Shown one piece after another: positions 1-34,604 of a stretch of DNA of 34,604 nt. This DNA comes from a virus. Location: positions 1 through 34,604 of the IMG/VR virus record IMGVR_UViG_3300023223_000074; one strand, written 5' to 3'. Below the pieces are notes generated by a model that searched no databases, had not been told where the DNA came from, and saw nothing but the letters and a program-made list of their open reading frames with translations. A program made the translations under genes and the position numbers. Position 1 is the stretch's first letter. The number at the start of each line of letters is the position of its first letter.

Positions 1-143
1 CTCGCTTATATTTTTGATTTCATCGAGAGAATGCGGGCCGCTGTTTCCGACTTGGCCGAGCCCCTACCACCAATGAGAACAATCAACCGGGCTTTGGTTG
101 TTAGGATTCTTTCACATGCTGCTGGTATTTGAAGCGTTGGCAC
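1..143 (-). CDS. Terminase large subunit, 5' fragment only, ends in an in-frame stop at the window edge
   Basis: A GTG start sharing its G with the TAG of the small terminase gene (TAGTG) opens a 45-codon frame. It contains LIVLIGGRGSAKSE, the deviant Walker A P-loop typical of phage TerL ATPases (residues about 20-33). TerL pumps DNA into the prohead using ATP and cuts it with a C-terminal nuclease; everything after the P-loop is absent here. The frame then hits TAA at 8-6, inside 25 bases (1-25) that are an exact copy of 725-749 in the methyltransferase gene. The stop is therefore probably not native: either a chimeric contig end or a real rearrangement. Identity as TerL is well supported by the P-loop and the position next to TerS; the truncation is suspect. 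Confidence 0.85.
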
Positions 144-529
144 TACTTGGCGTCCTTGTCAGCGGTGATTACCTCGACAGTCCAGTTGGTGTCTAGCTTG
201 CCATCCAAGGCGACCTCGCTCTTATCACGTTGTCCGAGCATCTGTTTACCCAACCATATCTGCATGGTTACGTTCCCGTCTTGCGCTGATTTCCATTGGT
301 TACGACGCAAGGATGACTTGCCCTCGCCGCTGTGCTTTTTAAATAGCGCCGCAAAGTTTTCCTCTCCACGCTCATCTAAACGCCTGTTTAGGGTGTCATC
401 TGACATGCCTAATACGCTGCTTATTTCGTCTCTGGTGCACTGAATACGGATCATGCCGATTAGCTGCTCAAACTCTTTGTCTGACATAGGCTTTGTTGGT
501 GCTGGTGCTGTTGGTCCACGCTTACCCAT
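143..529 (-). CDS. Terminase small subunit (DNA-packaging recognition protein)
   Basis: A 128-residue basic protein directly before TerL. The N-terminal half (about 20-55) reads as a helix-turn-helix: TRDEISSVLGMSDDTLNRRL. The second half carries the family-like stretch SLRRNQWKSAQDGNVTMQIW followed by LGKQMLGQRDK, seen in many small terminases or packaging HTH proteins. In the family this protein binds the packaging site and hands DNA to TerL. Its start overlaps the AP2 gene by 8 nt and its stop overlaps the TerL GTG. The family call rests on remembered sequence patterns plus position; I am fairly sure. Confidence 0.85.
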   Translation of the reverse strand: MGKRGPTAPAPTKPMSDKEFEQLIGMIRIQCTRDEISSVLGMSDDTLNRRLDERGEENFAALFKKHSGEGKSSLRRNQWKSAQDGNVTMQIWLGKQMLGQRDKSEVALDGKLDTNWTVEVITADKDAK

Positions 530-716
530 GTTGTATCTCCGCGAATGGGTTTACTAGAATTGACGGTTTACTTCGTGCTTTGTGGTTTCTTGCTTTCATT
601 ACTGCGCGTTCGGCTTCGTCTTGTGTTTCGTGGCTGCCGACGTATTCATTTTTCATGTTGCGCCATATGTGTGCTTTCCACTTACCGCTGTGTTTGTGAA
701 ATCCTACGCCCTTCAT
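522..716 (-). CDS. Stand-alone AP2-domain-like DNA-binding protein
   Basis: A 64-residue protein starting TAATG-coupled to the methyltransferase stop. Residues 3-44 (GVGFHKHSGKWKAHI..., YVGSHETQDEAERAVMKAR) match the AP2-type fold at the C-terminal ends of the three HNH endonucleases in this window (GVNWSKQLSKWRARI, LGYFSDKKDAVAAR). It has no HNH nuclease part. It may be a remnant of a homing endonuclease, or a small DNA-binding protein now used near the packaging genes. Function unknown; the domain call is from visual similarity. Confidence 0.7.
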   Translation of the reverse strand: MKGVGFHKHSGKWKAHIWRNMKNEYVGSHETQDEAERAVMKARNHKARSKPSILVNPFAEIQHG

Positions 717-2017
717 TATGCAGCCTCGCTTATATTTTTGATTTCATCGTATGTTTGGCCTGTTGTTTCCATTGTTGCTTGTTTACCTGTGTATTCTTCC
801 CATCGTTTGATTATCACATCGCAGTACTTGGGGTCCAATTCCATGAGATAAGATTTGCATCCCATTTTTTCTGCCGAAATCATCGTGGTTCCAGTACCCC
901 CGAAAGGTTCAATGATAACGCCTCCATGTGGACAGAAGTTCTTGATGCCTTCGTCCACTAGGGCGATAGGGAAACAAGCCTTGTGTTGTTCGTGGTTAGC
1001 ACCGATGTTGCTTATCTTCCAAAGGTTCCGCAAGCATTCTGTTCTGTTCTTGTTTATCTTGAACTTTCCAGCGCATAGGACAAAGATGAATTCATAAATT
1101 CTAGTTAGGTTATCGCCTTGCAATGAAACAGCCATTGATTTTTCCCAAACGATTGTTTCAACCAATGGGATTGAACGCTTTGCTGCTGCAATAACGTCGA
1201 TGTATTCGCTTGGGCTGTTCTTGTTGTAGTTGATATTGTAGCAGCACACGAAATCTTGCGAGGCTACTGCCGACAATGCAGAAATTATGTCTGCGTTAAA
1301 TTGGATATATTCATCACTAGTTCGATCATCTGAATACCCACCAACATACAAGCCTCCGGCACCTGCCTTTGGCGCTTTACTGTGCATCTGCGCTGAAGTC
1401 ATGGCTGCGTTATAAGGCGGCGATGTAAAACAGAAATCAGCCTTAACCCCATCCATCAACTTCTCAACAGCGTCAATACTCGTGCTATCCCCGCACATAA
1501 GCCGGTGGTTGCCGAGCAGCCAAACGTCGCCCTCTACGGTTACTGGCGTTTCAGGTGCTTCGGGTACTGCGTCCTCGTCGGTCAATCCTTCTGTTTCTTC
1601 TGCCATGAGGTCCGAGAGTTCGTTTACATCGAAGCCAATTAAATCCAAGTCGAAATCAAGCTCTGATAATTCGCTTAACTCTATCTTGAGCATTTCGGTA
1701 TCCCACTCTGCGTTCAGAGCGAGTTTGTTATCCGCGATGATGTAGGCTTTCTTCTGTGCGTCCGTCCAGCCTGTGGCGGTTATACAGGGTGCCTCGTCGT
1801 ATCCCTCGGCCTGTGCTGCTAGAACGCGGCCATGCCCGGCGATGATACCACCATCCTCATCAATGATGATAGGGTTTGTCCACCCCCACTCACGCATTGA
1901 AGCGCGGATCTGGTTGACTTGCGTTTCGCTGTGGGTTCGGCTGTTGCGTGCGTATGGCACTAAATCTTTGATCGGCTTGCGCTCAACCGTGTCTGCTGGC
2001 CATTGTGGGGATGCCAT
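716..2017 (-). CDS. ParB-like nuclease domain fused to a DNA methyltransferase (beta-class order)
   Basis: 433 residues. The start is the ATG coupled TAATG to the upstream stop; an in-frame upstream start at 2158 would overlap that gene by 142 nt. Residues about 10-100 form a ParB/Srx-like domain with GHGRVLAAQ at 61-69. An acidic linker (about 110-160) follows. The methyltransferase has its catalytic motif TSPPYN at 198-203 before the AdoMet-binding FGGTGTT at 372-378, i.e. the beta-class order, typical of N4-cytosine or N6-adenine enzymes. It probably modifies phage DNA against host restriction. No cognate nuclease is present. The last 25-base stretch before the stop (725-749) is the sequence repeated at 1-25. 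The fusion is known in other phages and prophages. Confidence 0.93.
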   Translation of the reverse strand: MASPQWPADTVERKPIKDLVPYARNSRTHSETQVNQIRASMREWGWTNPIIIDEDGGIIAGHGRVLAAQAEGYDEAPCITATGWTDAQKKAYIIADNKLALNAEWDTEMLKIELSELSELDFDLDLIGFDVNELSDLMAEETEGLTDEDAVPEAPETPVTVEGDVWLLGNHRLMCGDSTSIDAVEKLMDGVKADFCFTSPPYNAAMTSAQMHSKAPKAGAGGLYVGGYSDDRTSDEYIQFNADIISALSAVASQDFVCCYNINYNKNSPSEYIDVIAAAKRSIPLVETIVWEKSMAVSLQGDNLTRIYEFIFVLCAGKFKINKNRTECLRNLWKISNIGANHEQHKACFPIALVDEGIKNFCPHGGVIIEPFGGTGTTMISAEKMGCKSYLMELDPKYCDVIIKRWEEYTGKQATMETTGQTYDEIKNISEAA

Positions 2018-2319
2018 TACAGCGTCTCCGCTAAGCTGAAGCGAATTATCGGCGTTTGCTCTCTGTCTTCCGATGCGTTGGTTATTTCCCCGAATAGCAT
2101 TGTCTCGCCTGAGAAGGTTAGGGCCGCGGTCTCGGAACTTGTCAGGTATCCGGGCCATTCGTTATCAACGGCTTCGATTACCCTGCTTATTGCGGGTGTG
2201 TCGCCTGGGTACTTCTTCACCTTTATTGTGCAGATCCATCCGTCGATGGTTTCACCGCTTCTATCGAATACGAATGGAAAGCTACCACCCTTGCGAACTG
2301 TTGACATTTGGTCAGCCAT
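2017..2319 (-). CDS. Conserved phage hypothetical, possible small structural protein
   Basis: 100 residues, no signal peptide or membrane segment. The sequence (SFPFVFDRSGETIDGWICTI) looks beta-rich, like small virion or adaptor proteins. It overlaps its upstream neighbour by 8 nt and couples TAATG to the methyltransferase. It travels with the 76-aa and 153-aa genes just upstream, which suggests a shared role. I do not recognise a named family. Confidence 0.75.
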   Translation of the reverse strand: MADQMSTVRKGGSFPFVFDRSGETIDGWICTIKVKKYPGDTPAISRVIEAVDNEWPGYLTSSETAALTFSGETMLFGEITNASEDREQTPIIRFSLAETL

Positions 2320-2542
2320 TTGAACCTCTCCCCCTTGTTGAAGATGAACGCCCTGTTGATGTGCGTGGTCTTGCGCGGCCTGAGCCTGAAGCGCGGTTGA
2401 CTATGGCACTTGCTGGCGTTGGGGTGACTGTTGCGCTTGCTGCTATCGGTTCAGCAGCGCCGGTTGCGCCCTTGGCACCGCCTTGAACAATCTCAACGAC
2501 CTTCTTTAGAAAACCGTAATGATACGCATAAAATTCTGTCAT
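2312..2542 (-). CDS. Small hypothetical with low-complexity basic tail
   Basis: 76 residues; starts with an ATGA overlap on the 153-aa gene. Residues 1-22 (MTEFYAYHYGFLKKVVEIVQ) could form an amphipathic helix. The rest is Ala/Gly/Thr/Pro-rich and ends in an Arg/Ser/Gly-rich tail, probably disordered and perhaps nucleic-acid binding. Function unknown. Confidence 0.65.
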   Translation of the reverse strand: MTEFYAYHYGFLKKVVEIVQGGAKGATGAAEPIAASATVTPTPASAIVNRASGSGRARPRTSTGRSSSTRGRGSNG

Positions 2543-3000
2543 GGTGAATCCAATGTTGAAATGGTAGCTGATGGCGATAATAGGCTACCAGTTATTTTCT
2601 TGTCAAATACAGGCGTTGTCGTGCCTTTCTTGTTGATACGCAGAGAAAGGCTATCCTCTATGCGATCACCGTCCTGAATATCGTTTATTGTTTCGGTCGA
2701 AGCTGTTGGTACGTCTATGGCGATTAGCAGGTCTTGCCACTCTGCCCCGGCTGCGTCGATCGCTTGGATGTTGACTTTCTCGCCGGCCATTTCCGCTGCT
2801 GTGAGGGATATTAAAACGGTTACGCTCCCCGTAGGGTCTACCGTGGGGAGGTTTGTTAGGTTTGCGAATGTTGAACCATCTATGGATATTTTGAAGTCTC
2901 CCGCCTCTATCGTGGGGTCAGCAATGAAGCTTGACGGGTCCAGCGCATCGGCAAGGGTCACGTAAAATTCATAAGATGCATTAAAAACTGGAACTGCCAT
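2539..3000 (-). CDS. Hypothetical beta-rich protein, possible virion component
   Basis: 153 residues. The first 110 (VTLADALDPSSF..., SVTVLISLTAAEM, WQDLLIAIDVP) alternate hydrophobic and polar residues as in an immunoglobulin-like or decoration-protein fold. The C-terminal part (INDIQDGDRIEDSLSLRINK) resembles a conserved tail seen in other phage structural-gene clusters. No Shine-Dalgarno of note. It heads the 153/76/100-aa cluster. Structural role inferred from composition only. Confidence 0.7.
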   Translation of the reverse strand: MAVPVFNASYEFYVTLADALDPSSFIADPTIEAGDFKISIDGSTFANLTNLPTVDPTGSVTVLISLTAAEMAGEKVNIQAIDAAGAEWQDLLIAIDVPTASTETINDIQDGDRIEDSLSLRINKKGTTTPVFDKKITGSLLSPSATISTLDSP

Positions 3001-3053
3001 GATACGCCCTCTGGTTTCGGGTAGTTTACAGCATTTCCGTTGTTATTGAAAGG

Positions 3054-3254
3054 TTAGTCACTCATCTTTGTGACACGCTTCACCGCTGGTTCTGGTTTTT
3101 CCTTTGGGGTTATGTCTTTCATTGGCCTGCCAGTTAAGGGCCCGCATTTATCCCTTTCAGAAAAAGCCCGCATCTGGGCCTCCATATCGGACTCGTACAT
3201 TTCCTGCTGATGCCTCCACGAACCGAATGCTTTTCCCATTGGCGCTCCCATCAT
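3054..3254 (-). CDS. Small hypothetical protein
   Basis: 66 residues, charged, with helical Gln/Glu/Met-rich residues 12-32 and a Lys/Pro-rich end. Begins ATGATG and overlaps the TGA of an 11-codon upstream frame (ATGA). Family not recognised. Confidence 0.6.
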   Translation of the reverse strand: MMGAPMGKAFGSWRHQQEMYESDMEAQMRAFSERDKCGPLTGRPMKDITPKEKPEPAVKRVTKMSD

Positions 3255-3286
3255 TCAGCCCTTTCGAGTGTTAGTTGTTCTGTCAT
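3251..3286 (-). CDS. 11-codon micro-ORF coupled to the 66-aa gene
   Basis: Encodes MTEQLTLERAE. It has the clear Shine-Dalgarno GGAGG seven bases before its ATG and overlaps the next start as ATGA. It may be a translated leader that feeds ribosomes into the 66-aa gene. The ribosome site and coupling are visible; the function is inferred. Confidence 0.4.
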   Translation of the reverse strand: MTEQLTLERAE

Positions 3287-3532
3287 TGGTTTATCCTCCG
3301 TTTGTTTGGTTGAGGCGCGTTGGATTTATCGGAACCCTCAACCGGAATCGACATCGTTAGATGAATTGCCGCGCCTCATCTATGCCTACCGTGTTTCAGA
3401 TAGGCATACAAAAGGGCGTTTAAGCCTCATCCATTTCTCATGATAACCTCCTGTGTTGTCTTTTCCGTAGGGAGGGTTGCCCCTCATATCTATGCATACC
3501 AGAACGCCCGAAAGCCGTAAACGCGCGAATTG
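3287..3532 (-). promoter_or_regulatory. Structured intergenic leader between early and packaging genes
   Basis: No long gene. It contains a perfect 8-bp inverted repeat TATGCCTA (3381-3388)/TAGGCATA (3401-3408) and a perfect 9-bp inverted repeat TGAGGCGCG (3311-3319)/CGCGCCTCA (3370-3378). On the minus strand a strong AGGAGG leads to a four-codon frame (MRNG) followed by two overlapping or nearby 13-14-codon frames. None of the hairpins has a T tract, so they are not standard terminators. It sits where a lambdoid phage would place late-gene control; that role is inference. Confidence 0.45.
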
Positions 3533-3682
3533 TCACACCCCCCTCAGTATCTCAACCTTCCTCCGCGCAATCGCTTGTTGTTCTTCTACCGTGTAAACCA
3601 CGCTCATTGCCCGGCCTTGCTCTAGGTAGCCTTCAAGTTCCGCTGTGGTTGTTATGGTGGGTAGGGCTTCGAGGGGTCTCAT
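3533..3682 (-). CDS. Small hypothetical protein, last gene of the early leftward operon
   Basis: 49 residues (MRPLEALPTITTTAELEGYL ...), ATGA overlap with the DnaA-like gene. The Glu/Gln/Arg-rich second half (VEEQQAIARRKVEIL) should be helical. No family recognised. The coupling supports that it is translated. Confidence 0.6.
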   Translation of the reverse strand: MRPLEALPTITTTAELEGYLEQGRAMSVVYTVEEQQAIARRKVEILRGV

Positions 3683-3966
3683 ATCAATTCCCCCTGTGTT
3701 GGAATAAGCTGGTTGAAATACCCCATAAGCGCCGACAGGTGGCCCATCTTCTTGAGTTCCGCCGCCTTGTATCTGGTTACAGCGTACATGGCTGATGTGT
3801 GGTCCGCAAACCCTGCTTCTCGGGCAATTTCAGGGTAGGACATTCCAGCATCCCGCATTAGAACACAGGCATAACCGCGACAGTCGCAAGAGGCTTGGGA
3901 ACGGACGTGACTGGCTGGCCATGTTGTTATCCCGTAGCGGGTCATGGAGATTTCTTTAGCGTTCAT
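3679..3966 (-). CDS. DnaA domain IV-like DNA-binding protein
   Basis: 95 residues. Residues 30-67 (RGYACVLMRDAGMSYPEIAR, then EAGFADHTSAMYAVTRYK) follow the pattern of the bacterial DnaA C-terminal DNA-binding domain: helix, S-x-P-E-I-x-R, G-x-x-D-H-T-S, then A-V-x-R. D55-H56-T57 match the DnaA-box-contacting signature. The AAA+ ATPase and domains I-II are absent. Being in the operon with the DUF1376 initiator, it may bind DnaA-box-like sites at the phage origin or compete with host DnaA. The domain call is a pattern match; the role is inferred. Confidence 0.7.
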   Translation of the reverse strand: MNAKEISMTRYGITTWPASHVRSQASCDCRGYACVLMRDAGMSYPEIAREAGFADHTSAMYAVTRYKAAELKKMGHLSALMGYFNQLIPTQGELI

Positions 3967-4169
3967 TGCATCACCATTTCTTCATCGCCATTTTCCATAG
4001 CAAAAGATGACAAACTAGATACTAATTCTAAGTCTGAAATGTCTAGCGACCTTGATACGTGCAATAATAAGCCACAAGCGGCCATGTACGCTTCTTCTGG
4101 TTCCTCGCAAGAATCTACAATAATATTTGCCACTTTATGCACTAATGTGTTTATTTCTTCATCGGTCAT
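3963..4169 (-). CDS. Small acidic hypothetical protein
   Basis: 68 residues, strongly acidic, predicted mostly helical (INTLVHKVANIIVDSC, YMAACGLLLHVSRSL). It overlaps both neighbours as ATGA, so it is part of the replication operon. Acidic helical proteins of this size can be partner-binding or DNA-mimic proteins, but nothing specific can be shown. Confidence 0.6.
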   Translation of the reverse strand: MTDEEINTLVHKVANIIVDSCEEPEEAYMAACGLLLHVSRSLDISDLELVSSLSSFAMENGDEEMVMQ

Positions 4170-4636
4170 TCTCTTTCCTCCGGTTTATCTGTGAATTTAC
4201 GAACCTTAACATCACCGCTAAAGTTCACCTCATCCATTATCGCTTGGCGTTGTTCCGCTGTGGCTTGGATGCGTTCGGGTTCTGGTTTAACGTACTTGGG
4301 CATAGAAGCCGCAACACGCTGCCGGTTCACCACGATGATAGCTTTGATCTGCCCCTCGTGCGCTGCCTTGCGGTTTTTCGTGTCGTTCACGTATTCGGTT
4401 ATTGCCGCGTCAATTTCATCAAGCGAGTAGTTCAGCAAAGCCGCAGTCCAGTCAGCGCGTAGAAGCGTTCGCACCTCATCGCTGATCTGGTCCCAACCAA
4501 AGCGGTCATACTTCCGAGAGATAATCTCAAGTCGAAGACCCACCTTGGAGGCGTGCGATTGCAATTCTTGAGGCGTCATCCAGTTCGTGGACAAGTTTAA
4601 GGGTTGCTTGTTCGCTTCTGCTATTTCCGTTGCCAT
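4166..4636 (-). CDS. Possible replication accessory / helicase-loader-position protein
   Basis: 156 residues. It starts inside the DUF1376 gene (110-nt overlap in another frame) at an ATG preceded by a strong AAGGAGG, nine bases upstream, so the long overlap is probably real. Helical segments around 45-105 (WTAALLNYSLDEIDAAITEY) resemble the small helicase-recruiting or P-like proteins that follow initiators in phage replication modules. No Walker motif. Loader role is inference from position and helix pattern. Confidence 0.6.
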   Translation of the reverse strand: MATEIAEANKQPLNLSTNWMTPQELQSHASKVGLRLEIISRKYDRFGWDQISDEVRTLLRADWTAALLNYSLDEIDAAITEYVNDTKNRKAAHEGQIKAIIVVNRQRVAASMPKYVKPEPERIQATAEQRQAIMDEVNFSGDVKVRKFTDKPEERE

Positions 4637-5330
4637 TGTATTGGCCTCCTTTTGGTTGTTCTATTTCATCTTCCCAGCATTGCTGATTAAGCCAAGGCTC
4701 TGGGCCTTTGCCCCTTCCGTCCAAGACTTGGGCATCACCTGAATATCTAATCGCCCCGTTAACCATAGTTTGCTCAGAAATTCCTGCATTCATTTGGCGC
4801 GTGTAAACTCTCAACGCCTCTTTCTTGCCTTTCTTAGCCCCGCCCCTATGTGGATACTGATTCCAGAAATCCTCAAATGCTACAGGAGTAACTTTAGTTA
4901 CTCTCTTAACCGTTGTTATGGGTATGGGTTTGGGTTGCTGCGGAGCCGTTGGTAACGGTGGGTCAACAGCCGTTGAACTAGTATCTAACGATTTCAACGC
5001 TCTAGCCTTTGCAGATGCTTCGCCAGCAATGCGCTTTTGTTCGCGCTGTTTTGAAACGAAAGCGCGTTGACTCGTTAGCTTTTTCTGCGTCCACCCCTCA
5101 TCTGACAACCGCCAGAACGACATAATCGTGGGCTTCATCTTGTTCCATTTGCCCTTTGTCACGCCAACCATAAGGGCCAGCCGCGCGTCATTATCGGGCA
5201 GTGCGCATGCTTCTGTGCGCCAAGCGAACATCAGAAGCCGGAGGTAAACCCCGTGTTCCTCATTCGTCAAATGCGCTGTATCAGCTATGTAGGCATCTGT
5301 GAAAAGTGGTAATGCTGGAAATTCAGCCAT
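4527..5330 (-). CDS. DUF1376-type phage replication initiator
   Basis: 267 residues. Start chosen at the ATG sharing an A with the TAA of a 22-codon frame (TAATG); an upstream in-frame start is less likely. Residues 1-90 match the DUF1376 N-terminus (ALPLFTDAYIADTAHLTNEE, then HGVYLRLLMFAW, LPDND). Residues 115-145 are a Pro/Thr-rich linker. Residues 150-225 (AFEDFWNQYPHRGGAKKGKK, GPEPWLNQQCWEDE) match the C-terminal region seen in phage replication proteins. The family is linked to origin recognition and recruitment of the host replisome. The linker DNA holds a 16-bp palindrome that may be part of the origin. Confidence 0.88.
   Translation of the reverse strand: MAEFPALPLFTDAYIADTAHLTNEEHGVYLRLLMFAWRTEACALPDNDARLALMVGVTKGKWNKMKPTIMSFWRLSDEGWTQKKLTSQRAFVSKQREQKRIAGEASAKARALKSLDTSSTAVDPPLPTAPQQPKPIPITTVKRVTKVTPVAFEDFWNQYPHRGGAKKGKKEALRVYTRQMNAGISEQTMVNGAIRYSGDAQVLDGRGKGPEPWLNQQCWEDEIEQPKGGQYNGNGNSRSEQATLKLVHELDDASRIAIARLQGGSST
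4887..4902. repeat. 16-bp palindrome inside the initiator gene, candidate origin element
   Basis: AGTAACTTTAGTTACT: two perfect 7-bp arms separated by TT. It lies in the part coding for the linker of the DUF1376 protein, as lambda-type origins lie within the initiator gene. No set of direct iterons was obvious by eye, so the origin call is only a suggestion. Confidence 0.35.
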
Positions 5331-5398
5331 TAAGTTTGCCCTTTGTTTGGGCAGATAACTTGCAACACATTCCAAGGCGTGTTATCAAGTACCTGCAT
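5330..5398 (-). CDS. 22-codon micro-ORF coupled to the replication initiator
   Basis: Encodes MQVLDNTPWNVLQVICPNKG plus QT and ends in TAATG shared with the initiator ATG. A GAGG ribosome site is 9-10 bases upstream and a sigma70-like promoter lies just before. It could be a leader that sets initiator translation. Seen: frame, ribosome site, overlap. Inferred: translation and role. Confidence 0.5.
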   Translation of the reverse strand: MQVLDNTPWNVLQVICPNKGQT

Positions 5399-5412
5399 TT
5401 GATCGTGCCTCT

Positions 5413-5441
5413 GTTATACGGCTCCAACCGTTTTTAAGCAA
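5413..5441 (-). promoter_or_regulatory. Sigma70-like promoter ahead of the replication genes
   Basis: On the minus strand: TTGCTT (5441-5436), a 17-base spacer, then TATAAC (5418-5413). It would drive the 22-codon frame, the DUF1376 gene and those after it. The spacer contains ACGG-N6-CCGT, a possible small operator. Predicted by eye. Confidence 0.45.
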
Positions 5442-5484
5442 GCCTCGGATTTATCTCCGGGGTTTGTTTCATTGTAGGGGTTAG

Positions 5485-5754
5485 TCAGTGAAGGTCCTCG
5501 ATTGCTGCGTTCAAGCTATCTATCATTTGTCCGCGTAATTGATTTTTCCACATAGCCCGGTAAGAAGCCTTTTCCTTAGCCACGCTTACCGCTGGTTTTA
5601 TCGTTTGGTTTTCGTCGCAAGCATTCCTAAGATGAATCCACATAGCATCACAAGCCTCTCCGTGTATTTCGTTCGCCCGTTCTGGGTTGGTTTTCCACAT
5701 AGGGGATTCTTCCGCAGCAAAACACGCTTTGGCGAGACTTATGGTTATGTCCAT
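5485..5754 (-). CDS. Hypothetical protein
   Basis: 89 residues. Three consecutive ATGs follow an AGGAG; the third is seven bases from it and is the best-spaced start, the first only one base away. The sequence (MDITISLAKACFAAEESPMW ...) is helical with two Cys and many Trp/Met. A seven-codon frame overlapping the upstream stop (ATGA) ends in TGATG at this start, another coupling link. Function unknown. Confidence 0.65.
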   Translation of the reverse strand: MDITISLAKACFAAEESPMWKTNPERANEIHGEACDAMWIHLRNACDENQTIKPAVSVAKEKASYRAMWKNQLRGQMIDSLNAAIEDLH

Positions 5755-5776
5755 CATCATTCTCCTGTCTGTGTGT

Positions 5777-6013
5777 TCATGTTGTGGTGGCTTTGAGGGT
5801 TTCGGGTTCAATAACTATATCGCCCCTCTTGACCTTGCCGTTCATTTCATCAGCAATGCCCTGCGCTTGTGACTTGTCGTAATATTTAGACTCACCGCCG
5901 CCTTTACCTGCAAGAGTAGGTCCATACGCACCGCCGATACCAACAACCCAATACTCGCGCCCATTCGGCCATTCACGCCTACGGGTTGTCCATTTCTTGC
6001 TAGGCTTTCCCAT
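5777..6013 (-). CDS. Small hypothetical protein
   Basis: 78 residues, start at the ATG one base after the upstream TAA. Residues 13-60 (WPNGREYWVVGIGGAYGPTL; KYYDKSQAQGIADEMN) look like a small alpha/beta unit with a basic N-terminus (KPSKKWTTRRR). Family not recognised. Confidence 0.65.
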   Translation of the reverse strand: MGKPSKKWTTRRREWPNGREYWVVGIGGAYGPTLAGKGGGESKYYDKSQAQGIADEMNGKVKRGDIVIEPETLKATTT

Positions 6014-6014
6014 G

Positions 6015-6146
6015 TTACGGCCCCTTCTTTTCTTCTGCCTTAATGGCTGCGCTTTCCCTATCACCGGCAGAGATATGTTTAGCGTCGAAATAGTCGGCCA
6101 ATATTCCATAAAATTCGCGCACTGTCGAATACCAAAAAATCCTCAT
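6015..6146 (-). CDS. Small hypothetical protein
   Basis: 43 residues (MRIFWYSTVREFYGILADYF ... AAIKAEEKKGP), ATGA overlap with the upstream gene and one base from the next start. Aromatic-rich N-terminus, charged helical C-terminus. Coupling on both sides is the evidence for translation. Confidence 0.55.
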   Translation of the reverse strand: MRIFWYSTVREFYGILADYFDAKHISAGDRESAAIKAEEKKGP

Positions 6147-6529
6147 GACCGGGTTTCTCCTTTTGGAAGGGCCTTGTGCAGAATATAATTCAAAGCGGAA
6201 TTGTTTATAGCCTCCATGCGCTCTGTGTCGCGATGTTCTGACAAACCTGATATATGCACCAAAACCGCCTCCAATTCAGCTATGCGCTTATCTGATGCAA
6301 CCAAGGCGTCAGCAGCTTCCCGCATAACCCCCAATACACCGCCCATTTGACGGTGACCATCTGGGCCACGATCCGCATTATCAAGGCCGCTACGCAGCTG
6401 CATAACTAAGAGCGTCTCCGGCGCACCTTCTACTTCATCAGTCATGGGGGTGAGCATATCCTTGCCGCCCTTTGTCCAATCGGTTAATCCTGAAATCTGA
6501 TCGGGGCTGAATTTGGGTTCATCAGTCAT
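6143..6529 (-). CDS. Hypothetical protein
   Basis: 128 residues; start has an AAGGAG nearby. Residues 70-105 (VMREAADALVASDKRIAELE) have the coiled-coil look of the small phage proteins with EAADxL...RIAELE. No catalytic motif. Function unknown. Confidence 0.7.
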   Translation of the reverse strand: MTDEPKFSPDQISGLTDWTKGGKDMLTPMTDEVEGAPETLLVMQLRSGLDNADRGPDGHRQMGGVLGVMREAADALVASDKRIAELEAVLVHISGLSEHRDTERMEAINNSALNYILHKALPKGETRS

Positions 6530-6530
6530 G

Positions 6531-6845
6531 CTATTCTCCTTCGGGGAAATTCATCCATTTGATAGGGCGCAGAATCCAAATACTGTCGCCCTCTTCGTAC
6601 ATCCAACGGTTATCTCCTTCATGCCATTTCATCGCGCCCACATGAAATACAGCACCCTTGGGGAAGTATCCGATCACAACGTCACCGTGAATTGGATTAG
6701 CTGTATCCATAGGCTTCCACTGCATACGCTTTAGGGCGTCGGCTGCTTCCAAACATGTGCGTTCAGCGTCAAACATGCCAAGAAGTACGGTCTTGAGTGT
6801 AGGACTTCCCTCCGCCTTGCGCAGTCGTTTGCTTAAATCAGTCAT
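6531..6845 (-). CDS. DUF551-like hypothetical protein
   Basis: 104 residues with AGGAGAAGG before the start. The second half (MQWKPMDTANPIHGDVVIGY ... WILRPIKWMNFPEGE) matches the DUF551 pattern W-x-P-I/M-x-T-A-x-P ... P-x-x-W-x-P-x-P-E, here with W-M-N-F. The first half holds EAADALKRM, a motif of companion phage proteins, so this looks like a fusion of two common small modules. Role in phages unknown. Confidence 0.75.
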   Translation of the reverse strand: MTDLSKRLRKAEGSPTLKTVLLGMFDAERTCLEAADALKRMQWKPMDTANPIHGDVVIGYFPKGAVFHVGAMKWHEGDNRWMYEEGDSIWILRPIKWMNFPEGE

Positions 6846-6872
6846 TCACCTTCTCCTATTCCATAAATCGTT

Positions 6873-7268
6873 TTAACTAATCTCGCCCACGATGGGGACT
6901 TCCACCACGCGCATATTCTCAAGAAGCGGTTTGATTCCCACGACAACCTTACCGCCTACTACTGGCGCGGCCTTTGAAATCGTGATAGTCCACTCGCTAT
7001 CATCAACACCGATCGCGTCAACAATCCCATCGATTCCGCTTTTGAAACTCGATAGCATGTTGTCCAGATCCCGCCGCCGCTTATCCGGGGGGTGGAACGT
7101 GATAATCGCGTGAACCTTCCCCTGCATCTTCTTGGCCCCCTGGATACGGCATTCTGTGGCGCATTCGTGCCGGTACGCCTTCCTTATGGGGGATGACTTG
7201 GCCCAATGGCCCCGAGCGTTAGGGGATAGCCTTGGGCTTGGGTAGGGTATTTCGAATGTTACCGTCAT
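6873..7268 (-). CDS. rusA: RusA-family Holliday junction resolvase
   Basis: 131 residues, usual length for RusA. N-terminus TFEIPYPSPRLSPNARGHW is typical, and RRRDLDNMLSSFKSGIDGI (residues 64-82) with GVDDSEW (87-93) supplies the acidic metal-binding residues D67, D69 and D89/D90. RusA dimers cut four-way junctions and branched recombination or replication intermediates, making DNA fit for packaging. Overlaps the upstream gene as ATGA. High confidence. Confidence 0.93.
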   Translation of the reverse strand: MTVTFEIPYPSPRLSPNARGHWAKSSPIRKAYRHECATECRIQGAKKMQGKVHAIITFHPPDKRRRDLDNMLSSFKSGIDGIVDAIGVDDSEWTITISKAAPVVGGKVVVGIKPLLENMRVVEVPIVGEIS

Positions 7269-7489
7269 TCTCCGGCCCCCTGCGGTTTGGCTTTAGGTTT
7301 AATTCCAGCACGAGCCGCCGTGCGCATAAAAATGTCTCTTGGAATAACGGCGTAGATTTTTCCACGGTGAACAAGTTTTCTGCTCGTGACTATCATTGTA
7401 GCGAACCGTACCACATGGTTAAAGTACATGCGTTCGGACACAATGACCCCGATACAAAACCCTATTAGGCCTCCAATAATGTATTCCAT
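7265..7489 (-). CDS. Small single-pass membrane protein
   Basis: 74 residues. Residues 2-18 (EYIIGGLIGFCIGVIVS) are one membrane segment; the rest is basic and cytoplasmic by the positive-inside rule. TAATG-coupled to the HTH regulator gene and ATGA-coupled to rusA. Function unknown. Confidence 0.7.
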   Translation of the reverse strand: MEYIIGGLIGFCIGVIVSERMYFNHVVRFATMIVTSRKLVHRGKIYAVIPRDIFMRTAARAGIKPKAKPQGAGE

Positions 7490-7683
7490 TACTTCCCCTC
7501 CGTTGGGTTGTCGTTGATATACTGGCGAATCCGTTCAGCCGTTTTAAACGTGGGCGTAGACTTGCCAGACTTCCACAGCTTCCACGTTCTACCGCTAAGA
7601 TTCGCAGCCCTTTTCAGGACCGTGTTCGGCAATACATTGAACGCCGTAGCGTATTCTTCGATTTCATTTATGAGTTTTTCCAT
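7489..7683 (-). CDS. Small HTH regulator at the head of the leftward operon (Cro-like position)
   Basis: 64 residues. TVLKRAANLSGRTWKLWKSG (about 21-40) then TFKTAERIRQYINDNP has the form of the short XRE-like proteins common in alphaproteobacterial prophages (EIExYxxxTGxxxxTxxxxA...A..I..FI..NP). It likely binds the operator-like repeats in the divergent region. No ribosome site precedes the ATG; a -10-like TATCTA ends six bases before it, so the mRNA may be leaderless, as lambda cI is from PRM. Repressor or Cro role is inferred from position. Confidence 0.75.
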   Translation of the reverse strand: MEKLINEIEEYATAFNVLPNTVLKRAANLSGRTWKLWKSGKSTPTFKTAERIRQYINDNPTEGK

Positions 7684-7688
7684 GCGCT

Positions 7689-7718
7689 ATAGATATATGT
7701 GCGATTAATTAATGTAAA
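7689..7718 (-). promoter_or_regulatory. Leftward early promoter, probably leaderless
   Basis: On the minus strand TTTACA (7718-7713), a 17-base spacer, then TATCTA (near 7695-7690), ending six bases before the regulator ATG. The -35 overlaps operator-like copy 1 (7717-7731), so the regulator could control itself. The -10 is weak; called by eye. Confidence 0.4.
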
Positions 7719-7760
7719 GGGTTATTTTACCTTTTAGGTGTTGACAAGGGTTTTCTTACC
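7717..7760. promoter_or_regulatory. Pair of operator-like 15-bp repeats
   Basis: AAGGGTTATTTTACC (7717-7731) and AAGGGTTTTCTTACC (7746-7760) match at 13 of 15 positions, in the same orientation, 29 bp apart (about three helical turns). Copy 1 touches the leftward -35 and copy 2 fills the rightward promoter spacer, as expected for operators of the adjacent HTH regulator. Each copy has partial dyad symmetry (GGG...ACC). Confidence 0.5.
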
Positions 7761-7769
7761 CCCTACATT
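7741..7769 (+). promoter_or_regulatory. Rightward early promoter
   Basis: Perfect -35 TTGACA (7741-7746), 17-base spacer, -10 TACATT (7764-7769). The transcript would start near 7776 and reach the first rightward gene at 7802, which has GGGAGA as ribosome site. Strong sigma70-type signal by eye. Confidence 0.7.
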
Positions 7770-7801
7770 GAGGGTAACGAAACGCACAAGGGAGAAACAA
7801 A

Positions 7802-8164
7802 ATGACCACGATTTACAGAACATATTCACCAGAAGGTGACATCGACCACGCAACGCCGAGTCTGCGCGATGAGTGGATCACGGATAATGATGAGGGCGTA
7901 TTTCGTACCGCTATGCTTGAATACGCTGGCGACATCGTTTGGAGCGACAATGAAACCCTAGCAACTGGCAAACTCGAATGGGCAACCGACGACACCAAAG
8001 CCACGGCGACAATGCTTATGGCCGTATGGTGTGGTGATGAGACCATGCTAGACATCAACCCGCATGAGTTGGTCTACAGCCACTTCAACGTGGATCAAAT
8101 GCGTGCGGAGTGTCGGGAAGAACTTGGCGAATATTTTGACCGCCCAAGCTGTGGGGGTGTGTGA
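7802..8164 (+). CDS. Hypothetical protein, first gene of the rightward operon
   Basis: 120 residues, acidic, no membrane segment or known motif. Being first after the strong promoter, it is probably made very early and in quantity, a place where phages often keep host-takeover or anti-defence proteins. That role is inference; the family is not recognised. Confidence 0.7.
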   Translation: MTTIYRTYSPEGDIDHATPSLRDEWITDNDEGVFRTAMLEYAGDIVWSDNETLATGKLEWATDDTKATATMLMAVWCGDETMLDINPHELVYSHFNVDQMRAECREELGEYFDRPSCGGV

Positions 8165-8424
8165 TGCCTTTTGGACAATACAACGGACCCGATAAGGGCG
8201 ACAAAGGATTGAAGCATGGAAGTTGCAATCGGTCTACATGTCAGGACTCACCAGCACTGTGGTACAATCACGGCTCATATGCATGGTATTGTGAGGGGTG
8301 CCGTAACACCATCCAATTCGACTCATTTAACTTGAGAAATTGGCACGCTAATCATCAGCCAGAATGCGGACACCCACAGTTTGAAACATCGGAAATGATT
8401 AAAGAACGGGAGGGCGACAAATGA
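8164..8424 (+). CDS. Small protein with zinc-ribbon-like Cys/His pattern
   Basis: 86 residues. Start set at the ATG in TGATG; a GTG three bases earlier is possible. Cys/His clusters C-N-R-S-T-C, C-E-G-C and H-x3-H-x3-CGH could bind one or two zinc ions. W/Y-rich (SPALWYNHGSYAWYCEGC). Nucleic-acid or protein binding is plausible; not recognised. Confidence 0.7.
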   Translation: MPFGQYNGPDKGDKGLKHGSCNRSTCQDSPALWYNHGSYAWYCEGCRNTIQFDSFNLRNWHANHQPECGHPQFETSEMIKEREGDK

Positions 8425-8519
8425 CCTACCACCAGAAAGCCGCCATAATTCGCGAGGAGTTCTCAGGGCTTCTTGCCGTTGCAACGATTATCATATGCCT
8501 ATTTGGAGTGTGGTCATGA
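8421..8519 (+). CDS. Micro membrane protein
   Basis: 32 residues with one hydrophobic segment (GLLAVATIIICLFGVW) at the C-terminus. ATGA overlaps on both sides support translation. Function unknown. Confidence 0.55.
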   Translation: MTYHQKAAIIREEFSGLLAVATIIICLFGVWS

Positions 8520-8656
8520 AACACGCATTCGAAGCCTACAACCTAAAGCGGGAACGCGAACGCATTCTCACCGAGATAAAGCGGTCAGCCAGAAACCTCC
8601 TGTATTTCGCAGCCATTTCAATCACAGCGTTGGTTGTCATCTTCGCCATCACTTAA
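8516..8656 (+). CDS. Micro membrane protein
   Basis: 46 residues: a basic helical N-terminus (KRERERILTEIKRSARN) then one membrane segment (LLYFAAISITALVVIFAI). ATGA-coupled to the previous 32-aa membrane protein, so the two may act as a pair. Function unknown. Confidence 0.6.
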   Translation: MKHAFEAYNLKRERERILTEIKRSARNLLYFAAISITALVVIFAIT

Positions 8657-8701
8657 CGAGATACCGAGCCGCGCGGTTGTTTCGCGGTCCTCCCTGAACT
8701 A

Positions 8702-8730
8702 CCCCGGCGCTTCGGCGTTGGGGGCTTTTT
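8702..8730 (+). terminator. Rho-independent terminator with UUCG tetraloop
   Basis: CCCCGGCGC-TTCG-GCGTTGGGG (8702-8723; two G-U pairs) followed by GCTTTTT. The C(UUCG)G loop is exceptionally stable. It lies about 900 bases after the rightward promoter, between the fourth gene and the rest of the operon, so it may act as an attenuator that an antitermination mechanism must pass. Confidence 0.7.
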
Positions 8731-8744
8731 CCAAAGGACAGAAC

Positions 8745-8960
8745 ATGCCCAAACCACAGAACAGAACAACGCTAACCGTAGCGCACATGACGATTGAAAC
8801 GATTGTATGCCCACGCGGTGGAACGACTTACGCGCTATTTGCCGGGGATATGACTCGCAAACCAAGGGCTCTATTCACAGGCCATGTTGAAAAGGGCATG
8901 GCTGCGGAATTGTTGGAACTGTCCGCGCACATTCGGAAGTTGGAGGGAGAATTAAAATGA
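8745..8960 (+). CDS. Hypothetical protein
   Basis: 71 residues; start set by AAAGGA six bases upstream, just after the terminator. Beta-rich first half (TIETIVCPRGGTTYALFAGD), helical end (AAELLELSAHIRKLEGELK). No family recognised. Confidence 0.65.
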   Translation: MPKPQNRTTLTVAHMTIETIVCPRGGTTYALFAGDMTRKPRALFTGHVEKGMAAELLELSAHIRKLEGELK

Positions 8961-9145
8961 GCAACCCAGAATTACAGCGCGAACTGTTGCAGACGCACCG
9001 AGATAATCGGAACGCAGCCAAAGCAGCAGCCGACGCAGCCGAGAAAGACGATTGCAAATGCGATTACAATTTCCACAACGGCAGGTTCACAGCGTTTAAC
9101 GACTGCATCCGTGAACTTGAAGCAACTATGAAGGAGTCCGAATGA
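8957..9145 (+). CDS. Small hypothetical protein
   Basis: 62 residues, helical, Ala/Asp/Lys-rich, with Cys residues at C33, C35 and a third near 50. ATGA overlaps at both ends; directly before the annealase gene. Function unknown. Confidence 0.6.
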   Translation: MSNPELQRELLQTHRDNRNAAKAAADAAEKDDCKCDYNFHNGRFTAFNDCIRELEATMKESE

Positions 9146-9771
9146 TGGATTGGGATAAGACGTCAAAAGAACTTGGGAAAAAGTTAAACCCCGCGAATGT
9201 TCAACCGCCAGCACAAGGCAAGTATGGCGACTACCTTTTCGCTTGGCACGTAATCAACGAGGCAAACCGCATCTTCGGATATAACGGATGGTCATACACG
9301 ATTGATCTAAACATGGTCAGCCAAGACAAGAACCAAAAAGGCAACCACGTTATCGGGTACACTTGCGTTTGTTCGCTATCCGTTGACGGTGTTACGCGCC
9401 AAGATGTTGGGTTTGGATCTGGTATCGCAAGGGATTTGGGCGATGCACACGAAGGCGCGACCAAGGAAGCCGCCACAGACGCGCTCAAGCGTGCGCTGAG
9501 GACGTTTGGCAACCAATTCGGTCTAGCCCTCTACGACAAGACGCAACAGAACGTAGGCGTTGATATTGATGACAGCGAGTTTGAAGATGCCGTGAAGGAA
9601 ATCGAAGCGATTAAAAGCATGGATGAACTTCAAAGCCATTGGAAAATGCTGAACAGCGGTTTCTACGCTATTGCTTCGCATGAAGATGTTATCAAAGCGA
9701 AAGAGGCTAAGAAGGCCGAACTATCCGCGCCTAAAGACGGCAACGGCAACCCTGACGTAATCCCTCACTAG
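9142..9771 (+). CDS. Rad52/Rad22-family single-strand annealing protein
   Basis: 209 residues. The Rad52-type core is clear: KYGDYLFAWHVINEANRIFG plus YNGWSYTI (26-53), a central beta sheet with VGFGSGIARDLGDAHEGATK (93-112), then EAATDALKRALRTFGNQFGL (113-132). Such proteins form rings that anneal complementary strands and drive phage recombination. Starts ATGATG overlapping the upstream TGA. With the exonuclease, NinB and SSB that follow it forms a recombination set like lambda exo-beta. Confidence 0.92.
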   Translation: MMDWDKTSKELGKKLNPANVQPPAQGKYGDYLFAWHVINEANRIFGYNGWSYTIDLNMVSQDKNQKGNHVIGYTCVCSLSVDGVTRQDVGFGSGIARDLGDAHEGATKEAATDALKRALRTFGNQFGLALYDKTQQNVGVDIDDSEFEDAVKEIEAIKSMDELQSHWKMLNSGFYAIASHEDVIKAKEAKKAELSAPKDGNGNPDVIPH

Positions 9772-9781
9772 GAGAATGAAC

Positions 9782-10438
9782 ATGAAACGCACCCTATACA
9801 TCGACATTGAAACCATCCCCGGCCCCGAAAGCGGCAAGGATTCCGTAAAGGTAAAAGTTCCGGCCAACTACAAAGATGAGGCCAAGATTTTCGCATTCAT
9901 TGAGGCTGGCAGGGAAGAAGCCTACCGCAAGCAATCGTTTGATGGTGGGTATGGGCAGGTTTGCGCGTTCTCGTTTGTGGTGGATGATGGCGGGGTTGAT
10001 GGAATGTGGATGTCAACAAGGAGCAGCGAATTCGGAATGTTAACCGAGGCATTCAGCGCTATTGATATTGAACTCGACGGGCACAACAACCCCTACGTCT
10101 GCGGTCACTTTGTATCAGGCTTTGATCTACGGTTCCTAATGCGCCGCTGTGTGGTGTTAGGCGTTAAGATGCCCCATTGGTTACAAACAACCGTAAACGC
10201 CGCTGCGTGGTCCGATAACCTGCGTGACACGATGCAATTGTGGTGTGGCAACCGCGACATGATCAAACTTGACGAACTCTGCACCATTCTAGGCATAGAA
10301 GGGAAAGACGGGTTTGACGGTTCAATGGTTTACGATGCTTGGCTTGCTGGCGAACATGAGAAGATTGGCGAATACTGCAACAGCGATGTTGAAAAGGTTC
10401 GTAAGATTAACCGTAAGTTCTTGGACGCTGGTCTTTAG
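9782..10438 (+). CDS. DEDDy-type 3'-5' exonuclease (PolB-exonuclease-like)
   Basis: 218 residues. Start set at the second ATG, seven bases after AGGAG (9770-9774); the first ATG (9776) is one base from it. Exo I is D8-I-E10 (YIDIETIP), Exo II is GHFVSGFD with D115, Exo III is Y198-CNS-D202 (YxxxD), so the family residues are present. Resembles the stand-alone 'predicted PolB 3'-5' exonuclease' family. It probably works on DNA ends with the annealase just upstream. Confidence 0.87.
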   Translation: MKRTLYIDIETIPGPESGKDSVKVKVPANYKDEAKIFAFIEAGREEAYRKQSFDGGYGQVCAFSFVVDDGGVDGMWMSTRSSEFGMLTEAFSAIDIELDGHNNPYVCGHFVSGFDLRFLMRRCVVLGVKMPHWLQTTVNAAAWSDNLRDTMQLWCGNRDMIKLDELCTILGIEGKDGFDGSMVYDAWLAGEHEKIGEYCNSDVEKVRKINRKFLDAGL

Positions 10439-10439
10439 G

Positions 10440-10892
10440 ATGCCCACCAAAATCATAAGACAACCGGAACACGTTGACGCGCTGGCGGAACTCCTAAAGG
10501 GGCGCAAGCTACCCCTGACGGTCTCGTGGTCGCAAGGTGCACCGCGATCGGGGGCGCAAAACCGTCTAGCGCAGCAATGGTTCACAGATATTGCGCGGCA
10601 ACTCGGAGATCAAACGCACGAAGACGTTCGCGCCGAATGCAAGCTGGTGTTTGGCATTCCGATACTTAGAGCCGAAAACGACGCAATCCGCGCAACATAT
10701 GACAAGTCGATCAGGCATTTGCCATACGAGGAAAAGCTAGAACTTATCAAGGTGCTTGATATTCCTGTAACGCGGTTAATGACTGTAAAGCAAATGACGC
10801 AATTTATGGAAGCAATTCAACAGAACTACAACAAGCAGGGCGTTATTTTAACGGACCCTGAAAAGCTGAAATATGAACAGGAGTTTGAATAG
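10440..10892 (+). CDS. ninB: NinB-like recombination protein
   Basis: 150 residues. Start ATG is one base after the exonuclease stop. The pattern QNRLAQQWFTDIARQLGDQT, CKLVFGIPILRAENDAIRAT, then RLMTVKQMTQFMEAIQ is the NinB (lambda Orf) signature. Orf-type proteins bind SSB and help load recombinases or replace RecFOR. Its stop overlaps the next GTG start. Confidence 0.9.
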   Translation: MPTKIIRQPEHVDALAELLKGRKLPLTVSWSQGAPRSGAQNRLAQQWFTDIARQLGDQTHEDVRAECKLVFGIPILRAENDAIRATYDKSIRHLPYEEKLELIKVLDIPVTRLMTVKQMTQFMEAIQQNYNKQGVILTDPEKLKYEQEFE

Positions 10893-11167
10893 TGAAGTAT
10901 CGCAAAAAACCAATTGTTATCGAGGCGGTCCAGTACACTAGGCTGAACATTGATGAGGTCGCTGAATTCGTAGGCTTTGACCACCTTCGAATTGGTTCTG
11001 TTGGACCGAACGGCACAGAGTTACACATCCTAACTCTGGAAGACGGACACAAGTGTGAAGTCAAGCACATTGCCACTCCGGGGGATTGGATAATCAAGGG
11101 CATTAGTGGGGAGTTCTACCCGTGCAAGCCCGACATTTTCGAGAAAACGTATGAGGAGTTTGAATAA
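10892..11167 (+). CDS. Conserved phage hypothetical protein
   Basis: 91 residues, GTG start overlapping the ninB TAG. The end (TPGDWIIKGISGEFYPCKPD, IFEKTYEEF) is a motif common to many phage small proteins of unknown role. N-terminus KYRKKPIVIEAVQY is equally typical. Widespread but uncharacterised. Confidence 0.85.
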   Translation: MKYRKKPIVIEAVQYTRLNIDEVAEFVGFDHLRIGSVGPNGTELHILTLEDGHKCEVKHIATPGDWIIKGISGEFYPCKPDIFEKTYEEFE

Positions 11168-11496
11168 TGACCGAATATACAAAAGGACCGTGGGAGGCGA
11201 ATAACTACGACGAATGCGGTGGGTATGACTGTATGACCGGAGGCATAGCAATTCGCGACACGTCAAGTAATAGAACAATAGCCAGATTGGACGCTGGTGA
11301 TTTTGGCGCAGAGCACTTTGAACATAAGCCGGAGGTTGTCGAATCGGTTGTTTCCGCTGCCCACCTAATAGCCGCCGCCCCTGATATGTACGAGGCTTTG
11401 AAGGAACATGCGGTTACGCGTGATAGCTTTTATGACGAGACACGTTCGGACAAACTTATTGACGCAGCAATCGCCAAAGCGGAGGGCAAATCATGA
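11167..11496 (+). CDS. Conserved phage hypothetical protein (AAPDMYEAL type)
   Basis: 109 residues, TAATG-coupled. Begins TEYTKGPWEANNY and contains SAAHLIAAAPDMYEALKEHA, the hallmark of a common phage protein family often next to recombination genes. Function unknown. Confidence 0.85.
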   Translation: MTEYTKGPWEANNYDECGGYDCMTGGIAIRDTSSNRTIARLDAGDFGAEHFEHKPEVVESVVSAAHLIAAAPDMYEALKEHAVTRDSFYDETRSDKLIDAAIAKAEGKS

Positions 11497-11756
11497 GACC
11501 CTTCACCCGCCAAGAGGCAACCGAGTTTATCGAAAGCTTCAACATCCACCCTTCTGAATGCAAGGACACCGGCACCGCGTTTGAGTTTGCCGACATCCAC
11601 GTAACCCGCGATGGCTTCGAGAACGAGCTTCAATGCTTCGCGCTTGAGAACGACATACCGCTGGATTTCAACGGGTTTACATACCGCACTGAGGAACTTG
11701 ATGATGCACCAATTGAAGTGTTGGTTGTTGATATCCCGTACCAGGGGGCCGCGTAA
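11493..11756 (+). CDS. Hypothetical protein
   Basis: 87 residues, strongly acidic (about 17 Asp/Glu against few Lys/Arg), ATGA overlap upstream, TAATG downstream. No motif. The charge could suit DNA mimicry, but this is only a possibility. Confidence 0.65.
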   Translation: MRPFTRQEATEFIESFNIHPSECKDTGTAFEFADIHVTRDGFENELQCFALENDIPLDFNGFTYRTEELDDAPIEVLVVDIPYQGAA

Positions 11757-12022
11757 TGACCACGGATACAAACGGATACACCATTGCACCCAACGGCATG
11801 AACGGGCGAGAGCAATACAAGGTAACCTCCCCGGATGGGATGTTTACCCAAGATTACCTCGCTTACGACGTGGCTTGTGCGGCTGCGGATCGTCACTTCA
11901 GAATATCCAACATAACAATTACCGATCGGTCTTGCATGTCTTGCAGTCGGACGTTTCAATCAACAGGCATAGGCAATCGTCTGTGCGTTAAATGTAGCAC
12001 TAAAACATGGGGGATGATGTGA
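11756..12022 (+). CDS. Small protein with C-terminal CxxC pair
   Basis: 88 residues. The C-terminal SCMSC ... LCVKC gives a four-cysteine zinc-ribbon pattern (residues about 60-81). The first half is TDTNGYTIAPNGMNGREQYK. Likely a small zinc-binding protein; family not recognised. Confidence 0.7.
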   Translation: MTTDTNGYTIAPNGMNGREQYKVTSPDGMFTQDYLAYDVACAAADRHFRISNITITDRSCMSCSRTFQSTGIGNRLCVKCSTKTWGMM

Positions 12023-12023
12023 T

Positions 12024-12092
12024 ATGACACACGACGATATTGAGGCTGCGTTGAACGCGGTGTTTCTTAAATTAACAGGAGATTTGCAATGA
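12024..12092 (+). CDS. 22-codon micro-ORF
   Basis: Encodes MTHDDIEAALNAVFLKLTGD plus LQ, an amphipathic helix. It starts one base after the previous stop and ends ATGA with the next start. Tight fit on both sides is the only evidence. Confidence 0.45.
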   Translation: MTHDDIEAALNAVFLKLTGDLQ

Positions 12093-12433
12093 ATAGTCTA
12101 TCATGGTTTTTATATTTCGCGGACGCAGCCCCTAACCTTGCGCAAACTATATCGGGAATATGTATTGGCGCAGTTGTGCTGATGGCAATTGCATTTATAT
12201 TTTTGCCGATCATATCGGACTTTGGGGAGAAAGAGGTCAAGATTCCGTTTAAAACGGTTTTAATAACCGCCACAGTAGGGTTGGTGTTGGCGTCGTTAAT
12301 TCCTAAAGAAAAAACATTCTACTTAATCGCAGGTAGTGAGGCTGGCGAATACGTTGTGACATCCCCTGAAGGTCAGGAGATTATCAACGACATCAAGGCA
12401 ATCATTAAATCACAGATAGAGGAATTGAAGTAA
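12089..12433 (+). CDS. Two-pass membrane protein
   Basis: 114 residues with two membrane segments (about 18-42, [20 protein letters not shown]; and 55-73, [16 protein letters not shown]). A charged C-terminal helix follows ([17 protein letters not shown]). AGGAG seven bases before the ATG. TAATG-coupled to SSB. Function unknown. Confidence 0.75.
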
Positions 12434-12909
12434 TGGCTGGATCAGTTAACAAAGTAACCATCCTCGGAAATTTGGGTGCAGACCCTGAAATCCGCACGTT
12501 TGGCAATGGCGGCAAGGTTGCAAACCTACGCATCGCCACAAGTGAACGGTGGCGCGATAAGGGATCGGGGGAGCAAAAGGAAAAGACGGAATGGCACACA
12601 GTCGCTATTTTCTCCGAAGGTTTGGTTCGCGTTGTTGAGCAATACCTCAAGAAAGGTTCCACGATTTATATCGAGGGCAAACTTCAAACCCGCAAGTGGC
12701 AAGACCAAAGCGGCAATGACCGATACAGCACAGAGGTCGTTTTGCAGGGATTCGACAGTAAACTTGTAATGCTCGACGGTAAGCCAAGCGGCAACTCTGG
12801 TGGAGGCAACTCTGGCGGTCAGTCCGGTGGGTATGCCGAGGATGGCGGCTCTATGGCAACTGGGCGTTCAATTAGTGCGGGCGATCTAGACGATGAAATT
12901 CCATTTTAA
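12433..12909 (+). CDS. ssb: Single-stranded DNA-binding protein
   Basis: 158 residues. Classic OB-fold [43 protein letters not shown] then [29 protein letters not shown] Gly/Ser/Gln linker (116-145) leads to an acidic DDEIPF tail that recruits partner proteins in the family. It would coat ssDNA for replication and for the Rad52-type annealase and NinB encoded nearby. Confidence 0.97.
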
Positions 12910-12912
12910 GTC

Positions 12913-13344
12913 ATGGAAGTAATGCTTGATATGTATAGGGATATGCTTAGAATGGTCGGCGAGGCAGCTTCATACGCTCCTCGCCAGACAACCCGCGATG
13001 TTTTTGGAAGAACTATCTCGCAGGATGTGACCACAAAATACGAAGACGTGATCACAAAGTCAATATCGAAAGTTCCTCCCCCGGTTCCGTTGCGTTCCCG
13101 TATCAAAACGCGCCCAAGTGAGTTGGCTCCTCCTATGGAAATAAAAGGGCAATCCTATTCCGCAGCTGTGGAGTCGAGCAATCCTCGGAAGGTGAAAGCA
13201 AACTGGATAGGGTCTAAGTTGATTGACCTCGATACGAACTTATCCGGTGTGATGCGCCTAGAAAAGCATTGGCAGGGTTTCATGGAAACATGGAGCGGCT
13301 TCGGCCAAAGGATACCGAGTACTGGTCCATCTGGATTGCCATAG
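12913..13344 (+). CDS. Hypothetical protein
   Basis: 143 residues, Met-rich start (MEVMLDMYRDMLRMVGEAAS), a proline-rich middle (KVPPPVPLRSRIKTRPSELA) and a Gly/Pro-rich end. No ribosome site of note; several early Met codons are alternatives. Not recognised. Confidence 0.6.
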   Translation: MEVMLDMYRDMLRMVGEAASYAPRQTTRDVFGRTISQDVTTKYEDVITKSISKVPPPVPLRSRIKTRPSELAPPMEIKGQSYSAAVESSNPRKVKANWIGSKLIDLDTNLSGVMRLEKHWQGFMETWSGFGQRIPSTGPSGLP

Positions 13345-13412
13345 TCAGGCACTGTGTATCTCCACAGCAGGAAAGGAGAGAAGGTATGTTTAATTAACGA
13401 AAGGAAAAGATT

Positions 13413-13595
13413 ATGGCCGAAGTAAAGATAAAATTAAAACCGTGGATGACTCCAAATCACGCCATACTTGAGGGGTACGAAAAGTCCGTTCCTCTACGAG
13501 AATTGGATGACGATGCTTTTCACGCGCTGATAGTCGAATGGCTTTCCTCCGTATACGACAAAGCGGGGCAGAGAAAGAATTACCGGTTCGAATGA
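13413..13595 (+). CDS. Small hypothetical protein
   Basis: 60 residues, GAAAGGA ribosome site. Sequence ends VEWLSSVYDKAGQRKNYRFE. It follows a 69-base gap holding a CTGTG/CACAG hairpin and a three-codon frame with its own AGGAGAGAAGG. Function unknown. Confidence 0.65.
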   Translation: MAEVKIKLKPWMTPNHAILEGYEKSVPLRELDDDAFHALIVEWLSSVYDKAGQRKNYRFE

Positions 13596-13640
13596 CCCCC
13601 CACTAATCAATATAACATGGAACAATGAGGAGATAGAACG

Positions 13641-13841
13641 ATGGCGAGAACCAACAAAGCCAAGCGCATTTCACAGGAAAAGATGCAAGCAGAATGCGAC
13701 GAATGGAACGCAGCGCATCCGGTCGGAACGGAAATATTGCTGGATAAGGATTTTGTTGACGATCCTTTCCTAACAAAAACGCGCAGCACAGCGCAAATTC
13801 TATCTGGTCATAATGAATTGATTGCGGAATACAATAGATAA
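13641..13841 (+). CDS. Conserved small phage protein
   Basis: 66 residues. HPVGTEILLDKDFVDDPFLT then KTRSTAQILSGHNELIAEY follows a pattern seen in many phage proteins (VGTxV...D....T+TRS.A..L.GH...V). GAGGAG upstream. Role unknown. Confidence 0.75.
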   Translation: MARTNKAKRISQEKMQAECDEWNAAHPVGTEILLDKDFVDDPFLTKTRSTAQILSGHNELIAEYNR

Positions 13842-13867
13842 GAATTAAACCATAAGGAAGCAATGAA

Positions 13868-14062
13868 ATGACATATGAAGACGCAAAAACATGCATTCAC
13901 GTAAGATCAGCCATGTTCAGAAGTTCAAAGCCGGACTCCAAATTTTGGAAGAACTCATCTGCATTTGCAGATATAGATAGCGTTACTAGCGATGAGGACA
14001 AAGCCGCCACCGATTGGCGGGAACACGACCCGCGCGAGAGTTCTTACGAGGCTATGGCGTAA
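13868..14062 (+). CDS. Small hypothetical protein
   Basis: 64 residues, AAGGAAG upstream, TAATG-coupled to the HExxH gene. Ser/Asp-rich, no motif. Function unknown. Confidence 0.6.
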   Translation: MTYEDAKTCIHVRSAMFRSSKPDSKFWKNSSAFADIDSVTSDEDKAATDWREHDPRESSYEAMA

Positions 14063-14391
14063 TGTACGTTATCCACTTAGACGTCACAGATACGCAGGTT
14101 GCAGTATTCCCCACGTTCGAGGAATACAACGACTATTACAAAGAAATGGGGGCCGACCCTGTTGGTAGAGCAACAAACGCGCTGGCTTCTGTGCATCAAA
14201 ATACCGAGGGTGTGCCTTATTTCTCAATGGTAATTCCAGAAGGAACGAGCGCGGGAACGATTGCCCACGAATCTTTGCACATTGTGGATTTTCTATGTGA
14301 TGAATTAGGCATTCCAATAACCATAGAGAACACCGAAATACGCGGGTACATGATTGGGTATATTGTTAACTGCATTACTTCGGGGAAATAG
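14062..14391 (+). CDS. Small protein with HExxH metalloprotease-like motif
   Basis: 109 residues; start is the ATG sharing an A with the upstream TAA. H69-E-S-L-H73 in TIAHESLHIVDFLCDEL is a zincin-type HExxH; a Glu about 20 residues on (E93, EIRGYMIGYIV) could be the third ligand. The layout resembles a conserved phage family (HE..H..D.......E..AY..G). Catalysis is unproven. After the TAG the same frame runs a further 22 codons to a TGA that overlaps the next ATG. Confidence 0.8.
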   Translation: MYVIHLDVTDTQVAVFPTFEEYNDYYKEMGADPVGRATNALASVHQNTEGVPYFSMVIPEGTSAGTIAHESLHIVDFLCDELGIPITIENTEIRGYMIGYIVNCITSGK

Positions 14392-14456
14392 CCTGCGACA
14401 ATTCGCGCAGTTGCCGGGGGAGTGATAGCGATTATGTTAATGGAAAGGAGATTGAT

Positions 14457-14630
14457 ATGAAACAACGCACCATATTAAACCGCTGTCGTATCTCTGGCAA
14501 GGAAGCCGAGCGCAACGCAATAGCAGAGGCCATTGATAAGCGGCAACGTAAGCATAAGCGCGTTACCGTTCTGCAAGCAGAGTTGCAGGTGGTTGTGAAT
14601 GATATTTTGAGAATGGAGATGGGAAGATGA
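14457..14630 (+). CDS. Small basic helical protein
   Basis: 57 residues, AAGGAG seven bases before the ATG, ATGA-coupled to the next gene. Charged helix throughout (AEAIDKRQRKHKRVTVLQAE). pI would be high, so nucleic-acid binding is possible. Not recognised. Confidence 0.6.
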   Translation: MKQRTILNRCRISGKEAERNAIAEAIDKRQRKHKRVTVLQAELQVVVNDILRMEMGR

Positions 14631-14872
14631 CTGAGCCAAGCTGCAAAACTTGTGTATTCAGGTCTGGAGGCGGAATCTTCGAGATAGATGTAGGTGTCTT
14701 CCGTAAGCGCAAGAGATTGCAACATTTCAAAGGCACGTGCAGATTACACGCACCCGTCGTCATGTCCCTAAGCACAAAAAGCAAAGCAATGACGTTCACC
14801 GAATGGCCAGAGGTGCACATGTACGACTGGTGCGGCGACTACGAACTGGCAAAGGAGAACTCCAATGACTGA
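14627..14872 (+). CDS. Conserved phage protein with Cys-rich motif
   Basis: 81 residues. CKTCVF ... CRLHAP ... TEWPEVHMYDWCGDYEL reproduces the pattern C-x2-C-x(n)-C-R-x-x-A-P-x(n)-W-P-x-V-x(3)-D-W-C-G-E/D-Y/F common in phage small proteins. Four Cys probably hold zinc or an iron-sulphur group. Role unknown. Confidence 0.8.
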   Translation: MTEPSCKTCVFRSGGGIFEIDVGVFRKRKRLQHFKGTCRLHAPVVMSLSTKSKAMTFTEWPEVHMYDWCGDYELAKENSND

Positions 14873-15143
14873 ACACACGCAAGAGCCTTGGGGCTACATA
14901 CGGACCGTAAAAAAACGCCATGTGCTGGTCAGTGATTCTGGACATGTTGCAGATTTCGATAACCCCGCGGACGCACATCGCGCCTACGCCTGTGTAAACG
15001 CGCTCGAAGGTATAGACGATCCGGCTGCGTTTATGCGGGAAATCAGAATGTGGCGAGAACTGAAACGGGGCGACCACCAACACACCGCTATCCATAATAC
15101 AGAGCGCGTGATTTTCGACCACCTGAAAGGCGGTACAGCATGA
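14865..15143 (+). CDS. Conserved phage hypothetical (ACVNALEGI type)
   Basis: 92 residues. TEHTQEPWGYIRTV opening and AYACVNALEGIDDPAAF are the marks of a common phage family, related in style to the AAPDMYEAL protein at 11167. Overlaps the upstream gene by 8 nt and the next as ATGA. Role unknown. Confidence 0.8.
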   Translation: MTEHTQEPWGYIRTVKKRHVLVSDSGHVADFDNPADAHRAYACVNALEGIDDPAAFMREIRMWRELKRGDHQHTAIHNTERVIFDHLKGGTA

Positions 15144-15331
15144 TTGATCTATTCTGGTTACTATTTGAAATTTGGTGGAAGGGCGGCATTGTCATGTTCG
15201 TCGGGCAGGGGCTTTACATGGGCATTAGCGGTGCGGATGGAGAGTTCGGGCGAATTATGTTGAACGCGTTTTTGTGGCCAATCGTGGTGCCTTGGGAATT
15301 AGGCTGTATGCTTTGGAGGAGAATGTTATGA
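15140..15331 (+). CDS. Small Trp-rich membrane protein
   Basis: 63 residues with seven Trp, two hydrophobic stretches (LFWLLFEIWWKGGIVMFVGQ; MLNAFLWPIVVPWELGCMLW). Coupled ATGA on both sides. Could be inner-membrane; function unknown. Confidence 0.7.
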   Translation: MIDLFWLLFEIWWKGGIVMFVGQGLYMGISGADGEFGRIMLNAFLWPIVVPWELGCMLWRRML

Positions 15332-15843
15332 GTGAATTGAAACCATGCCCGTTTTGTGGTGGAGAGGCGATTTTAGACGAAACTAAGGCATTCAGCCCAA
15401 TGTATACCATAGTAGTAAAGCACACGAAGAACTGCTTTCTACGTCATATGATTGCCACACAACAATACACGTTCAAAGAAAGCGCTGCAACAGCATGGAA
15501 CACCCGCACACCCTTTGACGGGGATACAACAGGCGGTCAGGCCATAATCAAGGGATTGCGCGAGGCTATTGACCACGCGAAAGGTGCGAAACCCTTTGAC
15601 GGGGATACCCTGCAAGACGTGGGTAAGCCTGAGACGGAAGAAGCTGACCCCGTTCGTTCGCTGCGTTTCTTAGTTGACGAGTTGAGGCATGAACTAGCCA
15701 CGGCCCGTAACGAGGCGTTAGAGGAGTTCATAATTTGGTTGGACGAAGAAAGTCAAATAAATGTGGAGGACATTCCCCCAAGACTTAGAAGCGACCACTT
15801 GAAACGTATGCTCAAAGCCGACACGCAAGAGGGGGATGGGTGA
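15328..15843 (+). CDS. Lar-like restriction-alleviation zinc protein with C-terminal extension
   Basis: 171 residues; the start is the ATG overlapping the upstream TGA. MSELKPCPFCGGEAILDE followed by C39 and ATAWNTR matches the Lar/zinc-ribbon family (CPFCGG ... AxxAWNxR). Lar proteins reduce type I restriction and stimulate modification; many family members are untested. After residue 65 comes an extension with PFDGDTTGGQ / PFDGDTLQDV repeated once (about residues 69 and 91) and a charged helical end. Anti-restriction role is inferred. Confidence 0.8.
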   Translation: MSELKPCPFCGGEAILDETKAFSPMYTIVVKHTKNCFLRHMIATQQYTFKESAATAWNTRTPFDGDTTGGQAIIKGLREAIDHAKGAKPFDGDTLQDVGKPETEEADPVRSLRFLVDELRHELATARNEALEEFIIWLDEESQINVEDIPPRLRSDHLKRMLKADTQEGDG

Positions 15844-16070
15844 TGCCGATAGGTCGCGTCGAACTCATACGGGAACTAAAGGCTGGTAAGGCTGTTTGTG
15901 TAAATTACAACATATACGATGGCTCGGTTGCTGGGTACTTTCTGGAACGAAAGCCAGATCAACCCGACGTAGACGGGCGAACAATTGCGGGCCTATTCAA
16001 AGCTGGTAAGATTAAGCAAACGGGGGATTTTATCGAATGGGTCGAACCCACCCCCACACAGGAGGAATGA
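15843..16070 (+). CDS. Small hypothetical protein
   Basis: 75 residues; ATG in TGATG chosen over the GTG three bases earlier. VELIRELKAGKAVCVNY ... GLFKAGKIKQTGDFIEW looks like a small conserved phage protein with a winged-helix-like hairpin. Function unknown. Confidence 0.7.
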   Translation: MPIGRVELIRELKAGKAVCVNYNIYDGSVAGYFLERKPDQPDVDGRTIAGLFKAGKIKQTGDFIEWVEPTPTQEE

Positions 16071-16073
16071 ACT

Positions 16074-16625
16074 ATGGATAAAGAAGATATGATTTCAGTA
16101 GAAACACTTCACGAGATTCTTTTGTGCGACCCTGTAAGCGGAAATCTAACTTGGAAGACTCGCAGACCTGAAATGTTTTATGGTAAACATAAGGAAGGAA
16201 GCTGTAAGGCTTGGAACGCTCGTTATGCTGGTCATCCCGCCCTCGCCTATGTTTCTAAGGGGTATAAAACAGGCCCGATATTTAACATTCAATTCCGCGC
16301 CTCTCGCGTAGTGTTCGCTATGACCACAGGACACTGGCCCAAAGACCAAGTGGACCATGAAGACCACGATAAACTGAATAATGCGCCTGACAACCTTCGT
16401 GACACCGACCAGTTCGGGAACATGAAGAACGGCCCCATGATGAAGAACAATAAAAGTGGCCACGTGGGTGTGAGTTGGTACAAGGCCACAAACAGATGGA
16501 GGGCGGCGATAATGATTAAAGGCAAGCAAATCACCCTTGGGTACTACAAGGATATTAACGACGCGGTTGCCGCGCGTGAAAAGTCTAGTATCGAAGCTGG
16601 ATACCATGAAAATCACGGCAGTTAG
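16074..16625 (+). CDS. HNH-AP2 homing-type endonuclease, copy 1
   Basis: 183 residues, AGGAGG eight bases before the start. HNH nuclease: DQVDHEDHDKLNNAPDNLRD (91-110; H95, H98, N107). AP2-type DNA-binding region 128-170: SGHVGVSWYKATNRWRAAI, LGYYKDINDAVAAREK. Ends GYHENHGS like the copy at 29981. Free-standing HNH-AP2 genes are mobile: they nick related DNA lacking the gene and spread by repair. Paralogous to two others here. Confidence 0.92.
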   Translation: MDKEDMISVETLHEILLCDPVSGNLTWKTRRPEMFYGKHKEGSCKAWNARYAGHPALAYVSKGYKTGPIFNIQFRASRVVFAMTTGHWPKDQVDHEDHDKLNNAPDNLRDTDQFGNMKNGPMMKNNKSGHVGVSWYKATNRWRAAIMIKGKQITLGYYKDINDAVAAREKSSIEAGYHENHGS

Positions 16626-16667
16626 GCGTAGAAAACGTATTATGATAAATTAGAATTGGAGAAAATC

Positions 16668-16907
16668 ATGTGGTTTCGTAAAACCAACAATCTGCAAGAC
16701 CATACTAAATTGGCGGGTGATGCGCGTTCGGTTCTGTATCGAGAGGCTGGTTACGCCTCAAAAAGAGCCGATGGGCTATCGAAGCGTCGTAAATCTAAAG
16801 CCGTGAATTTCCTGATTGACAGAGGGTTTCTAACAATGGGGTTCAATACCTACATGACGACAACCGCTGGCGAAACAATGGCAGAGAACTTGCTGTTTAA
16901 CCACTAA
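16668..16907 (+). CDS. Small basic hypothetical protein
   Basis: 79 residues; ATG has GGAG seven bases upstream. Lys/Arg-rich (SVLYREAGYASKRADGLSKR; RKSKAVNFLIDRGFL). Possibly nucleic-acid binding. Not recognised. Confidence 0.65.
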   Translation: MWFRKTNNLQDHTKLAGDARSVLYREAGYASKRADGLSKRRKSKAVNFLIDRGFLTMGFNTYMTTTAGETMAENLLFNH

Positions 16908-16932
16908 CCCCACCCCACGAAAGGAATAGACC

Positions 16933-17028
16933 ATGACCAAACCCGAACACCTTGAAGCAATAGCGCAATCCCTCGGCAAAGACCTGACCGCGTGGGCCGA
17001 TAAGGTTCGGGGGTGGTTCAAGTGGTAG
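16933..17028 (+). CDS. 31-residue small protein
   Basis: MTKPEHLEAIAQSLGKDLTA then WADKVRGWFKW: an amphipathic helix with Trp-rich end. GAAAGGAATA ribosome-site-like sequence upstream; its stop overlaps a following GTG frame. Moderate evidence. Confidence 0.5.
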   Translation: MTKPEHLEAIAQSLGKDLTAWADKVRGWFKW

Positions 17029-17150
17029 ATTTCTTCTTCGCGCTGGTACTTGTGGCAGCCCCACAGTTCCCGGACTGGCCGTATCAGTTCGCACGCGTTC
17101 ACTATGAAACCCTTGCGGAATGTGAAGCCGTGAATGAGCGTTGTTTTTAG
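17022..17150 (+). CDS. Possible small exported protein
   Basis: 42 residues from a GTG overlapping the previous stop. VVDFFFALVLVAAPQF is a short hydrophobic N-terminus like a signal peptide or anchor; two Cys near the end (ECEAVNERCF) could form a disulfide. Small exported cysteine proteins in phage early regions can be exclusion or lysis-control proteins, but this is speculative. No ribosome site other than the coupling. Confidence 0.4.
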   Translation: MVDFFFALVLVAAPQFPDWPYQFARVHYETLAECEAVNERCF

Positions 17151-17221
17151 GGGTGGGTTCAGATGCCAGTTAGACGGGCTGTTGTTGATTCCCCGCGTAA
17201 GATGTAATATAAAAGGCGAAA

Positions 17222-17249
17222 GCCGCAGATGTTTTGAGCATCAAGCGGC
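17222..17249 (+). promoter_or_regulatory. Hairpin upstream of HNH copy 2
   Basis: GCCGC (17222-17226)/GCGGC (17245-17249) with inner GATG/CATC and a 7-base loop. No T tract, so not a standard terminator. It lies 31 bases before the HNH start, in an otherwise empty 130-base gap, and may control translation of the endonuclease. The 11-mer TCAACCGGAAT at 17259-17269 also occurs at 3338-3348. Confidence 0.4.
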
Positions 17250-17280
17250 CTCCTTACATCAACCGGAATTGGACTCCGAT

Positions 17281-17853
17281 ATGACTGCTAAACCATTACC
17301 AACAATTGAAATGCTGCACAAGTTATTCGTATGCGACACCGAGGCAGGAACTATTTTGTGGCGTGAAAGAACTCCTGATATGTTTACCAAAGGTAAGAAC
17401 ACCACAGAGCACACTTGCAACAAATGGAACAGCCAGCACGCGGGTAAAGATGCGCTAATTACCGTCGGGAAAGATGGCTATAAGCGCGGCGGAATACTTG
17501 GAAAGAATTACTACGCACACCGCGTAATCTATAAAATTCATCATGGTGTAGAACCTATTGAGATTGACCACACAAACGGAAAACGCGACGACAACAGAAT
17601 AATAAATTTGAGCAGCGGAACCCACCAAGACAACTGCCGAAATATGTCCATATCAAGAATAAACAAAAGCGGTGTTGTCGGTGTCAGTTGGATCAAAAAG
17701 AAAAATGTATGGTCTGCGAGTATCGGAGTCGATGGCAAGACTGTTCATATAGGGTACTTTGACGATAAAGACTCGGCACAGTCGGCACGTAAATTCGCCG
17801 AACAGAATTATGGATTTAAAAAAACCCACGGCAAACATATCGAACTTTATTAG
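17281..17853 (+). CDS. HNH-AP2 homing-type endonuclease, copy 2
   Basis: 190 residues; start chosen at the ATG where similarity to the other copies begins (TIEMLHKLFVCDTEAGTILW). HNH: IEIDHTNGKRDDNRIINL (93-110; D96, H97, N99). AP2: SGVVGVSWIKKKNVWSASI, HIGYFDDKDSAQSARKF. More diverged than the other two copies. The ribosome site is weak. Last gene of the plus early operon; ends three bases from the stop of the convergent Rz1-like gene. Confidence 0.9.
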   Translation: MTAKPLPTIEMLHKLFVCDTEAGTILWRERTPDMFTKGKNTTEHTCNKWNSQHAGKDALITVGKDGYKRGGILGKNYYAHRVIYKIHHGVEPIEIDHTNGKRDDNRIINLSSGTHQDNCRNMSISRINKSGVVGVSWIKKKNVWSASIGVDGKTVHIGYFDDKDSAQSARKFAEQNYGFKKTHGKHIELY

Positions 17854-17856
17854 GCC

Positions 17857-18054
17857 CTATAGACGGCAGCCCGCGTCAAACTTAACCACAAGACGTTCAG
17901 TGGACAGCACAACGGCATCACTGCCTTCCAGCACCACAATATCCACAAGATCGCTTACAGGCTGTTGTAGGCCCGTGCAGAGGGCGCTATGACTTGTTCC
18001 TGTCGCGCAAGCGCCCACGAGCGTTGCCAGCATCATTATCAATAGGTTTCGCAT
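17857..18054 (-). CDS. Rz1-like outer-membrane spanin lipoprotein
   Basis: 65 residues. N-terminal lipoprotein signal with lipobox V-G-A-C16 (MRNLLIMMLATLVGAC). It starts inside the Rz-like gene in another frame and runs past its end, the usual Rz/Rz1 layout. With Rz it would span the periplasm and fuse the membranes in the last step of lysis, so the host is Gram-negative. Proline content is low for Rz1. Confidence 0.82.
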   Translation of the reverse strand: MRNLLIMMLATLVGACATGTSHSALCTGLQQPVSDLVDIVVLEGSDAVVLSTERLVVKFDAGCRL

Positions 18055-18232
18055 CTGAAATCCTTTCTGTAGTCTTACGGTATTCCTTGGCGTCCTTACG
18101 GGCTTCCTTGGCCTTTTGCATAGACTGCCCTTTTAGAACAGCCATACCTAGAACAGCCATGAACCCAAGCGCAGCAACCGCGTACAGCTTCAGCTTTGCG
18201 GGAACGCCTAGAAAGAAGCCAATGAACTTCAT
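17987..18232 (-). CDS. Rz-like inner-membrane spanin
   Basis: 81 residues: membrane anchor at about 16-34 (LYAVAALGFMAVLGMAVL) followed by a charged helix (QKAKEARKDAKEYRKTTERI). TAATG-coupled to the holin-like gene. Shorter than lambda Rz but in the right place with a nested Rz1-like gene. Confidence 0.82.
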   Translation of the reverse strand: MKFIGFFLGVPAKLKLYAVAALGFMAVLGMAVLKGQSMQKAKEARKDAKEYRKTTERISDAKPIDNDAGNARGRLRDRNKS

Positions 18233-18411
18233 TACTTATCACCCGTGAAGAATGACCGGAAAACGATAATCGCAGGGCCAGTTATAATCATGGCGATTTC
18301 AACCAGGTGTTCTTCCACCTTGGCCGGGAAAAGATCGAGACCCGCTAGAAGTCCTATGATGGATATGACCAAAGCGGTGGCGTTGATCTTTGATTTTACT
18401 GGTGAGTTCAT
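18232..18411 (-). CDS. Holin-like two-pass membrane protein
   Basis: 59 residues with two hydrophobic segments (13-27 TALVISIIGLLAGLD; 38-55 EIAMIITGPAIIVFRSFF), charged ends. ATGA-coupled to the amidase and TAATG-coupled to Rz. Size, topology and position match class II or III-type holins, which open the membrane for the endolysin. Holin identity is inferred from context. Confidence 0.75.
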   Translation of the reverse strand: MNSPVKSKINATALVISIIGLLAGLDLFPAKVEEHLVEIAMIITGPAIIVFRSFFTGDK

Positions 18412-18935
18412 TTCTTGCCTCCAAATAGTTTTGCTAGAATTGATAGTATTGCAGACAGCAACGAAACGCGCGGTGCGATCGCTACCTTCTTCTGTTCAAT
18501 AGGTGTGCGTTCCAAAAATGCCTTAAGGTCAAACGCAGGGCATTCCTTGTTCGCGTATTTGTTATGCGGGGAAATCATCAGAGATCCGAACTCTTTCTCA
18601 AGACGCTCAATCAAATTCAACAACGCCGTACCTTGCTTAACCGTGTAAACATCAAGGAAATCATCTTGCCGAGAATGGCCGTAACCACCCTCTAGGGATA
18701 TTCCAATGGAGTTCTTGTTGTGGCCTTTGACGTGCGCCCCGGCAACGGCCAGCTTACGCCCCTCTATGCACTCACCATCGCGGCTAATCATAAAGTGGTA
18801 CCCAATGTCGTTGAAGCTACGCGCAAGGTGCCACTTCTTAACCTCAGCCACCTTATCGGCAAACGGCTTCCCACGCATCCAACCTTCTTTGGTCGCGAAT
18901 GTGTGAACAATTATTTCGTTAATCTCTCTCATCAT
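18408..18935 (-). CDS. Endolysin: T7-type N-acetylmuramoyl-L-alanine amidase
   Basis: 175 residues, Amidase_2 fold. Zinc ligands H11 (EIIVHTFAT), H124 and C132 (SPHNKYANKECPAF), with Y46 (GYHF) and K130 at the positions of T7 lysozyme Y46 and K128; the H-x5-K-x-C spacing is identical. It cuts the amide bond between MurNAc and L-Ala. Beyond the domain is an extra hydrophobic C-terminus (VSLLSAILSILAKLFGGKK), an amphipathic or membrane helix that T7 lysozyme lacks. ATG overlaps a 24-codon upstream frame. Confidence 0.93.
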   Translation of the reverse strand: MMREINEIIVHTFATKEGWMRGKPFADKVAEVKKWHLARSFNDIGYHFMISRDGECIEGRKLAVAGAHVKGHNKNSIGISLEGGYGHSRQDDFLDVYTVKQGTALLNLIERLEKEFGSLMISPHNKYANKECPAFDLKAFLERTPIEQKKVAIAPRVSLLSAILSILAKLFGGKK

Positions 18936-19006
18936 TCCGCCTCCACGGTTAATTCTACATTTCGTAACTCAGGAGCATCATCTTGTCCGAATGGGCTTCT
19001 AGGCAT
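18932..19006 (-). CDS. 24-codon micro-ORF upstream of the endolysin
   Basis: Encodes MPRSPFGQDDAPELRNVELT plus VEAE. Coupled TAATG to the previous stop and overlapping the endolysin ATGATG as ATGA. GTGGAGGCG inside its end supplies the endolysin ribosome site. Probably translated; function unknown. Confidence 0.5.
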   Translation of the reverse strand: MPRSPFGQDDAPELRNVELTVEAE

Positions 19007-19374
19007 TAGATCCCCCCATCATCCTTGAATGCGGGCTTAGAAGTGACTGTGAACGCCGCACCGAGTATATCAGCCGCCGTGGTTGCTTTAGTAATACCGA
19101 ACCGTTCGCGCTTCGCTTTGGGGATGGTCCTCATCTTGGCTGTTGTTATGTCGGGGGCTCCGACTGCCCACGTACCGTCTTCCAATTCGCGTGGGGTATC
19201 CCAACGGGTAGTGACCGCAGCCACCTTGCGCCCGCCTCTGAAACCTGTGTTAACCACATCATCTGAACCTACATCATATCCTTTTTCTTGCTTTAGAAAG
19301 TATGACCAGATTTTAAGAACGCGCCGCTGTGCTTTTTCGGCCTGTGCTTCGGTGGTAAATATTAAATGTCTCAT
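19006..19374 (-). CDS. Hypothetical protein downstream of receptor-binding genes
   Basis: 122 residues; start chosen at the ATG overlapping the upstream TGA (ATGA), five codons after another possible Met. FTTEAQAEKAQRRVLKIWSY resembles the opening of small tail-associated proteins of unknown function found beside fibre genes. No enzyme motif. Confidence 0.7.
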   Translation of the reverse strand: MRHLIFTTEAQAEKAQRRVLKIWSYFLKQEKGYDVGSDDVVNTGFRGGRKVAAVTTRWDTPRELEDGTWAVGAPDITTAKMRTIPKAKRERFGITKATTAADILGAAFTVTSKPAFKDDGGI

Positions 19375-20093
19375 GGTGTAATTCCCCATTTAGTGTAGAG
19401 GTAAGATTTCAACGACGTTATCTCTGCACCCGATGGGTCTGCGCTGTAGAATATGGCTTCACAAATTGGCCCATCCCATCCACGTCCAGACCCGCCATCA
19501 TTATACCCAAAGGCGTTAACTATGAAGGGATTAACTATGTGTGCCGTATCCACACTCAAGACGGTTAGTGGTAGGGGGAGTACAATAGAAGAAAACGCTG
19601 CGTCATTTTTGCTGGACTCTAAGACCTGCGTTGAAGTCTGGAACCACCAGTCATTTCTAGCTGCAAACCCCAATAAACCCCCATGAATCCCCGAAGCGGT
19701 GTTTTCCCATAGCCCTTGGAAATTGTCGAAATCGGAATCTAGCCCGTCCTTATAGGCAGTCACGATGACACAATATCCCGGAGTCATAATGGATGTCATA
19801 TCGAAATGTTGAGTCCCGCCCGTCCACACAACTGCGGGCTTATTGTTTGCTACGGCAAAGCTCGAATCGTAAGCGGGCCGCTCGCCTGCGGAGGTTTGAA
19901 CCATGTGGTTTTCTTCTGTGGACTTATCGTCCCAACCACTAACCTTACTATCTATTTCGGTGATAGTTCCAGCATCGGCTGCGTCATACCAACCCACACA
20001 CCCCGATATATCTAGGGGAGAGAAACCGCCGCCGCCACCACCACTTTCGGCCCCAAAGGGGCTAAGAACATCAAAGGGACTATCTAAAGGCAT
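19371..20093 (-). CDS. Lectin-like (LamG/concanavalin-type) virion protein
   Basis: 240 residues, AGGAG ribosome site. After a Gly-rich N-terminus, SPLDISGCVGWYDAADAGTI then SGWDDKSTEENHMVQTSAGE, FIVNAFGYNDG and GRGWDGPICEAIFYSADPSG follow the LamG-like jellyroll pattern of phage tail and appendage proteins. Final helix SLKSYLYTKWGI is also typical. Probably binds a surface sugar. Confidence 0.8.
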   Translation of the reverse strand: MPLDSPFDVLSPFGAESGGGGGGFSPLDISGCVGWYDAADAGTITEIDSKVSGWDDKSTEENHMVQTSAGERPAYDSSFAVANNKPAVVWTGGTQHFDMTSIMTPGYCVIVTAYKDGLDSDFDNFQGLWENTASGIHGGLLGFAARNDWWFQTSTQVLESSKNDAAFSSIVLPLPLTVLSVDTAHIVNPFIVNAFGYNDGGSGRGWDGPICEAIFYSADPSGAEITSLKSYLYTKWGITP

Positions 20094-20102
20094 AAGCTTC
20101 TC

Positions 20103-20408
20103 CTATGACGAAGCGTGGGAAATAAACACCTTAGTGCTGCCGCCGAGTGATAGAGCGTACAGGCGCACACCGACCACGCCGGGGAATAGTTCCGCAAGAG
20201 TTCGTGACGATACTTCGCCTTGCTTGGTTTGCTTGACCCCGTAAATAAGCCCGTCTTCTAAGGACGTGGGCGCAACCTGAGATGCCGTTGCTTGTATCCG
20301 CACATCATAAGCACCCTGCACTTGCCACGTCGCCGCTGTGATGTCGTTGTCCGTCAATTCGGTCCATGTATACGGGTTTACTTCTTCGGGTCCATTCTTC
20401 GCCGCCAT
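20103..20408 (-). CDS. Small beta-rich virion-associated protein
   Basis: 101 residues, strong AGGAG ribosome site. Thr/Val/Ser-rich strands (WTELTDNDITAATWQVQGAY; GVVGVRLYALSLGGSTKVFI) suggest a small beta sandwich. Position between membrane proteins and a lectin-like gene suggests a tail or decoration protein. Not recognised. Confidence 0.7.
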   Translation of the reverse strand: MAAKNGPEEVNPYTWTELTDNDITAATWQVQGAYDVRIQATASQVAPTSLEDGLIYGVKQTKQGEVSSRTLAELFPGVVGVRLYALSLGGSTKVFISHASS

Positions 20409-20418
20409 GATAATTCTC

Positions 20419-20541
20419 CTATTCGCTGGCTTCTACTGTTTGTTGAACTTTAGCATACACGATTTCGCCCGCGTCTTTCCACCCGCTACCAAGAAAGTAA
20501 CCGAATACAAGCATACCGCTAACTATTACAACCTTGGTCAT
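20419..20541 (-). CDS. 40-residue membrane-anchored protein
   Basis: MTKVVIVSGMLVFGYFLGSG then a short soluble helix (WKDAGEIVYAKVQQTVEASE). One hydrophobic segment. ATGA overlap upstream. Function unknown. Confidence 0.6.
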   Translation of the reverse strand: MTKVVIVSGMLVFGYFLGSGWKDAGEIVYAKVQQTVEASE

Positions 20542-20765
20542 GGGCCTACTCCCGCAGTTTTCGCGATGAAGTCTACCACAGATCCGACAGAACCACTAAC
20601 ACCGAAAATAATACTCGCAACAATGAGCCACCTCGACCTGTAAACTAGAACCATGCTACGTACCATAGATTCCCTCTCATTGCTAAGATACATGTGATAA
20701 CGCATCTTTTGCATATCCTCAGGGGATGGGCCGTCGTCCTTGTATTCATCCCAAGGATTGCTCAT
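20538..20765 (-). CDS. Single-pass membrane protein
   Basis: 75 residues: acidic N-terminus (NPWDEYKDDGPSPEDMQKMR), one C-terminal membrane segment (WLIVASIIFGVSGSVGSVVD). Stop of the 156-aa membrane gene abuts its start. Function unknown. Confidence 0.65.
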   Translation of the reverse strand: MSNPWDEYKDDGPSPEDMQKMRYHMYLSNERESMVRSMVLVYRSRWLIVASIIFGVSGSVGSVVDFIAKTAGVGP

Positions 20766-21236
20766 TCAAGGCCTCGAATCTTTGTCCAAAGCCACTGGAG
20801 TATCGCCCTTGGCGTCCAGCCTCTTTTGAAGAGAAACAGAAGGAGAAGAAAGGCGACGGTATCTATCGCGAATAGCGCGAATGCCGTTCCCAAATCCGGT
20901 TGAGCCCATTGCAAAAATTTGTACATAAGCTAAAATATCCACTATAGTATAAGTTGCGGTAACCCCTATGATTTCTGCCAACTGGTAAATTGGGGCCATT
21001 ACACAAAATATAGCGACGATGGTCATCGCGGGTTTATTTTTGTTGTTAACGACCATTAATATGGCATACGCACAAGACAAATCAACGAAAGCCACCGCAA
21101 GTGGGCCGCCGCTTAGTTCCATTGTTGCTATGAAGTTCGCCCACATGACCAATATAATAAACCGACTGTCATGCGCGTAAGCTACCCCTGAACCAATCAG
21201 GAGTAGTATTAGATATATGTATTGCGACCAGTCCAC
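20766..21236 (-). CDS. Multi-pass membrane protein
   Basis: 156 residues with about four membrane segments (5-20, 25-40, 45-62, 70-85 and perhaps 92-112) and a basic soluble tail (AIRDRYRRLSSPSVSLQKRL). It overlaps the upstream stop by one base. Unusual in a tail module; could alter the host envelope after infection (exclusion) or belong to lysis control. No family recognised. Confidence 0.7.
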   Translation of the reverse strand: MDWSQYIYLILLLIGSGVAYAHDSRFIILVMWANFIATMELSGGPLAVAFVDLSCAYAILMVVNNKNKPAMTIVAIFCVMAPIYQLAEIIGVTATYTIVDILAYVQIFAMGSTGFGNGIRAIRDRYRRLSSPSVSLQKRLDAKGDTPVALDKDSRP

Positions 21237-21481
21237 TAGCGACCGCCACCCCCACCTTTGATAACAATTTCATCAAAGAACTCAGGAAAATGCTCAAGGC
21301 CAAGATCGGTTACCTCGGCATGAAGGGTAGTCACCTTCGCTAGAACGTGGGTCCAGGCGTTAGTATGCGCCGCATTACCGGCTTCTTTGTTGCCCGCAAT
21401 TTCTTCCTTGGCGGCTTTTTTCATCTTGCCAAGTGATTTCTGGATGATATCCATGTTGGCGCGTTCGGTTTCCGTGGTCAT
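21236..21481 (-). CDS. Small charged helical protein with Gly-rich end
   Basis: 81 residues, helical (NMDIIQKSLGKMKKAAKEEI) and ending in KGGGGGR. AGGG before the start. First gene of the 21481-17857 minus segment. Function unknown. Confidence 0.65.
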   Translation of the reverse strand: MTTETERANMDIIQKSLGKMKKAAKEEIAGNKEAGNAAHTNAWTHVLAKVTTLHAEVTDLGLEHFPEFFDEIVIKGGGGGR

Positions 21482-21557
21482 TATTTTGCCCTTTTTGTTG
21501 GCTGTTGTGTTAGTGTGTCCTTGTTATCACAACGAAATAAGAAAAGCGAATTGATCT
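21482..21557. promoter_or_regulatory. Divergent intergenic region
   Basis: 76 bases between divergent starts. It contains TTGTTATCACAA (inverted TTGT/ACAA) and is A/T-rich near the plus start. It must drive at least the plus-strand LamG gene; I could not assign -35/-10 boxes with confidence. Confidence 0.35.
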
Positions 21558-23456
21558 ATGAATGTTCGAGAGTCACGTCCCCCCGGAACAGATGTTGCCG
21601 TCAGGAACCCCGGAGAAATAATCTATATCAAAGGCTCCGAATCTGTCGATGGTAGCATTCGCCTTCAAGTCATTGTGATGAATGGTGGTTTCATTACCGA
21701 AATACAAACCCGCACAGAAGGGATATGGCAACCAACGTCCTTCAAGACCGGCGCAGAATCTGTTCTGGTTGGAACGCTGGTTAGACTTAGCGCAGCGGGA
21801 AACCATCTAATTACCAACGACGGCTTTGGTCACGTTCATTTCAACGCGCGTTCCGAACTTGAAGATGGCGTGTCCACGTCATTGGCAACAATGATTAATG
21901 CAACAAGTTTTACCGAACGGGCTGTGTTCAGGTCAGACGAATCAAGCACCTTCACAGGAACACTTATCGAAAACTTGGTTATTGGAACAGCACTTCATCT
22001 GATAACAGGAAAGTTCTACTTCAAAACAGGGGCTACTGCCGCAAGCGAAGCCGTACGAGTTGAAGCATGGAAAGGGATAGACGATACTGGCTCGAAGATA
22101 TTTGACCAACTCTACCCGCCGTCCGAGTTCCCCGCCAATACCGAGATAGGCTTAACGCTGGAAGGGTTTCTGGAGTTCTTTGTGGGTGACGACACGTTTA
22201 CAAGAATAACCAGCGATGCGGATTTTTCCCTTAAAACAAACGCGGCGCTTGATGCTTGGTGGCTAGCCGTAGACTTCTCGGCAGTCAGCGACGACGACCT
22301 ATTGCAAACAACCGAATGGGTAGATGGGAACACCTTCACCGAAGGCGATTGGTCAACGCAGGATCGCAAGGTTTACGTGTGCAACGTCACAGGTATTCAA
22401 ACCGGCACGTTCAACGATAATCTGGACAAGTGGGACGTTTTAACCCCTAACCCACCCCTGCCAGAAATCACATCTTCTTTAACTCTGGAAATAGAACAGA
22501 CGGAATCCCTAGATTATGAACTAACAGCGGATTTTGGTGTTGGCTTTGAGTGGGATGATTTGCCTTTAGGTGTTTTTGCACGAAACGGAAACGTAAGGAA
22601 GATTTTTGGAGGAGGGCTGCTACTTCCTGCCGTTTACGAATTGATCATGCGATCACGCAACATTACCGGAACCACAGAAGAAACCCTAACGCTGACAGTT
22701 ACAGCCCTACCGTGGGAAGACGACTTTGCAGTTCAGTTCAATGTTCTTGACTACATGGACGCCTCGGCAGACACATCAAACCCCCTCTACAGGGCCGCAA
22801 ACGGCACAGGCGCGAACGACGCATGGACAATAGCCTTCTGGTTTGAAGGTGGTTCAAGCAGCAACGGCGAGCAGACAGTTATATCCTTTGGCGGGTCAAG
22901 CCAGAGCGACGAGGGCCGAGTCCAAGTCTATTGGGATGGAAATAATGATCGCATGTTCCTGCAATACGGCACCAACAACGATTACCTTAGAATGAACACA
23001 GACGACAGCACCGTTCCTGACGGGACATACACGCATATTATAATGGCCTATGACGGAGGCGCGACTGACAACGAACAATACTCCAGCTTCAAAGTGTTTA
23101 TTGATGGGGTCGGCGTTAGCTGGAAAGACGAGAACGAAAGCAACAAGGGGTTTGGTGGCGAGATTGTAGATGACTTCTTTAGAATGGGTCGGAACCTATC
23201 CGCTGGAAACTACCTGCAAGGAAGCACGCTACTTGATGAAGTGGCCCTATGGGATAGTGACCAATCGGCAAACGTAGCCGCTATTTATAATGGCGGTGTA
23301 ACACACGACTTGCGGATTATGGCAAACCCACCAGAGCATTATTGGGCTATGGGAGATTTAACCGATGTATTCCCGATTATCTTTGACCATATAGGGTCTT
23401 TGAATATGACCATGACCAACATGGTTGCAGGGGATATTGTGGCAGATACGCCTTAA
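21558..23456 (+). CDS. Large LamG-domain putative receptor-binding protein, on the opposite strand to the tail genes
   Basis: 632 residues. No signal peptide. Residues 1-330 are beta-rich; about 310-385 looks like an Ig or cadherin-like unit (LTLEIEQTESLDYELTADFG). The C-terminal 390-610 is a LamG-type jellyroll: DAWTIAFWFEGGS, VPDGTYTHIIMAYDGG, KVFIDGVG, LLDEVALWDSDQSANVAAIY, NGGVTHDL, EHYWAMGD. Likely binds host surface glycans. It lies between minus-strand tail genes and its stop overlaps the convergent gene's stop in TTAA. Probably a later insertion with its own promoter. Confidence 0.83.
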   Translation: MNVRESRPPGTDVAVRNPGEIIYIKGSESVDGSIRLQVIVMNGGFITEIQTRTEGIWQPTSFKTGAESVLVGTLVRLSAAGNHLITNDGFGHVHFNARSELEDGVSTSLATMINATSFTERAVFRSDESSTFTGTLIENLVIGTALHLITGKFYFKTGATAASEAVRVEAWKGIDDTGSKIFDQLYPPSEFPANTEIGLTLEGFLEFFVGDDTFTRITSDADFSLKTNAALDAWWLAVDFSAVSDDDLLQTTEWVDGNTFTEGDWSTQDRKVYVCNVTGIQTGTFNDNLDKWDVLTPNPPLPEITSSLTLEIEQTESLDYELTADFGVGFEWDDLPLGVFARNGNVRKIFGGGLLLPAVYELIMRSRNITGTTEETLTLTVTALPWEDDFAVQFNVLDYMDASADTSNPLYRAANGTGANDAWTIAFWFEGGSSSNGEQTVISFGGSSQSDEGRVQVYWDGNNDRMFLQYGTNNDYLRMNTDDSTVPDGTYTHIIMAYDGGATDNEQYSSFKVFIDGVGVSWKDENESNKGFGGEIVDDFFRMGRNLSAGNYLQGSTLLDEVALWDSDQSANVAAIYNGGVTHDLRIMANPPEHYWAMGDLTDVFPIIFDHIGSLNMTMTNMVAGDIVADTP

Positions 23457-23794
23457 CCCATTTCATCCATTGCAGCTTGGGCCGCGGTGGAATCACCAGC
23501 GATTAGGGCAAGGATTGCTGCGTCACGATTTGGGCGGGGCTTGCTGACACGTTGGGGCGCTGGTTTGTATGTATGGACCTTGCGCACGCGCTTCCCGTCC
23601 TCTGTGACCACCGTGGAGGCTATCATCTTGCCTTTGGGGGTGTCAGCCGCAGGATCTTCCTTAAACAAGCCGTGCGCGTTCAATTCGTCGTCAGACCAAA
23701 GCGCCTCACAGTTGCGGGGAAGCAATAAGCCGTTTACTCGAACCTTCGGGTTCCATTTCGTGAAACCTTCGCCAGATTTTAAATGTAAAGTCAT
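23453..23794 (-). CDS. Small tail-associated hypothetical protein
   Basis: 113 residues; TAGGAG ten bases before the ATG. LPRNCEALWSDDELNAHGLF resembles the W-x-x-x-E-L-x-x-x-G-L motif common in small proteins beside phage fibres (possible chaperone or connector). Basic middle (KRVRKVHTYKPAPQRVSKPR). Role unproven. Confidence 0.7.
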   Translation of the reverse strand: MTLHLKSGEGFTKWNPKVRVNGLLLPRNCEALWSDDELNAHGLFKEDPAADTPKGKMIASTVVTEDGKRVRKVHTYKPAPQRVSKPRPNRDAAILALIAGDSTAAQAAMDEMG

Positions 23795-23803
23795 AGCATA
23801 CTC

Positions 23804-24451
23804 CTAAAATGTTAATTCCAAAACGCCGCTTGCTAGAGCGTTCGCAGACCCAAGATCGGCCATATCGTATGTTATGGCCGCTGGACTACTTGCATAATAT
23901 TTCCGGGCCACCTTGGTTTCGCCACCTCCAAGGGATGTCTCCCCGTCGCTTGCGCCCGTGACATTCAAGGTGGCTACGCCGCCGCCATCATGTGCGCTTC
24001 CGACAACTAACTGTGGTGACAGGAATGTTGTGTTGTTCGTTACCTGCGCGGTAGGATCGCCGCTTGTGCCTTCGGCTTGACCGTTCTGCACAGTAATAGA
24101 TTTCGCTGTAACGTCTGGTCTATAAACTATGGTGGCACCGTCATTAACCCCGCTGCTACCCGTAAGAGCCTCAACGGTTCCGGTTTCGGTTCCATCAGCT
24201 ATTTTTGTGAACATGGCAACATCTGGTAGTGACGAAACATCGCTGGCAATCGGTGTCCATCCTGACGGTGAACCCACAGAGGGACTACCAGCCCCGCGAT
24301 GGTAACCAATAATCACAAGAATGTCACCGGCCGCAATATCAAGCCCTGTCAGGTCTGGGTCTCCCGATACATAAGAACTATCCGCAACCGTTATTTCTGT
24401 CGCAGGGATACCCGTACCCATTCCAGCCCCTATTTGAAGCCCAACCAACAT
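23804..24451 (-). CDS. Beta-rich virion protein
   Basis: 215 residues, Gly/Thr/Ala/Asp-rich with regular strands (DLTGLDIAAGDILVIIGYHR; SGWTPIASDVSSLPDVAMFT; TAKSITVQNGQAEG). Resembles phage appendage proteins of the 'GWT.I.....' type. TAATG-coupled to the head-binding protein, so likely part of the tail fibre or spike assembly. Glycan-binding is an inference. Confidence 0.72.
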   Translation of the reverse strand: MLVGLQIGAGMGTGIPATEITVADSSYVSGDPDLTGLDIAAGDILVIIGYHRGAGSPSVGSPSGWTPIASDVSSLPDVAMFTKIADGTETGTVEALTGSSGVNDGATIVYRPDVTAKSITVQNGQAEGTSGDPTAQVTNNTTFLSPQLVVGSAHDGGGVATLNVTGASDGETSLGGGETKVARKYYASSPAAITYDMADLGSANALASGVLELTF

Positions 24452-25461
24452 TATGAAATGTCCAGAACATTAGTTATGAGAATGCTTGTCGTGGATATAG
24501 CAGCCCAGAATAAAACATCGGTTGCCCCGCCTGTAGTGGTTAGTGTCAGACCTGTTCCGTTCGCGGTTTTGTAGTTTGAACCCAAAGCCAAAGTGTTTGT
24601 GCCCCCTCCATCTTGAATAACCTCAATGAAGCCCATCGCGCCCTCATTAACATTCGTGGGATTATCAAGCGTCCGATTACCCGCAAGTGTCACGGTCGCG
24701 TTCCAGCCTAAATCCGTATCAAAGGCGATATTCGCTTGATCAGTCAGGGTTTGCTTTACAGCGCCCAATATGATCGAGGCCATGTCTGGATATTTCTCGG
24801 AAGCCCATGCCGGAACTTCAGCAGGCGTGGTTTTCTCAACTATCCCTGCAACCGTTATTGTCGCGCCAACGATAATGTTCGATTTTTCACCAGGGTTAGT
24901 CCACTCGAAATCATCGTTCGTCGCATTATAGGCAACAATGATGACTTGATTATCTGCGAAATCTCCTGAAACCAGCGGGTCCGTGTTGTTTTTGACAATC
25001 GCTTTAGCGCCAACACCATCAATGTTTAGGGTTACAGCCCCCGAACTTACCGCAACGGTTTCGAATACATATTGCTGATTGCCAACATACGCTGAAATAG
25101 GGTCGCTGGTTACACCCGTAATCGTATCACCGCCAACAATGCTTGTGACAAACAGACTTGTGTTAGATGTGGATCCCGCAGAACCCGCGTCCAAATCTTG
25201 GAACTTCTGAACCGCGGCGCTGTCGTTGACCTGAATCGAGTATAGGCCGCTTACCCACACCTTATTGTCTGTGCGCCCAAATTCATCCAATGGCTGAGGG
25301 TTTGCAATCGGAACGGTTAAATCACGGTCAGAGTAAATAATTGTCGAAGGGGCTGTAGCAACAGGGTCAGCGCCGTTCGTGCCGATATACAAAGAACCCA
25401 ATGAAATCGGGATTCCTGCATCATCTACATATTGTCCATGCTCTATTAAAACTGCTGTCAT
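24451..25461 (-). CDS. Tailspike/tail-fibre protein with P22-type head-binding N-terminus
   Basis: 336 residues. Residues 1-95 (GSLYIGTNGADPVATAPSTI; DRDLTVPIANPQPLDEFGRT; VWVSGLYSIQVND) follow the P22 tailspike head-binding pattern (G-x-I-Y-I-G-x-x-x-x-D-P; I-P; QPL; D...G; V...YS..V.D). The rest is beta-rich and short, with no pectate-lyase-like helix or endorhamnosidase motif. Likely an adaptor that joins the separate lectin-like proteins to the tail. It replaces the P22 gp9 position. Confidence 0.82.
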   Translation of the reverse strand: MTAVLIEHGQYVDDAGIPISLGSLYIGTNGADPVATAPSTIIYSDRDLTVPIANPQPLDEFGRTDNKVWVSGLYSIQVNDSAAVQKFQDLDAGSAGSTSNTSLFVTSIVGGDTITGVTSDPISAYVGNQQYVFETVAVSSGAVTLNIDGVGAKAIVKNNTDPLVSGDFADNQVIIVAYNATNDDFEWTNPGEKSNIIVGATITVAGIVEKTTPAEVPAWASEKYPDMASIILGAVKQTLTDQANIAFDTDLGWNATVTLAGNRTLDNPTNVNEGAMGFIEVIQDGGGTNTLALGSNYKTANGTGLTLTTTGGATDVLFWAAISTTSILITNVLDIS

Positions 25462-25619
25462 CGAGCTATCCTCCTAATAATTATTTCTCCGAAATGCACC
25501 ACCGCGAACAACGCCCAAATAATAAGAATACCAGACAAGACAGAATGCCCGGCAAGAATATCCTTCATAACCAGATATACACAGAAAACGGCCGAAAACC
25601 AAAGATACTTTGTTATCAT
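25458..25619 (-). CDS. 53-residue two-pass membrane protein
   Basis: MITKYLWFSAVFCVYLVMKD then LSGILIIWALFAVVHFGEII: two membrane segments with a short loop, basic tail IIRRIAR. Overlaps both neighbours as ATGA. Holin-like size; a second holin-like protein or part of the ejection apparatus. Function unknown. Confidence 0.65.
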   Translation of the reverse strand: MITKYLWFSAVFCVYLVMKDILAGHSVLSGILIIWALFAVVHFGEIIIRRIAR

Positions 25620-27505
25620 TCTTCATTATCCTCTCGGAAAGCGGCTACAGAGGAAATCACGCGCTTTAGCGCCCGCGCCTCCTCCGCACTATCTGGTTTC
25701 GCAACTGACATAGCCATTAAGGCGTTGCGGACCGCTCGGCTTTCAAAGGCGCGGGCCGCGCCACCTATCGAAGCGGCACCTACAAGGCCAGCACCAAACC
25801 CTCCAAGTGTATCCACAAGAACGCCAAACCCGACGGGTATCGCCAAAGACGCCCCTGTGGGAGGGTTTAGAGCAGCTTGTGGCGCTCTTTCCGTCAATTG
25901 TAAGGCTCTGGTTAATCCTTGAATCCTTTGCAATTGCTCTCTACCAAAAAGAACACCTGTTTGGTTTCCAAGTCGCTCTACCTCTTTTGCAAATTTCACT
26001 GGGCTTATATCATCACTAACAGATTTAACCATTGCTCGATGAAGAATAGCCGCTCGTGCGTTCGCTCGCCCTTTAGGAGAAAGGTTTCTGTAAAGTGTCA
26101 TAACATCTGATCTCTTGGTGCTGAATAACAGCCTTTCAACTGTTTCAGGAGTGGCGTCCCCGCGACGAAGCGTAGCTTTAAGCGCTGTGTTGTCCAATTC
26201 CCCCACGAGTTCGGACAACCTAGCATTTGACAGCCTCCACCGGTTAAAGTCTCTCTGGCTACCGTTATCCTTGATAAAATCCCCTATATCTTCACGCAAC
26301 GCTGGATATATCCTATTGAGAGATTGTTCCCCTATAGACCTAACCCCCGCCATGTCAGGTGTTTTGAAAGATTCCCCTAACTGCCTTCTAAGGATTTCTA
26401 CATTATCTATTCCCTGATTTTGCAAAGCCCCACGCCAATCCTCAAGACGGCTAATAATCGGGGCGACCTCTCGTGAGTTCAATGCCGTAAGACGCGCGAT
26501 TTCTTGGTCAATAGTTGTGGTTGATTTCGCCACAGGGACAACCCCTGCATCAGATACCGTAGCAAATACTTGCGCTTTCATGTCCGTATATTTATTTATC
26601 GCAGCGCCGCGCGTTTGTGATAGGTCTCCGACAATATTTTTCAATACACCGTCTGATAATTCGTCAGCATAATCTGCCCCGAAATCTTTCAGAGTATCAC
26701 GTATTGCTGCAACACGCTCTAATTCTTGGCCAGCCCTGTTTCGGCCTGTCCCCACTATTGGTAGCTTCTCACCTATTCCCTGGAGCCACCTAGATGCAAA
26801 CGTGTTTGGAGGGAATACGTCGCTAGTTAAAACACGTATTCCTTGATCCTCGGCACCTTTAACGGCGACTTGGGCCTGACTCGCGCCTGTTGGCCTAGGT
26901 CCGCCGCCTTTGGGTGTAAAGCCTGCACCCGCAACGCCACCCGCTAAAGATGAAAATACCTGCCCAACGGGACCAAGACCCGCCTCCGCAGCACCTTGGC
27001 CTGCTGCACCAGATCCACCACCACCGATAATCTGCGCTAAAGGTTGCGCTGCCATTTGCCTTGCTGTCTCAATAGCCGTGGGGCTTGTTACAGCGCGGCC
27101 TACGCCTCTAGCTATACCAACAGACCCACCGCCGCCGATAAGGGCCTGTGATGTCGCCTGAACAACGCGCTCAATCGCACCTTCTGGTTCAGGCACACCC
27201 ATTCCCGTTAATAGGTTGGATATATTGTCTCGAAGCATTGGAAGTTTGTTCTCATCCTCAAGCGCGAGGTTTACCAATCCTGTGATTGGGTCGGAAGCAA
27301 TGCCGAACAGCCCGCCAGCACCTTCAGCAACAGCGCGAGTGGTTAACCCTACTTGACGTATTAATTCAGCGCCTACGGACCGGGGTTCTTTCCCTCTGGC
27401 TTTCAACGCAGCCTGTGCCGCCGCATCTAAAGCCGATCCTTGCTTTGCAAGCAATGCCGCCTGCGCTGCGTTTTCAAGTTCTTCTTGGATGTTTAATTCA
27501 GCCAT
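25616..27505 (-). CDS. gp16-like ejection (DNA transfer) protein
   Basis: 629 residues. Long, helical, Ala/Gly-rich N-terminal half with hydrophobic glycine stretches (AAQPLAQIIGGGGSGAAGQG), then charged helices and a hydrophobic C-terminal region around 560-595 (ASLAIPVGFGVLVDTLGGFG). Third of three large helical proteins after gp14, the P22 gp16 position. Such proteins leave the head with DNA and help it cross the cell envelope. Sequence alone is weak; order makes the case. Confidence 0.8.
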   Translation of the reverse strand: MAELNIQEELENAAQAALLAKQGSALDAAAQAALKARGKEPRSVGAELIRQVGLTTRAVAEGAGGLFGIASDPITGLVNLALEDENKLPMLRDNISNLLTGMGVPEPEGAIERVVQATSQALIGGGGSVGIARGVGRAVTSPTAIETARQMAAQPLAQIIGGGGSGAAGQGAAEAGLGPVGQVFSSLAGGVAGAGFTPKGGGPRPTGASQAQVAVKGAEDQGIRVLTSDVFPPNTFASRWLQGIGEKLPIVGTGRNRAGQELERVAAIRDTLKDFGADYADELSDGVLKNIVGDLSQTRGAAINKYTDMKAQVFATVSDAGVVPVAKSTTTIDQEIARLTALNSREVAPIISRLEDWRGALQNQGIDNVEILRRQLGESFKTPDMAGVRSIGEQSLNRIYPALREDIGDFIKDNGSQRDFNRWRLSNARLSELVGELDNTALKATLRRGDATPETVERLLFSTKRSDVMTLYRNLSPKGRANARAAILHRAMVKSVSDDISPVKFAKEVERLGNQTGVLFGREQLQRIQGLTRALQLTERAPQAALNPPTGASLAIPVGFGVLVDTLGGFGAGLVGAASIGGAARAFESRAVRNALMAMSVAKPDSAEEARALKRVISSVAAFREDNEE

Positions 27506-29229
27506 TATTGACTAGCCCCCAACATGAGTGCCCTAGCATCTTCGGAAAGAAAATTCCAAACCTCCTCCACAGATAGGCCGCTTCCTACCGCTGTGTCTAT
27601 TAGGGATTGGTTACTTCTAACCGCATCAGGAATAACCCCCGCAGGAGGTGAAAGCGTTGCAACAGCGGGTGAAGGCGTTGCAGTAGGCTCACCAACGAAA
27701 TCAACAATCACATCTTGTGGATCAATGCTCGCACGTTCAGCAATGCCTGTGAACTCCCGTTCTAGTAAACGTTGGTTGCTCAACTGTGAATCGAACAGAC
27801 GACGGGCTGTTTCTACGAAATCCAACCTCTGATCTTCGGCAAGTCTCTCCCCCGAAAGAACCCGGTTGAAAGTGTTTCTAACCCTATCCGGTACACCCGC
27901 AGCGTTTGCCGCCGTTGCAAACTCGCTTTCACGAACAACACTGTTAGGATCAAGAATCTTCATGTAGTTGAATATCAGAGACAAATCACCAGCAGCCGAT
28001 GGATCTTCAGCCGCAACCCTGATCTTATCGTCAGCGTTTCTCATTATCACAAAATCAGCCGATTGGCTGGTGAATTCCTTACGAATCCCGCCAATGTCTG
28101 ATAAACTTGCTGGATCACCCGCTTCCTCTGCTGTTCGCAACTCGGCAAATGCCGCCGCTTGCGGGCTATCTGCGCCGAAGGTCTCTATAACCGATTGTTC
28201 ATCTTGAATGACTTTACCCAAATCAGTGACAGCTTCGAAAGGCTGAGGAGTATCACGCTCCGCTACAGCTGCCTCGTTGGATAGGCGAGTTTCTTCTACG
28301 TTCAATTCCGCCTGTTCAAGTTCTACCGCCTCCATCGCGCTCAAGTCGCCGGAAGCTTGTGCTTCAAGCGCTCGGTTTTCAAGCACAAGTTTTTGGTTTT
28401 GAAGTGCGTCGCTTCTAGTAGCCAAATCAGCAGCAACGCCCGGATCGCTTGCGACTTCAGACTGCAATCGCGTCCGACGCGCCGCCGCTTGTTCTGGTGT
28501 AATGAAGCCACCCGCAAGATTGTGTTCGATCTGCGCCAAGCCTTTAGCCAATGGCCCTTGTGGACCAGCCGATGCCCTTGCACGAGCCGCCGCTGCCGCC
28601 CTTGCTTTGGCTTCCGCAGCCTGTCGCGCACGTTCTTGTGCAATCTGTTGGTCACGCCGACCAAGCAATGCAGTTCCGACCTGTGGGTTATCCGCAATCA
28701 AAGCCGCGAACGCATCAGTCGCCGAGGGTGGGGGTGGAGGCAATGAAGATATAACATCATTCCCAATTACCTGCATTCGCTGCAATTCTAAATCCAATGC
28801 GCCCTCATCCATATTGGCCAAGGCCACAAGCCGACTAAGATCACCTCCTTCAGCATGTATTCTACCTGCTTCTTTGGTCAAACGGCTTAACCGAGACGCA
28901 TGATCTGGTAATTTCTGCAATTCTTGGGATAAAGCCAACCCTTGTTGCGTCTGTTCACGTAGTTGTCCCGCTGCTTCGGGGTTCTGGCGTGCCTGACCCA
29001 CAGCTTGCGCTGTTTCAGGGGATAGCTGGCCTAAACGACCTAATGCCGCGTCATCGACAACCTGAGAGGATGGACCACCAAGGCCAAGAGCCGCTTGCAA
29101 CTTGCTTTGAAGGTCGGCCTGATCATCTGCCGCCCGCCGCCTTACGTTAGCCGCTTCAAAACCAGCGCCCAAGGTCCGCCCGAAGTCTCCGACCAGTGCA
29201 GCGCCGCTTGTGCCTCTAAGTGTAGCCAT
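27505..29229 (-). CDS. gp20-like ejection (DNA transfer) protein
   Basis: 574 residues, Ala/Gln/Arg-rich, coiled-coil prone (QIAQERARQAAEAKARAAAA), with a five-proline run near 165. Residues 395-500 (QSADFVIMRNADDKIRVAAE; LSLIFNYMKILDPNSVVRES; EFATAANAAGVPDRVRN) make a domain recurrent in ejection proteins of diverse phages. TAATG-coupled to the gp16-like gene. Role known for P22 gp20: part of the injected channel. Confidence 0.82.
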   Translation of the reverse strand: MATLRGTSGAALVGDFGRTLGAGFEAANVRRRAADDQADLQSKLQAALGLGGPSSQVVDDAALGRLGQLSPETAQAVGQARQNPEAAGQLREQTQQGLALSQELQKLPDHASRLSRLTKEAGRIHAEGGDLSRLVALANMDEGALDLELQRMQVIGNDVISSLPPPPPSATDAFAALIADNPQVGTALLGRRDQQIAQERARQAAEAKARAAAAARARASAGPQGPLAKGLAQIEHNLAGGFITPEQAAARRTRLQSEVASDPGVAADLATRSDALQNQKLVLENRALEAQASGDLSAMEAVELEQAELNVEETRLSNEAAVAERDTPQPFEAVTDLGKVIQDEQSVIETFGADSPQAAAFAELRTAEEAGDPASLSDIGGIRKEFTSQSADFVIMRNADDKIRVAAEDPSAAGDLSLIFNYMKILDPNSVVRESEFATAANAAGVPDRVRNTFNRVLSGERLAEDQRLDFVETARRLFDSQLSNQRLLEREFTGIAERASIDPQDVIVDFVGEPTATPSPAVATLSPPAGVIPDAVRSNQSLIDTAVGSGLSVEEVWNFLSEDARALMLGASQ

Positions 29230-29231
29230 TG

Positions 29232-29981
29232 TTAAGCCGCCTCCCGCGCAATCTTCTCATCAAGGTTCGATTGTAGTTTTCTCATTAAATTCTCGTAGTC
29301 AACAAACAGCCACCCGGCATATTCACCGACAAATTCAGGGTAACGCGCCTTCACATCCTGTGCCAAGAAGCCAATATTAGGACATCCCGCGATAATTGTG
29401 TCTTTGGTCTGCGGTATCCAGTCCCATTCGACTACCGCCAGCCCGTCAACATTAGCAACCTCAATAACGTTCTCTTTCAATCGTTCATCCGAGAAGAATA
29501 TACCCGCTGCAAGGTTTGCGATATTCGAGCCGAATGCAGCACTCGTTTCCGCGTCAGTAACAATGCCCGAAGAAACCGCCTCGCCTTGGTTCCTGAATAG
29601 ATCAGCAACACCACCCGCCGCGCCTAGACCAGTATTAGCCAAACCTTGTGACCTGCCCGTTAACATCTGTTCAAGTTGCAATGCGAGTTCTTGAGGTACA
29701 GCAGCAGCCGACTGAAGGCCCAAGCCGGAGCGTGTAAGCCCACCAGCGGCAAGTTGTCCCTGCACAGCGCGTTCACGCCCGCCTATGAGTGATCCAAATG
29801 TGTCAGAACTGAGAAGTTCGGCAATACGCTCATCCAAACCACCAACAGTTGCGCCCGCCGCCAGTCCGGGGAGTTGTGCCGCACCAGCTTCCGTAAACGG
29901 GCTTAGCTGGTCAATGCCGAGTTGAGTAAATTTGTTCTCCGCCGCTGCTGCGCGACTTCCTGCGTTTTTCTTGCCACCCAT
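29232..29981 (-). CDS. gp7-like ejection protein with S74-type C-terminal domain
   Basis: 249 residues; start set at the ATG sharing an A with the HNH stop (TAATG). N-terminal 1-160 is Ala/Gly/Leu-rich helical, as in gp7-like proteins. FFSDERLKENV (162-172) is the S-x4-K dyad region of peptidase S74 intramolecular chaperones (S164, K169), followed by GFLAQDVKARYPEFV and a terminal helix. S74 domains usually self-cleave after trimerising fibre proteins. Finding one in the gp7 position is unusual; a fibre-like role is the alternative. Confidence 0.8.
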   Translation of the reverse strand: MGGKKNAGSRAAAAENKFTQLGIDQLSPFTEAGAAQLPGLAAGATVGGLDERIAELLSSDTFGSLIGGRERAVQGQLAAGGLTRSGLGLQSAAAVPQELALQLEQMLTGRSQGLANTGLGAAGGVADLFRNQGEAVSSGIVTDAETSAAFGSNIANLAAGIFFSDERLKENVIEVANVDGLAVVEWDWIPQTKDTIIAGCPNIGFLAQDVKARYPEFVGEYAGWLFVDYENLMRKLQSNLDEKIAREAA

Positions 29982-30532
29982 TATACATTCTCCATAATTC
30001 TGCCGTGGTTTCTGTGGTACCCGCATTCTATTTCCGCACCGGCGCGGGCTGCAACTGCGTCCTTTTTGTCTGAAAAATAACCCAAGCATTTATTCCTGCC
30101 ACTAACACTTATGCGCGCGCGCCATTTGCTGAGCTGCTTGGACCAATTAACGCCCACAACACCGCTTGTGTTATCCTTGCGGACCGATGCATTTTTTTGG
30201 TTCTCCGTCTGGGTAACGTCCCGTAAATTAGAAATCCTGTTGTCTGTTTTGTCATGGTTTATGTGGTCAATCTGGTCCTTTGGCCACTCGCCGTTGGTAA
30301 TGGCCCACGCAACACGATGTGCTAGGTACTGCCTAGTAAATATTGTCCCGGTGGCGTATCCTGCCACATTTGTAGCGGTGAACGCCAACTCCCCAGAATA
30401 CTTTTTGTCCCATGATTTGAACGCGCCTTTAGTTTTGAACATACCAGCGCTTCTCCTGAACCAAAACAGTTTTCCCGTCTCTGGTTCGTAACGCAAAAGT
30501 GTGCGGAGCATTTCTGGGGTTAAGCTATTCAT
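29981..30532 (-). CDS. HNH-AP2 homing-type endonuclease, copy 3
   Basis: 183 residues; start taken where homology to copy 1 begins, overlapping the gp14-like stop by 8 nt. HNH: DQIDHINHDKTDNRISNLRD (86-105; H90, H93, N98/N102). AP2: SGVVGVNWSKQLSKWRARI, LGYFSDKKDAVAARAG. Tail GYHRNHGR as in copy 1. It splits the gp14-gp7 pair that adjoins in P22 but leaves both frames intact. Confidence 0.92.
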   Translation of the reverse strand: MNSLTPEMLRTLLRYEPETGKLFWFRRSAGMFKTKGAFKSWDKKYSGELAFTATNVAGYATGTIFTRQYLAHRVAWAITNGEWPKDQIDHINHDKTDNRISNLRDVTQTENQKNASVRKDNTSGVVGVNWSKQLSKWRARISVSGRNKCLGYFSDKKDAVAARAGAEIECGYHRNHGRIMENV

Positions 30533-30929
30533 CAGATATGGCTGCCTTTTGGTAACTTTTCTTCTCGATACTATAGCACCGAAGATTATCATTATCAATT
30601 CCGGTGAACTCGCCACCGATATTTTGTGCCATGACTCTAGCGTGTTGGTACGTTTCTGGAATACGGCCAAGCAATTTCTCGCAATCCGTGTTCGTAAACA
30701 TCCATTCAAACGCATTCCGATAAGCCTCACCAGCCCTTGCGCCTCGGCACTCAGGCCCTAACGCTACATGCATTAACATCCCCGGCTCGTCCGTAGGATG
30801 GAATACTATAGCGCCTATATCCTCGCCGTTCTCCATTTCAACGAGATAATAAACCTCGTCGGACACAACCAAATCCCACTTGGGGGCAAGTCCTTTGATG
30901 CGTCGGTAATCTTTGGTTCGTTCGATCAT
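30525..30929 (-). CDS. P22 gp14-like protein (GNAT-like fold, head assembly)
   Basis: 134 residues. GAIVFHPTDEPGMLMHVALG then ECRGARAGEAYRNAFEWMFT; EKLLGRIPETYQHARVMAQN read as an acetyltransferase-like fold (beta strand, G-x-G/A loop, helix) found in P22 gp14/DUF2824 proteins. P22 gp14 is a minor head/DNA-transfer factor of unclear function. Position after the needle gene matches exactly. Family call from memory plus order. Confidence 0.78.
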   Translation of the reverse strand: MIERTKDYRRIKGLAPKWDLVVSDEVYYLVEMENGEDIGAIVFHPTDEPGMLMHVALGPECRGARAGEAYRNAFEWMFTNTDCEKLLGRIPETYQHARVMAQNIGGEFTGIDNDNLRCYSIEKKSYQKAAISDE

Positions 30930-31813
30930 GCTAACTTAACTATCGACAGTTGCGATTGCCCCGTTTCTGTTGATGTATCTGTTGTTCCAGACTGCGTAAT
31001 TCTCAAGGTGATAACGCCGGACGCCCCTATTGAACATACAAACGACGCGCTTACGCCCTGACCGCCAGAAGTCTCTCGTGCGTAATCTTGCGAACGCGAT
31101 TGATTTATTAAGATGCTGTCAAGGTCAACGGACCCTTGCATAGCGGCCCTAGTGCCTCCGGTTGACCCATCGTCAGCTATCGGTATGGAATAGCAAATCA
31201 AATACGTGCCTGCATCTGTTACCGTTATGTCATTGCTAGACAGACTGAAATTAGCGTTAGCCACGTCTGTTGTATCTAGCCCAATGTCTGCTTCTGTGCC
31301 GGTGATATCAGTGCTGCCGGACTCCCTAAAACAAGCAGCCGCTAATCCACCACCACCGCCCAAATCGGCAATGCTTTGTGCGGTGACTGTTTTTATATTG
31401 TCGCTGTCAGAGTCGTCTTGGATCACAACCTTATCAGTGCCGGATACAGTAACCGCCGTAAGAGTTGCACCATCAAGGGCATCAGTAACATTGTCTTCAT
31501 CGGTAACGTCCGCCCCGGTCTCAACACCTGCTAGCTTGGTTTCTTCTGCCGTTGTGTATGAGGCGGTTGTGTTGTCGAGAACAGTGGCGTGAGCCTGTAC
31601 GTCAACTCCAATTTCCAAACCTAAGTTCGCGCGTGATGTAGGGACACTATCAACATCTGACAGGTTGTTTGAAGATAGCATGTCACCGCCGCCAGCCGGA
31701 GTAGTATTGGCCGCAAGTTCCAAATCATCCATGAATATTTGCATACGAGAAGAAGCCTTACCTTCTTCAACAATTGTCTCTCCGTAGTCCGGTTTGCTGG
31801 TTAAATCTGCCAT
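30926..31813 (-). CDS. Tail-needle-position protein with fibre repeats and C1q/TNF-like knob
   Basis: 295 residues, in the P22 gene 26 slot between gp10- and gp14-like genes. Residues 45-115 carry fibre-like repeats (LSSNNLSDVDSVPTSRANLG; ATVLDNTTASYTTAEETKLA). Residues 155-295 (FSLSSNDITVTDAGTYLICY; ASFVCSIGASGVITLRITQS) look like a C1q/TNF jellyroll, the type of knob Sf6 gp26 has. There is no long heptad rod like P22 gp26, so a fibre is the alternative. Confidence 0.72.
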   Translation of the reverse strand: MADLTSKPDYGETIVEEGKASSRMQIFMDDLELAANTTPAGGGDMLSSNNLSDVDSVPTSRANLGLEIGVDVQAHATVLDNTTASYTTAEETKLAGVETGADVTDEDNVTDALDGATLTAVTVSGTDKVVIQDDSDSDNIKTVTAQSIADLGGGGGLAAACFRESGSTDITGTEADIGLDTTDVANANFSLSSNDITVTDAGTYLICYSIPIADDGSTGGTRAAMQGSVDLDSILINQSRSQDYARETSGGQGVSASFVCSIGASGVITLRITQSGTTDTSTETGQSQLSIVKLA

Positions 31814-33177
31814 TATCTAAAGTTCGCATACATTTTATCAACCGCGAAGTTGACGTTCTGAGTTGTCCTGATGCGAATACCCATGAACCCGTCGTACATT
31901 CCAAGCCCACCTGGTTCGTTCCATTCCAGCTTCTGGTTGTATTCCCCGATAGCCCCGACTTCCCGAAACACACCGTTGCCGTAAAGCACATTATCACGGC
32001 TCATAAATATGCCGATTGTACCACCGCCGGATGTAAAGCCTTGACTGATGGTCATGCCGATATTCGCGCATGTAAAGAAGTCGCTATCCTCTTGACCGAA
32101 CCCAACATCAATAATCTTGGAAATAGCCACACCATAATCCGTGTTAACCAACGCCATTTTCCCGATGTTGCCCTCTGAGGCTGTGAAGTACTCGCCTTGG
32201 AATTGGTTGATAAACCCACCCTTCCAAATGGTTGATTCCCCGTTAACAATCGTATCCAAGAAAAACCACTGGCCATTGAAGTAACCGAACGAGTCACTGC
32301 CAAGCGTAAACGCGATAATATCATACCCTAACCAGTTAAACCGCTGGCCAATTGCAACCTTCAGTTCATCTTCGCTGTATTCGGTCAGGATAATATCAAT
32401 CGTTTCGTTCGAAATCTTCGGTGCAGTACCTTGCCCGATAGCAAATATACCAAAGCCTTGATCTTTCAACCGGCCAATAAAGAAGTACGTTCCATTCCCC
32501 TCGATCAATCCGCCGATGTAACCAGCGGAAATCCGCGCCCCGTTAATGCGGGTGAATGGATTAGGTGTTGCACCTGTATCTCGGAACAGCTCGAAGCTGT
32601 CAGTTCCACCGATATAAAGCGTGTTGTTCAGGTTGAATGTTACTTCGTTTTCATCTGGCAGTTCTTCGGCATCGAAGAAGCTTGATGATTGAACAGTACC
32701 AGCCGCGCCAACATCCGAGAAGAAAGCCGGATCGCCACTTGTCGGGATGTAAATGAACCGCCCGTCAATGTGCGTGACAGAATCACTTGGAACGAAATTC
32801 GCATTGCCAGAAATCAAAACCACAACATCTGACTTGTCGAGCGTGTAGATAGCCCCACCCGGAACCAGAATGACCGCGGTATTAAACCCGATCGCGGTAA
32901 CAATATTCGCATTGCCTGAAATGGCTGTTCCGTTTGTGGTGAACGCGCCGGTGTCTGTGTTGGTTATCTTAATCAGGCTGTTGCTCACCACCTGATAGAT
33001 GCTGTTGTTCCAGACGAACTGGCCACGCGCTACCTTGCCTGTGGTGTTTAAACCAGTAATGCCGGGACGCGATATAAGCGCACCCTGCCCGTTGTTGAAT
33101 AGGTTTGTCAGTGATCGGCGCGTTTGGGGTAGCCTCTCACTGCCTGCAATTCCGTCTGGAAGTGGTATCTGAGGCAC
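31813..33177 (-). CDS. gp10-like packaged-DNA stabilisation protein
   Basis: 454 residues, GTG start three bases after the gp4-like stop region. MPQIPLPDGIAGSERLPQTR then RSLTNLFNNGQGALISRPGI is the usual opening; repeated beta-propeller-like blades follow (FVWNNSIYQVVSNSLIKITN; FIYIPTSGDPAFFSDV; LGYDIIAFTLG). P22 gp10 forms the hexameric ring under gp4 that plugs the head after packaging. Length (P22 gp10 is 472) and order agree. Confidence 0.9.
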   Translation of the reverse strand: MPQIPLPDGIAGSERLPQTRRSLTNLFNNGQGALISRPGITGLNTTGKVARGQFVWNNSIYQVVSNSLIKITNTDTGAFTTNGTAISGNANIVTAIGFNTAVILVPGGAIYTLDKSDVVVLISGNANFVPSDSVTHIDGRFIYIPTSGDPAFFSDVGAAGTVQSSSFFDAEELPDENEVTFNLNNTLYIGGTDSFELFRDTGATPNPFTRINGARISAGYIGGLIEGNGTYFFIGRLKDQGFGIFAIGQGTAPKISNETIDIILTEYSEDELKVAIGQRFNWLGYDIIAFTLGSDSFGYFNGQWFFLDTIVNGESTIWKGGFINQFQGEYFTASEGNIGKMALVNTDYGVAISKIIDVGFGQEDSDFFTCANIGMTISQGFTSGGGTIGIFMSRDNVLYGNGVFREVGAIGEYNQKLEWNEPGGLGMYDGFMGIRIRTTQNVNFAVDKMYANFR

Positions 33178-33181
33178 GTTA

Positions 33182-33634
33182 TTAATTCCCTATAGTATCG
33201 CCTTCATTGAAGTATGGATCATCGTGGCGTGTTCTGAAGCGGCTATTGCCCTGACCTTTTGGTAGGGTAGACGATACAACCTTTTCAGGAATAGTGAAAG
33301 TCCCGTACAATGAGGTTATCTGTGCAAGACCGCGCCGCGCATTCGCTCGCAAGTCCTGAGATACAATCTGCTTACCATTGTCGAAATCAGGAGCAAGCCG
33401 CAATGATAGGTTGTCAATGATAGCGTCGCGACAGTCTGACTTCTCGTTCAGTTCATCGCCGATAACGCTAAGAGGTGTGGCCCCTGTCTGGATGCCCTTG
33501 GAACTCCACAGCGAAATCATGCCGTTTAGTTTGTCAAAGCCTGTGTCCAAAGCATCGGGCGATGGAGGCGATACGGCAGAGGATGCACCAATTTGTTGCA
33601 ACGCGCGTTTAACAATATCTGTTCCAGTAGACAT
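33182..33634 (-). CDS. gp4-like tail accessory factor (head-completion)
   Basis: 150 residues. DIVKRALQQIGASSAVSPPS; FDKLNGMISLWSSKGIQ; AIIDNLSLRLAPDFDNGKQI; ARRGLAQITSLYG match the P22 gp4 family that binds the portal as a dodecamer ring. P22 gp4 (166 aa) also has muramidase activity; no such motif is obvious here. Directly before gp10-like, as in P22. Confidence 0.9.
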   Translation of the reverse strand: MSTGTDIVKRALQQIGASSAVSPPSPDALDTGFDKLNGMISLWSSKGIQTGATPLSVIGDELNEKSDCRDAIIDNLSLRLAPDFDNGKQIVSQDLRANARRGLAQITSLYGTFTIPEKVVSSTLPKGQGNSRFRTRHDDPYFNEGDTIGN

Positions 33635-33636
33635 GA

Positions 33637-33780
33637 TTAATCTTTCTTAGCAGCCTTCGGTTTCTTTGCAGCGGCCTTACGCTTCCACCCAAGGGCCTCG
33701 CAATACGCAACAGTTTTTTCGCTGTCGTTGGTCTCTATTTCAAGACCGCTCGGCTTAACCCATTTAATCAAATTCGCCAT
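33637..33780 (-). CDS. Small basic protein between coat and gp4-like genes
   Basis: 47 residues: MANLIKWVKPSGLEIETNDS, then TVAYCEALGWKRK and a Lys/Ala-rich tail (AAAKKPKAAKKD). Resembles the short 'G.E.ET.D...T...AE..GWKRK' proteins found between coat and head-completion genes. It sits after the coat terminator with GGAGA seven or eight bases before its ATG. Function unknown. Confidence 0.72.
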   Translation of the reverse strand: MANLIKWVKPSGLEIETNDSEKTVAYCEALGWKRKAAAKKPKAAKKD

Positions 33781-33798
33781 GATGTTTCTCCGTTGCTA

Positions 33799-33834
33799 AT
33801 AAAAAGGGCGGTACACGTTTCAGTATATCCGCCC
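33799..33834 (-). terminator. Rho-independent terminator after the coat gene
   Basis: On the minus strand GGGCGG-A-TATAC, loop TGAAAC, GTGTA-CCGCCC, then TTTTTATT. The stem (GGGCGG/CCGCCC plus five more pairs) is strong and the T tract clear. It would cut transcription between coat and tail genes, giving more coat mRNA, as expected for the most abundant protein. Confidence 0.85.
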
Positions 33835-33864
33835 TAGTGTATTATTTCAAGCTATCCGAAGCTA

Positions 33865-34604
33865 TCAACCAAATCCCTGCCCAGCGAAGAACGGATTAAG
33901 CGCAGCGTATGAGGGACGCAAATCGAAGCGAACCTGTTGGCTGTTCTTGGTAAAGTCCGAACCTTTGGATACCCGCAATTGCAAGCCATCCTCAGTTGTA
34001 CCCACCGTATCCGTGCTGTGAAGCTTCTTGATCGGTACAGAGCCAATCGAGAATGCTTGCTTGTGCCAGAATAGGTTAGGCTGGAACAGTGTCGCGTCAG
34101 CGTTCAGAATGGTGATCACGTCTGATACGGCAATCGCTTGCTCAGTGGTGTTGTAAGCACCAGTTGCCTCGAAGATACCCGGACCAGATACAACCAACGT
34201 ACCTGCACCAGTTGTGAACGAAGCATCAGCCGTAACAACCGCTGTGAACAGACGGTTCGCGCCCGTATCATCAATGACCGGCTTGCGTGTTGACATGTTC
34301 AAACGATTAACGCCTGTGATCTGAACCACAGTACCCGCAGGGATTGTCCCTGTGAACGTGCCAATACCAGTTACACCGATAGCCTGTGTCATGGTGTCTT
34401 TCGCTGTCACGTAGGTAACATCAACAGAACCAACAACACCGGCAGTATCGCCTGTGGTCGGGGTTGTGAAGCTAGCCAATGTGGTAGCAGTCATGACGCT
34501 TGAGAAACCAGCGAAATTCTCTGTGATACTCGCACGACGGTGCGCTTCAGAGATCAACGAACCGGCAGAACCACCTGCACCCAACGAACGCTGGTCACTT
34601 GCCA
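33865..34604 (-). CDS. P22-like major coat protein, C-terminal part (5' end beyond window)
   Basis: About 246 residues; the frame is open to the window edge, so the TTG at 34584 is internal (ASDQRSLGAGGSAG). Residues toward the end (FSIGSVPIKKLHSTDTVGTT; LRVSKGSDFTKNSQQVRFD; LRPSYAALNPFFAGQGFG) match the C-terminus of P22-type coat proteins; the telokin-like I-domain region (GVTGIGTFTGTIPAGTVVQI) precedes. P22 coat is 430 residues, so somewhat over half is present. Confidence 0.87.
   Translation of the reverse strand, partial: ASDQRSLGAGGSAGSLISEAHRRASITENFAGFSSVMTATTLASFTTPTTGDTAGVVGSVDVTYVTAKDTMTQAIGVTGIGTFTGTIPAGTVVQITGVNRLNMSTRKPVIDDTGANRLFTAVVTADASFTTGAGTLVVSGPGIFEATGAYNTTEQAIAVSDVITILNADATLFQPNLFWHKQAFSIGSVPIKKLHSTDTVGTTEDGLQLRVSKGSDFTKNSQQVRFDLRPSYAALNPFFAGQGFG

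Follow-up and report, generated by a model that had tools for sequence, protein, structure and literature searches.

A small phage protein with the DNA-binding domain of the bacterial initiator DnaA and its possible role in phage replication

What use would a phage have for the DNA-binding end of a bacterial replication initiator when the rest of the initiator is missing? The question is raised by a 95-aa open reading frame (ORF) in an IMG/VR virus record of 34.6 kb, a P22-like phage by its head closure, DNA-ejection and major head protein matches; the whole of this stretch (34,604 nucleotides) is referred to here as the window. A first-pass annotation had described the product as a minimal DnaA domain IV, keeping the DnaA-box-binding signature without the ATPase, and had suggested that it might mark DnaA boxes at the phage origin, recruit or block host DnaA, or shift host replication. 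The description has stood: the ORF is real, and domain IV is indicated alike by the sequence profile, by the predicted fold, by the residues that contact DNA and by the neighbouring genes. The suggested roles fared unevenly, as the link to replication gains support from gene order and the marking of DnaA boxes does not.

The length of the protein is about that of one DnaA domain IV, and its gene (hereafter the DnaA_C gene) is joined to its neighbours by ATGA overlaps on both sides, at 3963-3966 with the upstream gene and at 3679-3682 with the downstream 49-aa ORF, a pattern typical of a translated operon. Its best Pfam family is PF08299, Bac_DnaA_C (E = 2.5e-5, 24.6 bits, residues 19-64), as the first-pass annotation had anticipated, albeit below the gathering cut-off of 31.5 bits, which many viral relatives pass; weak secondary matches to HTH and sigma-region-4 families were also obtained. 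The score under the curated cut-off would favour convergence, namely a generic helix-turn-helix (HTH) protein unrelated to DnaA. Against a profile of 66 viral DnaA_C domains, from which the window protein was left out, the protein nevertheless scores 37.7 bits, while the best of 20,000 shuffles reaches 10.6, and it is the sole match to this profile among 464 window ORFs. The match to DnaA_C is far above chance. When compared with the PDB, the viral family profile retrieves DnaA chains only, with 1j1v at 1.8e-24. Neither AAA+ nor any other DnaA domain was detected in the ORF, and with TIGR00362, which describes the full DnaA initiator, it reaches 13.4 bits where the cut-off demands 343.9.

Residue equivalences to Escherichia coli DnaA (1j1v) were derived from chained alignments, by which R22, R30, P45, D55, H56 and T57 of the window protein correspond to R399, R407, P423, D433, H434 and T435, respectively. 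Among 55 aligned sequences, R30, D55 and T57 never vary, and R22 and H56 are conserved in at least 90%. The spacing of the contact residues is preserved except for one single-residue deletion between helix 2 and the HTH region, which argues against convergence. Base-contact assignments of E. coli DnaA beyond R399 and the helix from 434 follow the 1J1V structure paper. In the E. coli protein, R399 reads the minor groove and the major groove takes up the helix that starts at 434; the R399A and T435M mutants are defective in DnaA-box binding (PMC5742627); both positions are kept in the window protein. E. coli domain IV (94 aa in 1j1v) is thus alike in fold, length and DNA-contact residues, but it is part of a four-domain AAA+ initiator, and the window protein departs from it in the recognition region, where A54, A59 and Y61 stand for R432, V437 and H439. 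Tyrosine at the H439 position is also found in Mycobacterium tuberculosis DnaA.

An AlphaFold2 model computed from the 55-sequence alignment (pLDDT 85.3, superseding an earlier prediction on 5 sequences with pLDDT 66) contains helices at residues 3-11, 24-39, 44-51 and 56-87. The predicted HTH is formed by residues 44-51 and 56 onward, and R22 provides the basic loop, so that the model shows the helices, HTH and basic loop of domain IV that the first-pass annotation had expected of a structure prediction. The seven best PDB matches of the model are all DnaA (1j1v at TM 0.69), with Foldseek E-values of just ~0.07-0.2 for this small, helical domain; the named matches in BFVD are mostly viral proteins called 'Chromosomal replication initiator, DnaA C-terminal'. 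As the model was guided by relatives, the fold is supported rather than independently proven. These structural matches, together with an operon place equal to that of a clear DnaA_C protein in another phage (see below), make convergence of an unrelated HTH very improbable.

Phages of Rhizobium, Pelagibacter, Synechococcus and Microcystis already have annotated stand-alone DnaA_C proteins. The class, widely annotated as it is, is not new, and no paper testing the function of its members was found in the open-access literature. A profile scan gathered relatives from at least 352 IMG/VR contigs, 80 of which were kept; this collection depends partly on the window protein, since it was one of five rows in the query alignment. 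A peptide-pattern search of 2.9 million viral contigs and ~85,000 genomes found no close relatives, and a single-protein search of GenBank phages gave nothing beyond one short match, not significant, to HTH proteins that Microbacterium phages encode near a terminase gene. Judged by sequence, the window protein is a divergent, orphan member of a known, functionally unstudied class. Among the annotated members, HTVC010P-group Pelagibacter phages carry proteins labelled 'DNA replication initiation (DnaA)', which likewise are small, hold only the DnaA DNA-binding domain and lie near recombination or replication genes, and gp42 of Pelagibacter phage Greip is annotated 'Bac_DnaA_C domain-containing protein'. 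DnaA is listed among the shared proteins of HTVC010P-type phages (PMC6811365). The Pelagibacter phage proteins differ from the window protein in their length (173-186 aa) and in their neighbours, a nuclease and a single-strand annealing protein. One PHROG family, phrog_645, is labelled 'Rnase E', probably a misnomer; its positions 17-68 match the window DnaA_C domain.

The operon context of the gene is summarized in Table 1. The leftward operon extends from an HTH gene (7683) by way of RusA, DUF1376/primosomal protein, the 156-aa and the 68-aa ORFs to the DnaA_C gene, and continues with the 49-aa ORF, small genes, a ParB-methyltransferase and a terminase small-subunit-like gene. The DUF1376 protein is likely a phage replication initiation or helicase-loading protein, and the 156-aa protein is also related to proteins of two IMG/VR contigs at 36-37% identity. 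Downstream of the DnaA_C gene, the stretch 3255-3532 holds no obvious gene and can form a stem (TATGCCTA/TAGGCATA, fold z-score -2.4); it is possibly a regulatory RNA or binding site. Further along, 716-2158 encodes the ParB-like domain in fusion with a DNA methyltransferase; six other viral contigs have proteins 69-85% identical to it.

Table 1. Coordinates of the DnaA_C gene and its operon neighbours in the window.
Feature	Position	Strand	Basis or remark
Stand-alone DnaA domain IV-type (Bac_DnaA_C) protein, 95 aa	3679..3966	-	ATG start; Pfam, viral profile, alignment, model
49-aa ORF, downstream, ATGA overlap with DnaA_C gene	3533..3682	-	
68-aa ORF, upstream, ATGA overlap with DnaA_C gene	3963..4169	-	counterpart of DB virus 2 gp51 (67 aa) by position
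156-aa protein, function unassigned, adjoins DUF1376 conservedly	4166..4636	-	DB virus 2 gp50, E 2.8e-13
DUF1376 / 'primosomal protein'	4527..5375	-	true start probably 5330
RusA-like Holliday junction resolvase, same leftward operon	6873..7268	-	

The same order of DUF1376, 156-aa protein or gp50, small ORF and DnaA_C is found in Octadecabacter Antarctic DB virus 2, an isolated phage, where gp49 is DUF1376-like (E = 2.6e-24) and is followed by gp50, gp51 and gp52; no sequence similarity is detectable between gp51 and the 68-aa ORF. The last of these, gp52 (URC15554, 'replication initiator protein', 106 aa), is likewise a stand-alone DnaA_C protein at the same operon place, but unlike the window protein it reaches 61 bits with PF08299 and has retained the RRDHTTV motif, and the two are too diverged for a direct pairwise match. 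In Rhizobium phage RHph_TM3_3_3, the gene next after DUF1376 encodes a 'chromosomal replication initiator DnaA-like protein', EVB37_086 (152 aa), again a DnaA_C protein without AAA+, which differs from the window protein in a longer N-terminal extension, the canonical GGRDHTTCLYAVRKIE and a score of 60 bits. Another locus (L045) has the order RusA, DnaA_C, DUF1376 and the 156-aa homologue. Across unrelated phages, the position of DnaA_C goes with that of replication genes (DUF1376, RusA, SSB). DnaA_C is present in five of seven viral contigs found via DUF1376, compared with none of ten found via the ParB-methyltransferase; conversely, 17 of 80 DnaA_C loci and none of 12 control loci contain DUF1376, which is lacking within the available stretch of the other 63. 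The association of DnaA_C with DUF1376 is real and not universal, the loci counted being not fully independent. No related phages were retrieved via the DNA-transfer protein, and the head closure protein led to two contigs, both incomplete and without DnaA_C and DUF1376.

A lone domain IV in such an operon context is consistent with a DNA-binding accessory factor in phage replication, and we propose with moderate confidence that this is what the DnaA_C protein is. Expressed from the phage replication operon beside the DUF1376 primosomal protein, the gene product is a free-standing domain IV with four helices, an HTH and an arginine loop, devoid of the AAA+ motor and the helicase-interaction domains. 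A lone domain of this kind can bind DNA but lacks the means to oligomerise, to hydrolyse ATP or to make the contact with DnaB that DnaA makes. We infer that its most likely targets are specific sites, probably in the DNA of the phage, and that the bound protein would help to place or regulate the initiation proteins that the phage itself supplies. Replication would probably be carried out by the helicase and polymerase of the host, since a scan of the ORFs of the available, incomplete genome, which covered part of the small ones, detected neither gene.

It is possible, though rather unlikely, that the protein is instead a phage transcription regulator, either an autoregulator or an early-to-late switch, with a borrowed DnaA DNA-binding domain. 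Its gene lies near the end of the leftward early operon, ahead of the terminase small-subunit and packaging genes, and in other phages small HTH regulators such as Q, RinA and ArpU often precede packaging genes. The secondary HTH and sigma-region-4 matches point in the same direction, and a general regulatory role is also suited by Azospirillum phage Cd, in which gp18 (L027, 5996-6331), a LuxR-like HTH protein, occupies the place of DnaA_C three genes past DUF1376. On the other hand, the best match is to DnaA_C with its contact residues kept and not to sigma region 4, the gene keeps company with replication genes in unrelated phages, and this analysis identified no promoter or operator.

The accessory reading leads to the sites that the protein might bind, for which the extent of the contig matters. 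At its ends (1-529 and 33865-34604), the coat gene is truncated at the right, and the terminase large subunit, portal and scaffold are absent. By the gene order of a relative (G019, locus L131), namely terminase small, terminase large, portal, scaffold and coat (names inferred from sequence and order), ~4-5 kb are absent from the window contig. Elsewhere in the window, two HNH endonuclease genes, 16074-16625 and 17134-17853, both belong to phrog_99 and are probable duplicates, and a 632-aa ORF on the plus strand (21558-23456), beside virion genes on the minus strand and with no PHROG match at E 1e-3, is a candidate tailspike or receptor-binding protein.

DnaA boxes are not in excess in the window. 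Sites matching TTATNCACA with at most one mismatch number 26 in the incomplete contig against 29.3 expected, none of them perfect, and TTWTNCACA occurs twice against 3.2 expected; the idea that the protein marks DnaA boxes at the origin of the phage is thus unsupported, with the caveat that the missing ~4-5 kb could hold boxes. Two TTTTCCACATAG copies (5544 and 5691) were considered as paired boxes, a pair of such sites on the same strand and no more than 160 bp apart being found in 2% of shuffles, but both are inside the gene at 5485-5811, where they encode its repeated Met-Trp-Lys motif, and they were not counted as evidence. Convincing tandem-repeat iterons were not found. In the loci of 69 relatives, DnaA boxes number 16 near the gene against 21 far from it (nominal P 2e-4), which is weak as independent support because a single clade of near-identical contigs supplies most of them. 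One clade of relatives (L101, L103, L111 and L120) has two to three perfect copies of TTTTCCACA, the DnaA-box consensus, where the DnaA_C gene starts or shortly before it; in L101 they lie at 3590, 3612 and 3762, and in L101, L103 and L111 two of them form an inverted pair 22 bp apart. This cluster is possibly an operator or an origin for the DnaA_C protein of the four loci, and sites so placed would also be expected of an autoregulated promoter.

As the available phage sequence is not enriched in DnaA boxes, the sites could lie on the host chromosome. The protein might then serve host takeover by occupying DnaA boxes at the host oriC, blocking host initiation and freeing host replisomes for phage DNA, in which case it would bind TTATCCACA. 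The kept counterparts of R399 and T435 favour such an activity, and phage inhibitors of DnaA are known, namely lambda P and YfdR of CPS-53 (PMC4776307). These inhibitors, however, bind the DnaA protein and not its boxes, and it is phage replication operons, not groups of host-takeover genes, that contain genes of the DnaA_C class. Moreover, a lone domain that lacks the cooperativity of AAA+ would be a weak competitor, and boxes could still reside in the missing part of the phage genome. We therefore consider a role in host takeover quite unlikely.

The window protein may, by analogy, read a site other than the DnaA box. A C-terminal Bac_DnaA_C domain is reused outside DnaA in the TnpA-REP subclass 2.1 transposases, for which a differing and possibly new DNA specificity has been suggested, although it is fused there to a Y1 transposase and is neither of phage origin nor stand-alone (PMC6006769). 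In a broader and more speculative version of the accessory role, which we hold to be unlikely, stand-alone domain IV proteins would be widespread phage initiators or modulators that hand origins to DUF1376-type primosomal proteins and replace the AAA+ motor, the window protein being a member with altered recognition residues and a site of its own instead of the DnaA box. The DNA-binding end of the bacterial initiator, and nothing else of it, is encoded by hundreds of phages, time and again next to DUF1376 replication genes. Should these proteins work at the origins of phages, or in opposition to host DnaA, phage replication would through them be tied to the control of initiation in the host.
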